Assembly (NCBI GenBank): GCA_903875045.1
Contig: CAIQUS010000073.1
Location: forward strand, 1-58,257
DNA length: 58,257 nt
Direction of reading: 5' to 3'
Source: an uncultured Bacteroidales bacterium
Lineage (GTDB): Bacteria > Bacteroidota > Bacteroidia > Bacteroidales > FEN-979
Position 1 is the stretch's first letter. Each line of letters begins with the position of its first letter. A model generated the notes under the pieces. That model made no database searches and was not told where the DNA came from. It saw only the letters and a list, made by a program, of their open reading frames with translations. A program made the position numbers and the translations under genes. Positions 1-58,257 of this stretch are shown here, piece after piece.

Positions 1-854
1 ACTGTATCACCGGCTCCCGACACATCAGAGATCATCCGCATGTGTGCAGGAATGAAAATATTCTGTTCTTCGATACGATCCTTCAGGCTCATCAGAACAC
101 CTTTATCCGACATGGTCGTAAGCACATACCTGCAATCAAGCAACGTCCTGATTTTCTGTGCTGCCTCACGGACTGAATGGTCATCCTGAAGGTCATTTTC
201 CAGATTTAACCCATCCTTCATCTCCTTCAGATTGGGTTTGAACAGGGTAACCTGCTGATAAGCCATGAAATTTTTCTTCTTCGGATCTACCGTAACAGGT
301 ATCTTCGCAGCAATCGCACGTTTCACAACCTCGCTGATCAACTTCTGGGTGATGACCCCTTTGTCGTAATCCTGAAAGATGATACAATCAATCTTCATTT
401 TTGATAAAACCTGATCGATGACACGGATCAAAGTAAGAAAATCACCCTGGACCAGGTCGTTGTCCATCTCTTCATCCACACGAAGCATTTGAAATGAATT
501 GCCGAAAATCCTGAATTTCGTGGTGGTAATGCGACGGGCACTGCGCACGATTCCGTCATCAGTGATATTTTCCTTCTTCAGAAGGTCGAGGAACTGATCT
601 CCTTTATCGTCGGTACCAATCACAGAACAAAGTATGGGATTGGCCCCCATCGATCGGATGTTCATGGCAACATTGGCTGCACCTCCCATGCGATTCTCCC
701 TTTTGCGCAAGGCCACAATCGGAATGGGTGCTTCCGGAGAAATCCGTTCCACCTTGCCCCACAGGTACGAATCAACCATCACATCTCCGATGATCATGAT
801 GTTGAGCTGATTAAAGTCTTTAAAAAGCTTCTTGTAGTTACCCTCTTTATGCAT
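1..854 (-). CDS. rfaE1: PfkB-family sugar kinase, RfaE1/HldE kinase-type (3' end outside window)
   Basis: About 284 residues are visible; the C-terminus runs off the window. The family (ribokinase/PfkB, RfaE1 branch) phosphorylates D-glycero-D-manno-heptose 7-phosphate in ADP-heptose synthesis for LPS core. Visible features are the N-terminal IIGDVMVDSY strand, the VERISPEAPIPI substrate segment, the MGGAANVA glycine motif, TVDPKKKNF and NLKEM in the middle, and the terminal SGAGDTV, which is the PfkB signature 2 with the catalytic Asp, right at the window edge. The ATG at 854 is chosen because stop codons lie just upstream in frame. It is the last of three minus-strand genes (methyltransferase, ABC ATPase, kinase) with short gaps, so probably one operon. 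Whether a cytidylyl/adenylyltransferase domain follows cannot be seen. Confidence 0.85.
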   Translation of the reverse strand, partial: MHKEGNYKKLFKDFNQLNIMIIGDVMVDSYLWGKVERISPEAPIPIVALRKRENRMGGAANVAMNIRSMGANPILCSVIGTDDKGDQFLDLLKKENITDDGIVRSARRITTTKFRIFGNSFQMLRVDEEMDNDLVQGDFLTLIRVIDQVLSKMKIDCIIFQDYDKGVITQKLISEVVKRAIAAKIPVTVDPKKKNFMAYQQVTLFKPNLKEMKDGLNLENDLQDDHSVREAAQKIRTLLDCRYVLTTMSDKGVLMSLKDRIEEQNIFIPAHMRMISDVSGAGDT

Positions 855-887
855 CGGAATTCATTTTCATAAAAAACTGCATGAAAA

Positions 888-1622
888 TTACTGCGCTACC
901 CCGTCAAAATGGTAATCGGCAATGGTTTTTATTTTCTGGTTGGCTTCATCCACATTGATCCTGCCATCCATCAACCGGATGATACGGTGTGCATGTTGTG
1001 CAATATCCTCTTCATGGGTAACAATGATCACCGTATTTCCCATCTTATGGATCTGTTCCAGAAGACCGAGAATTTCCACCGATGTTTTTGAGTCGAGGTT
1101 CCCGGTAGGTTCATCAGCCAGGATGATTGCCGGATGGTTCACCAGTGCGCGTGCAATGGCAACCCTTTGGCGTTGTCCGCCCGACAATTCATTTGGTCTG
1201 TGGGCCATCCGGTCGCCAAGTTTAACCTCCTCAAGGGTCTGTTTTGCAAGTTCCATCCGTTTGGCTTTGCCTATCCCCGCGTAGATAAGGGGAAGCATTA
1301 CATTTTCAAGTGCGGTTGACCTTGGCAGCAGATTGAATGTTTGAAACACAAAACCAATCTGCCGGTTTCTGATTTCCGCCAGTGCGTTGTCATCCATTTT
1401 GCTGACATCTTCGCCATTTAAAAGGTAACTCCCGCTTGTTGGCGTGTCGAGACATCCCAGAATGTTCATCATGGTCGATTTTCCCGACCCGGAGGGTCCC
1501 ATCAATGCTACGAATTCGTTTTTCCTGATAACCAGGGATACAGAGCGTAATGCCTCCACCAGGATGGTGCCGATCTTGTAGTTTTTTACAATGTTCTCAA
1601 GGCGGATAACTTCGTCGTTCAT
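888..1622 (-). CDS. ABC transporter ATP-binding protein, LolD/MacB type
   Basis: A 244-residue cytoplasmic ABC ATPase of the LolD/MacB/FtsE-like branch, which powers lipoprotein release, efflux or other MacB-type transport. All motifs are intact: Walker [10 protein letters not shown] at 42-50, Q-loop Gln 94, signature LSGGQRQR from 146, Walker [13 protein letters not shown] from 166, and switch His 203. The length is normal. No permease of the FtsX/MacB type is adjacent, so the partner must be encoded elsewhere or outside the window. It starts 12 bp after the methyltransferase stop and ends 33 bp before the kinase start, so it is probably co-transcribed with both. The substrate is unknown. 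Confidence 0.9.
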
Positions 1623-1634
1623 GGATTTGAAATA

Positions 1635-2429
1635 TTAAAAGCGTATGGTGAAATCTTCTTTACTTAATTCATCCCTGAAAAACACAATGCCCATGTGATA
1701 AATATCGATGCTCACTTTAACCTGCGGATGCTGACGGATGGCATTCCATGCCTCCTCCATTCCTGCAGACCAGTGAATATCATCGAAAATAAAAATGGTT
1801 CCGGGGTGAATATGTTTTAAACACTCATTAAAATAAGCCAGGGTGGGATCTTTTTTATGGTTCCCGTCAAAAAAAACAAGATCCGGTTTCGGCATTTCGG
1901 CGAGGGCGACAGTAAGTTGCTCACTAAAATTGCCGGTAATGACATGAATGTTTTTGAGATTGAGCTTTTCAAAGTTCTCACGGGCCAGGTTGGCCGAATC
2001 GAGACAGCCTTCAATGGTAACAATATGGCTTTCAGGTGCCGCAAGTCCAAAATAAATGGTACTGATGCCAAGGGATGTTCCCAGTTCGAGAATGGAGGAA
2101 GGTTTGTACTGCCGGATCAACCGGAACAGGAACTCTCCAAGTTTCCTGTTTACGGATGAGTGGTGTACGATATCCTTTACCCTGACAAAACGCTGATCAC
2201 AGGGAAAGTCTTTGCACCTGGCACCCAGATCCTTCCGCTTGATGAACCTGCTGGCTGTTTCGAGTTCTTTCCGCAACCTGTTCACCACCCTGTACTGGAT
2301 ATATTTTTGATCGCCTTTCAGAACGTCACGATAAAAACCAAAAACAAAAGGGGAATGAATGTGATATTTTGATTGCGCCCTCACCGCATGTTTCAGATAC
2401 CCAACCAAGGCTTCGACCTGCCTGCTCAT
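1635..2429 (-). CDS. Class I SAM-dependent methyltransferase, O-methyltransferase type
   Basis: 264 residues. A Rossmann methyltransferase core begins at about 110 with motif I ELGTSLGIST (115-124) for SAM binding, an acidic loop IEGC near 140, and PDLVFFDGNHKKDP followed by FIFDDIHWS, resembling catechol-type O-methyltransferases (Methyltransf_24). The N-terminal 100 residues look helical and basic and are not assigned. It is the first gene of the minus-strand group running to position 1, with its own promoter upstream. The substrate cannot be read from the sequence. Confidence 0.8.
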   Translation of the reverse strand: MSRQVEALVGYLKHAVRAQSKYHIHSPFVFGFYRDVLKGDQKYIQYRVVNRLRKELETASRFIKRKDLGARCKDFPCDQRFVRVKDIVHHSSVNRKLGEFLFRLIRQYKPSSILELGTSLGISTIYFGLAAPESHIVTIEGCLDSANLARENFEKLNLKNIHVITGNFSEQLTVALAEMPKPDLVFFDGNHKKDPTLAYFNECLKHIHPGTIFIFDDIHWSAGMEEAWNAIRQHPQVKVSIDIYHMGIVFFRDELSKEDFTIRF

Positions 2430-2447
2430 ACTTTTTGAAATAAGCTA

Positions 2448-2478
2448 CAAATTTAGTGTAAATTCCGTAGAATGACAA
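2448..2478 (-). promoter_or_regulatory. Bacteroidota-type promoter for the methyltransferase operon
   Basis: On the minus strand a TAAATTTG -7 box (2448-2455) has a TTG at 2476-2478, 20 bp further upstream, matching the TTTG/TAnnTTTG pattern. It lies about 20 bp before the ATG at 2429. Confidence 0.5.
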
Positions 2479-2540
2479 CTTGGACGTTTCTGCGTTAAAA
2501 TAGTTACAACCGCATGCAAAACAAGTAAGGCTGTTTTTAC

Positions 2541-2548
2541 TAACTTTG
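2541..2548 (+). promoter_or_regulatory. Putative -7 box for the prenyltransferase gene
   Basis: TAACTTTG matches TAnnTTTG and ends 16 bp before the ATG at 2565. I do not see a clear TTTG at the expected -33 position. Confidence 0.4.
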
Positions 2549-2564
2549 CACAAAATCAACCGGA

Positions 2565-3442
2565 ATGCCTTTTGGAAGAAATTCAAAGATCGCTGACTAT
2601 TTTTCGCTCGTCAAAATCAATCACACGATATTTTCTTTACCTTTTGCCCTGATCGGTTTTTTTCTCGCCACTAAAAGCCCGGATCATGACCTGAGCATCC
2701 GGGTTTTGATTCTTGTACTGCTCTGTGTGGTTTTTGCACGCAATGCAGCAATGGGTTTTAACCGCTATGCCGACCGGGATATCGATAAAAAGAACCCTCG
2801 GACAGCCCTTCGGGAAATTCCAAGCGAGATCATCAGCCCCAAATCTGCCCTGATTTTTTTATCATCATCAACGCCGGGCTGTTTATCATCACCAGTTACC
2901 TGCTAAACTTTTTATGTTTTTTGTTATCCCCGGTTGCGCTGGTTGTTATTTTAGGTTACAGTCTCACCAAACGATTTACCTGGTTATCGCATATATTCCT
3001 GGGAATGGGGCTTGCCCTGGCTCCTATTGGCGCCTACCTGGCTGTAACCGCCCGTTTTGAACTTCTCCCCCTTATCTATTCATTCATCGTACTATTTTGG
3101 GTAGCTGGTTTCGATATTTTGTACTCGCTGCAGGATATTGAATTTGACCGGTCGGAAAGATTAAAATCGCTGCCTGCCAGGTTGGGCCGGACCAAAGCCC
3201 TCATTCTCTCTTCATTGTTCCACTTCATCGCACTTGTTCTGGTCGCTGCCGGAGGTATTGTTGGTGATTTCAATTTCCTTTACTGGATTGGCGCGGCCAT
3301 TTTTGCAATCCTCCTGTGTTATGAACATATCATTGTAAAGCCAACCGACATTTCCCGGGTTAACCTCGCCTTTGCCACCATGAACGGCATGGCTTCCGTC
3401 ATTTTTGCCTGTTTCGTCATCGCCGACCTCTATTTGAAATAA
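2565..3442 (+). pseudogene. UbiA-family prenyltransferase (menaquinone pathway type), interrupted by a frameshift
   Basis: This membrane prenyltransferase reads in two frames: 2565-2906 and then a frame open through 3442. UbiA enzymes attach a polyprenyl chain to an aromatic ring at the membrane. The first part has the Asp-rich motif N66-x3-D70-x3-D74 followed by KKNPRT; the second has YSLQDIEFDRS, the second Asp-rich motif, and several hydrophobic segments. In-frame coding resumes one base back from a run of seven T (2854-2860): reading ATC from 2861 restores an uninterrupted membrane helix continuous with the second part. One extra T, or a -1 ribosomal slip, would give a normal protein of about 292 residues. 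The codon content and motifs downstream are fully conserved, so a recent mutation, a sequencing error or recoding are all possible. The Met at 2921 is not a real start. Confidence 0.8.
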
Positions 3443-3473
3443 ACAGCCCTGTTTGATCCTGCTCTAAGCTCTT

Positions 3474-3515
3474 GCCAATTCTCAATTCTCAATTCTCAAT
3501 TCTCAATTTTCAATT
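3474..3515 (+). repeat. Heptanucleotide tandem array (CTCAATT)n
   Basis: Six consecutive 7-bp units: GCCAATT, four CTCAATT, and TTCAATT. The array lies between the convergent prenyltransferase and ComM-like genes and ends 6 bp before the stop of the latter. Confidence 0.9.
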
Positions 3516-3521
3516 CTCCAT

Positions 3522-5060
3522 CTACTTTCCCCAACTATCCCTGTCAAGCGAACGGTAATTGATCGCCTCCGCCAGATGCTCTATCCGGATATCCGCTGCG
3601 GCATCAAGATCGGCAATGGTGCGTGAAACCTTCAGTATCCGGTCATAAGCCCGTGCCGAAAGACCCAGTTTCTCCATGGCGTTTTTCAGCAAAAGGTTTC
3701 CGGTTTCAGATATTCTGCATACGTCGCGCAACATCCTTGAAGGGATTTGTGAATTGCTGTGGATTCCGTCTGTCCGCTCAAATCGTTGTTCCTGTAGCTT
3801 CCTTGCCCTGATCACCCTTTCTCTGATGTCGGTGCTGTGTTCCGACGGACGGGCATCGCTCAGCCGTTTAAATTCCACCGGTACGACTTCGATATGGATA
3901 TCGATACGATCAAACAGTGGCCCCGAAATCCGGTTGATGTATTTCTGAACTTCCCCCGATTTGCATTGACAGGCAGTTGACGGATGGTTATAATAGCCGC
4001 AGGGACAAGGGTTCATGGCAGCAATCAGCATAAAACTCGCCGGGTATTCCAGCGTCATTTTTGCCCTGGAAATCGTTACCACCCTGTCCTCCATCGGTTG
4101 ACGGAGCACCTCCAGCACTGATCGTTTAAACTCAGGCAGTTCATCGAGAAACAGCACACCGTTATGGGCAAGGGAAATTTCGCCGGGCTGGGGAATACTC
4201 CCTCCTCCAACCAGGGCCATGTTCGAAATAGTGTGATGCGGGGCCCTGAAAGGGCGCATGGATACCAATGAGCGATGGCTTCCAAGTTTACCGGCTACGG
4301 AGTGTATTTTAGTAGTTTCCAAAGCCTCCTTCAGATTCAATGGGGGAAGTATGGAAGGAATTCGTTTTGCCAGCATTGTTTTTCCGGCTCCGGGAGGCCC
4401 GATCAAAATGACATTGTGCCCACCCGCGGCACCGATCTCGAGTGCCCTCTTAATATTCTCCTGCCCCCTCACATCAGCAAAGTCATGTTCATAATGCAAC
4501 ACCTGTCCGGCAAATTCCTCCCTGGTGTTCATCATGGTTCGGGTAAGTTGCACCTCATCATTGAAAAAACCGATCACCTCCCTGATCGAAGTAATGCCAT
4601 AAACCTCCAGCTCACTCACGATCGATGCCTCCCGGGCATTCTGCAGCGGCAACAGGATTCCTTTAAACCCCTTGTCTCGCGCCTCAATGGCAATTGGCAG
4701 GGCGCCTTTGATGGGCAGCAAGCCACCATCGAGCGAAAGTTCTCCCATGATCATATATTTTTCCAGCTTCTCTGTTTTAATTACCTCATTCGCTGCAAGA
4801 ATCCCCATGGCAATGGTGAGGTCATAAGATGATCCTTCCTTGCGGATATCTGCCGGTGCCATGTTGATAATGATCTTTTTTCCCGGGATGCGTTGCCCAT
4901 TGTTGCGCAAGGCCGATTCAATCCTTTGATGGCTCTCCTTTACAGCATTGTCGGGTAACCCGACCATGAAAAACTGAATTCCCTGATCCATATATACTTC
5001 CACTGTCACAGTAATGGCCCTTATACCGAAAACTGCACTTCCAAATGTCTTCACCAGCAT
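3522..5060 (-). CDS. comM: YifB/ComM-family Mg-chelatase-like AAA ATPase
   Basis: 512 residues, the usual length. ComM-type proteins are hexameric AAA+ helicases that extend branch migration of incoming DNA during natural transformation; many annotations still read Mg chelatase. The N-terminal 170 residues form the ChlI-like domain ([10 protein letters not shown], then GSSYDLTIA and [11 protein letters not shown]). The AAA core carries Walker [10 protein letters not shown] near 220 and Walker [12 protein letters not shown] near 300, followed by a cysteine cluster NPCPCGYY...CQC typical of the family, and a C-terminal Mg_chelatase_C region ending [12 protein letters not shown]. It is convergent with the prenyltransferase. 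No competence genes are visible here. Confidence 0.93.
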
Positions 5061-5152
5061 AATAAATTGTTTTACTTGCTTAATCGGAAAAAAGGCAAAA
5101 GGTAATACGGAAATTCAGAAAAGTTATTAACTTTGTGAGAAATAAATATTTG

Positions 5153-5186
5153 TTTGTTGGGATTTTGCCGAAAAAATGTATCTTTG
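5153..5186 (+). promoter_or_regulatory. Promoter of rpsT
   Basis: TATCTTTG at 5179-5186 is a perfect TAnnTTTG -7 box. TTTGTTGG at 5153-5160 supplies a -33 element at about 19-22 bp. The ATG at 5215 is 28 bp downstream. Confidence 0.7.
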
Positions 5187-5214
5187 CACCCCAATTTGAA
5201 AACATATTTGAATC

Positions 5215-5484
5215 ATGGCTAATCACAAAAGTGCAGAAAAACGTATCCGGAACACAAAAACCAAACGTACCCAAAACCGTTATCAGGGCCGTACCGTGCG
5301 TAATGCAGTTAAGAAATTACGTGAAACTGAAGATCAGGAAACACTTGTAAAGGATATCTCAAAAGTGGTTTCCCAGATTGATAAACTTGCCAAGAAAAAC
5401 GTGATTCATAAAAATAAGGCGGCCAACCTTAAGAGCAAGCTGATGCGCAAAGTAAACGCTTCAGTTGCAACTGCCGCAAAATAA
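5215..5484 (+). CDS. rpsT: 30S ribosomal protein S20
   Basis: 89 residues, highly basic and helical, beginning [13 protein letters not shown], the diagnostic start of S20. S20 binds 16S rRNA early in 30S assembly. The internal [13 protein letters not shown] segment is the conserved C-terminal helix. The gene is monocistronic by context: its own promoter upstream, and the convergent GlsB-like gene begins (3' end) five bases after its stop codon. Confidence 0.97.
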
Positions 5485-5489
5485 TTCCC

Positions 5490-6458
5490 TTACCGTTTCC
5501 TTCTCCATCTCAATCCTTTAAGAGATGAAAGCCTCTGGATATACGTTTTCAGATGGCGTTCTTTTTTGCGCGGATAGATGTCCTCAATATGTATTAGTAT
5601 CCCTGTCTCTTCCACATCGCCAAAGTCATGGTTAATGGCGGTTCCAAAAGTTCGCATGGTTGGAGATAAGTTCATATAGGCGTTGACAAGGGGTGGAACA
5701 TGTTCACCATGACGGCGCACAGCCTGAATCAGTATCTTGTAATTTTCCTCAAAAGTTCTGGCTGAAAACAATTCAGCGATGGTCGCATCGGGTGTATCGC
5801 AAACAACTGACTCCACAGGCACCATCAATGTTTCCGTATCAGGAAAATAACGGCGAAGAAAATACAAAACGATATCCCGTGCTGTCCGGTTATAATCGGG
5901 GTACATGGTCATTTTTCCAAAGAAATATTTCACATCCGGGTTTTCAATAATCATTGCCCCGAGGCCATCCCACAAATTATCCAGGGCGTACATACCCTTA
6001 CGAAAGTTAACGAGTGGCTGATAATTAGGTTGAACGAACGAACGACCAAGCTCAATGCTTACCGGAAGATAGTCCCTGATAAATTTATTGGAAAAGTTGA
6101 AAAGTTCGGCGGTTGCACTGTGGATACATGTTTTTTGTTCACACAGGATATCGCGCCCGTGGATAAATCGATAACCTCCGGTAATCTCACTTTCAATGGG
6201 ATCCCACACGATGAGCTGATGAAAAGGTTCTTCCATGGTATCATATTCATCAATGTCGGTACTTTTCCCGGTTCCGCCACCGGCATCCCGGAAGGTGATT
6301 TCACGCAAACGCCCGACTTCCTGCATGAGATTTGGCGAATCATGTGCCGTAAACACATATATTTTATTATGTCCATTGTTGGTATTTCTCAAAAATGTGC
6401 TGTCGATCAATTCAGATTCAAGCAATTTTTTGTTAACCGGGGCAATGATGGGTTCCAT
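5490..6458 (-). CDS. glsB: GNAT/hemolysin-like N-acyltransferase, glycine-lipid synthase GlsB-type
   Basis: 322 residues of the COG3176 OlsB/hemolysin-like acyltransferase family. In Bacteroides, GlsB N-acylates glycine with a 3-hydroxy fatty acid, and GlsA then adds a second acyl chain to make the glycine lipids of the membrane. Visible family signatures are REITFRDAGGGTG near 51-63, WDPIESEITGGYRFI, ELGRSFVQPNYQ near 138-149, and GMYALDNLWDGLGAMI. The PlsC-type partner is divergently transcribed 80 bp away, supporting the assignment. An ornithine-lipid role cannot be excluded from sequence alone. Confidence 0.8.
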   Translation of the reverse strand: MEPIIAPVNKKLLESELIDSTFLRNTNNGHNKIYVFTAHDSPNLMQEVGRLREITFRDAGGGTGKSTDIDEYDTMEEPFHQLIVWDPIESEITGGYRFIHGRDILCEQKTCIHSATAELFNFSNKFIRDYLPVSIELGRSFVQPNYQPLVNFRKGMYALDNLWDGLGAMIIENPDVKYFFGKMTMYPDYNRTARDIVLYFLRRYFPDTETLMVPVESVVCDTPDATIAELFSARTFEENYKILIQAVRRHGEHVPPLVNAYMNLSPTMRTFGTAINHDFGDVEETGILIHIEDIYPRKKERHLKTYIQRLSSLKGLRWRRKR

Positions 6459-6486
6459 GTGATGGTATAATCGGTGAATTATTTTG

Positions 6487-6494
6487 CAAAGATA
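6487..6494 (-). promoter_or_regulatory. -7 box for the GlsB-type gene
   Basis: Minus-strand TATCTTTG, 28 bp upstream of the ATG at 6458. The -33 region (TTTATTTC) matches only weakly. Confidence 0.5.
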
Positions 6495-6505
6495 AGGTAT
6501 GTAGG

Positions 6506-6534
6506 TTTGAGAAATAAAGATATTTGTATTTTTG
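6506..6534 (+). promoter_or_regulatory. Promoter of the GlsA-type gene, abutting its start codon
   Basis: TTTG at 6506-6509, a 17-bp spacer, and TATTTTTG at 6527-6534. Transcription would begin near 6540, essentially at the ATG (6539), so the message may be leaderless. Confidence 0.55.
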
Positions 6535-6538
6535 CTTC

Positions 6539-7408
6539 ATGTCTCACAACGAAATTGAAGAAATTCCGGAGCGACTGATCGACATCGAATCATTGTTTGC
6601 TTCAAAAAACCCAGGTTTGCTCAAAATCATCCCCGGTTTTGTATTGTCTTACCTGAAAAAGATCACCCATCAGGAGGAGGTGAATGGCTACATCTGGCGA
6701 AATCGCGACAAACACGGGTTGCCTTTTGTCAGTGCCATCCTTAGAGAATTTGGCGTAAATGTTGAAATTGTTGACAAGCGAAGTCCTCAATTTTCATCAA
6801 CTCCGATTGTCCCGGTTTCAGGCCGGTACATCGTATCTGCCAACCACCCCTTAGGCGGTCTTGACGGCATGGCGCTCATGCAGGAACTTGGAAAGATCAG
6901 GGAAGATATCGTTTTTCCTGTGAATGACCTGCTGATGAATGTCCCGGGATTACGCCCCTTGTTCATACCCATCAACAAACACGGGCGAAATACCGAAAAC
7001 GCCCGCCTGATCGATGCAACATTTGCATCAGAAAAGATGGTGCTTTACTTTCCCGCCGGATTGGTGTCCCGAAAACAACGAATGGAGGGCAAAACAGTCA
7101 TCCGTGATCTGGAGTGGAAAAATACTTTCATTAAAAAAGCCAGGAAATATCAACGGGACATCATCCCTGTTTATGTAGCCGGTCGAAATTCTGAATGGTT
7201 CTATAACCTGGCCCGATGGCGCAAACGGCTCGGTATCAAAGCCAACATCGAAATGCTCTATCTTGTGGATGAAATGGCAAAGCAATTTAATAAAACCATC
7301 ACCCTGATGGTCGGTGATATCATTCCCTATTCCACCTTCGATAAATCAAAAACCGAAGCCCAATGGGCCACCTGGGTACAGCAAAAGGTATATGATCTGG
7401 GGAAATAA
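6539..7408 (+). CDS. glsA: PlsC-like acyltransferase, glycine-lipid synthase GlsA-type
   Basis: 289 residues from the ATG at 6539; a longer frame begins at 6524 but that would lie inside the promoter. It belongs to the 1-acylglycerol-3-phosphate acyltransferase superfamily. The catalytic HX4D box appears as NHPLGGLDGMA near 104-114, followed by FPVNDLLMNVPGLRPLFIPIN and the substrate motif YFPAGLVSRK. Family knowledge: in Bacteroides, GlsA O-acylates N-acyl-3-hydroxyacylglycine made by GlsB. Its divergent neighbour is that GlsB-type enzyme. It acts at the cytoplasmic membrane face. Confidence 0.8.
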   Translation: MSHNEIEEIPERLIDIESLFASKNPGLLKIIPGFVLSYLKKITHQEEVNGYIWRNRDKHGLPFVSAILREFGVNVEIVDKRSPQFSSTPIVPVSGRYIVSANHPLGGLDGMALMQELGKIREDIVFPVNDLLMNVPGLRPLFIPINKHGRNTENARLIDATFASEKMVLYFPAGLVSRKQRMEGKTVIRDLEWKNTFIKKARKYQRDIIPVYVAGRNSEWFYNLARWRKRLGIKANIEMLYLVDEMAKQFNKTITLMVGDIIPYSTFDKSKTEAQWATWVQQKVYDLGK

Positions 7409-7449
7409 CAGTGAACTCAAAACTGCATAAAATCGTATGGTTTAAAAAA

Positions 7450-7597
7450 TCCAAGTTCCAAATCCCAAGATCCAAATCCCAAGATCCAAATTCCAAATCT
7501 CAAGTTCGGCTTTCAAGGCTTGTTAAATCCACTCTCTTTAGTTTTCCCCTTGGGATCTGGAATTTGGCTCTTGGAATTTGAAATTTGAAAGTTGAAA
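7450..7597. repeat. Inverted pair of heptanucleotide arrays
   Basis: Left arm 7450-7505 is eight consecutive heptamers of the form TCCAAAT/CCCAAGA. Right arm 7549-7597 is seven heptamers of the form CTTGGAA/TTTGAAA, which are the same type on the other strand. The loop is 43 bp, so transcripts across it could form a long imperfect hairpin. It lies between the GlsA-type gene and engB. Confidence 0.85.
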
Positions 7598-7626
7598 TAA
7601 TGAGGCGGGCTTTGAAATAATTTGCA

Positions 7627-7634
7627 TACATTTG
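7627..7634 (+). promoter_or_regulatory. Putative -7 box for engB
   Basis: TACATTTG, 18 bp before the GTG at 7653. No TTTG at the expected spacing. Confidence 0.4.
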
Positions 7635-7652
7635 GAATAAATAGCAAAGATA

Positions 7653-8264
7653 GTGAAAATCGAAAAGATTGAGTTTATTTGCAGCAGCCCTTCGCTCCAA
7701 TTTTGCCCGAAGGAAGACATTCCGGAATTTGCCTTCATCGGACGTTCTAATGTTGGAAAATCATCACTGATCAATATGCTTGCCGCTCAAAAAGGGCTTG
7801 CCAAAGTATCAGGCACCCCCGGAAAAACCCGTTTACTGAACCATTTTAAGGTTGAATCTTCCGGATCAGCCCCCTGGTTTCTGGTCGACCTGCCGGGATA
7901 TGGGTTTGCAAAACTTTCCAAAATTCAGCGGGAGAAGTTCGAAGGCCTGATTAAATCATACCTTCAGAAAAGGGAGAACCTTGCCCTTACGTTTCTTTTG
8001 ATCGACTCGCGGCTTGAACCTCAGAAAATCGACCTGGAATTCATGAACTGGCTGGGCGACAATGAAGTTGGTTTTGTCATTTTATTCACAAAAACCGATA
8101 AACTCTCGAAAACACAACTCAGCAACAACCTGGCAGCATACCAGAAAGCACTTTCTGCCTATTGGGCCGAACTTCCGGCCATTCTGCCTACGTCAGCCGA
8201 AACTAAATTCGGGAAAGATGAAGTGCTTGCAACCATTGAAAAGGCACTCCGGCATTGCCAATGA
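7653..8264 (+). CDS. engB: Ribosome biogenesis GTPase EngB/YsxC
   Basis: 203 residues, GTG start (GTG AAA ATC GAA). EngB is a small TRAFAC GTPase needed for late 50S assembly. Motifs: G1 GRSNVGKSS near 30-38, G2 around TPGKTR, G3 DLPGYG near 75-80, G4 TKTD near 147-150 and G5 TSAE near 181. The DIPEFAFIGRSNVGKSSL block is diagnostic. It ends next to the stop of the convergent biotin-carrier gene, with no gap. Confidence 0.96.
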   Translation: MKIEKIEFICSSPSLQFCPKEDIPEFAFIGRSNVGKSSLINMLAAQKGLAKVSGTPGKTRLLNHFKVESSGSAPWFLVDLPGYGFAKLSKIQREKFEGLIKSYLQKRENLALTFLLIDSRLEPQKIDLEFMNWLGDNEVGFVILFTKTDKLSKTQLSNNLAAYQKALSAYWAELPAILPTSAETKFGKDEVLATIEKALRHCQ

Positions 8265-8582
8265 TTACTTCAATTCGATGAGTAAATGGTGCTTGGGAAC
8301 AACTTCGCCTTGTTTCACATAAACTTTTTTGACCGTACCATTTCTCGAAGCCAGCAGATGATTATCCATCTTCATCGCCTGAAGTACAAGCAGTGTGTCG
8401 CCCTTTTTAACCTTATTCCCCTCTTTCACATGAACCTTGAGGATTGTTCCGGGAATAAAAGCAACTACCCGGCGCGAATCCGGAGGAGTATACGGGGTCC
8501 GGGCGGCGAACTTTTTGGTTAACGTGGTTCTGTATGTGATTTCCTCGTACTTAAAATCGATGAATTCCTGGTTGTCGTCCAT
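8265..8582 (-). CDS. Biotin carboxyl carrier protein of an acyl-CoA carboxylase
   Basis: 105 residues. The C-terminal 70 form a biotinyl/lipoyl domain with the biotin attachment box LQAMKMDNH, where the central Lys is biotinylated, and the usual VKEGNKVKKGDTL and VKQGEVV hairpins. The first 35 residues are a short linker. It lies 21 bp downstream of the carboxyltransferase gene on the same strand, so the two likely form one enzyme (propionyl-/methylmalonyl-CoA type). A biotin carboxylase or an OadB-like membrane decarboxylase subunit is not in the window. Confidence 0.88.
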   Translation of the reverse strand: MDDNQEFIDFKYEEITYRTTLTKKFAARTPYTPPDSRRVVAFIPGTILKVHVKEGNKVKKGDTLLVLQAMKMDNHLLASRNGTVKKVYVKQGEVVPKHHLLIELK

Positions 8583-8603
8583 AAAAGTAAATTTAATTCA
8601 ACG

Positions 8604-10151
8604 TCAAAAGGGTGGAACCCCGTGTTTTTTCTTGGGTGTAATCTCCCGTTTACCCTGGGCCAGGGTTAAAGAATGTGTCAGATAGTTGCGGGTTTCATTT
8701 GGTTCGATCACCGCATCAACATATCCGTAGGCAGCAGCCACATAAGGATTTGCAAATTTCTGACGATACTCCTCGATTAAGCGTTTGCGGGTCTCTTCCG
8801 GATTGTCACTGGCCTTGATTTCGCTACGGAAAATAATATTGGCAGCGCCTTCAGGCCCCATAACTGCAATTTCTGCGGTTGGCCAGGCGAACACGAAGTC
8901 GGCTCTCAGGTGATTTGAACACATGGCTATATATCCTCCTCCATAGGCCTTACGCAAAATAACAGTGAGTTTCGGAACACTGGCTTCACTATATGCATAC
9001 AATACCTTAGCCCCGTGACGAATAACCCCTGCATGTTCCTGATCAACGCCCGGGAGATAACCCGGTAAATCGACCAGTGTAACCAAAGGAACATTGAATG
9101 CATCACAAAAACGGATAAAACGGGCCGCTTTGTCGCTTGAATCGCAATCGAGCACACCGGCAAGAACCATGGGCTGATTGGCGACAAAACCGACAGTTTG
9201 ACCATCAAGCCGGCTAAAGCCGATGACAATATTGGCAGCCCACATCTCATGCACCTCAAAAAAGTCACTGTCATCAACAATGGCGCGGATCACATCACGC
9301 ACATCGTAAGGTTGCATAGGGTTGGTCGGGAAGATATGATCCAGTTTGTACTGTCGCGATTTTGGTGCCTTCTTGGGAAACACCTCAGCCTTTTTCTCAT
9401 TGCTCCAGGGGATATAACTCACAAGGCGCTTAATCTGGTCGAAGCAATCGGCCTCGCTTTCGGCAAAAAAGTGGGCATTTCCGGTTATTTCCGCATGAAC
9501 ACGGGCTCCACCAAGATCTTCCATCGAAATTTCTTCACCCAGAACAGTCTTGATAACTTCAGGACCGGTGATAAACATCTTGGAGATTTTATCAACAACA
9601 AATACAAAATCCGTTAGTGCCGGGCTATATACCGCACCTCCGGCACAAGGCCCGAGTATAACTGATATCTGGGGGATCACACCCGAAGCCTGGGTGTTTC
9701 GATAAAAAATTTCGCCATAACCAGCCAGTGAATTCACCCCTTCCTGAATACGGGCACCTCCACTGTCATTGATACCGATTAAAGGAACCTTCATCTTCAT
9801 GGCATGATCCATGATTTTGGTGATTTTCTTGGCATGCATCAAACCCAGTGAACCTCCGGCTACCGTAAAGTCCTGAGCGAAAATACATACCGGCCAGGCG
9901 TTGATTGACCCGGTACCTGTGATTACACCATCTCCGGGCAAATATTTTTTATCCATGTCGAAATCCTGTCCGGCATGTTTGACAAACAAGTCATATTCAT
10001 GAAAGGAATTGGGATCAACCAGCGCAAGAATACGTTCCCTGGCAGTCATCTTGCCAGAAGCTTTCTGTTTTTCAAGGGCTTGCTCACCGCCCCCTTTAAA
10101 GGCTTCCTGCATTCGCCTTTTCAATTCCGTGGTTTTTGCTCTTAAACTCAT
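8604..10151 (-). CDS. Acyl-CoA carboxylase carboxyltransferase (propionyl-/methylmalonyl-CoA type)
   Basis: 515 residues from the ATG at 10151. An open frame extends to 10265 but the extra 38 residues lie across and upstream of a strong promoter and look non-coding. The family moves carboxyl groups between carboxybiotin and acyl-CoA (PccB, or MmdA in sodium-pump decarboxylases). Two crotonase-fold halves are visible: the N-half with GGSLGLMHAKKI, INDSGGARIQEG and GPCAGGAVYSPALTD, and the C-half with LVDLPGYLPGVDQE and RKAYGGGYIAM. The next gene encodes its biotin carrier. PccB and MmdA cannot be told apart without the missing third subunit. Confidence 0.9.
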   Translation of the reverse strand: MSLRAKTTELKRRMQEAFKGGGEQALEKQKASGKMTARERILALVDPNSFHEYDLFVKHAGQDFDMDKKYLPGDGVITGTGSINAWPVCIFAQDFTVAGGSLGLMHAKKITKIMDHAMKMKVPLIGINDSGGARIQEGVNSLAGYGEIFYRNTQASGVIPQISVILGPCAGGAVYSPALTDFVFVVDKISKMFITGPEVIKTVLGEEISMEDLGGARVHAEITGNAHFFAESEADCFDQIKRLVSYIPWSNEKKAEVFPKKAPKSRQYKLDHIFPTNPMQPYDVRDVIRAIVDDSDFFEVHEMWAANIVIGFSRLDGQTVGFVANQPMVLAGVLDCDSSDKAARFIRFCDAFNVPLVTLVDLPGYLPGVDQEHAGVIRHGAKVLYAYSEASVPKLTVILRKAYGGGYIAMCSNHLRADFVFAWPTAEIAVMGPEGAANIIFRSEIKASDNPEETRKRLIEEYRQKFANPYVAAAYGYVDAVIEPNETRNYLTHSLTLAQGKREITPKKKHGVPPF

Positions 10152-10177
10152 TTTCAGAATGTTTTTTACAAAGGGTG

Positions 10178-10209
10178 CAAAGATAGGGCTTATCCATTTA
10201 ATTAACAAA
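10178..10209 (-). promoter_or_regulatory. Promoter of the carboxylase operon
   Basis: Minus-strand TTTG (10206-10209), a 20-bp spacer, and TATCTTTG (10178-10185). This is a near-ideal match and places transcription start near 10172, which fixes the gene start at 10151 rather than 10265. Confidence 0.75.
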
Positions 10210-10365
10210 AATGTAAACAGGATAAATGGACAACTGGCTTTGTGAATAAAACGACAATGATTCAAGATGTTGTTTTTCTGCGCTTTTCACGATCTTACAA
10301 TTCATGTTCAATGTGTTATGTTTAATAATTCACAGTCAGTTTTGCGAAGTTTTGATAAAAAAAAA

Positions 10366-10395
10366 TTCGCCAAAATGATAATTTGAGTATCTTTG
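10366..10395 (+). promoter_or_regulatory. Promoter of the polysaccharide locus
   Basis: TATCTTTG at 10388-10395 with a weak TTCG 18 bp upstream (10366-10369). A leader of roughly 75 nt follows before the ATG at 10478; it contains the palindrome AACCGGTT. UpxY-type antiterminators act in the leaders of their own operons, so this leader is the likely target. Confidence 0.55.
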
Positions 10396-10477
10396 CTACT
10401 CAAAGTATGTCAACCGGTTTTGACCCTGCCATATATTTAATTGCCGGGTATGATTGGTTTGGTCGAAAAAGTTTTTT

Positions 10478-11020
10478 ATGACAGAAAGATTACCCGGCGA
10501 TGAAAAATCACCAGACATCATTCAAACGCCGCTTTGGTATGCAGTCTACACCCGTTCACGCTCCGAAAAAAGTTTGATGGAGTTATTGAAAGAAAAAGGA
10601 ATCGAAGCTTATGTCCCGCTTAGAAAAGTCATCCACCAGTGGAGTGATCGTAAAAGGCTTGTTGAAGAACCACTGATACGGTCATATTGTTTTGTAAAGG
10701 TTTCAAACAAGGATTATTACGAAGTATTGAACACCCAGGGGGCCGTGCGGTATATTTGGTTTTCCGGTAAGGCAGCCAGCATTCCCGAACGGCAAATCGA
10801 CACATTAAAAGCGATTACAGGCTCCAATGTGGAAGTAGAATGCCTGCCCGACACTTTTCAGCCCGGAACTAAGGTAATGGTGAATGCAGGACCCTTGACA
10901 GGCCTCGTTGGTGAATTGGTCAATGTTGCAAATAAAAAAAAGGTCATAATACGGATTGATCAACTGAAACAAGTGATCACTCTCTCTATTTCGCCATTGC
11001 TTATTGAAATAGTGAAATAG
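10478..11020 (+). CDS. UpxY-family transcription antiterminator (NusG-like)
   Basis: About 180 residues from the ATG at 10478; a TTG eight codons upstream (10454) is possible. UpxY proteins are NusG paralogues that let RNA polymerase read through the long capsule operon they head. The N-terminal NGN domain shows TPLWYAVYTRSRSEKSL, then the segment VPLRKVIHQWSDRKRLVEEPLIRSYCF (given here by its ends at about residues 45-71), and a C-terminal KOW-like stretch near GTKVMVNAGPLTGLVGE. No UpxZ follows. It is the first gene of the 33-kb plus-strand polysaccharide locus. Confidence 0.92.
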   Translation: MTERLPGDEKSPDIIQTPLWYAVYTRSRSEKSLMELLKEKGIEAYVPLRKVIHQWSDRKRLVEEPLIRSYCFVKVSNKDYYEVLNTQGAVRYIWFSGKAASIPERQIDTLKAITGSNVEVECLPDTFQPGTKVMVNAGPLTGLVGELVNVANKKKVIIRIDQLKQVITLSISPLLIEIVK

Positions 11021-11053
11021 CGAAAAGCGAAAAGCGAAAAGCGAAAAGCGAAA
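11019..11053 (+). repeat. Heptanucleotide tandem array (AGCGAAA)5
   Basis: Five perfect 7-bp units. The first two bases belong to the UpxY stop codon TAG (11018-11020), so the array begins inside the stop codon. Confidence 0.95.
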
Positions 11054-11127
11054 TAAAGAAAATTTTGCATTTTGCCTTATAAATTCCATCAAGGTTCCTG
11101 TGACCGAAAGGGCGAAGCCATGCCCCT

Positions 11128-11169
11128 CGTAAATCGTAAATCGTAAATCGTAAATCGTAAATCGTAAAT
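11128..11169 (+). repeat. Heptanucleotide tandem array (CGTAAAT)6
   Basis: Six perfect 7-bp units ending 10 bp before the TTG start of the next gene. Each unit contains TAA, and because 7 is not a multiple of 3 the array puts stop codons in all three forward frames; read backwards it is open. Confidence 0.95.
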
Positions 11170-11179
11170 AATAGTTGTT

Positions 11180-11707
11180 TTGCTCGACACCCTGATCACC
11201 AATAAAACCCGCGTTAAACTGTTACTGCGGTTCTTTCTCAATCCGGAAACCACATCATATCTGCGTGGTTTGGAGGAAGAATTCGAAGAGTCGACCAATG
11301 CGATCAGGATCGAATTAAACCGCTTCGAAGCAGCCGGATTGCTGATCAGCTGGGAAGAAAAAAACAAAAAAATGTTCTCAGCCAACCAGAACCATCCATT
11401 GTTTGATGATGTGCGCAGTATCCTTCGAAAACATACAGGAATTGACACCATCATGACCAATGTCATCAATAACCTTGGGAACATTGAATCGGCATATCTG
11501 AACGGGATGATGGCCAAGGGCTTCGATCATTCCACCCTTGAACTTTTCATTTTCGGTGACCCGATTGATCAGGAATACCTGTTATCCCTGACAAATAAAG
11601 CAACCTCCCTTCTCAAACGGGAAATCAATTGTACAACACTGCCTTCAAAGGATGAAGTTTCATTTCTTCAAAACAACAGAAATGCTTTGTTGGTATTCAA
11701 AAAATAA
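11180..11707 (+). CDS. Winged-helix (ArsR-like) regulator of the polysaccharide locus
   Basis: 175 residues starting at TTG 11180; TAA lies four codons upstream in frame and no ATG precedes it. The N-terminal half reads as a winged helix: TNKTRVKLLLRFFLNPETTSYL, split here as helix 1-2 (8-19) and recognition region EEFEESTNAIRIELNRFE (34-51), then AAGLLISWEEKNKKMFSAN as the wing. The C-terminal half resembles the nucleotidyltransferase-like tail seen in this Bacteroidota family (DHSTLELFIFGDPIDQ). Family knowledge: this type often follows UpxY or opens surface-polysaccharide loci. The ligand is unknown. Confidence 0.7.
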   Translation: MLDTLITNKTRVKLLLRFFLNPETTSYLRGLEEEFEESTNAIRIELNRFEAAGLLISWEEKNKKMFSANQNHPLFDDVRSILRKHTGIDTIMTNVINNLGNIESAYLNGMMAKGFDHSTLELFIFGDPIDQEYLLSLTNKATSLLKREINCTTLPSKDEVSFLQNNRNALLVFKK

Positions 11708-11745
11708 AAACAGAAAAGAACCGAAATCAAATTAAATTATCCTCC

Positions 11746-13077
11746 ATGACTAATCTCCCCCCCCTTCAAAACAAGGAACCAATTATCGCTGTAATCGGAC
11801 TCGGATATGTCGGGCTGCCGTTAGCTGTTGAATTTGCAAAATATTTTCCGGTTGTCGGATTCGACATCAAGGAGGACCGCATCAAAGAACTCAATAGTGG
11901 TCACGACTCCACCCTCGAAGTTGAAGAAGAGAATCTCAGAAGCGTTCTATCCCTGTTTGCCGATCCCCCATCGATACCGGGTACAAAAGGCTTGTCAATT
12001 ACGAACAAACCTGATCTTCTTAAACCATGTAACGTTTTTATTGTTACTGTTCCAACACCGGTTGATAAAAATAATCGTCCCGACATGACGCCAATGATCA
12101 AAGCTTCAGAAACAGTCGGGAAGGTCATTAATCCGGGAGATATCGTTATCTATGAATCCACTGTTTACCCTGGTGCAACAGAAGAAGATTGCGTGCCCAG
12201 GATTGAACAGGTCAGCGGTATGAAATACAACACAGATTTCTTTGTCGGATATTCACCGGAACGGATTAATCCGGGTGACAAAGAACACTCGGTCACAAAT
12301 ATTAAAAAAGTAACATCCGGGTCAACGCCGGAGGTTGCCGAAGTGGTGGATCAGCTATATAAAAAAGTGATCAAAGCCGGTACTCACAAAGCGCCTTCGA
12401 TCAAAGTGGCGGAAGCTGCAAAGGTGATTGAAAATTCACAACGTGATATCAATATTGCGTTTGTGAATGAACTCGCAAGGATTTGTGCGCACCTGGGCAT
12501 CGATACGCAGGATGTGCTGGAGGCGGCTGCCACCAAATGGAATTTCCTAAAGTTCAAACCCGGATTGGTGGGCGGCCACTGTATCGGCGTTGATCCATAT
12601 TACCTGGCTCAAAAAGCACAGGAGGTAGGATATCATCCTGAGATTATTCTTGCAGGCAGAAGAATGAATGACACCATGGGAGCATGGATCGCCGGACAAA
12701 TCGTCAAACTGATGATTAAAAAGAATATCCAGATCAACAACAGCCGTATCCTCATCCTTGGAATCACTTTCAAAGAGAATTGCCCCGACATACGCAATTC
12801 CAAAGTCATTGATGTCATCAATGAACTGAATACTTTCGGTTGCCAGGTGGAAGTTTTTGACCCATGGGCCGACCCTGCAGAAGTCAAACATGAATACGGG
12901 CTCGATCTGTTACCATCTATCGACACTTCATCTCTGCATACCGATTACAAAGCCGTGGTGCTGGCAGTTGCTCATGACAAATTCTCAGGTATCAACCCTG
13001 AAGAGATCCGGAACCATGCCATCGTATACGACATAAAATCCTTCTGGTCGAGAAACAGCATCACTGCAAGGCTATAA
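11746..13077 (+). CDS. tviB: UDP-N-acetyl-sugar 6-dehydrogenase, TviB/WbpO type
   Basis: 443 residues of the UDP-glucose/GDP-mannose dehydrogenase family, which oxidises C6 of a UDP-HexNAc to the uronic acid with two NAD+. Visible: the NAD site IGLGYVGLPLA (17-27), VPTPVDKNNRPDMT, YESTVYPGATEE, YSPERINPGD, and the catalytic cysteine in LVGGHCIGVDPYYL near 282. The following gene is a TviC/WbpP-type 4-epimerase, so together they should make UDP-GalNAcA from UDP-GlcNAc, as in Vi antigen. A WecC role (UDP-ManNAcA, using the WecB product encoded downstream) is an alternative. Confidence 0.88.
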   Translation: MTNLPPLQNKEPIIAVIGLGYVGLPLAVEFAKYFPVVGFDIKEDRIKELNSGHDSTLEVEEENLRSVLSLFADPPSIPGTKGLSITNKPDLLKPCNVFIVTVPTPVDKNNRPDMTPMIKASETVGKVINPGDIVIYESTVYPGATEEDCVPRIEQVSGMKYNTDFFVGYSPERINPGDKEHSVTNIKKVTSGSTPEVAEVVDQLYKKVIKAGTHKAPSIKVAEAAKVIENSQRDINIAFVNELARICAHLGIDTQDVLEAAATKWNFLKFKPGLVGGHCIGVDPYYLAQKAQEVGYHPEIILAGRRMNDTMGAWIAGQIVKLMIKKNIQINNSRILILGITFKENCPDIRNSKVIDVINELNTFGCQVEVFDPWADPAEVKHEYGLDLLPSIDTSSLHTDYKAVVLAVAHDKFSGINPEEIRNHAIVYDIKSFWSRNSITARL

Positions 13078-13098
13078 CCAACTATCAAAACTGTTACC

Positions 13099-14094
13099 TT
13101 GAACGATTATCCACGAATCAGAAACAAACGTATCCTGGTAACCGGCGGCGCCGGGTTTATCGGATCAAACCTTTGCAATGATCTGCTCAGGTTCGACAAC
13201 GAAGTAATCTGCCTCGACAACTTTTCAACCGGCAGGGAGGAAAATCTTCAGGATTTCTCCAAACACAAAAATTTCCGGCTGATTTACGGGGATATACGAA
13301 ACCCGGAAGATTGCAGAAAAGCCTCTGCCGGCGTAGAATATATCCTTCATCAGGCCGCACTCGGTTCGGTGCCCCGTTCGATCAATGATCCCGTAACGAC
13401 CAATGCCAACAACATTGATGGGTTTCTGAACATGCTGGTTGCAGCCCGTGATGCCAAAATCAAACGGTTCGTTTATGCAGCCAGTTCATCTACGTATGGC
13501 GATTCAACGAACCTGCCGAAAGTGGAAGATATTATCGGTAAACCATTGTCCCCTTATGCCGTTACAAAATACGTGAATGAATTGTACGCAAGGGTATTCC
13601 AGTTAAATTACGGTCTTGACACCATCGGACTGCGTTATTTCAACGTTTATGGACGCTGTCAGGATCCTAACGGTGCTTATGCCGCTGTAATTCCCAAATT
13701 CACCATGATGCTCATGGCACACGAATCGCCGGTCATACATGGTGATGGCACCCATTCCCGTGATTTTACCTACATCGACAATGTGATCCAGATGAATCAC
13801 CTTGCCGCCACTTCAACAAATCCGGAGGTTGTCGGACAGGTTTTCAATACCGCTGTCGGAGAACGCAACGATTTGAATATGCTGGTAAAATATCTGAAAA
13901 AATACCTGGTACCCTATGATCATGCCATTGGTGATGTCGAAATCAAATATGGCCCCGACCGACTGGGGGACATTCCTCACTCACTCGCCTCTATTGAAAA
14001 AGCAGAAAAGATGCTCGGATATAAACCGGAGGTGAACCTTGAAAACGGACTGAAGCAGGCCGTTGACTGGTATTGGCTGAATCTTAAAAAGTAG
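13099..14094 (+). CDS. tviC: UDP-GlcNAc(A) 4-epimerase, TviC/WbpP type
   Basis: 331 residues starting at TTG (13099); the N-terminus NDYPRIRNKRILVTGGAGF aligns with the family start, so the TTG is accepted. Extended SDR: NAD motif TGGAGFIGSN (about 15-24), ASSSTYGDS, and catalytic Y-x3-K in SPYAVTKY. The family interconverts UDP-GlcNAc/GalNAc or their uronates. It lies 21 bp after the TviB-type dehydrogenase, so the pair likely makes UDP-GalNAcA. Confidence 0.88.
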   Translation: MNDYPRIRNKRILVTGGAGFIGSNLCNDLLRFDNEVICLDNFSTGREENLQDFSKHKNFRLIYGDIRNPEDCRKASAGVEYILHQAALGSVPRSINDPVTTNANNIDGFLNMLVAARDAKIKRFVYAASSSTYGDSTNLPKVEDIIGKPLSPYAVTKYVNELYARVFQLNYGLDTIGLRYFNVYGRCQDPNGAYAAVIPKFTMMLMAHESPVIHGDGTHSRDFTYIDNVIQMNHLAATSTNPEVVGQVFNTAVGERNDLNMLVKYLKKYLVPYDHAIGDVEIKYGPDRLGDIPHSLASIEKAEKMLGYKPEVNLENGLKQAVDWYWLNLKK

Positions 14095-14137
14095 AAAATC
14101 CCCACGGAGAATTATTTCACCATTCAGCTAATTACAA

Positions 14138-15268
14138 ATGGACCCAAACAGTAAAATTTACATCGCCGGACACACCGGAATGGTAGGATCGGCCATCACC
14201 CGCAGACTTCATGAAAAGGGGTTTACGAACATCATCGGCCGTACCATGGAGGAACTCGACCTGACCAGTCAGCAGGCTGTACAGGATTTTTTTGAGTCGG
14301 AAAAACCAGACTATGTGGTTCTTGCGGCTGCAAAAGTGGGTGGTATCCTCGCCAACAACACCTACCGCGCGCAGTTTATTTATGAAAACCTGATGATTGA
14401 AGCCAACATTATTCACCAGGCTTATCTCCAGGGTGTTAAAAAACTACTTTTCCTTGGAAGTTCGTGCATTTACCCAAAAAATGCTCCGCAACCACTCAAA
14501 GAAGAGTACCTGCTCACCGGCGACCTGGAACAGACCAATGAGCCGTATGCCATTGCAAAAATTGCCGGAATAAAGCTTTGCGAAAGCTACTACCGCCAAT
14601 ATGGCTGCAATTTCATCTCAGTGATGCCAACCAATTTGTATGGTCCCAACGACAACTACAACCTCGAAACATCACATGTGCTTCCGGCAATTATCCGTAA
14701 GATGCATCTTGCTCATTGTCTCGAAACCCAAAATTGGGAGGGAATACGTAAAGACCTTGACACCCGCCCCATCGAAGGAACCAATGGAAAAGCAACTGAA
14801 GATGAAATTCTCCGGATCCTCCATAAATACGGAATCTCCATGGACCCTGATGGAAATCGGGAAAACCCTGTCACTCGTCACTCGTCATTCGTCACTCTTT
14901 CATTATGGGGCACCGGACAGGTATTCCGCGAATTTCTTCACGTCGACGACATGGCAGCTGTTTGTGTTAAAACCCTCGAGGAGATAAACGTGGCTGACCT
15001 AACCGAACCCGGCCTGTTTCCCAGTTCACATGCTCACCCGCTCACCTTCTTTAATATCGGCACAGGGGAAGACCAGACCATTGCCGAAATTGCAGCGTTG
15101 GTAAAATCAATCGTTGGCTTTACCGGTGAAATCAATTGGGACAATTCCAAACCCGACGGCACCCTGCGAAAGCTGCTGGATGTAAGCAAACTGCGGGCAC
15201 TTGGAGTCACGGGATATATATCCCTCGAAAACGGCATCCGTGCTGTTTACAAACAATACACCCGCTAA
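14138..15268 (+). CDS. fcl: GDP-L-fucose synthase
   Basis: 376 residues, longer than the roughly 320 of E. coli WcaG. SDR that epimerises and reduces GDP-4-keto-6-deoxymannose to GDP-L-fucose. Visible: NADPH motif GHTGMVGSAI (8-17), SSCIYP, catalytic Y-x3-K in EPYAIAKI, and NLYGPNDNYNL. An insertion of about 60 residues follows (about 195-260; GIRKDLDTRPIEGTNGKAT and on), common in Bacteroidota. At its end residues 244-253 (PVTRHSSFVT) are encoded by four tandem heptamers of CGTCAC type (14868-14895), so repeat DNA has become coding. Gmd follows 33 bp downstream. Confidence 0.92.
   Translation: MDPNSKIYIAGHTGMVGSAITRRLHEKGFTNIIGRTMEELDLTSQQAVQDFFESEKPDYVVLAAAKVGGILANNTYRAQFIYENLMIEANIIHQAYLQGVKKLLFLGSSCIYPKNAPQPLKEEYLLTGDLEQTNEPYAIAKIAGIKLCESYYRQYGCNFISVMPTNLYGPNDNYNLETSHVLPAIIRKMHLAHCLETQNWEGIRKDLDTRPIEGTNGKATEDEILRILHKYGISMDPDGNRENPVTRHSSFVTLSLWGTGQVFREFLHVDDMAAVCVKTLEEINVADLTEPGLFPSSHAHPLTFFNIGTGEDQTIAEIAALVKSIVGFTGEINWDNSKPDGTLRKLLDVSKLRALGVTGYISLENGIRAVYKQYTR
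14868..14895 (+). repeat. In-frame heptanucleotide repeats (TCGTCAC)4 inside fcl
   Basis: Units CTGTCAC, TCGTCAC, TCGTCAT, TCGTCAC. They encode part of a lineage-variable insertion of the enzyme just before the conserved LWGTGQ segment. The same unit core recurs in the Wzi gene at 45037-45064. Confidence 0.85.
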
Positions 15269-15301
15269 CATTCACAACCATCAACTTTTATTTTTATACT
15301 T

Positions 15302-16345
15302 ATGAATAAAATTGCATTGATATCAGGCATCACAGGCCAGGACGGCAGTTACCTCACCGAACTGCTGCTCGAAAAAGGTTACACTGTTCATGGCATCATC
15401 CGCCGTTCGAGCTCTTTTAATACTTTTCGCATTGACCACATCTACAACAACAAGGAATACCTTAACAAAAGGTTTTTTCTACATTACGGCGACCTCACCG
15501 ATTCGAGCAACCTGAACCGTCTGGTTGAAAAAATCCATCCTGATGAAATTTTCAACCTGGGGGCTCAATCACATGTTCAGGTTTCATTCGAAGTACCTGA
15601 ATACACCGCCGATGTGGACGGCATAGGCACACTGCGATTCCTTGATGCCATCAGGGAAACCGGGGTTAAGACAAGGTTTTACCAGGCCAGTACCTCCGAG
15701 TTGTATGGCTTGGTACAGGAAGTACCCCAGACTGAAAAAACCCCCTTTTATCCCCGGAGTCCTTATGCAGTGGCTAAACTCTATTCTTATTGGATTACTG
15801 TCAATTACCGCGAAGCATATAAACTCTTCGCCTGTAACGGTATTCTGTTCAACCATGAATCAGAGCGCCGCGGAAAAACATTTGTAACCCGGAAAATTTC
15901 AGTTGGCGTGAGCAAGATCATGCTGGGCCTTCAGGAAAAACTATTGATGGGCAACCTTGATTCGAAGCGCGACTGGGGTTATGCACCCGAATATGTGGAA
16001 GGAATGTGGCGTATCCTTCAGGCACCCGAACCCGATGATTTCGTACTGGCCACCAACGAAACCCACACCGTAAAGGAATTCATCGAAAAGTCGTTCAATG
16101 TACTCGGCGAGGAAATTATCTGGGAAGACTCCGGTGTAAATGAACGCGGCATACTCAAATCATCAGGGCGGGAGGTCGTGGCCATCGACCCCAGGTATTT
16201 CCGGCCTACCGAGGTTGACCTTTTAATAGGTGACTACACCAAGGCAAAAGAAAAACTTGGCTGGCAACCGAAAACCACTTTTCATGATCTCGTGAGCCTG
16301 ATGGTTAAAGCGGATTTTGAAAAGATTAAAAACCGGATTGATTAA
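15302..16345 (+). CDS. gmd: GDP-mannose 4,6-dehydratase
   Basis: 347 residues. It converts GDP-D-mannose to GDP-4-keto-6-deoxy-D-mannose, the substrate of Fcl encoded just upstream. Visible: NADP motif [11 protein letters not shown] (8-18), [37 protein letters not shown], catalytic SPYAVAK, and the family-specific [16 protein letters not shown]. It is full length. The gene order fcl then gmd is the reverse of the E. coli colanic-acid cluster. Confidence 0.95.
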
Positions 16346-16411
16346 GATAATAACACCTGTATTAAAACAATTTTTGCCTAAATAAATAATTCAGACTAAC
16401 AAAACAATCAC

Positions 16412-17251
16412 ATGAATCATATTAAGAACAACAAAATCAGCAACCATAAATGTCGTGTTTGTAATCAAACAGACTTTAAAATATGGGGAAAAAAGGACGA
16501 TCAGGTTTTATATCAATGCACCAACTGCCAGCTGGTATTCTTTTTCCCATACCCCACACAAGAAGAGCTTGACATATTTTATAATTCAAATTACCATAAT
16601 GTTCGCGGTTATGACGGGAACAATAAGGCTGGTGAATTGAGAAAAAGAATGTATTTGCTCGATGTAAAAGAAGTTGAATCAATCGTTCCCATCAAGGGTA
16701 AATTTCTGGATGTGGGATGTGCCGAAGGGGTATTCCTTACCTTCCTGAATTCAAAGTGGGAGAAATTTGGCATAGATGTTTCAAAGGAAGCGATTAGCAG
16801 AGCCTCTGAAAAACCCGGGATAAAAGCGTACGCTAAAGATATCTCTGAGGTCGAAGATAATTTTTATGATGTTATTCATCTGCGTGGCGTTTTTGAGCAT
16901 ATCCTTTTCCCGGATGAGTTCATCAGCATCGCCAGGAAGAAATTAAAAACCGGAGGCTATTTAATTATCAGTACGACTCCGAATATATCCGGAATTGTTC
17001 CCAGTTTATTCCGTGAAAGATATAAACTTGTTTTGCCAAACGAACATGTCAATTATTTCTCCCCCGTCACAATCAGCCATTTGGCTAAAAACCATGGTTT
17101 TTCAATAGAAAAAATTACTTTTCCGTATTTTAACACCCCGTACAGCTCATTTTTAAAAGATCTTTTTTCAATCCCGGTTAACTATTTTCAAGGGAAAGCA
17201 TCACCCCCGTTCTGGAAAAATATTCTTTCAGCCTATTTAATCAAAAAGTAA
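16412..17251 (+). CDS. SAM-dependent methyltransferase with N-terminal zinc-ribbon
   Basis: 279 residues. Two CxxC pairs at the N-terminus (CRVC near 14-17 and CTNC near 37-40) form a probable zinc ribbon, as in the Methyltransf_13/23-type sugar methyltransferases. The Rossmann core follows with LDVGCAEGVFL near 96-106, an acidic IDVS, and LRGVFEHI near 150. The C-terminal 70 residues are aromatic-rich. It probably methylates a sugar or nucleotide sugar in the locus. The ends do not overlap neighbours (66 and 21 bp). Confidence 0.75.
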   Translation: MNHIKNNKISNHKCRVCNQTDFKIWGKKDDQVLYQCTNCQLVFFFPYPTQEELDIFYNSNYHNVRGYDGNNKAGELRKRMYLLDVKEVESIVPIKGKFLDVGCAEGVFLTFLNSKWEKFGIDVSKEAISRASEKPGIKAYAKDISEVEDNFYDVIHLRGVFEHILFPDEFISIARKKLKTGGYLIISTTPNISGIVPSLFRERYKLVLPNEHVNYFSPVTISHLAKNHGFSIEKITFPYFNTPYSSFLKDLFSIPVNYFQGKASPPFWKNILSAYLIKK

Positions 17252-17272
17252 CACTTAATTTAAAACTGCAAA

Positions 17273-17872
17273 ATGGATTCATTTTATGATATTTCAATAG
17301 TCATTATCGACAGAAACACCTCGTTGCATTTAGAGCGTTGCATCAGAAGCTGCATTGCGCAAACTTACCCTGGAAGGGCTTATGAACTGATGCTGATTCA
17401 CAGTGGCACAAATGAAATTGTTGACGACATTCTTTCGAATTACAACCGGCGGCATGCTATCAATTCGTATGTGTCAACCATGGAACCAGCTGACATTTTA
17501 CAATCAGCCATAAAACATTCAACGGGAAGATTCCTGGTGTTCATCGACAGTGAAGATTATATCTCAGATTATATGCTTCTCTGCCAAACCATTTTCTTGT
17601 ACGATAATCCATCATTCAATGGTGTTCTTGTTGATTATTGGATTGTTAACAGGGAAACCGATGTTAAAATGTCAAGAGTTGTTGCAACGGAACAACCCAT
17701 ACTGCAAGGAACCATGTTCAAGAAGGATTTACTCTTAAAACTCAGCCGTTCTGAAGGACCTAAACTTGTATATGATCCGGAGATGTTAAAAGAGGTGTTG
17801 CTGAGAAACGGGAAATTTGGTTATCTCCCGATTTCGTTTTATCGTAAATCCGTCAATCCGGCCAATAGCTGA
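17273..17872 (+). CDS. Short family-2-like glycosyltransferase
   Basis: 199 residues, shorter than a usual GT2 (250-330). The N-terminus DISIVIIDRNTSLHLERCI and the FIDSEDYIS segment near 85-93 fit the GT-A fold nucleotide site, though the DxD position reads DSED. The C-terminal acceptor part is short. It precedes the CMP-sugar synthetase and NeuB fusion, a placement that suggests a role in the nonulosonate side of the polymer, but no substrate can be assigned. It may be a noncatalytic or degenerate GT2. Confidence 0.6.
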   Translation: MDSFYDISIVIIDRNTSLHLERCIRSCIAQTYPGRAYELMLIHSGTNEIVDDILSNYNRRHAINSYVSTMEPADILQSAIKHSTGRFLVFIDSEDYISDYMLLCQTIFLYDNPSFNGVLVDYWIVNRETDVKMSRVVATEQPILQGTMFKKDLLLKLSRSEGPKLVYDPEMLKEVLLRNGKFGYLPISFYRKSVNPANS

Positions 17873-17967
17873 TCATTGTCACACATCGGTTTACGGTGTT
17901 AAGTCAACTGGCAAATCATATTGATAAAATTGGTTCACCATTGGAATGATAATTTAAAAAGGAAATC

Positions 17968-18705
17968 GTGAAAAATAATTTGAAGATTATTGCTATCGTT
18001 CCTGCACGATCCGGTTCAAAGGGAGTGCCCGGAAAAAACATCCGTCCCCTTGCAGGAAAGCCCTTACTGGGATGGATCATTGAAGCGGCAAAACGTTCAG
18101 GTTTTATTGATCGGGTTATTTGTTCAACAGATTCAGCCGAATATGCCGAAATTGCCGGCCAATTCGGTGCAGAAACCCCATTTCTCCGTCCGGCAGAATA
18201 CGCAACTGATGCTGCAACAGATATTCAGGTGCTTACCCATGCTGTGAATTGGCTGGAAACACATGAAAATTATCATCCGGATATTATTTTACGTTTGCAA
18301 CCTACCAATCCAACATTCACAACTGAATTAATTGATGAAGGAATTCAAAAATTATTAAGTACTGCAGGGGCGGATTCGGTTCGTGCAATCGCAAAATGTC
18401 ATAAACATCCCTATAAAATGTGGAAAAGATCCCGGACGGAGGGATTTATTGAGCCATTTTTCGGACCGGAAATTACCCATTACCAGGAACCTTTTAATTT
18501 AGGCCGTCAGCAACTACCGGAAGTTTTTCTTCAGGTTGGTGTGATGGAAGTGTTACATTATCATACACTTATTGACATGAAATCGATGGCAGGAACGAAG
18601 GTCATCCCATTAATTATTGAAAATGAATTAAACATTATAGATATCGACACGGAGATGGATTTTATCCTCGCCGAACTGGTGATACAGAAACTAAATTTAA
18701 AATGA
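17968..18705 (+). CDS. CMP-nonulosonic acid cytidylyltransferase (NeuA/LegF family)
   Basis: 245 residues, GTG start. The N-terminus IIAIVPARSGSKGVPGKNI is the CTP-binding loop of acylneuraminate cytidylyltransferases, which couple CMP to a 9-carbon nonulosonic acid. Other conserved parts are ICSTDSAEYAEIA, LRPAEYATD, LLRLQPTNP (here ILRLQPTNP near 109) and a C-terminal DIDTEMDF. The next gene encodes the sugar-condensing NeuB-type synthase, 22 bp away, so the pair makes and activates one sugar. Neu5Ac, legionaminate, pseudaminate and Kdn types cannot be separated by eye. Confidence 0.85.
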   Translation: MKNNLKIIAIVPARSGSKGVPGKNIRPLAGKPLLGWIIEAAKRSGFIDRVICSTDSAEYAEIAGQFGAETPFLRPAEYATDAATDIQVLTHAVNWLETHENYHPDIILRLQPTNPTFTTELIDEGIQKLLSTAGADSVRAIAKCHKHPYKMWKRSRTEGFIEPFFGPEITHYQEPFNLGRQQLPEVFLQVGVMEVLHYHTLIDMKSMAGTKVIPLIIENELNIIDIDTEMDFILAELVIQKLNLK

Positions 18706-18727
18706 TTTTAAACTAAATACTTGAAAT

Positions 18728-20695
18728 ATGTCAAATAACTGGTTTGCCCCAAATCCAATGGACGGAATTTTGGGCAAAAAAATAAGTTCAGTGCGAATTG
18801 GTAACCATTTTGTAGGAGAAGGTTACCCTGCGTATCTGATTGGTGAAATAGGGCTTAATCATGCCGGGAAACTCGACAAAGCAATAGAATTAATTGATAT
18901 AGCTGTTGAAGCAGGATTGGATGCTGTAAAATTTCAAAAACGCACACTGAATAAAATTTATCGGCAGGATCTGCTCGATGATCCAAATACCTATGAAGAG
19001 GGATTCAGATACCTGATACCGATTTTAAAAGAAACAGAATTCGGACGTGAACAATACGATCAATTATATGCCCATTGTCAGAAACGCGGCATTGACTTTC
19101 TCTGTACCCCGTTCGACGAAGAAGCTGTTGATTTTCTGGCGCCATATAACCTGCCTGCCTTTAAAGTGGCCTCCGGTGATATGCATAACCTCATCCTTCT
19201 TGAGAAAATTATCGGAACAGGAAAGCCGCTGATCATTTCAACCGGAATGGCGACTTTTGAAGATATCGACCGTATTGGTAATTTCCTGCGGCGCTGGGAT
19301 GTTGAATGTATTCTGCTTCATGCGGTTTCAGCCTATCCAACACCTGTTGGTGACACACAATTGAACGTGATCAAGGAGTTAAAAGCGAGGTATGGCGTAC
19401 CGGTCGGACTCTCCAGCCACGAATTTGGATTTGAAATTTCAGCTATTTCTATTGCCGCTGGTGCATGTTTGATTGAACGCCATATTACCCTTGACAAAAG
19501 GGAAGAAGGCCCCGACCATTCCTCAAGCCTGGAGCCTGAGGAACTTAAAGAAATGGTGCGTCGGGTAAGGTTTATCGAGGAGGCAATGGGATCCCCGAGA
19601 AAAAAATTGTCCCGAATTGTGATCAGAAATCAGGAAACTTTATCAAAAAGTTTGGTTGCTTCCAGGGATATATCCATTGGCGAACCAATTCTGCGGAGCA
19701 TGATTTCTGCGAAAGGCCCTGGAAAAGGCCTCAGTCCTGTACATTTATACGATCTGATTGGCAAAATAGCACGAAGAGCGGTTCCCAAAGATAATTTTTT
19801 CCTAAATTCCGACATTGAGGAGCATGTGGAATTATCAAACTATGTCCCAAATTTCGATTCAATCTGGGGATTGAAAGGACGTTTTTTCGACCTGGATGTA
19901 TACAACGAAAGATACAATCCGAAGTTTGTTGAAATTCACCTTAATGATAAGGATCTTGACTACCCCTTTGAAGAAATGCATGCCGGCTGCCATTATCCTT
20001 TTGAAATATATCTTCATTACCCAACTTACTGGCACAGAAGTGTTGTCAACCTTGCTTCGGAAAACATGGAAGAGCGTATGCAGCATATCAATGTAGTTCA
20101 ACGGGTTATCGATCTGGCAAGGCGCATAGCCCCCTATTTTACCGGAACACCCAAAGTGGTGGTACACATGGGGGGAATGGACCTTAAACCAATACCTGAC
20201 AACAGGCATCTTATTGAGCTCGGATATGATTCCATGCGGAAATTAAATACGGAAGGCGTTGTTTTCTTAGCTGAAAATAATCCGCCCCGTCCATGGTATT
20301 TTTCAGGTCAGTGGTATGACAATGCATTTTGTCATCCTCAGGAAATGATAGATTTTTGTACAGAATTTAATCTTCCGATGTGTTTTGATTTTTCCCACGC
20401 AAAACTATTCTGTAATGTTACCGGGTATGATTTCTACGAATATGTTCGCCAGGTAGCTCCGATTACCAAACATCTCCATGTGTGCGATGCGTATGGCATT
20501 GACGGTGAAGGCATGCAAATCGGAGAAGGGGAGATCGACATGAAGGAGACAATAAAAATTCTTGCTGAGTATGGTGACCTTTCAACCATGAGTTGGACCC
20601 CGGAGATATGGCAAGGTCACAATCATGATTATCACGGATTTTTACTTGGGTTCAGCAGGTTGATCAACATTCCGGAGCTAAAAGCGGAGGTGTAA
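18728..20695 (+). CDS. Fusion: NeuB-type nonulosonate synthase + SAF domain + xylose-isomerase-like TIM barrel
   Basis: 655 residues, about twice the length of NeuB/LegI (about 340). Residues 35-290 are the PEP-dependent condensing barrel: IGEIGLNHAGKL, DAVKFQKR, CTPFDEE, KVASGDM, ISTGMA, and GLSSHEFG with ERHITLD...GPDHSSSLEP carrying the metal and PEP residues. Residues 300-360 are an SAF/antifreeze-like domain (LVASRDISIGE, KGPGKGL). Residues 375-650 look like a sugar isomerase/epimerase TIM barrel (AP-endonuclease-2 superfamily) with candidate metal ligands in LAENNPP, FDFSHAK, HLHVCDA and TPEIW. Condensing and isomerising steps may be coupled in one chain. The product and the isomerase substrate are unknown. 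Confidence 0.85.
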   Translation: MSNNWFAPNPMDGILGKKISSVRIGNHFVGEGYPAYLIGEIGLNHAGKLDKAIELIDIAVEAGLDAVKFQKRTLNKIYRQDLLDDPNTYEEGFRYLIPILKETEFGREQYDQLYAHCQKRGIDFLCTPFDEEAVDFLAPYNLPAFKVASGDMHNLILLEKIIGTGKPLIISTGMATFEDIDRIGNFLRRWDVECILLHAVSAYPTPVGDTQLNVIKELKARYGVPVGLSSHEFGFEISAISIAAGACLIERHITLDKREEGPDHSSSLEPEELKEMVRRVRFIEEAMGSPRKKLSRIVIRNQETLSKSLVASRDISIGEPILRSMISAKGPGKGLSPVHLYDLIGKIARRAVPKDNFFLNSDIEEHVELSNYVPNFDSIWGLKGRFFDLDVYNERYNPKFVEIHLNDKDLDYPFEEMHAGCHYPFEIYLHYPTYWHRSVVNLASENMEERMQHINVVQRVIDLARRIAPYFTGTPKVVVHMGGMDLKPIPDNRHLIELGYDSMRKLNTEGVVFLAENNPPRPWYFSGQWYDNAFCHPQEMIDFCTEFNLPMCFDFSHAKLFCNVTGYDFYEYVRQVAPITKHLHVCDAYGIDGEGMQIGEGEIDMKETIKILAEYGDLSTMSWTPEIWQGHNHDYHGFLLGFSRLINIPELKAEV

Positions 20696-20733
20696 AAAAT
20701 CGGCTCAGGCCATATAGGTTTATAAAAGCAGAA

Positions 20734-22335
20734 ATGTTAAAAAAAATTGTCCTTAAGTTATTGTATTTCTACCGGTTAATTCTGTGTGAATTTGATTTGC
20801 TGTTCAGAAAAACGACAAAACCATCTCAAACCGTATCACAATCGATCAGACAGTGGCTGATTGTCATAAATTCATCGGAGTTACAACCGGTTCGGGGAAG
20901 GGTATTAATTTCAGCCCTTAGAAACAGAACCTGGATTGAATGGGCAGTTTACTGTGCCTGTATGCTGAGAAGATTAGGATTTGAATCAACTTTATTCTAT
21001 GATGGTCAGCTGGTTCAAGTACTTTATCCGGCTAAAATTGCAAAGTTCAATTTTTTCCGTCAGGCATCAAAAGTTCCGGGAATCAGACTTGTGGATATCA
21101 ATCTGCCTGCAAAAAAACCTGCAGAAAGCAAATGGATGGGTGAAGTGAATGATTGGGCAATAACTGCGCTTGCTTATGATCTTCATATTGAAGAAAATGA
21201 CATAAACAATGACCTGGCGCGTTATGCAGCGCAATTAAAAACCAAGAGTGAATATGCCGCACATCTGGCATCGGGCCTGGAAGAATTTTTATCAGCCAAT
21301 TCATTTCAACGGGCATTCCTTTACAGCGGTCTGATCGGTGAATCGAAAGTTCTTCTGACAGTTCTGAGATCATTCAATATTGACACCATTTGTCTGGAAG
21401 GCTGGGGATGGCGCCCGGGTCATTTGATTTATAATCTCAATGCCCCTGCCCTGGAGTACAATATGGATGGCTGGATCAAATCAACCGGAGAATGGGATGC
21501 AACCAAGGAAAAGGAGATGCAAAAATACCTCAGGTTCCTGGAAGGGGAAGATTACACAGATTCTAAATGGCTGAACAATTTTTACAGGGTACAGCGCTCA
21601 AAAGCCAAAGATGATTTACCACAGGCGCTGGCAACATTTTTAGAAGGCAGTGACCCTATCTTTCTGCTTGCCCCGAATGTAATCGGCGACAGTTCCATGT
21701 TAAACAGACACACCTTTTTCCCGGGTGAAAAAGTCTGGATCAGGGAAATAATTGACTGGTTTAAGAAAAGGCCTTCTGTCAAACTAGTCATCAGGGCCCA
21801 TCCGGGGGAGGTATGGGCAGGACCAAAATGTCAATCGCATATTGGCGAATTCGCCCGAAAAGAGGCAAAGGGTATTGCAAATGTGTTTGTCATCGACGGA
21901 TTTGATAAAGTGAATACCTTCGCCCTCATACCTTATGTCAGGGCCGGGCTGGTATGGATCAGCAACGCCGGGGTCGACTTTGTGCTGCGCGGTCTGCCTG
22001 TTATGACAGCTGCAAGGCCAAAGTACAGCGGAATGGGGATTGTTTTGGAACCGGACAATAAACTGGACTATTTTCAAAAAATTGAAGAGTGGATTTTTGC
22101 ACAGGACCGGCCTACCCCGATGCAAATTAGTCAGGGCAAGCGGTATTTGTATGTTGTGTTTAAAGGATTTTCATTCGAAGCATGCAGCCCGGATTACCGA
22201 GCAACAGGTTTTATCATCGACAAAATGCCCAATCAGGAGGAGCACGATAAATTTTATAAAATAATGATCGGCGATTTACCCATGCCCGATTTGGAGCATC
22301 AGTCAATCCCTGAAAACTGTTCCTCATCCAGATGA
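20734..22335 (+). CDS. Capsule-type GT-B glycosyltransferase candidate (KpsS/PF05159-like)
   Basis: 533 residues, no clear membrane anchor. I do not recognise a close named family, but the C-terminal half resembles the capsule-biosynthesis transferase fold: VIRAHPGE near 353-360 (HP-x-E motif), then FALIPYVRAGLVWISNAGVD and LRGLPVMT, the nucleotide-site loop (Ser/Asn-x-Gly...). CMP-sugar transferases of the KpsC/KpsS type use such motifs. Its position directly after the CMP-nonulosonate genes makes a nonulosonate transferase the best guess. It overlaps the flippase gene by 4 bp (ATGA). Confidence 0.5.
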   Translation: MLKKIVLKLLYFYRLILCEFDLLFRKTTKPSQTVSQSIRQWLIVINSSELQPVRGRVLISALRNRTWIEWAVYCACMLRRLGFESTLFYDGQLVQVLYPAKIAKFNFFRQASKVPGIRLVDINLPAKKPAESKWMGEVNDWAITALAYDLHIEENDINNDLARYAAQLKTKSEYAAHLASGLEEFLSANSFQRAFLYSGLIGESKVLLTVLRSFNIDTICLEGWGWRPGHLIYNLNAPALEYNMDGWIKSTGEWDATKEKEMQKYLRFLEGEDYTDSKWLNNFYRVQRSKAKDDLPQALATFLEGSDPIFLLAPNVIGDSSMLNRHTFFPGEKVWIREIIDWFKKRPSVKLVIRAHPGEVWAGPKCQSHIGEFARKEAKGIANVFVIDGFDKVNTFALIPYVRAGLVWISNAGVDFVLRGLPVMTAARPKYSGMGIVLEPDNKLDYFQKIEEWIFAQDRPTPMQISQGKRYLYVVFKGFSFEACSPDYRATGFIIDKMPNQEEHDKFYKIMIGDLPMPDLEHQSIPENCSSSR

Positions 22336-23585
22336 ATTTCAAAACGCTGACCCGCCACAAAACCCTGGCACATTACCTCTCTTCCTCCTTTTTATCACTC
22401 CCGGTTTCTCTTCTTACAGGCTTTATTGTTTTCAGATCTGTCGACCCCTACCTGATGGGAATCTGGGGCACGATGCTGATTTATGAAACCTATGCAAATT
22501 TTTTCAGATTAGGGATTATCAACGGAATGAACCGCGAACTCCCTTACGCACTGGGAGCCGGCAATACAGGGGAGGCAATGAAATATGCCCAGACAACACT
22601 CTCCTTTACGCTGATAAATATTCTTGTCATCTTTTTACTGACACCCTTCATTGCCTGGAATTTTGAATTTAATAAGTTTTACATTGCAGGGATCTCGATC
22701 GCCCTGCTGCGTGTAACCCTCTCTTTTTACACCACCTACCTTTCCGGTACTTTTCGATCGGACGACAGTTTTAAAAAACTGAGCAACATCCAATATTCTT
22801 TATTGGTGGTCAAATTACTTACCTGTCCGCTGGTGTTTACCGGGTTTTACGGTTTCCTGGTGTTTGAATTGATCCAGGTATTGGCCAATACCGTTTTGCT
22901 CCACCACTTCAGGCCCTTTAAAATTAATCCAAAGTTTCATATCCCGGAGTTTCTGAAACTTTTCAAGATCGGGTTACCCATATTTATCACATCATACCTG
23001 ATGTCGGTGGTAGATACCTTTCCCCGCCTTTTCATTCTGCATTACAGCCAGGAAAAAATGCTGGGATTGTACGCTCCCGTAATCCTGCTGTTAACGACCG
23101 TCGCGATTGTTCCCGGAACTCTTTCGACCTACATGTATCCAAAACTATCTTTTCATTTCGGGCAAAAAAACGATGGGAGGGCCATCTGGCGTCAATTGCT
23201 GAAAATCTACACCTTGTCCTTTTTCTTCATCCTCCTCTGCATGATCATCATTTATTTTATCATCGACTATTTTGTACTGCTGTTTCCAAAATACAGTGAA
23301 TCCCTCCCCTACCTGAAACTTGCACTGCTGGCCTGCCCTTTCGTCTTTTTCAAGCTTGGCAACATGCTGAATACGATCCTTAAGAATTACTTCTACATGC
23401 TCATGTTTGTTGCAATTTATGCTTTGATCCAGGCGGCATCCCTGTTTTTTCTGTTCAGACTGTATTCAGATATTCTGAAGGTGGTGATCTATTCCCAGGT
23501 CATAACTTCCTTCCTCATGCTGCTAATCAGTATGATGATGAATTATAGATTGTTATCTGTCCGACAACCCGTTAAACCATTATGA
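22332..23585 (+). CDS. wzx: Wzx-type polysaccharide flippase
   Basis: 417 residues, very hydrophobic, with about 12 predicted membrane spans across its length. It belongs to the MOP/PST flippase superfamily, which moves undecaprenyl-linked repeat units to the periplasm. The N-terminus (LSSSFLSLPVSLLTGFIVFR) and a central basic loop between halves fit. It overlaps the preceding gene by 4 bp and the following acyltransferase by 4 bp, so translation is probably coupled. With the Wzy-like gene at 27127 it defines a Wzx/Wzy-dependent locus. Confidence 0.8.
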   Translation: MNFKTLTRHKTLAHYLSSSFLSLPVSLLTGFIVFRSVDPYLMGIWGTMLIYETYANFFRLGIINGMNRELPYALGAGNTGEAMKYAQTTLSFTLINILVIFLLTPFIAWNFEFNKFYIAGISIALLRVTLSFYTTYLSGTFRSDDSFKKLSNIQYSLLVVKLLTCPLVFTGFYGFLVFELIQVLANTVLLHHFRPFKINPKFHIPEFLKLFKIGLPIFITSYLMSVVDTFPRLFILHYSQEKMLGLYAPVILLLTTVAIVPGTLSTYMYPKLSFHFGQKNDGRAIWRQLLKIYTLSFFFILLCMIIIYFIIDYFVLLFPKYSESLPYLKLALLACPFVFFKLGNMLNTILKNYFYMLMFVAIYALIQAASLFFLFRLYSDILKVVIYSQVITSFLMLLISMMMNYRLLSVRQPVKPL

Positions 23586-24217
23586 AAGATATCCGCACCG
23601 GTTTATTATCCGACCCGACAGGCTATTTTGCATTGCGCATTGATACATACCTGTTGCTGGTTCAGCGTTCCATATTTACGTCATGGGTAAAGATGAAAAT
23701 GTCGCTGCGCCGGATAAGATACGGCAAAGGCATTGCATTTTACGGGAATGCGATTATCAGGCGGTTTCCAGGGAGCAGTGTCATTATCGGGAACAATTGC
23801 CGGTTCCGATCCTCATTCGCCTCTAACGCGGTCGGATTAAACCGAAAATGTTTTATCTCTACCCTGGAACCCGGTGCTGTTTTGCAAATTGGTGATAACT
23901 CCGGTTTCAGTGCAACTGTTATCGGTTGTGCCGAGTCTGTCACCATCGGCAGGAATGTGATTTGTGGCGGCAACACCTTCATCACCGACTATGACTGGCA
24001 TGCCATCGACCGTTCCGATCCAAAAGCAAAAGCGCTGTCATCACCGGTGGTGATCGAAGACAATGTCTGGCTGGGATTAAACGCGGTGGTGCTGAAAGGC
24101 GTCACCATCGGAAAGGGAAGCATTATCGGGGCAAACAGCGTGGTAACCAAATCAATTCCTGCGGGTGTGATTGCTGCAGGGAATCCGTGCAGGGTGGTAA
24201 AGGAACTCTCATCTTAA
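23582..24217 (+). CDS. Hexapeptide-repeat (left-handed beta-helix) acyltransferase
   Basis: 211 residues. From about 60 onward it shows [LIV]-G-x4 hexapeptide turns (IIGNNCRF, LQIGDNSG, VTIGRNVI) and the C-terminal signature IEDNVWLGLNAVVLKGVTIGKGSII, given by its start near 160, with GNPCRVVKEL at the end. Such WbbJ/WcaF-type enzymes O- or N-acetylate sugars using acetyl-CoA. The motif CGGNTFITDYDWHAID carries the likely catalytic His. It overlaps the flippase stop by 4 bp. Confidence 0.85.
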   Translation: MKDIRTGLLSDPTGYFALRIDTYLLLVQRSIFTSWVKMKMSLRRIRYGKGIAFYGNAIIRRFPGSSVIIGNNCRFRSSFASNAVGLNRKCFISTLEPGAVLQIGDNSGFSATVIGCAESVTIGRNVICGGNTFITDYDWHAIDRSDPKAKALSSPVVIEDNVWLGLNAVVLKGVTIGKGSIIGANSVVTKSIPAGVIAAGNPCRVVKELSS

Positions 24218-24252
24218 GATAAGAATATCTCTTCACATAAACAATAGCGCTT

Positions 24253-25473
24253 ATGCCATCTAAGAGCCTTAAACACATTATTAATATTGGAATTTCCGGA
24301 TTCCCGGAATTAAAAACAGCACCTATTCATAAGTGTCTTTTTATCAATAAAATTCTTTCAGAAGCAGGAATAAAAGCTGTCGTCATTAATAACGAATCTT
24401 TGATTCCCAAATCATCTGGTGAACTAATTTCAAAAAAAGGTACTTTCGAGAATATTGAGTATTTCTATACCACAATCACACCATACATCTCTAAATCAAA
24501 AATTATCAGACAACTTCAGAAACTCTGGGGCAAAGTAGGTGAGCTTTTCTTTATCATACACTATAAGCTAAAGTATGGTATTGATATCGCAATTTTCTAT
24601 ACTGATGGTTCACTTTTAAAATTGATATACTACAGACTACTGTCCAAGATATTATTCTATAAAATGGTTATCTGTTACGTGGAATTCCGTTCAGATTTTT
24701 CAACAAGAAAACAACAATTTTATTCAAGGAATAATGATGAACTTTTCGATCACTATTTTCCAAATTTTGTTGACGCAGTGCTTCCAATAAGTGAATATTT
24801 AATTTCACATGTAAAATCTGTTTCAAAAAATAAACCAATTTTCAAATTGCCACCACTCTTCGATTTTAACTTGGTTGGTAATGATCATTCATCAGATCAG
24901 CCATTTTTTCTCTTTTGTGGTTCTGCAGGTTTCCATGACGTTGTTGTTTTTATCATTGAATCATTTGAAATATTAGATGATCCTGATTTTTATCTTTATC
25001 TTGTTATCAGTGGAGATCCAATCGAATTAAACAGACTTCGGAAAAGAATAGATTCAAGTAAAAAAAATAATAAGATTAAATTGTTATCAGATTTAAGTTT
25101 TCAAAAACTGATTTCTTTATACTTGCAGGCAAAGGGATTATTAATCCCTTTAAGATCGAATTTGAGGGACTCTGCGCGATTTCCTCAAAAGATAGCAGAA
25201 TACGTGGCTTCCGGCAACCCTGTTATCTCCACAAATGAAGGTGAAATGAAGCATTATTTTTCTGACGGTATAAGTGCTTTATTAGCTCAAAAATACGATA
25301 TTTCGCTGTTTTCTGAAAAGATGAAGTTTGTTGTCAGTAATCCGGAACTTGCAGCAAAAATTGGAGAGCATGGAAAAAAAATAGGATTGGACCACTTTCA
25401 TTATGAAACATACAAAGAACGCCTCCCTCACTTTTTAACTCAAGTATTAAATTCAAAAAAGAATAGATCATGA
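24253..25473 (+). CDS. GT-B family glycosyltransferase (GT4-like)
   Basis: 406 residues. The C-terminal half has the GT4-like nucleotide site: FLFCGSAGFHD near 220 (start of the second Rossmann fold), then FPQKIAEYVASGNPVISTNEGE near 314-335 in place of the usual E-x7-E loop, and ISLFSEKMKFVVSNPEL near the end. The N-terminal acceptor domain is typical. The gene is clearly more AT-rich than its neighbours (many AAA, TTT, ATT codons), suggesting recent acquisition. It overlaps the next gene by 4 bp. Confidence 0.75.
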   Translation: MPSKSLKHIINIGISGFPELKTAPIHKCLFINKILSEAGIKAVVINNESLIPKSSGELISKKGTFENIEYFYTTITPYISKSKIIRQLQKLWGKVGELFFIIHYKLKYGIDIAIFYTDGSLLKLIYYRLLSKILFYKMVICYVEFRSDFSTRKQQFYSRNNDELFDHYFPNFVDAVLPISEYLISHVKSVSKNKPIFKLPPLFDFNLVGNDHSSDQPFFLFCGSAGFHDVVVFIIESFEILDDPDFYLYLVISGDPIELNRLRKRIDSSKKNNKIKLLSDLSFQKLISLYLQAKGLLIPLRSNLRDSARFPQKIAEYVASGNPVISTNEGEMKHYFSDGISALLAQKYDISLFSEKMKFVVSNPELAAKIGEHGKKIGLDHFHYETYKERLPHFLTQVLNSKKNRS

Positions 25474-26090
25474 AAGGATTCTCGATGCTAAAGAAAGTTT
25501 TTTCTCTTATAAAAAATCAATACGAAATTCGAAAATACACGAATTATAACATTGCCGAATATTTCCGAATGCAAGGTGCACAAATCGGTGAGGATTGTTT
25601 TTTCAGCATCAGGACGCTTTCTTCGGAACCCTTTCTCATAAAAATTGGTAACCATGTCGGAGTCGCTTCAGGGGTTCAGTTCCTGACACACAGTTTGGGG
25701 TGGTCTTTTAGAGACAGAATTCCCGATTTGCAGGTTTTTGGAAAAATAGTTATTGGAAACAACTGCAATATTGGAGTCAACGCCATAATTCTCCCGAATG
25801 TTACCATTGGAGATAATTGTGTAATTGCAGCAGGCGCAATTGTGATCAAAGATATTCCTTCAAATTCTATTGTTGCAGGTGTTCCAGGCAAAGTGATTGG
25901 CAACACGGATGATTATTTTGAAAAAGCAAGAAAAACATGGGAGGCCCAAAAACCTGAAGGGTATTTAGCAGAGCTTCAACCAGGGAAAACCTATTCCCCC
26001 GCTTACTTCGACAGTGTCAGAAGTAAACCGGAATACAGAAAATTATTAAGGAATCACCTTACGAAACTTTTCTGGGGTGAGGAAAGGTAA
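25470..26090 (+). CDS. Hexapeptide-repeat acyltransferase
   Basis: 206 residues; a second Met (MLKK) six codons in is an alternative start. Left-handed beta-helix signatures: IKIGNHVGVASGVQFLTH with the likely catalytic His, then VIGNNCNIGVNAIILPNVTIG near 90-112 and VAGVPGKVIG. WcaF/LacA-like sugar acetyltransferase family. A C-terminal extension of about 55 residues (after 150) is not assigned. ATGA overlap with the upstream glycosyltransferase suggests the pair adds and decorates the same sugar. AT-rich like its neighbour. Confidence 0.82.
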   Translation: MKGFSMLKKVFSLIKNQYEIRKYTNYNIAEYFRMQGAQIGEDCFFSIRTLSSEPFLIKIGNHVGVASGVQFLTHSLGWSFRDRIPDLQVFGKIVIGNNCNIGVNAIILPNVTIGDNCVIAAGAIVIKDIPSNSIVAGVPGKVIGNTDDYFEKARKTWEAQKPEGYLAELQPGKTYSPAYFDSVRSKPEYRKLLRNHLTKLFWGEER

Positions 26091-26134
26091 TAATCATAAA
26101 TATTTTCATCGTAAACTATTAATAACCTGAATAA

Positions 26135-26917
26135 ATGATATCACCAACAATACTTACTGAATTAATTTCGGGAAAACTGGTCATCACAGTTAACCGACCG
26201 GCTCAGATGAATGCATTAAATAAAGAGACATTGAAGGCGTTAGAACATGCAATATTATCAGTCTATGCTTCCGATAATATCAGAGGTGCGATCCTAACAG
26301 GGCAAGGTTTCAAATCTTTTATCGCGGGAGCAGATATCAATGAGTTTATTGGCCTTACACCAGAAAAAGGATGGGATTTAAGCGTTAACGGTCAACGTGT
26401 CCTAAAACTGATTGAAGATTGTCCAAAACCTTTTATTGCAGCAGTCAATGGCTTCGCGCTTGGAGGAGGATGCGAAATAGCCATGGCCTGTCATTTACGT
26501 ATTGCTTCTGAAAATGCCAAATTCGGTCAACCCGAAGTTAATCTTGGGATCATTCCCGGTTATGGTGGCACCCAAAGGCTGATTCAATTGATCGGTAAAA
26601 CCAGGGCAATGGAACTAATGCTAACCACTGATATGATTTCAGCCCGGCAGGCAGAAACCTATGGCCTGGTTAACCAGGTTACTTCATCTGAAGAACTTAT
26701 GGACAAAGCTCATCAGATTCTTGATAAAATTCTACTCAGATCACCAGTAGCAATTTCTGGCATAATTAATTCTGTTAATGCCTATTTTTCAGAAGGAATT
26801 GATGGATATATTAATGAAGCTGAGGAATTTAAAAAATGTTTTACAAAAAATGATTTTATTGAAGGCGTGAATGCTTTTATTGAAAAGAGAAAACCAAATT
26901 TCTATAAGAAAATGTAG
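26135..26917 (+). CDS. Enoyl-CoA hydratase/crotonase family protein
   Basis: 260 residues, full-length crotonase. Oxyanion-hole segments FIAGADINEF near 67-76 and NGFALGGGCEIA near 109-120 are present, as are both candidate catalytic glutamates (in GGGCE and in GQPEVNLGIIPG near 137). These two acids are typical of true hydratases, which convert crotonyl-CoA to 3-hydroxybutyryl-CoA. It is odd inside a polysaccharide locus. It may feed hydroxyacyl groups to the adjacent acyltransferases, or be an unrelated passenger. AT-rich like the two genes upstream. Confidence 0.88.
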   Translation: MISPTILTELISGKLVITVNRPAQMNALNKETLKALEHAILSVYASDNIRGAILTGQGFKSFIAGADINEFIGLTPEKGWDLSVNGQRVLKLIEDCPKPFIAAVNGFALGGGCEIAMACHLRIASENAKFGQPEVNLGIIPGYGGTQRLIQLIGKTRAMELMLTTDMISARQAETYGLVNQVTSSEELMDKAHQILDKILLRSPVAISGIINSVNAYFSEGIDGYINEAEEFKKCFTKNDFIEGVNAFIEKRKPNFYKKM

Positions 26918-27059
26918 TATTCTTAAGGGAACCCATTAACAGGACCGATTTTATATTTTTTTCTAACATCACTTATTATATTACAGCAGCGCTTTAGTGA
27001 TACCTGTGACTTTTGCAAATCGTTTTAGAATTCAGACAAAATAGATCATTATACTATCA

Positions 27060-27143
27060 ATGAATTCAGCAAATACGGATACGACAAACCATATATTAAT
27101 AGAATTAAAAGATACAGGCAAACACTATGGCAATATCTATTGA
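27060..27143 (+). pseudogene. Possible remnant of an ABC-transporter ATPase N-terminus
   Basis: A 27-codon frame (ATG 27060 to TGA 27143) reads ...HILIELKDTGKHYGNIY, closely like the first strand and A-loop Tyr of sugar-type ABC ATPases (consensus LIELKNIxKxYGxxxAL). Nothing after it continues the domain; the frame stops where the Wzy gene begins. It may be a scar of a recombination event, or chance similarity. Confidence 0.35.
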
Positions 27144-28419
27144 AAATCATTTAAGACGTTACGGGATGCTCGATATCGGATTTATCATGTATATCCTTTA
27201 TTTTATCAGTCCCCTTACGTTCGAACTCTTCAATTTCTCGATTGTCCGGCTTTCTCATCTGTTACTCGCACTTGGGTTGATCACAATTGGCACGGTCTGG
27301 CTTTTTTTTCGGGATCATTCAGACTATCTGATAAAACCGACCGCCCGATTCTATGTTTTATTCATAGCTTTCGCTATTTTAGCGATTCTGGCAAAAAGTA
27401 TCTTCCTTGATAAAAACGATTTTAACCTCATGTATGTCGACCTTGAATCTGCATTGCTTTTTCTTTGCGGTTTGATGTTCGGAGTAAACAGGCAGAATTG
27501 GAATTACATCATAAGATTGTACCTGTGGATTCTGATCATCGGCATCATTACCAACCTGTTGGCCATTCCATTTCTTCAGTCACTCGGACGGACCGATGCG
27601 GAAAATTCACTTCTGAATAAAATGCAGGGATTACTTTTCCCGGCTACCTTCTTTATCTACCTTGTTCCATTCTCCCCGAAGAAAACCCGGTTCGTCTATC
27701 TGGTAGCATTTATCCTGTTGTTCGTTGATCAGTTGCTCTTCCAGAAACGGCTTCCGATATTGCGTATCCTGACCACCATCGTGGTTTTCTCGATCATGAT
27801 GTCGGGTTTCCGGAAGACTCCGGGGTTGAATTACATAGTCAATGTGATGCGAAACAGCCTCTTGCTTTTAGGAGTTATCAGCATTGTCGTTCTGATCGCG
27901 GTCATGGCCGGGTTTAATCTCGACCAATCGTATTCCAATCTGATGCATCGGTTTACCTCATCCGGCTCAGTAGCTCAAACAGCTATCGAAGACGGACGAT
28001 ACCAGCTCGCACTCAATGTTTTTTACAAAATCATCGCGTCGGGCAATTTTCTCTTTGGCCAGGGTTTCGGTGGCGTACTCTCAGGGGGAATGATCTACTG
28101 GACCTTGGAAACTTCAAGCAGTATCCAGAAGTTTTCAACCAACTCAATTGAAGTTGGTCAAATCTGGCCGATTTGGAAAGGGGGAATTATATTCTGGCTG
28201 GTAATTACATTCACCTTCCTTTATGGCATTTTCAGGTTCAAGTCAACGAAGGGAAATTATCTGGCTATGTCATGCTGGGCTTTTTCGCTGATCACCTGGT
28301 TATTCTTTTTCGGGGAGAATTTCTGGCACACACCCCTGTTCGTTTTTCTCATCGGTTGCTGCCTCGGGTACCTGCTCAACCGGAATCTGGCCCCCGATAA
28401 CACGCTGAACAGAACCTAA
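27127..28419 (+). CDS. Wzy-like O-antigen polymerase/ligase membrane protein
   Basis: 430 residues with about 11-12 hydrophobic segments and a larger loop around 270-340 (SYSNLMHRFTSSGSVAQT onward), the layout of Wzy/WaaL-type enzymes. Wzy polymerises flipped repeat units in the periplasm. A GQGFGG motif near 312 fits the G-x-G-x-G-like segment often seen before the second half. Sequences of this family diverge strongly, so the call rests on topology and context with the Wzx gene 3.5 kb upstream. It starts 209 bp after the crotonase. Confidence 0.7.
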   Translation: MAISIENHLRRYGMLDIGFIMYILYFISPLTFELFNFSIVRLSHLLLALGLITIGTVWLFFRDHSDYLIKPTARFYVLFIAFAILAILAKSIFLDKNDFNLMYVDLESALLFLCGLMFGVNRQNWNYIIRLYLWILIIGIITNLLAIPFLQSLGRTDAENSLLNKMQGLLFPATFFIYLVPFSPKKTRFVYLVAFILLFVDQLLFQKRLPILRILTTIVVFSIMMSGFRKTPGLNYIVNVMRNSLLLLGVISIVVLIAVMAGFNLDQSYSNLMHRFTSSGSVAQTAIEDGRYQLALNVFYKIIASGNFLFGQGFGGVLSGGMIYWTLETSSSIQKFSTNSIEVGQIWPIWKGGIIFWLVITFTFLYGIFRFKSTKGNYLAMSCWAFSLITWLFFFGENFWHTPLFVFLIGCCLGYLLNRNLAPDNTLNRT

Positions 28420-28448
28420 TCACTCATAAATTCTCTGACAACCATTGT

Positions 28449-29555
28449 ATGAAGATCCTGTTAGCCATTGATAACCTTCTCGGAGGCGGCAAGGAAAGGC
28501 AATTTGTTGAACTTGTGAAAGGACTGAGCCAACGCAGCGACTTTACGTTGCAAGTGGTGGTCTTCTATTCCGAGTTCCATTATAAAAATATTTTCAACCT
28601 TGGTGTCCGTGTTACGGTCATTGACAAAAAAGAGTGGTTCGGCATCAAAGGATTTATAAAATTGTTTCAACTTCTGAATCGGTTTAAACCCGACCTTGTT
28701 CATAGCTGGCACCCACTCATATCATTATTTCTGCTACCATTTAAGCCATTCTTCGGCTTTAGGTTCATAGAAGGTTCGGTGAGATCAGCTGCACCAAAAA
28801 ATAAACACAAATGGTTTGACTACCATGCGACCAGAATATCCTCCTTCCTTGCGCAGGCAACTGTTGCCAACTCAAAAGCTGGCCTGGCTGCGTTCAAAAT
28901 AAAAAACGCTCCCCGGTTTATTTATAACGGGTTTGATCTCGGTCGTATTGAAGGGCTGAGCAAAGTGCCGGCAATTTCAGCAAATGCAGAAATAGCCGGA
29001 ACGATCAGGATTGGGATGGTGGGTAACTTCACTGATAATAAAGATTATGACACTTTTTTTTCTGCTGCTGAATGTCTCATGGAATCTTATCACTATTTAA
29101 ATTTCTATAGTATTGGTGATGGACCCGGCATTGGTATGTTCCGGGCCAAGTATAAAGATTCCCAATCTATCCACTTGCTTGGAAAAATCATTGAGGTTGA
29201 AAAATTTATAAGCGAATTCGACATCTGCGTTCTTTGTTCCACTGAATATGGCGAGGGGATATCTAATTCAATTCTCGAGTACATGTCACTCAGGAAACCT
29301 GTTATTGCACTGGATTGTCCAGGAAACCGGGAGGTCATTGAAGAAGAGGTATCTGGCCTTTTTTATACATTAAGGGATTCTGTATCACTATCCAGGCAAA
29401 TTGAAAGGCTCATAGTGAATCCGGAACTACGGGAAAAACTGGGAGCCGCAGGATTTGGAACCCTGATAACACGGTTCTCTTTTGAAACCATGATCACAGC
29501 ATACGCATCATTATATAATGAGGTAACAACGATTAACGACAACAAAATCGTCTAA
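28449..29555 (+). CDS. Glycosyltransferase family 4
   Basis: 368 residues, GT-B fold. N-terminal glycine loop DNLLGGGKERQFVEL (8-22), then RIGMVGNFTDNKDYDTF near 193, YSIGDGPG near 222, and the nucleotide-sugar loop CSTEYGEGISNSILEYMSL near 262-280 that carries the E-x7-E motif. It probably adds one hexose of the repeat unit; donor unknown. AsnB begins 3 bp after its stop codon, so the two are tightly co-transcribed. Confidence 0.85.
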   Translation: MKILLAIDNLLGGGKERQFVELVKGLSQRSDFTLQVVVFYSEFHYKNIFNLGVRVTVIDKKEWFGIKGFIKLFQLLNRFKPDLVHSWHPLISLFLLPFKPFFGFRFIEGSVRSAAPKNKHKWFDYHATRISSFLAQATVANSKAGLAAFKIKNAPRFIYNGFDLGRIEGLSKVPAISANAEIAGTIRIGMVGNFTDNKDYDTFFSAAECLMESYHYLNFYSIGDGPGIGMFRAKYKDSQSIHLLGKIIEVEKFISEFDICVLCSTEYGEGISNSILEYMSLRKPVIALDCPGNREVIEEEVSGLFYTLRDSVSLSRQIERLIVNPELREKLGAAGFGTLITRFSFETMITAYASLYNEVTTINDNKIV

Positions 29556-29558
29556 ACT

Positions 29559-31433
29559 ATGTGTGGTATTTGTGGGTACCTTCATTTTGACCGGGAACGG
29601 CCATCTGAATTTGGTGTTATTAAAAAAATGGCTGACAGGCTGATCCACCGGGGGCCAGACGGTGAAGGATTCCATTTGCACAGGAACCTGGCCCTTGGAC
29701 ACAGGAGGCTTGCCATCATAGATCCGGCTTTGGGGCATCAGCCCATGTACAATGATGACAAATCAATTGCCATTGTGTTCAATGGCGAGATTTACAATTA
29801 TCTTGAACTACGGTCAGAACTTGAAACTCTTGGCCATCATTTCAAAACAGCCTCCGATACGGAGGTGATCATCAGGGGATATGAACAATGGGGCACTGGG
29901 TGTCTGGAAAAATTTAATGGGGCATGGGCATTTACAATTTGGGACAACCTTCAGCAACGACTTTTCATTGCCCGTGACCGTATCGGGGAAAAGCCTCTTT
30001 TCTATGGCGAATGGGACAACACCTTTATTTTTGGTTCAGAAATTAAAAGTATTCTTCAATATGGAATACCTGTTGTTCCAAATACCGAAATGCTTAAAAT
30101 TTATCTCTCTCTGGGATATATACCTGCGCCTCATACTTATTTCAATGGTATCCACAAGCTTATGCCAGGCCATTTTATGCTGGTCACCGACCGGGTCAGC
30201 ATTCATAAATACTGGGATCTGCCCGATATCGACGAAAAAGATTTAATTACCAATAAGTCTGATGTTTATGAAACATTTAATGCCTTACTGAACGACTCTG
30301 TCAAATTGAGGATGAGGAGCGATGTGCCTTTCGGTGCCATGCTCAGCGGGGGACTCGATTCATCCGCAATTGTCAGCATCATGTCGGCACTCAGCCCGTT
30401 TCCTGTTGAGACCTTCACTGTTGGCTATAAAGAAAAAGCATACGATGAAAGGAACCTGGCAGCTATGGTTGCTTCTGCCTATCATTGCAACTACAACGAA
30501 CTTCTTGTATCGGCAAAAATGATTGAGGAGATGTACGAGAAAGTCCTTAACCATTTTGATGAACCTTACGGCGACTCCTCTTCCATTGCAGCCGGGCTGG
30601 TGTCGAGACTTGCCTCACAGAAGGTGAAAATGGTTCTTACCGGTGATGGAGGTGACGAAGTCTTGTCTGGTTACACCATGTACCAGGGTGAAAAATTCGC
30701 CCGATATTATGGAAAACTCCCTGCTTGGCTACGTGCAGGGAACAGGTGGGCCACAAATACGCTGATGGCAATCTCAAGCTCTGCGATGACAATTAAATTA
30801 GACCGCATCGCGGAGATATTATCTTCCTCCGAAACCGATTTCATTTCCCGTTTGATACAAAAAGCTGCCTGGTCTGACCCTGAAATCATCGACAGGTTAT
30901 TACCAGCCGGCAACCACTATTATAACATCCGCGATTTTTTTACCGACTTTTATCGTGGCAACCGGTTCACCGGTAACATGTATAAGCTGATGCAGTACAA
31001 CTTCAAACTCTCCCTTCCAGATGACATGCTTACCAAGGTTGACCGAATGAGCATGGCATTTTCGCTCGAAGCAAGGGTCCCGTTTCTCGATCACAGGCTT
31101 ATCGAATATATGTACCAGGTTGACATGAAAATAAAAATGCAGGGATTTGAAAGAAAATCAGTACTGCGAAGGACCCTCGACAGCCGGATGCCGCCACCCC
31201 TGATGCGTGCCGCCAAAAAAGGATTTGCACTTCCACTGAAAGATTGGTATAAAAACAGTGTACTGAAGGCTCAGGTAGCAAAACTAAGTAATGCCGGCTG
31301 GATCGGAGATTCTTCGATTATCAGGCAAATTCTTGATGACAATGCCTCATCACGAAAAGATTATGGAAACCTTTTGTTCATGCTTTCCATATACAATTTC
31401 TGGCTTGAAAAACATGGAATCTCCTCCCATTAA
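29559..31433 (+). CDS. asnB: Asparagine synthase (glutamine-hydrolysing) family
   Basis: 624 residues. N-terminal class-II glutaminase domain with nucleophile Cys2 (MCGICGYLHF), RHRGPDGEGF-like segment (IHRGPDGEG), and FNGEIYNY; C-terminal ATP-pyrophosphatase domain with SGGLDSSAI near 267 and TGDGGDEVLSGY near 363. In polysaccharide loci members such as WbpS amidate uronic acids rather than make asparagine. Here UDP-GalNAcA is the likely product of the TviB/TviC-type genes, so amidated uronate is a reasonable inference. It overlaps the next glycosyltransferase by 20 bp. Confidence 0.9.
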   Translation: MCGICGYLHFDRERPSEFGVIKKMADRLIHRGPDGEGFHLHRNLALGHRRLAIIDPALGHQPMYNDDKSIAIVFNGEIYNYLELRSELETLGHHFKTASDTEVIIRGYEQWGTGCLEKFNGAWAFTIWDNLQQRLFIARDRIGEKPLFYGEWDNTFIFGSEIKSILQYGIPVVPNTEMLKIYLSLGYIPAPHTYFNGIHKLMPGHFMLVTDRVSIHKYWDLPDIDEKDLITNKSDVYETFNALLNDSVKLRMRSDVPFGAMLSGGLDSSAIVSIMSALSPFPVETFTVGYKEKAYDERNLAAMVASAYHCNYNELLVSAKMIEEMYEKVLNHFDEPYGDSSSIAAGLVSRLASQKVKMVLTGDGGDEVLSGYTMYQGEKFARYYGKLPAWLRAGNRWATNTLMAISSSAMTIKLDRIAEILSSSETDFISRLIQKAAWSDPEIIDRLLPAGNHYYNIRDFFTDFYRGNRFTGNMYKLMQYNFKLSLPDDMLTKVDRMSMAFSLEARVPFLDHRLIEYMYQVDMKIKMQGFERKSVLRRTLDSRMPPPLMRAAKKGFALPLKDWYKNSVLKAQVAKLSNAGWIGDSSIIRQILDDNASSRKDYGNLLFMLSIYNFWLEKHGISSH

Positions 31434-32535
31434 GATACTCATGGGAATCCCCGTTCCTGGCAGGGCAGGGGGTCCACCTACTCATCTTCCATTCCTTGTC
31501 GAATATTTTGAACGTCATCCGGGCTTTTCAATCCGCACTTTTTATTACGGAAGAACGTCTGACAAGGATGAAAATATGTTATACAAACTTGTCAATACTA
31601 TTTCAACCCTGCTCAGATTTATGATTCATCTTGGGACATTCCGACCCGATATTGTCCACATTAATACAGCCTTTGATAAAATGTCGCTCATGAGGGATGT
31701 TCCGTTTTCTCTTGTTTGCCTGCTCACCAGACAAAGATTGCTGTTTAAACTTCATGGGAGCCTGTCTGAACTGATCTTCACAAGGAACAGATTCTATGGA
31801 TTCATGATCAGATTGCTATTTTCCGGCGCCAAAAAAGTAGGTGTGCTAAGTCAGATCGAAAAGGAAGAATTTGCCTCGCGTTTCACCCCAAGTAAGATGA
31901 TTGTCGTAAAAAATATTGTCAGCCCGTTAACAGGAAAGACCAGACCCATCAATTTTTCTCGTCAACCCGGAAAAACCTATGGAATTTGGATTTCCCGTCT
32001 TGTGAAGGAAAAAGGAATCGATGATATTCTGAATGCATTACCACTGATCCTGCATCATATTCCTGATTTTGTTTTGGTCGTGGCCGGCGATGGCCCCTAT
32101 CTCGAAGAGGCACAAACCAGGGCCAGGGAACTGGGGTTAACTGGGCATATTGATTGGGTGGGCAAAATCGAGAATACATCCGTAGAAGCCTTGCTTAAAT
32201 CAGCCGACATTTATATTTTCACGTCGTATTTCCCCGAAGGGATGCCTATGTCGCTGATTGAAGCTGTTAAATGCGGTCTGCCAGTCATCACAACCAGAAT
32301 CCGGTTTGCCCAGGATCATTTTAAGGATGGTGTCAATTGCTTGTTTTATGATAAAACAGACCACAATGCACTGTCTGAAAAAATCATCAGATTAGTTTCC
32401 GACCCGGTTGTCAGAAATCGGATGATTGTCAGCAACAAAGGCTTCCTTTCTCAATTTTCCCAGGAAGTGGTAGGTAAAGAATTCGAGTCCATTTATGCAT
32501 CCATGATGGATAATAAACAAAGGGTGCAGGTATAA
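31414..32535 (+). CDS. Glycosyltransferase family 4
   Basis: 373 residues from ATG 31414, overlapping the AsnB end by 20 bp; ATG 31441 is an alternative. An open frame from 31291 would overlap AsnB by 143 bp and its extra residues resemble nothing. GT-B features: GIPVPGRAGGPPTHLPF at the N-terminus (glycine loop), YGIWISRLVKEKGIDDIL near 187, VVAGDGPYLEEA near 221, and FTSYFPEGMPMSLIEAVKCG near 270-289 with the E-x7-E loop. Donor unknown. Confidence 0.85.
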   Translation: MESPPIKILMGIPVPGRAGGPPTHLPFLVEYFERHPGFSIRTFYYGRTSDKDENMLYKLVNTISTLLRFMIHLGTFRPDIVHINTAFDKMSLMRDVPFSLVCLLTRQRLLFKLHGSLSELIFTRNRFYGFMIRLLFSGAKKVGVLSQIEKEEFASRFTPSKMIVVKNIVSPLTGKTRPINFSRQPGKTYGIWISRLVKEKGIDDILNALPLILHHIPDFVLVVAGDGPYLEEAQTRARELGLTGHIDWVGKIENTSVEALLKSADIYIFTSYFPEGMPMSLIEAVKCGLPVITTRIRFAQDHFKDGVNCLFYDKTDHNALSEKIIRLVSDPVVRNRMIVSNKGFLSQFSQEVVGKEFESIYASMMDNKQRVQV

Positions 32536-32543
32536 ATATTTCG

Positions 32544-33887
32544 ATGATGAATCCCGAACTTGTTACAATATACCCAGGAGTTTCATACCAGGATATAGCT
32601 GATATTGATTTTTCCGGGTTATTTGATGTAATCGAACCCGGTAATATCGTTACGGTAAAACCCAATTGGGTAAAGGAATCCCACGCATACAGGAAAGATG
32701 AGTGGGAACAGGTGATCACGCATCCTTCACTCCTTACCCGCATCATACGTGAAGTTGTTCTGAAACTGAATACTCACGGGACCATCCGTGTGATTGACGG
32801 TCCTCATTTTGATGCATCATACAGTGCAATTATCGCACATTATCCTGTTGAACAATGGAAAACGTTCGTGGAGGGAACACAAATCATCCTTGAGATTACA
32901 GACCTTCGCGATGAGGAGTTCACCATGCAGGATGAAATAGTCATCAAAAAAAAGGCTCTGCCCGGAGATCCCAGAGGCAGTGTTTTGTTCAACCTGAAGG
33001 ATGATGAAAGTTGCTTTTTTAACCACAACAAATCGGCCAGGGGGTATTATGGGGCATATTATGACATTACCGAAACCAATCGCGCCCATGATGGGAAGAA
33101 CAATCTTTATAAGCTCTCCAGGTCGGTGATTGAATCAGATGTTTTCATCAATGTTCCAAAGTTGAAAACACATAAAAAAGCAGGAATCACCTGTTGTTTG
33201 AAAAATCTCGTCGGCATCAATACCTATCGAAACTATCTCCCGCATCATTCGGAAGGTGGTCCGGCGCAGGGTGGCGATCAGTTCCCCTCCGAAAACATCA
33301 ATGCGAGGCTCGAAGGTCCTGTTGTGGCATATGTCAAGCAGAAATTCCTGGCAGCAGATTCGCATCTTACCTTATTCAGGTATCTTAAAATTATAAGCAG
33401 ATTTTTCCTCGGTGACACGAATAAGGTGGTACGCAGCGGAAACTGGCATGGCAACGATACCATGTGGAGAACCATCATTGACCTGAATAAACTTCTTTTA
33501 TACGGCAATGCATCAGGAGAACTGCCTTCCGGGCAATTTCCAGCATCAAAAAAATACATCGGTATTGTAGATGGTATTATTGCAGGAGAAGGAAATGGTC
33601 CAATGGCACCCGATTCGGTCAATCTTCACACATTGATTGCAGGAACAAATCCGGTGGCCATTGATGCAGTATGCGCATGTCTGATGGGATTTGATCCGTC
33701 AAAAATACCTTCCATAAAAAATGCATTCGGCATTGAGAAATTTCCGATTGCACCGTTTTCTTTTCAGGATATCAGGATCGGTACGGGTGAAAAACAATTT
33801 CAACTCTCTGAGTTGCCTCAAAAGTACATACACCAATTTGTTCCTCATTTTGGCTGGAAAAACTTTATCGAAGCCAACAACAAATAA
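32544..33887 (+). CDS. DUF362-domain protein
   Basis: 447 residues, cytoplasmic by sequence. DUF362 hallmarks: VKPNWVKESH near 39-48, VINVPKLKTHKKAGITCCLKN with the conserved KTH-x-AG-T-KN pattern near 205-222, and NPVAIDAVCACLMGFDPSKI near 370-390. The function of the domain is unknown; members occur with Fe-S domains but no ferredoxin cysteines are seen here. In this locus it sits between a glycosyltransferase and a CapK-like ligase, an arrangement I recall from other Bacteroidota polysaccharide loci. No role can be assigned. Confidence 0.8.
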   Translation: MMNPELVTIYPGVSYQDIADIDFSGLFDVIEPGNIVTVKPNWVKESHAYRKDEWEQVITHPSLLTRIIREVVLKLNTHGTIRVIDGPHFDASYSAIIAHYPVEQWKTFVEGTQIILEITDLRDEEFTMQDEIVIKKKALPGDPRGSVLFNLKDDESCFFNHNKSARGYYGAYYDITETNRAHDGKNNLYKLSRSVIESDVFINVPKLKTHKKAGITCCLKNLVGINTYRNYLPHHSEGGPAQGGDQFPSENINARLEGPVVAYVKQKFLAADSHLTLFRYLKIISRFFLGDTNKVVRSGNWHGNDTMWRTIIDLNKLLLYGNASGELPSGQFPASKKYIGIVDGIIAGEGNGPMAPDSVNLHTLIAGTNPVAIDAVCACLMGFDPSKIPSIKNAFGIEKFPIAPFSFQDIRIGTGEKQFQLSELPQKYIHQFVPHFGWKNFIEANNK

Positions 33888-33898
33888 AATAATTCTGC

Positions 33899-35302
33899 AT
33901 GGCTTACGGTAATCCCTTTTTCCAGAATATATTTTATAATTCACCCGGATCGGTAAAAAACCTGTTTGCAACCTTTTTTGAGTTACGTTCACATCGTTCC
34001 AATTATGGCACGTTTTATCATCAATTTTCTGATTACCTGAAAAAGTCGGCCACCAGTTCCTCTGACGAAGTTATTTCAAAACAGCGGCATCACCTGGTTG
34101 ATTTTCTTAAATTTGCCAGCCAACACACTCTTTATTACAAAACATTATTTCAGGAAAATGGATTTGATCCGTACCGGGAAGATGCTTTGTCAAAACTGGA
34201 GGATATCCCATTGCTTACCAAAGAGATTATCCGAAAGAACTTCGATAGTATCATTACAACCAAAACACTTCCATATCCAGTTAAATGGCGGCACACCAGC
34301 GGAACAACAGGTGCCGGATTGAGGTTCCCGGAAACAATGAATACACTCCAGGAATATCATGCCATCCGGGATCTTCAGTTTGCCTGGGCAACTAACATTC
34401 ACGACCGGAAACCACGAGTTGCTGTTCTGGCAGGGCATCCGGTTACAAAACCTTCCCGCACCAAACCTCCATTCTGGGTGGTTGAGGCCTATTCCTCCAA
34501 ACTAATCCTGTCCTCGGTTAACATCTCGGAAAACACAATAAAATATTATATCCGGGCGCTCGAAAAGTTCAAACCCGATATTCTGAACGGGTATCCCTCC
34601 GCAATTAACCTTTTGGCAGATGCTGTGCTTGAAAAGGGCCTGCATGTTGAAATACCCTCGATCGTTACCAGCTCTGAAAGTCTGCTGGATTATCAAAAAG
34701 CCAAATTCGAGAAAGCATTTCATGCAAAAGTCTTTGACTTTTATGGAAACACCGAAAAATGCGGTTACATTTTAACCTGCCCCCATGGGCGGAAACACCT
34801 TCTGTTGCAAAGTGGATTTCATGAGTTCAAAGGGGACCAGCTGATTTCCACAAATCTATCCAATTATGCTTTTCCTTTTATCCGTTATCAGACATCGGAT
34901 CTTATAAAAAAATCGTCTGATGGGTCATGCCCATGCGGTTTTCCCGGCATCCTGGTCGAAACAATTCTGGGAAGGATGGAGGATTATATTGTCACCAAAG
35001 AGGGTGCTTTGGTCGGGAGGTTGGACCATATCTTTAAAGATGCTTTACACGTAAGGGAAGCACAGATAATTCAGGAGAAAGCGGGGGAGATCATCCTTAG
35101 AATTGTTAAGGAAAGTGGTTTTACCTCCATGGAAGAAAATATGATCCTGAAGGAGACTGAAAACAGGTTGGGTGCTTCTACGTTGGTCATGGTTCAGTAT
35201 GTTGATTCTATCCCAAGAGAACAAAACGGCAAATTCCGGTTTGTGATTTCTTCCATCAATCAGAAAATCTCCTCCTCTCAAAACCTGAAAGTCAATGATT
35301 GA
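33899..35302 (+). CDS. CapK/PaaK-like adenylate-forming protein
   Basis: 467 residues of the phenylacetate-CoA ligase-like branch of the ANL superfamily, called CapK in capsule loci. Visible: the P-loop HTSGTTGAGLRFP near 125-137 (family TSGTTG), NGYPSAINLLAD near 226, FDFYGNTEKCGY near 279-290 (adenine-site YG-x-TE), and RYQTSD near 330 as the ribose-binding Asp. Such proteins activate a carboxylate as an adenylate, then perhaps a thioester or amide. It overlaps the next gene by 8 bp. The substrate could be an amino acid or acyl group placed on the polymer. Confidence 0.85.
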   Translation: MAYGNPFFQNIFYNSPGSVKNLFATFFELRSHRSNYGTFYHQFSDYLKKSATSSSDEVISKQRHHLVDFLKFASQHTLYYKTLFQENGFDPYREDALSKLEDIPLLTKEIIRKNFDSIITTKTLPYPVKWRHTSGTTGAGLRFPETMNTLQEYHAIRDLQFAWATNIHDRKPRVAVLAGHPVTKPSRTKPPFWVVEAYSSKLILSSVNISENTIKYYIRALEKFKPDILNGYPSAINLLADAVLEKGLHVEIPSIVTSSESLLDYQKAKFEKAFHAKVFDFYGNTEKCGYILTCPHGRKHLLLQSGFHEFKGDQLISTNLSNYAFPFIRYQTSDLIKKSSDGSCPCGFPGILVETILGRMEDYIVTKEGALVGRLDHIFKDALHVREAQIIQEKAGEIILRIVKESGFTSMEENMILKETENRLGASTLVMVQYVDSIPREQNGKFRFVISSINQKISSSQNLKVND

Positions 35303-36470
35303 GTCAAGATCCCTGCAGCAAGTCATTACACAATGTATCGGGTTCATTGAAAAAAACGACCTCTACTCCTATGATCATTTTGATGCGCTTACAAGTCCTG
35401 TCCTGAGGTTTTTCAGTTTAAAAAACAGATTGCTGGAAAGAATTTTCATTCAAATCAATGGGAAACTTCCTTTCAACTTCCGGATAACCGGAACAAAAAA
35501 GTTGCAGCATACAAAAGCAATTTCGGATATGCTGATGGTATATAGCATACTTTATGGCCGGTCAGGATCACCTCAACTGCTTGAGAAAGCAAAAAAAATG
35601 CTTGAACTTCTTGTCAGCAAGGCACAAACCAATAATAATGGAATCGCCTGGGGACTTAATTTTCAATATTCTACCCGGTTTACGACTTCAACTCCTGCAA
35701 CAATCAACCTGTACAGCACGGTTTTCGCAGGGTTTGCCATTTTATCCCTGTATGAATCAACAGGCGATGCCAGCCTGAAAATTCTGATCGAAAAGATCAG
35801 GTATTCGCTGGAACATGAACTTGGTTATATTCAGAAATCGCCACAATCTCTTTTTTTCAGGTATTATCCGAATGAAGATGATCCTATCATCAATGTGAAT
35901 GCGCTCGCATTATGGTTCTTCGACAAATCAAACAGCCTTTTCAAGTTCAAAATCTTTCCCGATCAACTAATCAGCGGCATCTTGAATTTCATCCTTGAAA
36001 CTCAGAATGAAGACGGATCGTGGTGGTATGCCATTACTAACAACGGGAGGTGGGTTGATGGTTTTCATACAGGCTATGTAATTGAAAGTTTAATAAACCT
36101 TAGCCCCGAACTCCAGAATGAAAGAACCAGAAAATCAATTGAGAAGGCTTTTCAGTACTTTATAAATAATTTTATTACCCGAAATAATGAAACGTGTTAT
36201 TTCCCACGCAAAATATATCCTGTTGACGCACAAAACAGCGCACAAATCATCCAGACACTTTCATCCTATTATAATGTTTATCCTGAACAGGCAGATGAGA
36301 GGATGCTGAATGGCTTAATTCAGCACACACTGGATAATCTTTATAATCAAAAAGGTTATTTCTATTTTCGCAAAATGTCAAATTTCACTTATAAACTTCC
36401 ATATTTCAGGTGGTCACAAACTCCAATGATTCTTTCGCTCATTTCAGCAGTTAAATTTCAAGCGTCATGA
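35295..36470 (+). CDS. Alpha/alpha-toroid protein of polysaccharide loci (VpsJ-like candidate)
   Basis: 391 residues with repeated helical pairs. Segments such as FAGFAILSLYESTGDASL, NEDGSWWYAITNNGRWVDGFHTGYVIESL (start near 238, W-rich) and SAQIIQTLSSYY resemble six-hairpin glycosidase or prenyltransferase-like toroids. The DGSWW/DGFHTGY region is the likely active-site face. Similar proteins are annotated as polysaccharide biosynthesis VpsJ-like. I cannot state an activity; epimerase, lyase or structural roles are open. It starts within the CapK stop (ATGATTGA) and ends in ATGA with the next acyltransferase, so all three are coupled. Confidence 0.6.
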   Translation: MIESRSLQQVITQCIGFIEKNDLYSYDHFDALTSPVLRFFSLKNRLLERIFIQINGKLPFNFRITGTKKLQHTKAISDMLMVYSILYGRSGSPQLLEKAKKMLELLVSKAQTNNNGIAWGLNFQYSTRFTTSTPATINLYSTVFAGFAILSLYESTGDASLKILIEKIRYSLEHELGYIQKSPQSLFFRYYPNEDDPIINVNALALWFFDKSNSLFKFKIFPDQLISGILNFILETQNEDGSWWYAITNNGRWVDGFHTGYVIESLINLSPELQNERTRKSIEKAFQYFINNFITRNNETCYFPRKIYPVDAQNSAQIIQTLSSYYNVYPEQADERMLNGLIQHTLDNLYNQKGYFYFRKMSNFTYKLPYFRWSQTPMILSLISAVKFQAS

Positions 36471-36976
36471 AATCCATTTTTGTCGGATTATACTACATTT
36501 TGTTTTCACACCTCCCAAGTAGTTTTTTCCCAATGGGAAGATCGTTCAATTCGATGAGAATCATGTGTCTGCGCAGGTTCGCTAAAATCGGAACCGGGTG
36601 CAAGATACAGTCGGGTGTTTATGTGGGGAAAGGGGAAAATATCGAAATAGGGAATTATTGTCAGGTCAATGAAAATGTCCAGCTATCCAATGTGCGTCTG
36701 GGGAATTACGTAATGATTGCTCCCGGAGTAACGATCCTGGGTCGCATGCATCAGCATTCAGACACAACAATCCCGATGGTGTTGCAGGGAGAAATAGACA
36801 CTGCGCAAACCATCATTGAAGATGATGTATGGATCGGAACCAATGCGATCATAATGCCAGGGCTAACCATTCAAAAAGGTTGTATTATTGCAGCTGGAGC
36901 CGTAGTTACAAAAAACTGTCAATCTTATGGAATATATGGTGGTGTTCCTGCCACTCTCCTGAAAATCAGAAAATAA
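36467..36976 (+). CDS. Hexapeptide-repeat acyltransferase
   Basis: 169 residues. Left-handed beta-helix repeats run from about 45 (IGTGCKIQSGVYVGKGENIEIG, starting at 41) through VRLGNYVMIAPGVTIL and IIEDDVWIGTNAIIMPGLTI to the end GVPATLLKI. LbH sugar O-acetyltransferase family. The first 35 residues are hydrophobic and Phe-rich (FVGLYYILFSHL), which may anchor it at the membrane. It overlaps the upstream toroid gene by 4 bp. It is the third such acyltransferase in the locus. Confidence 0.82.
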   Translation: MKSIFVGLYYILFSHLPSSFFPMGRSFNSMRIMCLRRFAKIGTGCKIQSGVYVGKGENIEIGNYCQVNENVQLSNVRLGNYVMIAPGVTILGRMHQHSDTTIPMVLQGEIDTAQTIIEDDVWIGTNAIIMPGLTIQKGCIIAAGAVVTKNCQSYGIYGGVPATLLKIRK

Positions 36977-36981
36977 CACAA

Positions 36982-38073
36982 ATGAAAACAATTCTCTCCA
37001 TCATCGGTACCCGGCCCAACTTTATTAAAATTGCACCCGTTTACCGTGCCTTTTTAAAATACGCACCCGAAGTGAAACATCTTCTTTGCCATACAGGCCA
37101 GCATTCAGATGATAAGATGTCGAAAGTGTTTTTCGATGACCTTGGAATCCCTGCTCCCGATTTTCACCTGGGCGACAATAGCGGTTCCCATGCTGAGCAA
37201 ACCGGTAAAATCATGGTTGCCATTGAAAAGGTATTGGGCGAAGTTAAGCCCGACCTGCTGATTGTGGTCGGTGATGTCAATTCCACCATGGCATGCGCGC
37301 TCACGGCGGTAAAAATGCATATTCCTGTAGCCCATATCGAAGCAGGGCTGCGAAGCGGCGACCGGTCGATGCCCGAAGAAATCAACAGGATCATAACCGA
37401 TTCCATCTCCGATTTACTGTTCATTACCGAAAAAAGTGGTCTGGAAAACCTTGAAAGGGAAGGTATTCCACACGAAAAGGTGTTTTTTACCGGAAATGTG
37501 ATGATCGACAGCCTGGTTTATCTGAGAGAAAAAATCGCCGCCTCAACCATCCTTCAAACTACCGGGTTAAAGGAAAAAGATTATTTCCTGGTCACTTTCC
37601 ACAGGCCCTCCAATGTTGATAATCAGCATTCGCTTCAAGAACTGATCAGGTTTCTGAATGAAATCTCTGCCATGAAAGAGGTCGTTTTCCCAATTCATCC
37701 CCGAACATTAAGAAAGATTGCCGAGTTCGGCCTGGGCGATACAGTCTCATCAAATGTTCGCATGATCGAACCATTGGGATATCTTGACTTTCAATCACTG
37801 ATCAGCAAAGCCTTTATGATCGTTACCGACAGTGGTGGCATTCAGGAAGAGACCACCTTTCTGGGAGTACCTTGCGTAACTGTCAGGGACAACACCGAAC
37901 GACCCGTAACGGTTGAGGTTGGAACAAATATTCTTTGTGGATCCGATACCGGAATTGTCCTTCAAACCATCAGGGCCGCTGTGGCCGGTAACATCAAGAA
38001 AGGGACTATTCCGGAACTGTGGGATGGAAAAGCCGCCGAGCGGATTGCGGAAATCATTGTTCATAAACTATAA
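36982..38073 (+). CDS. wecB: UDP-N-acetylglucosamine 2-epimerase (non-hydrolysing)
   Basis: 363 residues from ATG 36982, 5 bp after the acyltransferase stop; an open frame extends back to 36829 but only overlaps that gene. WecB interconverts UDP-GlcNAc and UDP-ManNAc. Visible: IIGTRPNFIKIAPV (6-19), HTGQHSDDKMS, VVGDVNSTMACAL, HIEAGLRSGDRSMPEEINR near 120-138, FTGNVMIDSL, HRPSNVDN and DSGGIQEE near 276-283 with the conserved EET. A TagA/WecG-type transferase follows 8 bp later, so ManNAc or its uronate is probably the second sugar. Confidence 0.93.
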   Translation: MKTILSIIGTRPNFIKIAPVYRAFLKYAPEVKHLLCHTGQHSDDKMSKVFFDDLGIPAPDFHLGDNSGSHAEQTGKIMVAIEKVLGEVKPDLLIVVGDVNSTMACALTAVKMHIPVAHIEAGLRSGDRSMPEEINRIITDSISDLLFITEKSGLENLEREGIPHEKVFFTGNVMIDSLVYLREKIAASTILQTTGLKEKDYFLVTFHRPSNVDNQHSLQELIRFLNEISAMKEVVFPIHPRTLRKIAEFGLGDTVSSNVRMIEPLGYLDFQSLISKAFMIVTDSGGIQEETTFLGVPCVTVRDNTERPVTVEVGTNILCGSDTGIVLQTIRAAVAGNIKKGTIPELWDGKAAERIAEIIVHKL

Positions 38074-38081
38074 AACAGGCA

Positions 38082-38795
38082 ATGTCACTCACTAAATTCC
38101 TCCACTATCCTGTGTCCGATTTATCGAAACAGGAAATTCTTGAAAAGGTGACAGTGCAGGCGGTGCTTGACGAAGTTGCATTTATCACCGTGATGAATGC
38201 CAATAAAATGTACCTGTACGACCACAGCCCTGCATGTAAAGTAAGTGTGGATGCTTCCTTCATCGTTTTACCGGAAAACGCCATCAACCTGGGAATGAAA
38301 TTTCTGGGAACACCTCTGAAAGAGTGGGATTTAGGCGGTGTGGAAATTGCAAAAGATCTCCTGGCACAAACCAACCTGAAAGCATTTTTGCTTGGGGCAA
38401 AACAGGAAATTTTGGATATGGTGAAGAAACATCCGGTTTATGCCAGAAATATTGTCGGTACCCACCATGGATATTTTAAAAATGAAGACCTGGATGATAT
38501 TGCTTCTCTGATAATGAATAGCAAAGCAGAAGTTATTTTACTGGGTTTGGGTTCCCCAAAACAGGAAATCCTGATGCAAACCCTTAGAAAAAAACTGAAT
38601 CATGGGGTACTATTGGGAGTCGGCGGTACTTTCGATGTGCTGGCCGGTGTTAAGAAAGATGCCCCCAAATGGACAAAAAGGGGATTGGAGTGGCTGTACC
38701 GGGCCGTTCAGGATCCAAAGAAGTTCAAACGTTATCTCAAAGTAAATTCTTATTACATTTACCGCATCATAAAATTTAAGATGAATCTCCAATGA
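38082..38795 (+). CDS. WecG/TagA/CpsF-family glycosyltransferase (GT26)
   Basis: 237 residues, normal for GT26, which attach ManNAc, ManNAcA or related sugars to a lipid-linked primer. Visible: FITVMNANKMYLYDHSP near 29-45 with the conserved Asn/Asp, GVEIAKDLL, FLLGAKQEI, ILLGLGSPKQEI near 153-164, GVGGTFDVLAG near 185-195, and the C-terminal basic helix AP-KWTKRGLEWLYRAVQDP. WecB directly upstream supplies the probable donor. It overlaps the initiating transferase gene by 4 bp, matching early-step pairing. Confidence 0.9.
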   Translation: MSLTKFLHYPVSDLSKQEILEKVTVQAVLDEVAFITVMNANKMYLYDHSPACKVSVDASFIVLPENAINLGMKFLGTPLKEWDLGGVEIAKDLLAQTNLKAFLLGAKQEILDMVKKHPVYARNIVGTHHGYFKNEDLDDIASLIMNSKAEVILLGLGSPKQEILMQTLRKKLNHGVLLGVGGTFDVLAGVKKDAPKWTKRGLEWLYRAVQDPKKFKRYLKVNSYYIYRIIKFKMNLQ

Positions 38796-40213
38796 TCTGG
38801 AAGTCCCATTTGAATCAGACAATAGCGCAAATAACTGATTTTATTGCTGTTCTTGCTTTGCTTTTCGTATCATATTTCATCTGGAAATTTTCATTTCCCG
38901 ATGGCCAGCTTCAGCACATCAACGGATCAGCTTTTTCAACCTCTTCTCTTTTAATCATTGCCATTGTCGTTGCCTTTTGCTTTGTCATCATCTTTACCAA
39001 TTTCAGGGCTTATAACTTTCATCGGTTCACCTCACTTGCAACCGAGTATACCCTCGTTTTTACGGTGGTAATGCTCGGGTTCCTGATTGTTATTGCCCTG
39101 CTGTATATGCTCCGCTTTGCCACCATTTCCCGCATGCTGGTCATCATTTCACTTTTCACAATTTTCACAGGCCTGCTGGCAGAAAAAACAATCATGTTCT
39201 ATGTTGCAAAACTGGTGCGGAAACATCAGCCCCAGCAACGCATCATCATTATTGGATCAGGAAAAACAGTTGAAAAATTGATTCATACCATCCATAACAG
39301 GTTCCATTGGGGAATAAACATACTTGGCGTTCTGATTCCAAACCATGATGAAAAAACAGTCCTTCCTCTCAAAATTCTCGGACACTTTCCTGATATTGGA
39401 AAAGTTCTCAAAGAATATAATCCCGAGGAAGTTATCATTTCCCTCGCCACAAATGATATGTCGGAACTTAAATATGTATATGAAGAGTGCGAAAGGGTCG
39501 GGGTTCAGGTTCGACTGGTTTCCGACTTTTTCATGCACATGGCGAAGAATATTAAAGTCGACAATATTTATGGCATCAATTTCATCTCCTTCTATCCATA
39601 CCTCAAAACCAATCTTGAAAAAACCATTAAACGAACCATTGATATCATGGTGTCTTTTATCGCAATCATCCTCCTCCTTCCTTTCTTTGCCATCATTTCG
39701 GTGCTCATTTTCATGCAGGACGGGTGGCCGGTACTTTTCAACTGGAAAATCATGGGGCTGAACAGAAAACCCATTACCAGCTGGAAATTCAGGTCCATGT
39801 ATAAAAATGCTGATGAAATCAAGAAAGAGTTATTGCAATACAATGAAATGAGAGGCCCCATGTTCAAAATGGAAAATGATCCGAGAATCTTCCCCATCGG
39901 AAAATTCCTGCGAAAATACAGCCTGGATGAACTGCCTCAATTGTTCAGCGTATTAAAAGGAGATTTGAGTCTTGTAGGACCAAGACCTCCACTGCAATAT
40001 GAATTTAAAGAATTTGATCTATGGCACAGACGTAAACTGAGTGTAAAACCCGGCATAACCTGCCTGTGGCAGATATCCGGCAGAAATAACATCAACAATT
40101 TTGACGACTGGGTAAAACTCGATCTGGAATATATCGATAACTGGTCTCTGGTACTCGACCTGAAAATATTATTAAAAACCATCCCGGCCGTTTTACGCGG
40201 AACCGGAAAATAA
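38792..40213 (+). CDS. Initiating undecaprenyl-phosphate sugar phosphotransferase (WcaJ/WbaP type)
   Basis: 473 residues. Four hydrophobic segments in the first 150 residues, then a cytoplasmic CoA-binding-like domain (IIIIGSGKTVEKL near 150), then a membrane re-entrant helix (KRTIDIMVSFIAIILLLPF near 281) and the catalytic bacterial sugar transferase domain: SWKFRSMYKNADE near 330, FLRKYSLDELPQL near 371 and LVGPRPPLQYE near 391, ending in LKTIPAVLRGTGK. It transfers sugar-1-phosphate to undecaprenyl phosphate and starts each repeat unit. Which sugar is used is not readable. Confidence 0.93.
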   Translation: MIWKSHLNQTIAQITDFIAVLALLFVSYFIWKFSFPDGQLQHINGSAFSTSSLLIIAIVVAFCFVIIFTNFRAYNFHRFTSLATEYTLVFTVVMLGFLIVIALLYMLRFATISRMLVIISLFTIFTGLLAEKTIMFYVAKLVRKHQPQQRIIIIGSGKTVEKLIHTIHNRFHWGINILGVLIPNHDEKTVLPLKILGHFPDIGKVLKEYNPEEVIISLATNDMSELKYVYEECERVGVQVRLVSDFFMHMAKNIKVDNIYGINFISFYPYLKTNLEKTIKRTIDIMVSFIAIILLLPFFAIISVLIFMQDGWPVLFNWKIMGLNRKPITSWKFRSMYKNADEIKKELLQYNEMRGPMFKMENDPRIFPIGKFLRKYSLDELPQLFSVLKGDLSLVGPRPPLQYEFKEFDLWHRRKLSVKPGITCLWQISGRNNINNFDDWVKLDLEYIDNWSLVLDLKILLKTIPAVLRGTGK

Positions 40214-40222
40214 AACACATTT

Positions 40223-41338
40223 ATGAATATTCTCATAACCGGGGGTGCGGGCTTTATCGGCTCGCACACCGCTGATAAATTGGTCACCCTTGGCCATAAT
40301 GTAAGGATCCTTGATGCCCTCCGGCACCCGATTCACCTGAAGGGATTTCCGAAATACCTTGATAAAACAAAGGTTGAATTTATCTTTGGCGATGTTCGCG
40401 ACAGATCGGTCCTGGAATTCGCACTCACGGGTATTGATGTCGTTTATCATCTTGCTGCATACCAGGATTACCTTCCTGATTATGCAACATTTACACACAT
40501 CAATGCCTACAGTACCTCCCTGATTTATGAAATAATCGAACAAAAAAAATTACCTGTCAGAAAGGTAATTGTTGCTTCATCCCAGGCAGTAATGGGTGAA
40601 GGCCGGTATTTGTGCGAAGAGCATGGTTTTTTCTATCCGAATATCAGGTCAGATAACCAACTTCAACTGAAAGAATGGAATCATTTATGCCCGGTTTGCA
40701 AAAAAGCGTTGGTCCTGCAAAAATCTGATGAAACGGTTATCAATCCTCAGAACCCTTATGCCATGTCGAAGTACATGCAGGAGATGCTTGCCATAAACCT
40801 GGGGCGACGGATTGGTATCCCCTCAGTTGCCATGCGGTATTCCATTGTTCAGGGGCCGCGGCAAAGTTTTTACAATACCTATTCCGGGGCGTGCCGCATT
40901 TTCTCTTTGTGCAATTACCTGAAAAAACGGCCTACGATTTATGAGGATGGGATGATGCTCAGAGACTATGTGAACGTGCATGATGTGGTGGATGCCAACG
41001 TAATGGTCATGGAAAAAAGTGAAGCTGATTTCAATGTATTTAACGTTGGTGCCGGCCAAACATGGACGGTCAATGAATTTGCCGGCATCGTCGCATCCGT
41101 CTTTAATACGGAAATCGGAACTACCATGCCCGGCGAGTACCGTTATGGGGATACCCGCCATATTTTCTCTGATACAGCGAAACTACAATCCCTGGGGTGG
41201 AAACCACAACGAACGATCCGGGATAGTGTTGCCGAATATAAAACCTACCTTGAAGGGCAATTGGACATTGAAGACATTGTTGATTTTGCTGAAAAGAACA
41301 TGCGCTCCCTTGGTGTAATCAGAAAAGCAATCGTATGA
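40223..41338 (+). CDS. Extended SDR epimerase/dehydratase with a CxxH...CxxC insertion
   Basis: 371 residues. NAD motif GGAGFIGSH (7-15), ASSQAV (118-123) and catalytic Y179-x3-K183 are intact. Between the Ser and Tyr elements lies an insertion of about 40 residues with Cys131-x2-His134 and Cys156-x2-Cys159, a zinc-ribbon-like set unusual for SDR enzymes. It overlaps the GHMP kinase gene by 4 bp, followed by a nucleotidyltransferase, so it may process a nucleotide-activated heptose or similar sugar. The exact reaction is unknown. Confidence 0.82.
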   Translation: MNILITGGAGFIGSHTADKLVTLGHNVRILDALRHPIHLKGFPKYLDKTKVEFIFGDVRDRSVLEFALTGIDVVYHLAAYQDYLPDYATFTHINAYSTSLIYEIIEQKKLPVRKVIVASSQAVMGEGRYLCEEHGFFYPNIRSDNQLQLKEWNHLCPVCKKALVLQKSDETVINPQNPYAMSKYMQEMLAINLGRRIGIPSVAMRYSIVQGPRQSFYNTYSGACRIFSLCNYLKKRPTIYEDGMMLRDYVNVHDVVDANVMVMEKSEADFNVFNVGAGQTWTVNEFAGIVASVFNTEIGTTMPGEYRYGDTRHIFSDTAKLQSLGWKPQRTIRDSVAEYKTYLEGQLDIEDIVDFAEKNMRSLGVIRKAIV

Positions 41339-42333
41339 TCATCAGCCAAACGCCTTTGCGTATCAGTTTTGTCGGAGGAGGCACCGACCTTCCATCTTTT
41401 TACCGGCAACAACCTGGGATGGTGCTCAGCAGTTCCATCGATAAATATATTTTTGTCATCGTGACGGAACGTTTTGATGAAAAAATTTACATCAACTATA
41501 CAAAAAAAGAAATCGTTGACAGGGTTGACCAGATACAACATGCACTGGTTCGTGAGGCAATGATAAAAACCGGTATTGAAAAGGGGATTGAAATTACGAT
41601 GCTGGCTGATATCCCATCGGCCGGATCCGGTCTTGGCTCATCGTCATCTCTGACTGTTGGATTGTTAAATGTATTATATAACCTGAAAGGACAAAGCGTA
41701 ACCGCTGAACAACTGGCCAGGGAAGCTTGCGAAATTGAAATCGATATACTGAATAACCCAATCGGCAAACAGGATCAGTATATTGCCGCCTTCGGAGGAT
41801 TAAAAAAGATTATTTTCAATCCCGATGATAGTGTTGAGGTGGTCAGCCTGAATGCCTCTGCAGATAAACGGATTAAACTTGGATCAAACCTGCTGCTGCA
41901 TTTCACCAATATCACCAGAAATGCCAATCTGGTTCTTGCTGAACAAAACAGTAAAGCACAGGAAAATTTCACCTTTTTATGTGAACTGGCCAATCTCGTT
42001 CCTCTCCTCGAAGAGTCCTACAAAGCTGGTGATATTGACGCTTTTGGGGAATTTCTGAGGATCAACTGGGAACTGAAGAAAAAACTGGCATCCGGTATTT
42101 CGAAACCGGAGATTGAAGAAATGATCAAAATTGCGGAAAACAGCGGTGCAACCGGCTATAAAATAGCCGGTGCCGGTGGAGGAGGGTTCCTGTTAAGCTA
42201 TGTCCCGAGGGTTTTGCAGGACACTTTTCGTTTGGGAATGCAGCAATACCAGGAGTTGCCATTTATGCTTGATCCGTTTGGCACCCGGATTATTTTTAAT
42301 ATGCGGAGATATAATTCTAAAGTCTCTTTTTAA
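41335..42333 (+). CDS. GHMP-family sugar kinase (HddA-like)
   Basis: 332 residues, normal for HddA, which makes D-glycero-alpha-D-manno-heptose 1,7-bisphosphate. N-terminus IISQTPLRISFVGGGTDLP (2-20) is the family signature for heptose and related sugar kinases; ATP loop PSAGSGLGSSSSLTVG near 96-111; third motif KIAGAGGGGFLL near 277-288. Only part of the GDP-heptose pathway is adjacent: no GmhA isomerase or GmhB phosphatase is visible. Fucokinase-like or other GHMP roles remain possible. Confidence 0.82.
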   Translation: MIISQTPLRISFVGGGTDLPSFYRQQPGMVLSSSIDKYIFVIVTERFDEKIYINYTKKEIVDRVDQIQHALVREAMIKTGIEKGIEITMLADIPSAGSGLGSSSSLTVGLLNVLYNLKGQSVTAEQLAREACEIEIDILNNPIGKQDQYIAAFGGLKKIIFNPDDSVEVVSLNASADKRIKLGSNLLLHFTNITRNANLVLAEQNSKAQENFTFLCELANLVPLLEESYKAGDIDAFGEFLRINWELKKKLASGISKPEIEEMIKIAENSGATGYKIAGAGGGGFLLSYVPRVLQDTFRLGMQQYQELPFMLDPFGTRIIFNMRRYNSKVSF

Positions 42334-42375
42334 TCATTCATCATATTCAAAAAAATATTTAAACCATCACTGTAG

Positions 42376-43098
42376 ATGAAAGCTGTTCTTTTAGCTGCCG
42401 GACTGGGAACAAGGTTACTTCCTTTGACAAGGGAAATCCCCAAATGCCTGATTCCGGTCAATGGTGTTCCGTTAATGGATTACTGGTTCAGGCTTTTCCG
42501 TAAGTTCGGCATTGACGAGGTGTTGATCAATGTGAACCATCTGCCGGAGAAAGTAAAGGTGTATGTTGATGAAAACGCACATGACCTGAAAGTTACGTTG
42601 ATTTATGAAAAACAATTACTTGGAAGCCTGGGAACCATTTTAAACAACCGTCAGTTCTTTCATGCGGATGAAGATGTCTACATTTTCTACTCCGACAACC
42701 TGACTAACATTGATTTGAGCCGGATGCACCAGTTTCATAAATCTTCCGGATCGAGTTTTACCATGGGGCTTTTTCGCACCAATAATCCGACTGGTTGTGG
42801 AATCGTTGAATTGGATGAAAATTCCACCGTTACCTCCTTTTTTGAAAAGCCTGCAAATCCAAAGTCAGACCTTGCCAACGCCGGAATTTATCTGACTTCA
42901 GGTTCCTTATTTGATAACCTGCCTGAATTTGAAACCAACCCCGACCATGTGGTTGACATCGGGTTCCATTTACTCCCGAAACTGGTAAACAGGATGAAAG
43001 GATATCCGATCCCTGAATTTTTACTCGATGTAGGCACTATCGACAACCTGAATTTTGCAAATAATTATGTTAAAGCCAATCCTGTTTTATTTCGCTGA
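42376..43098 (+). CDS. Sugar-1-phosphate nucleotidyltransferase (HddC-like)
   Basis: 240 residues. N-terminal LLAAGLGTRLLPLTREIPKC holds the G-x-GTR nucleotide motif (9-12) and the PK substrate segment; FYSDNLTNIDL near 99-109 has the metal Asp, and FFEKPANPKSD with NAGIYL near 155-175 completes the fold. This GT-A nucleotidyltransferase class includes HddC (GDP-heptose) and mannose-1-phosphate guanylyltransferases. Placement after the GHMP kinase supports an anomeric kinase-guanylyltransferase pair. Confidence 0.85.
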   Translation: MKAVLLAAGLGTRLLPLTREIPKCLIPVNGVPLMDYWFRLFRKFGIDEVLINVNHLPEKVKVYVDENAHDLKVTLIYEKQLLGSLGTILNNRQFFHADEDVYIFYSDNLTNIDLSRMHQFHKSSGSSFTMGLFRTNNPTGCGIVELDENSTVTSFFEKPANPKSDLANAGIYLTSGSLFDNLPEFETNPDHVVDIGFHLLPKLVNRMKGYPIPEFLLDVGTIDNLNFANNYVKANPVLFR

Positions 43099-43114
43099 TG
43101 ACTTTTAGTTTCTG

Positions 43115-43696
43115 ATGGCCAAAACTAACACAATATCAAAGCTTCTGGATTATTTATCACCGGTGAAGGAAATTGCTCTGTTTCTGGTGATTTCGGCGAT
43201 TATCATTCAGGGATGGAAGATAATGAACCTCGATATTCTTTTATCTTCAACCTTCACCCGGCTTTTTCATTGGCTGATGGAAATTGAATTCACCATCTCA
43301 TCTTTCCTTGTTGGTCTCATTTTTCCGGTAACGCTGAATAAAGCACAGTTTCTGATCAACTTACCGAACAACAACTCCATTTTTCTTTTTGAGGGCTGCT
43401 CAGGATTAAAGCAAGTGATCCAATTTACTCTGCTTATCCTGTGCTACCCCGGGCGTATTCAAAGGAAACTCTGGTATATCCCTTTTTCAACAATGGTGCT
43501 GCTCATTGCCGCAATGATTCATTTTATTTTTCTTTGTGTCGTTCTCTATAAACTTCCTGAACAATACGAATTCATGCATGACAACCTGTCCCGCTGGTTC
43601 TTCTTTGGAATCTTTTTTCTTTTGTGGGTTCTGTTTATCAGGGTTAAAAAAACAGAGAATGTAAACTCCTTAAAATCCGAGATTCATTCCGATTGA
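43115..43696 (+). CDS. Exosortase-family-like membrane protein lacking the usual Arg
   Basis: 193 residues with about six membrane spans. Exosortases are transpeptidase-like membrane proteins, with Cys, Arg and His active-site residues, that occur with exopolysaccharide loci. Here EGCSGLKQ gives Cys95, and HDNLSRWFFFG near 155 gives His155. The Arg expected in the N-x-x-R segment of the span between them appears replaced (AAMIHFIF, His136). It may be inactive or a divergent subfamily. Its last 27 bp overlap the convergent Wzi gene. Confidence 0.65.
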   Translation: MAKTNTISKLLDYLSPVKEIALFLVISAIIIQGWKIMNLDILLSSTFTRLFHWLMEIEFTISSFLVGLIFPVTLNKAQFLINLPNNNSIFLFEGCSGLKQVIQFTLLILCYPGRIQRKLWYIPFSTMVLLIAAMIHFIFLCVVLYKLPEQYEFMHDNLSRWFFFGIFFLLWVLFIRVKKTENVNSLKSEIHSD

Positions 43697-45370
43697 CAGA
43701 TTGTTGGTTTTTCCATGCATAAACTCCGGCTGGTACCCGATATCTCCTTCCTGACTTGCATTGAGATACCGTAAAAACAGATAGCCGTTGTTGACAAACT
43801 CATACCTGGCAGTGAATTCTAATGATTCACTCTGCCAGGTTTTGTTTTTCATGAACCTGAGAACATCATAGTAATACGACCGGTCATCGATATACTCATC
43901 GCCATGTTGCGCAAGGGTATAAGCGAGGTTCAAAAAAACGCCCCTCAGTGGTTTCCAGGCAAGGGCGAGATAAATCTCCATGGAATTGTCTCTGAGATAA
44001 TGGCCCATACAATAATTGTTGGAAGCATAAGTGGTTGTAGCAATATAGTGTTTGTAAGTGATTGGGTTCGTTTTAGTCCATTCAGCAGTGAAAGCCACAT
44101 TCTGAAATGGCAGGTCGCTCAGGCGGAAGCCGGCTTTCCAACTTGTCCAGTTCAGTAGTCCCGGATCTGTTATCCGTGAAACTTTTAGCTCATCAATGAA
44201 CAAAGTGACATAAAGGTTCAGGTGTTTGATCTGTCTTGAATTGAGATCTACAAACATCTGGGAATTCTGTCCCGCATTGTTGCTGTATGAACTCGAGGTT
44301 GCATCCACCGAATTAAAAAACATGAAAGGAATAAGGAACACCGGCTGCACACCATTATCACTGTAAACGATTGAGTTTCCGAACGACAGGTTAAGCCCGC
44401 GCCACGGGATAAAGGTGAATAAATTTGCTGCCATGAATTTGTTCCTGTATACCTCCCGGTAAGCACCCCCGCTATAATATGACCTGCTGCTGTCGATAAC
44501 CTCTGAATTGAGCCAGGCATGAAAATAATTAAAATCGAACCATTTGGCAGGGTTCAGGTGTAACTGGATATACGGGAATGAAGGTGATTTACCACTCAGG
44601 ATGTTTGCTCCGTGATAATTGTTTCCCCACTCCATTCTGTCTTTTAGCAACCCAAAGGAGCCCCAGTTCCATGAAACTGTAATTCCTCCACGTATCTCAC
44701 TAAAGTCTACCTTGCCATTTTCCATCGGCTTATAAACAGCCCCCTGCTCCATCGTAAAATATTCCGGCTTTGCCATGGCCACACTGGCATTGTTGTCGCG
44801 CAGGTTGGCATAGAACCCGAAGTTCTTGCCGATATAGCCAAACATGCTCCCCCCCCACCACCGGTGATATTCAGCACCGTTTTCATTGGTCATCCATTGA
44901 AACCCCAAAATCGGGCGTATCGAAAAGGTAAACAATGAATCTTTGTAATGGAACCCGACAGGATTGAGCGCCACCACCATGTCGGGCTGCTTTTTGAGCA
45001 GGAAAGAAAGCTTGTTGTTATATTCATCTGCAAGTCGTGATGCGTGACGGGTGACGTGTGACGAGGATTCAAGCTGGTAGTCTTGCAGATAGAAATTCAG
45101 TTCCTTTCGTTGCCGTTTGTTGAGGTGTTGGTTCGGTTTCCCGGTTTTTGGGTCAACCAGTTCGTCGGTTGTTTTGGCCTCATGCAATTTCCCGGCAATG
45201 TAGCTTCTTGAATAGGGTTTAACCGCCGAATTCAATGTGATCAGCTTCAAATTGGCCAGTTCATCCAGAAAGTCGTATATGCCAAGATTGCTGACATCCT
45301 CATACACCACCTGGGAAAAGCCTGGCAGACAAAATAATAACAAAGCAAAAATAGTAATCGTTTTTCGCAT
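43670..45370 (-). CDS. wzi: Capsule assembly Wzi-family outer-membrane protein
   Basis: 566 residues with an N-terminal signal peptide (MRKTITIFALLLFCLPGFSQ, first 20). Wzi is an outer-membrane beta-barrel that helps capsule attach to the surface. Alternating amphipathic strands run to the end, the last ending in GMNLGF with a terminal Phe typical of barrels. Segments MEWGNNYHGANILSG and FNYFHAWLNSE match the family. Residues 103-111 (SSHVTRHAS) are coded by in-frame CGTCAC-type heptamers. Convergent overlap with the exosortase-like gene. Confidence 0.85.
   Translation of the reverse strand: MRKTITIFALLLFCLPGFSQVVYEDVSNLGIYDFLDELANLKLITLNSAVKPYSRSYIAGKLHEAKTTDELVDPKTGKPNQHLNKRQRKELNFYLQDYQLESSSHVTRHASRLADEYNNKLSFLLKKQPDMVVALNPVGFHYKDSLFTFSIRPILGFQWMTNENGAEYHRWWGGSMFGYIGKNFGFYANLRDNNASVAMAKPEYFTMEQGAVYKPMENGKVDFSEIRGGITVSWNWGSFGLLKDRMEWGNNYHGANILSGKSPSFPYIQLHLNPAKWFDFNYFHAWLNSEVIDSSRSYYSGGAYREVYRNKFMAANLFTFIPWRGLNLSFGNSIVYSDNGVQPVFLIPFMFFNSVDATSSSYSNNAGQNSQMFVDLNSRQIKHLNLYVTLFIDELKVSRITDPGLLNWTSWKAGFRLSDLPFQNVAFTAEWTKTNPITYKHYIATTTYASNNYCMGHYLRDNSMEIYLALAWKPLRGVFLNLAYTLAQHGDEYIDDRSYYYDVLRFMKNKTWQSESLEFTARYEFVNNGYLFLRYLNASQEGDIGYQPEFMHGKTNNLSIGMNLGF
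45037..45064 (-). repeat. In-frame heptanucleotide repeats (CGTCAC type) inside wzi
   Basis: On the minus strand the units are TCGTCAC, ACGTCAC, CCGTCAC, GCATCAC. They share the core found in fcl (14868-14895), and both encode a VTRH peptide. Confidence 0.85.
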
Positions 45371-45390
45371 CCCTCTATATATTAGATTGT

Positions 45391-45424
45391 CAAAAATACG
45401 GCAATTTCAGTTAAATTGAGCAAA
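45391..45424 (-). promoter_or_regulatory. Promoter of wzi
   Basis: Minus-strand TATTTTTG (45391-45398) with TTTG at 45421-45424, 22 bp further upstream. The ATG is at 45370. Confidence 0.55.
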
Positions 45425-45514
45425 CGAATTCGCACAAGGATGATATTACAACCCGGAAACGAAGTCTCCCGGAAGCTTCTGCCTTTGAAGAATCAAGGCT
45501 AAAAAACATTATCC

Positions 45515-45565
45515 GGCGTATTTTATGGAATTATACTCCAGTTATTGGCGTATATTATGGAATTA
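45515..45565 (+). repeat. Two 19-bp direct repeats, 32-bp period
   Basis: GGCGTATTTTATGGAATTA at 45515-45533 and GGCGTATATTATGGAATTA at 45547-45565 differ by one base. They lie in the 278-bp gap between wzi and the LegB-like gene; no gene is seen in that gap. They could be operator sites or a mobile-element scar. Confidence 0.75.
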
Positions 45566-45648
45566 AATGATTGAAATCGATAAACTGACAGATAAAGTGA
45601 CTTGTTTGCACGATTATACCTCACAAATAAAATCAGTTTAACCACATA

Positions 45649-46647
45649 TTAAATCGTATAAACCCCTGCCTTGTAGAATTCCATATTATCGGGCTGTGAA
45701 AACCAGTGAATCGTCTCTTTTAACCCCGATTCAAGGTTGGACAGTGGCTCCCATCCGAGCAGTTTCTTGGCTTTATCGTTCGCGGCCCATAGCCTTTCTA
45801 CCTCACTTTTTTCAGGGCGCATCCGTTCATCCGCACCTTCAATCCTGATCTCTTTTCCCATCAGCGATGCAATTTTAAGCGCCAGATTACCGACGGAAAT
45901 CTCATAATTGCTTCCCAGATTGATCACCTCTCCTACTGCCATATCACTTTCAGCTGCCTTGATAAACCCCCGTGCAGTATCTTTCACGAAGTTCAAATCG
46001 CGTGTTGGTGTAAGAGAACCAAGCGTTACCTTTCCATTCCCGCTAAGCAGTTGGGTTATAATGGTTGGAATGATGGCCCTGGCCGACTGACGTGGCCCGT
46101 AAGTATTGAAAGGACGAACAACAACAACCGGGGTATTGAACGACCTGAAGAATGTCAGTGCCAGGAAATCGGCCGATGCCTTGGTTGCGGCATAAGGCGA
46201 TTGCGGGTTAACCGGATGCTCCTCTGTGATCGGCACAAATTGCGCAGTACCGTATATCTCAGAAGTGGAGGTATGTATCATCCGGGTTACACCCATCTGG
46301 CGAGCGGCCTGGAGGATGTTCAAAGTACCTTTGACATTGGTATCAACATAGGTGTCAGGAGAATGATACGAATAGGGAATTCCGATAAGGGCTGCAAGAT
46401 GAAAAACGACCTCACATCCTTTCATCGCCTCTCTTACCCCGTTCGGGTCACGGATATCACCGGTGAAGATTTCAATGTTTTTCTTTAAATCCGTCGGAAG
46501 ATAATCGATCCAACCCCAACGGTTAAATGAATTGTAATGTACAAAAACCTTGACATTACAACCCATTCGCAGCAATTCCTCAGTCAGATGACTCCCTATA
46601 AAACCTGCGCCCCCTGTAACCAGAACATTTTTACTGACAATATCCAT
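45649..46647 (-). CDS. legB: LegB-like UDP-GlcNAc 4,6-dehydratase
   Basis: 332 residues. The sequence follows LegB of the legionaminic acid pathway very closely: TGGAGFIGSHLTEELLR, FVHYNSFNRWGW, FTGDIRDPNGV, IPYSYHSPDTYVDTN, STSEIYGTAQFVPI, catalytic SPYAATK and VRPFNTYGPRQSARA. LegB makes UDP-4-keto-6-deoxy-GlcNAc, the first intermediate. The next enzyme, aminotransferase LegC, is absent here, as is a clear LegG. The gene stands alone, opposite to the main locus and 25 kb from the NeuB fusion. It may act with unlinked genes. Confidence 0.85.
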   Translation of the reverse strand: MDIVSKNVLVTGGAGFIGSHLTEELLRMGCNVKVFVHYNSFNRWGWIDYLPTDLKKNIEIFTGDIRDPNGVREAMKGCEVVFHLAALIGIPYSYHSPDTYVDTNVKGTLNILQAARQMGVTRMIHTSTSEIYGTAQFVPITEEHPVNPQSPYAATKASADFLALTFFRSFNTPVVVVRPFNTYGPRQSARAIIPTIITQLLSGNGKVTLGSLTPTRDLNFVKDTARGFIKAAESDMAVGEVINLGSNYEISVGNLALKIASLMGKEIRIEGADERMRPEKSEVERLWAANDKAKKLLGWEPLSNLESGLKETIHWFSQPDNMEFYKAGVYTI

Positions 46648-46664
46648 ACACTCAAATTATTTCG

Positions 46665-46672
46665 CAAAAATA
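46665..46672 (-). promoter_or_regulatory. -7 box for the LegB-like gene
   Basis: Minus-strand TATTTTTG, 17 bp before the ATG at 46647; the -33 element is unclear. Confidence 0.45.
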
Positions 46673-46708
46673 GGGATTTCAGAGGTTCTATTGACCCGTC
46701 CGATTAAA

Positions 46709-46740
46709 TTTGCTCAGTAGCTGAATCTGCATTACTTTTG
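46709..46740 (+). promoter_or_regulatory. Promoter of the three-repeat protein gene
   Basis: TTTG (46709-46712), a 20-bp spacer, TACTTTTG (46733-46740). The ATG used is at 46780, so the longer frame starting at 46738 is excluded. Confidence 0.65.
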
Positions 46741-46779
46741 CGTCTTCAATTAACATTTCTGTACTTATATTCCGAATAC

Positions 46780-47775
46780 ATGGAACCTGAAAAATGGTCG
46801 GAGGAGGCAGCTCTTCAAAATTATGAAACCCTGAAGGCAATTCTTGAAGAAGGGCTGGCAAACGCCGGCTGTGCCGAAAACCTGCGGGATGAAAAAGGGT
46901 TTCTGATCGATGTTCAGGGTCACTTCAGAGGATTGATCCTTCGGCGCGAAGACCGGGAGGAACTTTATGGCCGCTTGCAGCAGGCGTTTGCGGCAGTGAA
47001 TAAAAAAATTGAAGATGAACGTTTTCATTTTGAGTATGAAGCATTATCAAATTATGCAGCGTTAAAACCTCTCGTGGCAGGTGTAACAACCCAGGTAATC
47101 ACATCGGATGATTTAAAGTCAGCCTGGGAATCGCTGATCGAAATCCAGGAACGAATCAAAGGATCGAAACTTCTCCGGGAGCATCGTGATGAATTATATT
47201 CAAGCCTTCAGGATGCTTTTGGCATGATCAAATTAAGGAAGGAAGAAGCACGCCAGGTGTTCAGCCAGGAAGCACAATCCAATTATACCCGCTTAAAATC
47301 ATTGGTAGATAAAGGGCTTGCTCAATCAGAAGAGACCCATGAATACAAAGAAACCAGGGAATTTTTAAAAAAAATTCAATCTGAATTCAAGGGGATAAAG
47401 ATGTTACCCGGGCAACGGGAGGAACTCTATTCCCGGCTTCAGACCGCATTTGATATACTTGGAAAACGGTTGGACGATTTTTTCAGGTATAAAAAGAAAA
47501 ACTGGGAAGTTAAAATGCAATTTACGCTATCCCGGTTTTCAGCTGATATTTACGAACTCCAAACAGCCCTTGCCAAAGATAAATCCTATTTGAAAGAATT
47601 GGAAGATCAAATGGAAATCATTGTTTCTTCAGGAAAAGAAAAGACGGTTTTAGCCGGGCTTCAGGCACGAATCACCTCCACATTGCGCAGCATTGAGACA
47701 AAACGTCAGCAGATTGCCGATCTTGAAATTGAGAAAGACGAATTACAAAATCGGTTGGACGAACCTGAAAATTAA
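46780..47775 (+). CDS. Protein with three DUF349-like helical repeats and a coiled-coil tail
   Basis: 331 residues, no signal peptide or membrane span. Three repeats of about 75 residues start near 8, 83 and 160; each has (N-Y-x-x-L-K) early and ends (R-E/D-E-L-Y-x-x-L-Q-x-A-F). Examples are REELYGRLQQAF, RDELYSSLQDAF and REELYSRLQTAF. The pattern resembles DUF349 repeats, whose role is unclear. The last 100 residues are heptad-like (KSYLKELEDQMEII, TKRQQIADLEIEKDEL). I do not recognise a specific function. The His-rich membrane protein gene follows 25 bp later, so the two may form an operon. Confidence 0.65.
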   Translation: MEPEKWSEEAALQNYETLKAILEEGLANAGCAENLRDEKGFLIDVQGHFRGLILRREDREELYGRLQQAFAAVNKKIEDERFHFEYEALSNYAALKPLVAGVTTQVITSDDLKSAWESLIEIQERIKGSKLLREHRDELYSSLQDAFGMIKLRKEEARQVFSQEAQSNYTRLKSLVDKGLAQSEETHEYKETREFLKKIQSEFKGIKMLPGQREELYSRLQTAFDILGKRLDDFFRYKKKNWEVKMQFTLSRFSADIYELQTALAKDKSYLKELEDQMEIIVSSGKEKTVLAGLQARITSTLRSIETKRQQIADLEIEKDELQNRLDEPEN

Positions 47776-47800
47776 CTTTTAATAATTTCACAATTAATAT

Positions 47801-48553
47801 ATGCCAGATACTTCACAACATTCAAAAACGCATCATTCCCATTCTCATAACCGGCAATCCCATAAAAGCAGCTTTAAAAAATATTTGGAACCGGGATTAT
47901 ATGTTTCAACCTCAATTTTGCTGTTAATTTTTGCGAAGTTATTTGCCACAAGCATGCTGTCTCCCTGGTTTGGCGCTTTGGGCATTATCATTCTTGCGAT
48001 CTCAAAAACATGGAAATTCGGCTTTGGGGTTATCTTTTCAACTGCTTTCATTTTTATAATGGCCATGTTGAACCTCTTTCATTGGGTGAATAATTACTTT
48101 TCTGACGTCTTTGCGGATGACCTCACATTTAATCCTGAAATCCTGGTCCCAGTAATCATGGAAGGCCTGGTCCTGACGATCATTGTCTGGACATATCACA
48201 GACTCTTCAATTCCTCACAGATGCGTTTAAGCAGAAACTGGTTTGATAAAAAATCTTATTTACTGATATTCAGACTTTTATTCTATTTTCAACTTTTCCT
48301 GGCCCTGTTAATTGTAGTCGAAATATTAATTCATATTCTACAGCCATTTACCCATCTCACCACACTGAATGCTGCCCTGGTTTCTTGTGCATTCGCACTA
48401 CTGGCTACCATGATCCCTGCCATCATTTATTTTTCAAAATCCACACGTGTTGAAAAACCCAAACACATCCACCACCACCACCACCACCGGCATGGAAGAA
48501 GCTCACAACAAAAAAATCCCGAAAGCACCCCAGAACCCACTCAATCCCAATAA
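47801..48553 (+). CDS. Membrane protein with His-rich ends
   Basis: 250 residues. A cytoplasmic-type N-terminus has six His within its first 21 residues. About five or six hydrophobic segments follow (for example YVSTSILLLIFAKLF near 38 and LLFYFQLFLALLIVV near 172). The C-terminus has the stretch HIHHHHHHRH near 225, coded largely by CAC repeats, then a Ser/Pro/Gln tail. I do not recognise the family. Metal binding is a reasonable inference from the His clusters. An 8-bp tandem array begins 7 bp after its stop codon. Confidence 0.6.
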   Translation: MPDTSQHSKTHHSHSHNRQSHKSSFKKYLEPGLYVSTSILLLIFAKLFATSMLSPWFGALGIIILAISKTWKFGFGVIFSTAFIFIMAMLNLFHWVNNYFSDVFADDLTFNPEILVPVIMEGLVLTIIVWTYHRLFNSSQMRLSRNWFDKKSYLLIFRLLFYFQLFLALLIVVEILIHILQPFTHLTTLNAALVSCAFALLATMIPAIIYFSKSTRVEKPKHIHHHHHHRHGRSSQQKNPESTPEPTQSQ

Positions 48554-48560
48554 CCACCCG

Positions 48561-48664
48561 CCCACTTGCCCACTTGCCCACTCGCCCACTTGCCCACTCG
48601 CCCACTTGCCCACTCGCCCACTTGCCCACTCGCCCACTCGCCCACTCGCCCACTCGCCCACTCG
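48561..48664 (+). repeat. Octanucleotide tandem array (CCCACTCG/CCCACTTG)13
   Basis: Thirteen 8-bp units. Position 7 is T in units 1, 2, 4, 6 and 8, and C in units 3, 5, 7 and 9-13. The array fills half of the 214-bp gap before the aldehyde oxidoreductase gene. Confidence 0.95.
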
Positions 48665-48726
48665 TTATGCACAATAAAACATATCGAACTTTTTGATTTT
48701 CGGGTCATTACCTGTGATTTTTTTGC

Positions 48727-48734
48727 TATTTTTG
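48727..48734 (+). promoter_or_regulatory. -7 box for the aldehyde oxidoreductase gene
   Basis: TATTTTTG, 33 bp before the ATG at 48768; no TTTG at normal spacing. The octamer array ends about 60 bp upstream. Confidence 0.45.
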
Positions 48735-48767
48735 CTTCGTTAAAACATTCACAAAACACACATCGAT

Positions 48768-50927
48768 ATGACATTCGACGATTTTAAGAAAACTCATAAA
48801 CTACTGGCTCAATACAAGTACAACTGGGCCCCGATTGACAAGGGATACAACAACCGCACGGTGCATATCAACGTGGGTGAGTGCACCATTACAGAAAAAC
48901 CTGTAACGCCCCAGATGAAGGAGAAATTTATCGGTGGAAAAGGATTTGACCTCCGGTTGCTCTGGGATGCCACCAAACCCGACACCAAATGGAATGATCC
49001 TGAAAATGAGATCGTCATTTCCGGTGGCCCGTGTTGCGGTATTACCCAGTATTCGGGAAGCGGTAAATCAATATGCTGTGCCATCAGTCCTCAAACCGAC
49101 ATCGTGGTTGACTCGAATGTGGGTGGTTTTTTTGGCCCGTTCATGAAATTTTGCGGCTTTGATGCCCTGGAGATTCAGGGAAAGTCCAACCAGGAGATCC
49201 TCGTTGTTTTCGAAGAAGAACGTGAAGTGATCGAAATTTACGAGGCTGCCGATCTCCCATCCGACAGTCATGTACTGGCAGAAGAGCTGCACGACATGAT
49301 GGCCATTCCCGGGAATGAGAAAGATAAATACAATGTTTCAGTTGTCTCCGCAGGCACTGCCGCCGAACACTCGCTCATAGGCATGCTCAACTTCAGTTTT
49401 TACGACATCAAACGTAAAAAAGTCAGGCTGAAACAGGCGGGACGTGGCGGCATCGGCACTGTATTGCGTGATAAAAAGATCAAAGCGCTGGTGGCACATG
49501 TGAAAACCATCGGCGGAAACCGCAACAATGTGGTGAACATGGAAGCCATTCAGGAACGTGGCCGGACCTTTAACAAAGAGATGCGGGAACTCGATGACAA
49601 GCAATGTGAAATGAAAAAGAAGGGAACTGCGCACCTCACCAACGTGATGAATGATTACGACCTGTTGCCGGTCAACAATTTTAAATACGGCAGCCATAAA
49701 GATTCTGATAAAATTACCGGCGATGTCTGGATGTCCTATTTCACTCAGAATGTACCCGATGGTTGCTGGGTAGGTTGCAACATGGCCTGCGCCAAAGGAG
49801 TTGACAACTACCTCCTCCGGTCAGGTCCATACGCAGGAAGCCATGTAATTGTTGACGGACCGGAATATGAAACCACTTCCTCCCTCGGCTCTATTGCCGG
49901 AATTTTCAACCCCGACTTTACCATCGAGGCCAACTTCTATTGCGATACTTATGGTATTTGCACCATCTCCTGGGGTACCATCCTCGGATTTGTGATGGAA
50001 TGTTATGAAAACGGCATCCTGAACGAGGAACGTACCGGTGGGCTCAAACTCAACTTCGGCAATGCTGACGCAGCAATGGAACTGCTGCACCTTGTTTCAA
50101 AAGGAGAAGGTTTTGGCCTTATCGCCGGACAGGGTGTTCGCAAAATGAAGGAATTATTCGCTAAAAACGGCTGGGGCGATCCGGGATTCATGCAGGATAT
50201 CGGCATGGAAAACAAAGGGTTGGAATATTCTCAGTATGTTTCAAAAGAATCCCTTGCCCAACAGGGTGGTTATGCCATGACCAACAAAGGCCCGCAACAC
50301 GACGAAGCCTGGCTGATTTTCATGGATATGGTGAACAACCAGATTCCTACCTTTGAAAAAAAGGCCGAAGCACTCCATTATTTCCCCATGTTCCGCACCT
50401 GGTTTGGTCTGGCCGGATTTTGCAAGTTGCCATGGAATGATGTGGAACCTGAAGACAACGCACAGAGTGCCGAGCCGGCAAAAGTTCCACAGCATGTTGA
50501 TAACTATGTAACCATTTTCAATGCTGTAACTGGTTCAAACATTGACAAACATGAAATCATCAGCATGTCGGAACGGGTATACAACTTCCAGCGCATTTTC
50601 AACATCCGCCGGGGTTATGGCCTGCGCAAACATGATGCACAGCCTTATCGTGCCTGCGGCCCTGTAACCAAAGAAGAATACGAATCACGCGCCGAACGGT
50701 ACGACAAACAGTTGCTCGAACAGGTTAATTTCGATCCTGCCGGAAAAACCACCGAAGAGAAGATGAAGGTACTACGGGCCTACCGCGAAAACCGCTACGA
50801 ACAATTGCTTGATGCAGTTTATGAGCGACGCGGCTGGACAAAAAATGGTGTTCCAAAAATTGAACATCTCAAAAAACTTGGCATGGATCTGCCGGAATTG
50901 CTCGAGGTTGTTGCACCATTGCAATAG
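48768..50927 (+). CDS. Aldehyde:ferredoxin oxidoreductase family tungsten enzyme
   Basis: 719 residues, longer than the classic AOR (about 605). AOR enzymes oxidise aldehydes to acids with a tungsten bis-pterin and a [4Fe-4S] cluster, passing electrons to ferredoxin. Visible: FIGGKGFDLRLLWD near 54-67, GPCCGITQYSGSGK near 87-100, SNVGGFFGPFMKFCGFDALEI from 116, and GRGGIGTVLRDKKIKAL near 225, all AOR N-domain signatures. The cluster cysteines read C-x3-C-x3-C (CWVGCNMAC near 330) instead of the usual C-x2-C-x3-C, with a later Cys in GFCKLPWND. No ferredoxin or cofactor gene adjoins it. Confidence 0.88.
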   Translation: MTFDDFKKTHKLLAQYKYNWAPIDKGYNNRTVHINVGECTITEKPVTPQMKEKFIGGKGFDLRLLWDATKPDTKWNDPENEIVISGGPCCGITQYSGSGKSICCAISPQTDIVVDSNVGGFFGPFMKFCGFDALEIQGKSNQEILVVFEEEREVIEIYEAADLPSDSHVLAEELHDMMAIPGNEKDKYNVSVVSAGTAAEHSLIGMLNFSFYDIKRKKVRLKQAGRGGIGTVLRDKKIKALVAHVKTIGGNRNNVVNMEAIQERGRTFNKEMRELDDKQCEMKKKGTAHLTNVMNDYDLLPVNNFKYGSHKDSDKITGDVWMSYFTQNVPDGCWVGCNMACAKGVDNYLLRSGPYAGSHVIVDGPEYETTSSLGSIAGIFNPDFTIEANFYCDTYGICTISWGTILGFVMECYENGILNEERTGGLKLNFGNADAAMELLHLVSKGEGFGLIAGQGVRKMKELFAKNGWGDPGFMQDIGMENKGLEYSQYVSKESLAQQGGYAMTNKGPQHDEAWLIFMDMVNNQIPTFEKKAEALHYFPMFRTWFGLAGFCKLPWNDVEPEDNAQSAEPAKVPQHVDNYVTIFNAVTGSNIDKHEIISMSERVYNFQRIFNIRRGYGLRKHDAQPYRACGPVTKEEYESRAERYDKQLLEQVNFDPAGKTTEEKMKVLRAYRENRYEQLLDAVYERRGWTKNGVPKIEHLKKLGMDLPELLEVVAPLQ

Positions 50928-50972
50928 GTTGGATTGTACAGGAATGATTTACCATCATCGCTCCATGAGATT

Positions 50973-52178
50973 TTAGCCCAACCACTTCCACCCCGGTATC
51001 AGTCGGATATTTTTACCTTCTTTAACAAACTCATCCTCCTGGTCGAAAGTTATTATCGTTCCTTCTCTGAGGTTTAATTGGTTCATGGCTTCAAGAAGCC
51101 CTTCTAATTCACGCTTTTCATTTTGGATCCCAACCTCCCATGAAACCTGAATGGCAGAATAGGAACTTTTATCTTTACGGCATATAAAATCACACTCTTT
51201 CTTTCCTTTAAAATACCAGATTTCATGTCCTGAACGCTTAAGCTGCAAATAAATCGTATTTTCCAGTAACCTGCCCCTGTCGGGTGAACCAGAAACAGAG
51301 GAGAAATTTACCAGCCCCTGGTCGATCGCGTATACCTTACGCGGATTTCTTGCCTGAACCTTTAAGGAGGTATCATACATTGGAACCAGAAACAACAGGT
51401 ATGCATCGGTAAGATAATTCAGAAAATCCATCACAGAGGATGCTGAACCGATTTCAAATATAATTTTCAGGTTGTTAAATGATGTCTCTTTACCTGTATT
51501 GCTAAGCAGATATTGTACAATCCTCCGATAGGCTGCATGATTGCGAAGATTATAACGTGAAAAAATATCTCGTTCCAGAATATCCGAAACCAGTGTGGAA
51601 AGCACCTCCTTTTTTCTGCTGCTGAGATATCCGGGAAATCCTCCCTCAGAAATAAATGATAAAAATGATCCGGCACCGGGTTCCAGTTTGCAATAAGCCA
51701 GAAATTCAGGATATGAAAATGGGAATACACTGAAATCAAGATGACGGCCTGTGAGTTTCGTACCCAGTTCCCTGCTGAGCAAATTGGCATTTGAGCCTGT
51801 AATTACTATTGTTTTCTTCCTGTCTATTGCATCCCGGACAAATCTTTCCCATCCATGCACATTCTGTATTTCATCAAAAAACAACATCGACTTATCCCCT
51901 GATTGCCCTGCAAATATTTCTTCAACCAGATAAAAATCACTTACTTCAAATCCGGCTAATCGGCTATCCTCCAAATTAAAAAAGTTTTGTGACCCATGTT
52001 GCCGCATAAGTTGCTTCAGCAGGGTGCTTTTCCCTGAACGTCTGACCCCTGTCAGGAAATATGCAAAGGGGGGAATAGATGAAAACCAGGCAAGGTGCTC
52101 GCGGGGAATTTCATTTTCTTCCGGTACCTGCCATTCCTGCTGCGAAAGAATAATGGATTTTAAAACTTCTTTTAACAT
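50973..52178 (-). CDS. AAA ATPase with DUF4143 domain
   Basis: 401 residues. Walker A GVRRSGKSTLLKQL near 43-56, Walker B MLFFDEIQNVHGWE near 98-111, sensor VITGSNANLLSREL near 127-140, then the DUF4143 C-terminal domain (YAIDQGLVNFSS, LLENTIYLQL, and the ending nuclease-like KKECDFICRK). Many anaerobes carry multiple copies of such ATPases; the role is unknown. It is transcribed away from the PQQ-propeller gene and convergent with the aldehyde oxidoreductase. Confidence 0.88.
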   Translation of the reverse strand: MLKEVLKSIILSQQEWQVPEENEIPREHLAWFSSIPPFAYFLTGVRRSGKSTLLKQLMRQHGSQNFFNLEDSRLAGFEVSDFYLVEEIFAGQSGDKSMLFFDEIQNVHGWERFVRDAIDRKKTIVITGSNANLLSRELGTKLTGRHLDFSVFPFSYPEFLAYCKLEPGAGSFLSFISEGGFPGYLSSRKKEVLSTLVSDILERDIFSRYNLRNHAAYRRIVQYLLSNTGKETSFNNLKIIFEIGSASSVMDFLNYLTDAYLLFLVPMYDTSLKVQARNPRKVYAIDQGLVNFSSVSGSPDRGRLLENTIYLQLKRSGHEIWYFKGKKECDFICRKDKSSYSAIQVSWEVGIQNEKRELEGLLEAMNQLNLREGTIITFDQEDEFVKEGKNIRLIPGWKWLG

Positions 52179-52215
52179 AGATCATTACTTTTATAAAAAA
52201 AGATATTTTACGTTA

Positions 52216-52223
52216 CAAATGTA
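52216..52223 (-). promoter_or_regulatory. -7 box for the DUF4143 ATPase gene
   Basis: Minus-strand TACATTTG about 37 bp before the ATG at 52178. No clear -33 element. Confidence 0.35.
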
Positions 52224-52335
52224 AGATAATAATATACTCATGATCATGACCAACAAGAATATTTCTAAATTTATTGCCCTGCTCTAAACAATTCCTGAAC
52301 AATATTATCGTTTTAAAGTAATCAAAACCAGCACC

Positions 52336-54330
52336 ATGAAATCAAAAAAACTATTCTTGTCCGGTATTTTGTTTTTTTCCGTATGGTCGCTCATTGCCCA
52401 GTCCGATCAATACAGGTCAAAGCAACCATTCGACACGATTTTTCAAAAACCGGGATCTGTTACCTTTTCTGATAATGCGAAGGAGGCCCAGCTGGTATTG
52501 AATGTTTACGACCTTGACCGCAAACCGTTGAAAAATCTCACAGTAAGATTTGTCTGTCCGAAATTTCGCCGGGTATATGTTTCCACAACCGATGCCTCAG
52601 GGGTGGCAAATTTCCAGGTATTGCCTGGGGGAGACTACCAATTAGGCATACAGGAATCGGAAAACATGAGAACCTACCAGATTCCTGCAACTTCAGGATA
52701 TTCACTGACCATTGATTTTATGTATCTGCCAACAAATGTTACCGAACAAATCAAAAATGACACCGTCCGTCAGGACCCTATTCAAAAACGAGGTGCAACT
52801 TTCCAGAGAGCTTTTCTGGAGGTAACCGTACAGGATTATTCACATCTTCCATTGCCAGATGAAGATGTTTTTATGGATGTTGTTGGTAAAAAAAAGGTTT
52901 TCACATCGAAAACCGATGAACAGGGGAAAGCATATTTCCTGCTTCCCTATAACCAGAATTACACCTTGAATTTAACTTATGAACGCGACATTTTTCTTTG
53001 CAAATTTCCACTGAAGGATGGCATCCTGCTGGAAGATGAGGCACGGATCACATACAGGGGGACTGAACAGATCAGGAATTTTTTCCAGGGGGCCAAACGG
53101 GATAAAAATGGATTTATCACTCAATTCATGTCCGTTGATGTTAAAAAAATCGGGTTTGATCAGGCAAATGTCCAACCTGCGAAAAATGGATACCATATTA
53201 ATTTTCCTGCGAAAAGTGAAACACCTACACCGGCCATTTTCAACAACAGTGAGATCATACAGGGAGGCGGATATTACAGCAAGGATCTTTTTTCGTTCAG
53301 TAAAAAGACCGGACGTTTTAACTGGGGTTTGCAGTTGGCCGACAATGGTGTTTCCGCTTCGGTGTGCGATGAAGATTTTTTAATAATCACCACGGAATCA
53401 TGCACACTTTACGCCATCAATGCCAAAACCGGTGAATTGGTTTGGTCGAAATGGCTGGGCCCGGTGATCAATTCAACCCCCACTGTGGCAAACGGGAAGG
53501 TTTATGCGGTTTATCCCAGTGAACTGGATGTGGCAATAGAGGATAGCAAACCGTATGCAGTGATTTGCTTTGACTTGAAATCCGGGGCGATCCTCTGGCA
53601 AAACTGGATTGACTCCGAACCGCTGGGGTCGCCTGTTGCCTGCGGACAATCACTGTTCATCACGACCTCCCGGGGAAATTTGCATCAGTTTGACAACACC
53701 TCCGGTAAGACCCAAAGACCGGTAAAAAATGGGAGTTTTACCTCCCCTCCTACCATTGCAGGAGGTATTGTATACGTGAATCGCAGAACTCAGGCAAAAC
53801 CCGGACAGGAACGGATTGAAGCTTTCCGCGTCGGCACCCTTGCTCCATGCGGCGTATTTCCTGCCATGACAACAACGAAGGAAAATGATCTTTCCACCCT
53901 CTCTCCGTCCGAGAAAATGAATTTCAGCATTGGCCGGCCATTATATTTCAAGGGAAAACTTTTTTCTGTGGCGGGAAAAGTATTAACCTGTTTCGATCCT
54001 GTTCGGTTTGCATCCCTTTGGTCTGTTGATATTTCAAAAAGTGCCGGGATGCAGGAGGATGAATTTGCATCGATGCCGGTAGCTGTGAAACAAAAAATAG
54101 TTGTTTCCACACGATCCGGGAAAGTACTGGTCATCGACCCTGTAAAAGGCTCAATTGATGTCACCTATAACCTTGAAACACCCGTAAAATTCCAACCGGT
54201 AATTCACGATGGGTGGATATTTGCCGGTTCAAAAGAAGGCAAACTGATTTCATACAATACCGGAAACATGCTATTAACCGGTTGGCCGATGTGGTCGTTG
54301 AATGCAGCACATAACGCAGTAGTGGAATAA
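52336..54330 (+). CDS. Secreted protein with Ig-like domains and a PQQ-like beta-propeller
   Basis: 664 residues. Signal peptide of about 21 residues (FLSGILFFSVWSLIAQ). Two domains of the carboxypeptidase-regulatory/Ig type follow: about 50-130 (LVLNVYDLDRKPLKNL) and 155-235 (EVTVQDYSHLPLPDEDV). From about 300 come PQQ/propeller blades: YAINAKTGELVWSKWL, ICFDLKSGAILWQNWI, CFDPVRFASLWSVD, VIDPVKGSID, each with the AxDxxTGxxxW-like hook. It probably sits in the periplasm or at the surface as a binding scaffold; no catalytic residues are seen. Confidence 0.82.
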   Translation: MKSKKLFLSGILFFSVWSLIAQSDQYRSKQPFDTIFQKPGSVTFSDNAKEAQLVLNVYDLDRKPLKNLTVRFVCPKFRRVYVSTTDASGVANFQVLPGGDYQLGIQESENMRTYQIPATSGYSLTIDFMYLPTNVTEQIKNDTVRQDPIQKRGATFQRAFLEVTVQDYSHLPLPDEDVFMDVVGKKKVFTSKTDEQGKAYFLLPYNQNYTLNLTYERDIFLCKFPLKDGILLEDEARITYRGTEQIRNFFQGAKRDKNGFITQFMSVDVKKIGFDQANVQPAKNGYHINFPAKSETPTPAIFNNSEIIQGGGYYSKDLFSFSKKTGRFNWGLQLADNGVSASVCDEDFLIITTESCTLYAINAKTGELVWSKWLGPVINSTPTVANGKVYAVYPSELDVAIEDSKPYAVICFDLKSGAILWQNWIDSEPLGSPVACGQSLFITTSRGNLHQFDNTSGKTQRPVKNGSFTSPPTIAGGIVYVNRRTQAKPGQERIEAFRVGTLAPCGVFPAMTTTKENDLSTLSPSEKMNFSIGRPLYFKGKLFSVAGKVLTCFDPVRFASLWSVDISKSAGMQEDEFASMPVAVKQKIVVSTRSGKVLVIDPVKGSIDVTYNLETPVKFQPVIHDGWIFAGSKEGKLISYNTGNMLLTGWPMWSLNAAHNAVVE

Positions 54331-54355
54331 CAGAAAACCGCTGACTCCGGGTCTT

Positions 54356-54862
54356 CTAAAATTCAAAAGCCAATCCAATCTTGGGAATAAAATGGAATTG
54401 GTAAAAGCTGGGTGCTAAAAACACACTCCACCTTAAATTGGCCTCTTTTGTGTAAAATGACCATCCAAGATGAGGGTCAACGACAGGGCCTTTGTCATCA
54501 CCCCAGGTATCACCTGTCCAGGTACTCCACGCGTATCCCGTTCTCAGGGAAAGATACGGATAGCTGGTTCGGTTTTCATTGATATTGCGCAAATTGAACC
54601 TTAATTGCAGATAGACGATTATGTTCTCTGTATTGTAGGTAGAAACACCGGCTCCGATAGAAAAAGTATTGGAAAACTGGTATCCGTGGGTAGTATAAAC
54701 TTCAAAAATCGGTTGAGGATTATCTTTGGGGAATGATCCCCCAAAAGAGACCCCTGCATCAAAGAAATACCCTTTATTATGTTTTGCGTATGATTTCTTT
54801 TGAGCACTGACAACGGCAGAGCTCAACAATAACAGGAGAAAAATGGCTATTCTGGTCTTCAT
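54356..54862 (-). CDS. Small outer-membrane beta-barrel protein
   Basis: 168 residues from ATG 54862; the 12 codons upstream do not look like a signal. Signal peptide (KTRIAIFLLLLLSSAVVSAQ, first 21). The rest alternates amphipathic strands, for example YFFDAGVSFGGSFP and SYPYLSLRTGYAWST, and ends in GLAFEF with a C-terminal Phe, typical of Bacteroidota barrels. Function unknown. It lies 11 bp after the lipase stop, so both are likely transcribed together. Confidence 0.75.
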   Translation of the reverse strand: MKTRIAIFLLLLLSSAVVSAQKKSYAKHNKGYFFDAGVSFGGSFPKDNPQPIFEVYTTHGYQFSNTFSIGAGVSTYNTENIIVYLQLRFNLRNINENRTSYPYLSLRTGYAWSTWTGDTWGDDKGPVVDPHLGWSFYTKEANLRWSVFLAPSFYQFHFIPKIGLAFEF

Positions 54863-54873
54863 CTTGAGAATGG

Positions 54874-56067
54874 CTAAAGCAGTAAATGAAGCATACAATA
54901 TGAATAAAAATCTGCCCCGGCTTCCTTGTGGTCCTTACCGGGAATATCATGCTTGGTTACATTGCAGCCTGCTGCCGCAAATGCCTTATAAGCACTATCG
55001 GTATTCTCATACGGCACGATGGTATCGTCAGTGGCATGCAATAAGGTTATTTTTGCCTTGGGAACCCAGGTTGTTACTTTTCCATACACTATCAAACTGT
55101 TTTTTTCCAATGCCTTGATAAATTTCATGGTATTGGGGTTTTTCCTGTCAAACGCTTCAGGCGCCATGATCTTGGTAAGCTTTGTCTGGTTCATCTTGGC
55201 AGTAACCTCATCGGTGGTATATTTTTTAGAGATGATCCATTCATTATAGTTGGAATACAGAGGTTCGGCAAACATGAGTTTCATATCCAGATTCAGGTTT
55301 TCTCCATAATTGAGCCCGAGGATTAACAAAGGAATGGTGACCGGCTGGCTGCTATAATCTCTGGCTACAAAAGTATCATACGACTTGATTAAATCATAAG
55401 CGCCACCCCCGGCAAATACCTGATCAATCACAAAAGCATCCTGGTACAAAGGCTCTGTTTCTACAAATCTGAGAAAAGACAGAGAGGCCTGCCCACCCTG
55501 GGAATACCCCATGACAGTAATTTTATGTGACATTTTTCTGCTGATGGAAGCAAAATATTCTTTTGCCGCCAGAAGCATATCGGCAGAAACCTGGCCCGTA
55601 CTTACAACATCATAATAGGGATGAACTTTATCTTTGGAAGCACCATACCCGATATAATCCGGAGCAACCACAACATAACCAAACAGGGAGAAAAGCCCTT
55701 CGGTCACTGCCCCTCTCTGAGACGGGACCTCGTAATTGGCTCCATACGTATAGTGAACGCCCAAAATGGTTCCCAATCGCTCATATTCAACATCTGCAGA
55801 AGGAAAAAAAATCGCACCTGAAGCAAGTATTGGATCGCCCTGAGGGTCAACAGTGTTGTAAACGATGGTAACAACCTTGATTTTTTTATTGGGCAATGCC
55901 TTGTAAAGTGTTGAATTTGGGTTTTGTTTGAGCCGGCTTGCTAAAACATATTTATCAATTACCTCAACTTTATCAACTCTTTCCAGGAACAGAAAATCTT
56001 CTAACGGTTCCTTCTTACACGAATAGAAGGTTATGATCAACAAGCAATAGAACAGTAACTTTTTCAT
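54874..56067 (-). CDS. Lipoprotein alpha/beta-hydrolase (secretory lipase-like)
   Basis: 397 residues. Lipobox with Cys17 (LLIITFYSC) followed by KKEPLED, like the acidic or Lys-rich export signal of Bacteroidota surface lipoproteins. Alpha/beta-hydrolase fold: nucleophile elbow GYSQGG near 190, ILHATDDTIVP-like LLHATDDTIVPYENT near 345 for the acid, and GKDHKEAG near 382 for His. It resembles fungal and bacterial secretory lipases (LIP family). Possibly a surface esterase; substrate unknown. Confidence 0.82.
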   Translation of the reverse strand: MKKLLFYCLLIITFYSCKKEPLEDFLFLERVDKVEVIDKYVLASRLKQNPNSTLYKALPNKKIKVVTIVYNTVDPQGDPILASGAIFFPSADVEYERLGTILGVHYTYGANYEVPSQRGAVTEGLFSLFGYVVVAPDYIGYGASKDKVHPYYDVVSTGQVSADMLLAAKEYFASISRKMSHKITVMGYSQGGQASLSFLRFVETEPLYQDAFVIDQVFAGGGAYDLIKSYDTFVARDYSSQPVTIPLLILGLNYGENLNLDMKLMFAEPLYSNYNEWIISKKYTTDEVTAKMNQTKLTKIMAPEAFDRKNPNTMKFIKALEKNSLIVYGKVTTWVPKAKITLLHATDDTIVPYENTDSAYKAFAAAGCNVTKHDIPGKDHKEAGADFYSYCMLHLLL

Positions 56068-56094
56068 CTTTCGGTAGGGTGTTTACAATTCTTG

Positions 56095-56706
56095 TTAAAA
56101 AAGAAATGCGCATGAAAGTTCAAAGCCCATTTGTTTCAAGGCAGCGTAATCTTCAGAAGTGATACTGTTTAAATTCCATCGGTATCTTCCCTCGAGTTGA
56201 AATTTCCATAAGTCAAAACCGAGCCCTGCACTAACCCCGAAATATACTTTATTTATTTTTCTCTTAGCCCATACTTCATCCAGATCAAGCATATAGAACA
56301 GGTCTCCTTTATACTCCACGATATAGGAACCATATATATTTCCCATAATATAGGGTCTGAAAATCTTACTCAGTTGCAGGCCCAGCTTGAAATTAACCGG
56401 AACATCAATGGATTGCATTGTTGTTAAACAATCAGTTATGTAAAGAAGGTCAACATCTGTTGTGGAAGATGTGAACATAATTTCCGGACCGATCGAGTAA
56501 TTCAGGAAACCGCCTTTCGTGTATTGAAACAATGCCCCAAGGCTCCAGCCTTGCTTTGGTGCAAAGTCGGAATAATAGCCTTTGCCGTAATTTTCCAGAT
56601 GTACGTAGCTGAGACCTGCCTTGACGCCGACTCTCCAGGGTCTTTGCTGAGCATAGAGGCTGCTGAGCGCGCAGGCAAACAGTAAGATGATAATTGTCTT
56701 TCTCAT
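56095..56706 (-). CDS. Outer-membrane beta-barrel protein (porin-like)
   Basis: 203 residues. Signal peptide of about 20 residues (MRKTIIILLFACALSSLYAQ). Beta-barrel strands follow: WRVGVKAGLSYVHLENYG, SIGPEIMFTSSTTDV, PVNFKLGLQLSKIFRPYIMG, and a C-terminal ELSCAFLF ending in Phe. It resembles PorT/OmpW-like domain proteins (outer membrane protein beta-barrel, PF13568). Function unknown. It lies 27 bp upstream of the lipase gene on the same strand, so three secreted-protein genes may be one operon. Confidence 0.75.
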   Translation of the reverse strand: MRKTIIILLFACALSSLYAQQRPWRVGVKAGLSYVHLENYGKGYYSDFAPKQGWSLGALFQYTKGGFLNYSIGPEIMFTSSTTDVDLLYITDCLTTMQSIDVPVNFKLGLQLSKIFRPYIMGNIYGSYIVEYKGDLFYMLDLDEVWAKRKINKVYFGVSAGLGFDLWKFQLEGRYRWNLNSITSEDYAALKQMGFELSCAFLF

Positions 56707-57138
56707 ATCCCTGTGGTAAGTTCTATGATATTATAAACAATATTACAAATATAAATCTGTTTTTTTTATAACAGTCAACAAATTTAAAATTTTATTGGCA
56801 TATTATGAAAATTCCAAAATTATCTTGTTAACACAGGATATCGCATAATTTATTGATTTTGGAACCCCGAAACCTGAGTCGGGTCAGAATGCTTATTCTG
56901 TTATAACCAGCTTTGAAGTAAGAAAACGGTCGGCAGGATTACTTTCTCACCTTACACCCGGCACAAGTAAAACCATTGATTTTATGACGGTACAGTTTTC
57001 CGCACTTTTAAGTTCAAATGAACGTTTATAATTTAAAGCCGCCAAAAAACTGCACCGAAGATCTTCCACTTACACCATCTGAGACTTATTCCATTAAAAC
57101 ATGAATCCGCATTAATGATGTTTAACAAATCCAACACA
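56707..57138. other. 432-bp gap without a gene
   Basis: The left edge holds a minus-strand -7 box (TATATTTG, 56746-56753) for the barrel gene. The rest is AT-rich then mixed. I see no coding frame, RNA gene or repeat array. Confidence 0.5.
56746..56753 (-). promoter_or_regulatory. -7 box for the barrel/lipase operon
   Basis: Minus-strand TATATTTG, 39 bp before the ATG at 56706, with CAA-rich sequence upstream offering TTG at about 22 bp. Confidence 0.4.
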
Positions 57139-57924
57139 ATGAAAAAAGCCCTTCTTGCCGTTCTTACCATCTTCACCCTGGCCTGCCATGCCCAGGATCA
57201 ACCCATCGCCAGCTATTTCCAAACACTTTGTAACCACTATATGCAGCAGTATCCAAATAAAACTGGTGCCGCGTTATATGCTGATTTCTGTATTCAATAT
57301 AACCTGGATGGAAAAGATTCAACCAACATTCGAAACTTTTTCACTATACAAATAATGCACAAATTGTTTACAGTAAATATGTGTAAAGATGGATCAAGAG
57401 GGGATATATTGAACATGCCATACTTCTGGCATTATTGTACACCTAATCCACGGGATGCAATATTGGTTGACGGGAAGAAAAACATTGGATACACCCGTAT
57501 CGAGCGAAAACCTTATCATTTTCTCAAAGATATGGTTGCTCCGGCGAATCGGTTCACCTACCCAGGGTTGGAGCCGTTTTGTTCATTTGGCTGGTGCAGT
57601 GAAAGAGAGATGGCTTTTGCATGTTTACTGTCTTTAATGGGCTATAAGACCCATGTTATCTCTCCTTACAATCATGCCTATACTGAAGTGCAAGTATCGT
57701 TTTTAACGAACAGGGGGGAGAAGCGTGTTCTTTTGGTTAATGTTGACAATACCTTTAACAACCTGACTCATTCAGATGGTTCAGGGGAACCTTACGATAA
57801 TATCTATGATAAAAAAGCATTTAATCCTGCCGAAGTAGCCAGGGTTAAAGGGATCAATGTGTCAAAAGCAGCCATGGGCCGGATTGAAAAGGCCATGCAA
57901 GACTACATTAAGTATTATAATTAA
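57139..57924 (+). CDS. Secreted transglutaminase-like protein
   Basis: 261 residues from ATG 57139 (an ATG at 57115 is less likely because signal-peptide residues begin at MKKALLAV). Signal peptide about 1-18 (LLAVLTIFTLACHA). A Cys-His-Asp order is seen: GWC153SEREMAF, YNH179AYTEV and NVD203NTF, spaced like the papain/transglutaminase fold, where such enzymes cleave or crosslink peptides. The N-terminal 120 residues are unassigned. The call is by pattern only; I do not recognise a named family. Confidence 0.55.
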   Translation: MKKALLAVLTIFTLACHAQDQPIASYFQTLCNHYMQQYPNKTGAALYADFCIQYNLDGKDSTNIRNFFTIQIMHKLFTVNMCKDGSRGDILNMPYFWHYCTPNPRDAILVDGKKNIGYTRIERKPYHFLKDMVAPANRFTYPGLEPFCSFGWCSEREMAFACLLSLMGYKTHVISPYNHAYTEVQVSFLTNRGEKRVLLVNVDNTFNNLTHSDGSGEPYDNIYDKKAFNPAEVARVKGINVSKAAMGRIEKAMQDYIKYYN

Positions 57925-58257
57925 CTCACGTATCGGGGTTAAACATTCGATGATAGCACAGCCCCGGATGTGGCTGAATCGATTTCGGGAGAAAGATGAA
58001 TCCCAAGAGAATGCTAAATGAATTCTTAAAGGGAGAACGCAGGGAGAATGAAAGAGCCCTTTGTTTGATTATTTTTTTAAATAATTATGGAGTTGTTTCT
58101 ATGAAACTTAAAAATGTGTAACTATTCACCCCCTACAAATGTAGGGCATTAATTTGGGAGAGAGAATGCAAAGGATTCAGATTATTTTTAATCGCAGTAT
58201 CAATTATCGATCGCAGGATTGCAAAAGATTCGGCGCCAGTAAAAGACTTGAACTGGC
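57925..58257. other. 333-bp end region without a gene
   Basis: No coding frame, tRNA or repeat array is visible. A T-rich stretch around 58065-58085 could be part of a terminator, but no clear stem precedes it. Confidence 0.4.

Follow-up and report, generated by a model that had tools for sequence, protein, structure and literature searches.

A NeuB-SAF-TIM-barrel fusion as a candidate bifunctional enzyme on a short 9-phosphate route to CMP-nonulosonate

Introduction

What does a metal-type barrel do at the end of a nonulosonate synthase? The question is raised by a gene in a 58,257-nucleotide stretch of DNA from an uncultured Bacteroidales bacterium (contig CAIQUS010000073.1; the whole stretch is called the window below), in which a NeuB-type synthase is extended by a further domain. 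A preliminary description of the gene took the extra domain for a metal-dependent sugar isomerase that might replace NeuC/LegG or an aminotransferase, and regarded the fusion as a possible new enzyme.

A similar protein has been reported from Leptospira interrogans (YP_002104 / NP_711794). The passages of Ricaldi et al. 2012 (PMC3438082) cited here call the C-terminal domain of this NeuB ‘homologous to endonucleases’, propose a phosphatase role for it in an animal-like Neu5Ac-9-phosphate route, and did not find the fusion to group with animal synthases; according to the abstract, Neu5Ac is reported in that species. In the cited parts of a second paper, BT1714 and a B. thetaiotaomicron Kdn-9-P phosphatase are named, and mannose 6-phosphate was the sole sugar converted, among those tested, by the Prymnesium Kdn-9-P synthetase (PMC6200933).

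Results

One chain carries a synthase, a SAF domain and a metal TIM barrel

The window gene encodes one chain, a NeuB domain followed by a SAF domain and an AP_endonuc_2 metal TIM barrel (Table 1). The reading frame is uninterrupted and all three Pfam domains of the 655-residue protein exceed their curated cut-offs (NeuB 254.8 versus 22.1 bits, SAF 28.8 versus 21), with the AP_endonuc_2 match (PF01261) covering residues 425-627 at E 1.9e-14, so the fusion first read from the sequence is real. The protein stays below the NCBIfam equivalog cut-offs of NeuB_NnaB (TIGR03569, 303.1 versus 399.65 bits) and PseI (TIGR03586, 237.5 versus 340.25).

AlphaFold2 models residues 366-655 with a mean pLDDT of 92.6 and a pTM of 0.92, strands alternating with helices. 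The top Foldseek matches of this model are 3wqo (MJ1311), UlaE, MbnB and YcjR; the epimerases UlaE, YcjR and psicose epimerase rank above Endonuclease IV (Endo IV), which appears at ranks 17, 21 and 23. Structure prediction and fold search agree that residues 366-655 are predicted to form a TIM barrel of the AP_endonuc_2 superfamily, as the preliminary description had supposed. In the model of the full chain (pLDDT 88.8, pTM 0.69), the mutual placement of the domains is less certain.

Table 1 Features of the fusion gene and its locus in the window
Feature	Position	Strand	Remarks
GDP-fucose synthase-like gene and GDP-mannose 4,6-dehydratase	14138..16345	+	440.5 versus 500 bits; 580.2 versus cut-off 415
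CMP-sugar synthetase, likely partner gene	17968..18705	+	CTP_transf_3; best NCBIfam match PseF, 142 versus 205.7 bits, below cut-off
NeuB-SAF-TIM fusion gene	18728..20695	+	Single ORF of 655 aa, opening with ATG and free of internal stops
NeuB synthase domain	18890..19600	+	Residues 55-291; Pfam PF03102, E 9.8e-76
SAF domain	19649..19819	+	Residues 308-364; Pfam PF08666, E 1.8e-6; Gly330 at the NmeNeuB Arg314 position
C-terminal metal TIM barrel	19835..20692	+	Residues 370-655; metal-type H430, H480, E516, D554, H557, H584, D592, E594, E626
Capsule_synth (PF05159) protein	20734..22335	+	Candidate ulosonate transferase, role putative
HddA-like kinase	41335-42333		137.3 versus 600 bits

The fusion recurs in many phyla

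Scanning a single genome of each species for relatives of the barrel yielded 342 stretches, and the 80 best were retrieved. All of these 80 are NeuB-TIM fusions (L013 and L069 are incomplete at contig ends), so the fusion is not due to chance, and an artefact of gene calling or assembly in the window is ruled out. Together with L003 and the window they make 82 distinct fusions; L001 and L004, which are the window, L007, which is no fusion, and L002, L005 and L006, whose contigs equal those of L029, L051 and L022 in length, were left out of the counts. The greedy gene calls held no main gene for L008 and L034, and neighbour counts use the other 80 fusions. Flanks of fusion loci extend to at most 10 kb, and those of the unfused NeuB regions to ~4 kb.

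By the names of their sequence records, fused relatives come from Verrucomicrobia, Chloroflexi, Cyanobacteria, Bacteroidetes, Chlorobium, Proteobacteria, Bacillales, Lentisphaerae and others. The closest among the best 80 of 342 belongs to an Opitutaceae MAG, its barrel being 76% identical. The source genome has one barrel match and one NeuB and, with this genome counted, a match was found in 3 of 198 sampled genomes of its bacterial class and in 4 of 395 of its phylum, one of the four being weak and unfused. Five viral contigs also encode a barrel relative; among the three inspected, the fusion is present in L207 and L208 and a free-standing barrel in L211. On L207, a gene that looks CMP-synthetase-like by eye precedes the fusion.

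The NeuB half groups with a clade of G-H-E synthases

The window NeuB domain keeps E40, K68, Q70, K146, Y203, H231, E250, H252 and D263. Apart from Y203, these are catalytic-type residues by comparison with NmeNeuB, and each of them is present in 80 or 81 of the 82 fusions, the remainder being gaps. The domain further has R72 and, at 230-232, S-H-E, which is G-H-E in most relatives: Arg72 occurs in 80 fusions (gaps in the others), Glu232 in 81, and position 230 is Gly in 77 and Ser in four, including the window.

In an alignment with NmeNeuB, none of the 82 fusions has arginine at the SAF position that we equate with NmeNeuB R314 (S in 65, G in 16, C in one). R314 of NmeNeuB acts in N-acetyl binding; the position varies among deposited structures (Ala in 4ipi, Lys in 4ipj, Arg in 1xuu). 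The same position in 92 unfused NeuBs is R in 72, K in eight, T in one and a gap in 11. This set consists of 81 ORFs from 76 of 80 fetched regions and 11 ORFs from fusion loci, the 80 regions being the upper-scoring part of 114 listed places. Eight of the 92 have Gly230 and are the unfused G-H-E synthases; they lack a SAF domain, and the arginine position is aligned in none of them. The missing SAF arginine and the absence of an adjacent NeuC weaken the classical ManNAc route of NeuB as an explanation of the fusions.

After taking the signature columns out of the NeuB alignment, we built a tree from 40 of the 82 fusions, the eight unfused G-H-E synthases and the 84 other unfused NeuBs. The 40 fusions form one branch (SH-aLRT 95) that is sister to the eight G-H-E synthases (joint branch 93), separate from the other 84. 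L079 was put into the group fusSQ of this tree without being on the SQ list, which shifts the fusSQ and fusNQ figures by one row and leaves the fusion branch as it is. By this placement, the window NeuB domain is akin to synthases that are linked to a HAD phosphatase.

Most sister synthases have a linked HAD phosphatase, which the barrel may replace in the fusions

A HAD phosphatase is adjacent or fused in seven of the eight unfused G-H-E synthase loci: in L178 it is fused to NeuB, in L186 to the CMP-synthetase adjoining NeuB, and only L172 has no HAD beside NeuB. Searched by HMM, the HAD of these loci lies within two genes of none of 71 D/R-type NeuBs and of none of 80 fusions. The linkage of 7/8 versus 0/71 gives a Fisher p of 2.8e-9, with the seven loci not independent, because the eight synthases form one clade from a single bacterial class, that of the window. 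A looser HAD motif scan, identical for all groups, gave 7/8 for the unfused G-H-E synthases and 0/73 for the other unfused NeuBs; among the fusions, it gave 0/15 for class C, 0/33 for class B and 4/32 for class A (classes defined below), these four being GmhB-like or similar by eye. One D/R-type NeuB has this HAD three genes away, next to a second NeuB of the G-H-E type.

NeuC accompanies 24 of the 71 D/R-type NeuBs and none of the eight unfused G-H-E synthases. It is within two genes of none of the 80 fusions and elsewhere in the locus in two of them, one being the window. The two genes on either side of the window fusion include neither NeuC/LegG nor a HAD phosphatase, and no aminotransferase adjoins it. 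The lack of NeuC/LegG and aminotransferase genes noted in the preliminary description thus holds for the immediate neighbours.

The HADs of the G-H-E loci match KdsC/YrbI structures and the BT1713 structures 3e81, 3e84, 3e8m and 4hgo, which we take to be those of a Kdn-9-P phosphatase. From the BT1713 match, we infer that the sister clade is BT1714-like. The simplest account of the gene pattern would be that the barrel occupies the place that the HAD phosphatase holds in the sister synthases. By this comparison, the barrel would carry out a step next to that of the synthase, most likely the removal of a phosphate. The source genome also encodes one KdsC-type HAD away from the fusion locus, so a 9-phosphate phosphatase could act in trans; this HAD and the GmhB-type HADs of 10/32 class A loci count against a phosphatase barrel.

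A proposed 9-phosphate route

We propose, at a probability of roughly 0.4, that the fusion is a bifunctional enzyme on a short 9-phosphate route to CMP-nonulosonate, with the barrel as the phosphatase. In the NeuB domain, PEP would be condensed with an aldose 6-phosphate, for which mannose 6-phosphate is the simplest choice, and a 3-deoxy-nonulosonate 9-phosphate (Kdn-9-P) would result. The metal barrel at the C-terminus, with its Endo IV-like residues, would take over the role that the HAD phosphatase has in the sister synthases and hydrolyse the 9-phosphate, and the adjoining synthetase would convert the product to the CMP-sugar for capsule glycosyltransferases. The comparison thus suggests a phosphorylated substrate, phosphatase activity in the barrel, and Kdn rather than Neu5Ac. 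GDP-mannose is made via mannose 6-phosphate; because gmd and an fcl-like gene occur in the window locus, both compounds are expected in this bacterium. A point against the route is that the Leptospira fusion was not found to group with animal synthases (PMC3438082).

Starting from mannose 6-phosphate, the Kdn route needs neither NeuC nor an aminotransferase, and no substitute for either would be called for. The earlier suggestion that the barrel replaces one of them is therefore not supported as it stands; set against the sister synthases, the step that is lacking is that of the phosphatase.

Barrel residues and the isomerase alternative

All 82 fusions keep D554, H557, H584, D587, E594 and E626 unchanged, along with several Arg, Asp and His residues; most of the metal-type residues among these are thus conserved throughout the homologues, and the conservation asked for in the preliminary description is seen at these positions. 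In a profile alignment, H430, H480, E516, D554, H557, H584 and E594 pair with identical residues of MJ1311. H480, E516, D554, H557 and H584 also pair with the Endo IV of the same genome, a weak match (hhalign probability 12%, E 0.0024), and H430 and E626 were placed by eye on residues that we take to be H69 and E261 of Endo IV. Among the NCBIfam matches of the protein up to E 1, there is no Endo IV model.

The changes at positions 480 and 516 are strictly coupled, 16 of the 82 fusions having His/Glu and 66 N-or-S/Gln, and they divide the family into classes. Class C (n=16), which includes the window, retains His480 and Glu516. N or S480 together with Q516 marks the other two: class A (n=32), which like class C is free of CBS domains, and class B (n=34), distinguished by a long N-terminus. 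The residue set of the window class, with its resemblance to MJ1311 and Endo IV, favours phosphoester chemistry; those of classes A and B do not clearly do so. With N or S480 and Q516 in 66/82 fusions, two Endo IV-like site residues are gone in most of the family, which is evidence against a phosphatase barrel, as are the weak Endo IV alignment and the Foldseek ranking of epimerases above Endo IV.

The barrel might instead be a sugar (phosphate) isomerase or epimerase that feeds NeuB, for example by converting fructose 6-phosphate to mannose 6-phosphate in a channelled reaction, with another phosphatase removing the 9-phosphate. Its Foldseek neighbours are chiefly epimerases and isomerases. 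DTE-type epimerases have a catalytic Glu pair, on beta-4 and beta-8, and use a two-Glu proton transfer mechanism. E516 and E626 are both present in the window and in 15 other fusions. In 66 of the 82 fusions, however, the beta-4 Glu is replaced by Gln, and two-Glu proton transfer should therefore be abolished; the window residues resemble those of MJ1311 and Endo IV. The isomerase reading of the preliminary description is only partly supported and is not favoured. Moreover, a type I phosphomannose isomerase is already matched in the source genome (46.9 bits), and the missing phosphatase would stay unexplained.

In seven loci, a free-standing homologue of the barrel (hhalign 97.5%, E 7e-12) is found no more than two genes from a D/R-type NeuB; of these loci, six have a DegT-type gene, four a NeuD-type gene and none NeuC in the fetched region, the DegT-type and NeuD-type cluster names being checked on one representative each. 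This company speaks for an isomerase; no 9-phosphate is expected in these loci, which counts against a phosphatase barrel. Two of the free-standing barrels carry an extra, acetyltransferase-like N-terminal part, and the free-standing barrels may do something other than the fused one. A UlaE-like free-standing barrel of class A (c5) was considered as closely related to the fused barrel and discarded because it matches weakly (hhalign probability 4%). As the sole reading, the isomerase is weakened by the double change from H480/E516 to N-or-S/Q in 66/82; we keep it as a rival and consider it unlikely.

A possible animal-like Neu5Ac-9-phosphate route

A second alternative keeps the phosphatase and changes the sugar: ManNAc-6-P and PEP would give Neu5Ac-9-P, which the fused barrel would dephosphorylate. 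Such a route was put forward, in the cited passages of PMC3438082, for the Leptospira fusion, and the Neu5Ac reported from that species speaks for it. The source genome has three Epimerase_2 genes (one at 37057-38058 of the window), so ManNAc is possible. The SAF domain 1wvo, deposited as ‘Sialic acid synthase’ and presumably from the human, ManNAc-6-P-using enzyme, likewise has no Arg at the SAF position, and the G-H-E signature is one that we assume to be common to the animal synthase. Against this route, NeuC is absent within two genes of all 80 fusions (2/80 anywhere in the locus), leaving no linked ManNAc supply, and the 25 commonest neighbour families in the class B and class C scans contain no HAD, Epimerase_2 or sugar-kinase family. 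We find the Neu5Ac route quite improbable.

Three classes differ in their neighbours

Neighbour cluster names rest on the scanned representatives. The gene at -1 of class A fusions is a HddA-like kinase in 29 of 31 cases, with a CBS-like N-terminus in 26 of the 29; the remaining three kinases are ORFs of 203-299 aa, two being the first gene of the locus. A GmhA cluster occurs at +1 in 16/32 class A loci and anywhere in 20/32, an NTP-transferase cluster in 20/32 and a GmhB cluster (GmhB-type HADs) in 10/32. Outside class A, the GmhA cluster is uncommon (2/33 class B and 0/15 class C loci). The representatives score 239-258 bits for the kinase (cut-off 600), 162-177 for GmhA in three loci (cut-off 209.45), and 181 and 185 for GmhB, above the cut-off of 149.6. 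Two of the three scanned NTP-transferases have no NCBIfam match at E 1e-40, and the transferase is under the equivalog cut-off.

For class A, and perhaps the window, these neighbours raise the idea that the enzyme takes heptose 7-phosphate, which GmhA makes, as its aldose and forms a ten-carbon ulosonate; a HddA-like kinase is present in the window locus as well. However, the heptose genes alone account for GDP-heptose in the same glycan, the GmhA cluster is mostly missing from class B and C loci, and kinase, transferase and GmhA all score under equivalog cut-offs, which makes this very unlikely. It would be just as much of a long shot that a TIM-barrel nonulosonate-phosphate phosphatase replaces the HAD and, in its class A version, works on heptose 7-phosphate towards an undescribed ten-carbon ulosonic acid.

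The N-termini of class B match CBS in 30/34 (Pfam, E 0.001, some under the Pfam cut-off) and in 31/34 by blastp with the CBS part of the kinase; L076, placed in class B by length, has a non-CBS N-terminus that looks like a miscalled start and is probably class A. That the barrel is a non-catalytic structural or regulatory domain, as the residues replaced in classes A and B and the fused CBS domains, which are sensors, might indicate, is highly doubtful in view of the six residues named above (D554 to E626) and several Arg, Asp and His that are invariant in 82/82.

A CMP-synthetase lies at -1 in 20/31 class B and 9/13 class C loci, which have little else in common. We scanned 70 genes lying up to three genes away from class C fusions (14 of 16, without the window and L008) and 118 lying up to two genes away from class B fusions (32 of 34, without L034 and L076). 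CTP_transf_3 is the commonest neighbour family, with eight members in class C and 26 in class B. The MptE-like family (two in class C, six in class B) and a polysialyltransferase family (two, class B) fit a CMP-nonulosonate product. Capsule_synth, the family of the gene downstream of the window fusion, is matched by 5/70 class C neighbours.

Discussion

The window protein shares its NeuB domain, PEP-site-type residues and SAF domain with classical NeuB, LegI and PseI, from which it differs in falling below the NeuB_NnaB and PseI cut-offs, in having no SAF Arg, in R72 with (S/G)-H-E, and in the lack of NeuC within two genes. As in the BT1714/BT1713 pathway, the closest unfused relatives of the fusions adjoin KdsC/BT1713-type HADs, whereas the window gene has no linked HAD phosphatase within two genes. 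For BT1714/BT1713 and Prymnesium, the cited parts of PMC6200933 give a HAD or an unidentified phosphatase; the fusions instead have a metal TIM barrel and keep the SAF domain. MJ1311 (3wqo, ‘D-tagatose 3-epimerase-like protein’) is the best fold match (E 4.2e-11) and a profile match (E 5.5e-14) with the same metal-type residues as the window class, but is a free-standing chain of 293 residues; our literature search found no paper on it. Endo IV shares the barrel fold and most Zn-ligand positions with the window class and differs in that no Endo IV model matches and two ligands are absent in 66/82 fusions.

The architecture itself is not wholly new, contrary to what was first thought, because a similar Leptospira fusion with a proposed phosphatase was already in the cited text of PMC3438082 in 2012. 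Compared by description, both have NeuB followed by a domain homologous to phosphodiester-cleaving endonucleases, and the neighbouring accessions in Leptospira are an aminotransferase and a CMP-synthetase; that paper proposes Neu5Ac, and its cited text contains no enzyme assay of the protein, whereas we favour Kdn for the window. The literature matches listed contain no further report of a NeuB-TIM fusion. What is new is the breadth of the family, its three classes, the loss of the SAF arginine, the complementarity with the phosphatase and the heptose-linked class. The present comparison of sequences agrees with the phosphatase idea of Ricaldi et al. 2012.

If the proposed route is true, the presence of NeuC, LegG or a HAD phosphatase cannot gauge the capacity for nonulosonates, as a pair of genes might be enough, and loci of this kind, which occur in environmental bacteria from many phyla and on a few viral contigs, would be overlooked or labelled Neu5Ac. 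A superfamily annotated chiefly as isomerases would gain an activity through the barrel, and one chain together with a CMP-synthetase would yield an activated sugar acid from central metabolism. The simplicity of these loci makes the question of the substrate open to a direct test on a single purified protein.

The polysaccharide locus of the window and the origin of its fusion gene

The capsule locus that holds the fusion (the NeuB-SAF-metal TIM barrel chain) also encodes the other proteins listed below, together with features of related stretches (L-numbers). The GmhA-like genes of the window's genome are located elsewhere than the capsule locus. By eye, the insert in the GDP-fucose synthase contains a repeat-like run.

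Features in the window and in stretches encoding relatives
Feature	Location	Remark
GDP-fucose synthase	window 14138-15268	model matched in two separate stretches
Fusion	window 18728-20695 (+)	
HddA-like kinase + sugar-1-phosphate nucleotidyltransferase	window 41335-43098	same capsule locus as fusion
Membrane protein	window 43115-43696	exosortase-like by eye; inside polysaccharide locus
NeuB joined to KdsC/BT1713-type HAD phosphatase	L178:3911-5338	one chain
HAD phosphatase joined to CMP-synthetase	L186:4770-5936	one chain
Free-standing barrel of the fusion's kind	L211:4992-5783	viral contig

The barrel of the window's fusion shares 76% identity with that of an Opitutaceae MAG (L008), a likeness that contrasts with the class of the window's genome, common to a Bacteroidetes MAG. 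This likeness may reflect horizontal transfer or a binning error.

Viral contigs

On the viral contigs L207 and L208, the fusion lies inside a block of glycosyltransferase-like genes with a sialyltransferase-like gene (by eye) nearby upstream; L208 also has a dihydrodipicolinate-synthase-like gene downstream. The L211 barrel gene is flanked on both sides by genes that appear DNA methyltransferase-like, and no NeuB was seen in the stretch around it.

Pathway context of fused and free-standing barrels

Free-standing barrel homologues adjoin an ordinary NeuB that keeps the SAF arginine in seven loci (L133, L138, L153, L158, L159, L162 and L163). These barrels are about 285 aa long, except in L133 and L138 (about 420 aa), where an additional N-terminus is acetyltransferase-like by eye. 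A DegT-type gene accompanies the pair in six of the seven loci, and NeuC was found in none of the fetched regions (0/7).

In the loci of class A (fusions with N or S480 plus Q516 and no CBS; e.g. L060 and L082), the fusion recurs in the company of a CBS-HddA-like kinase, NTP transferase, GmhA, GmhB, CMP-synthetase, a class III or IV aminotransferase and a VOC protein, with a free-standing barrel and SDRs likewise among the recurrent neighbours. This gene set possibly represents a separate pathway. The L178 and L186 fusions would be alternative joinings of steps of the pathway proposed for the NeuB-TIM fusion.
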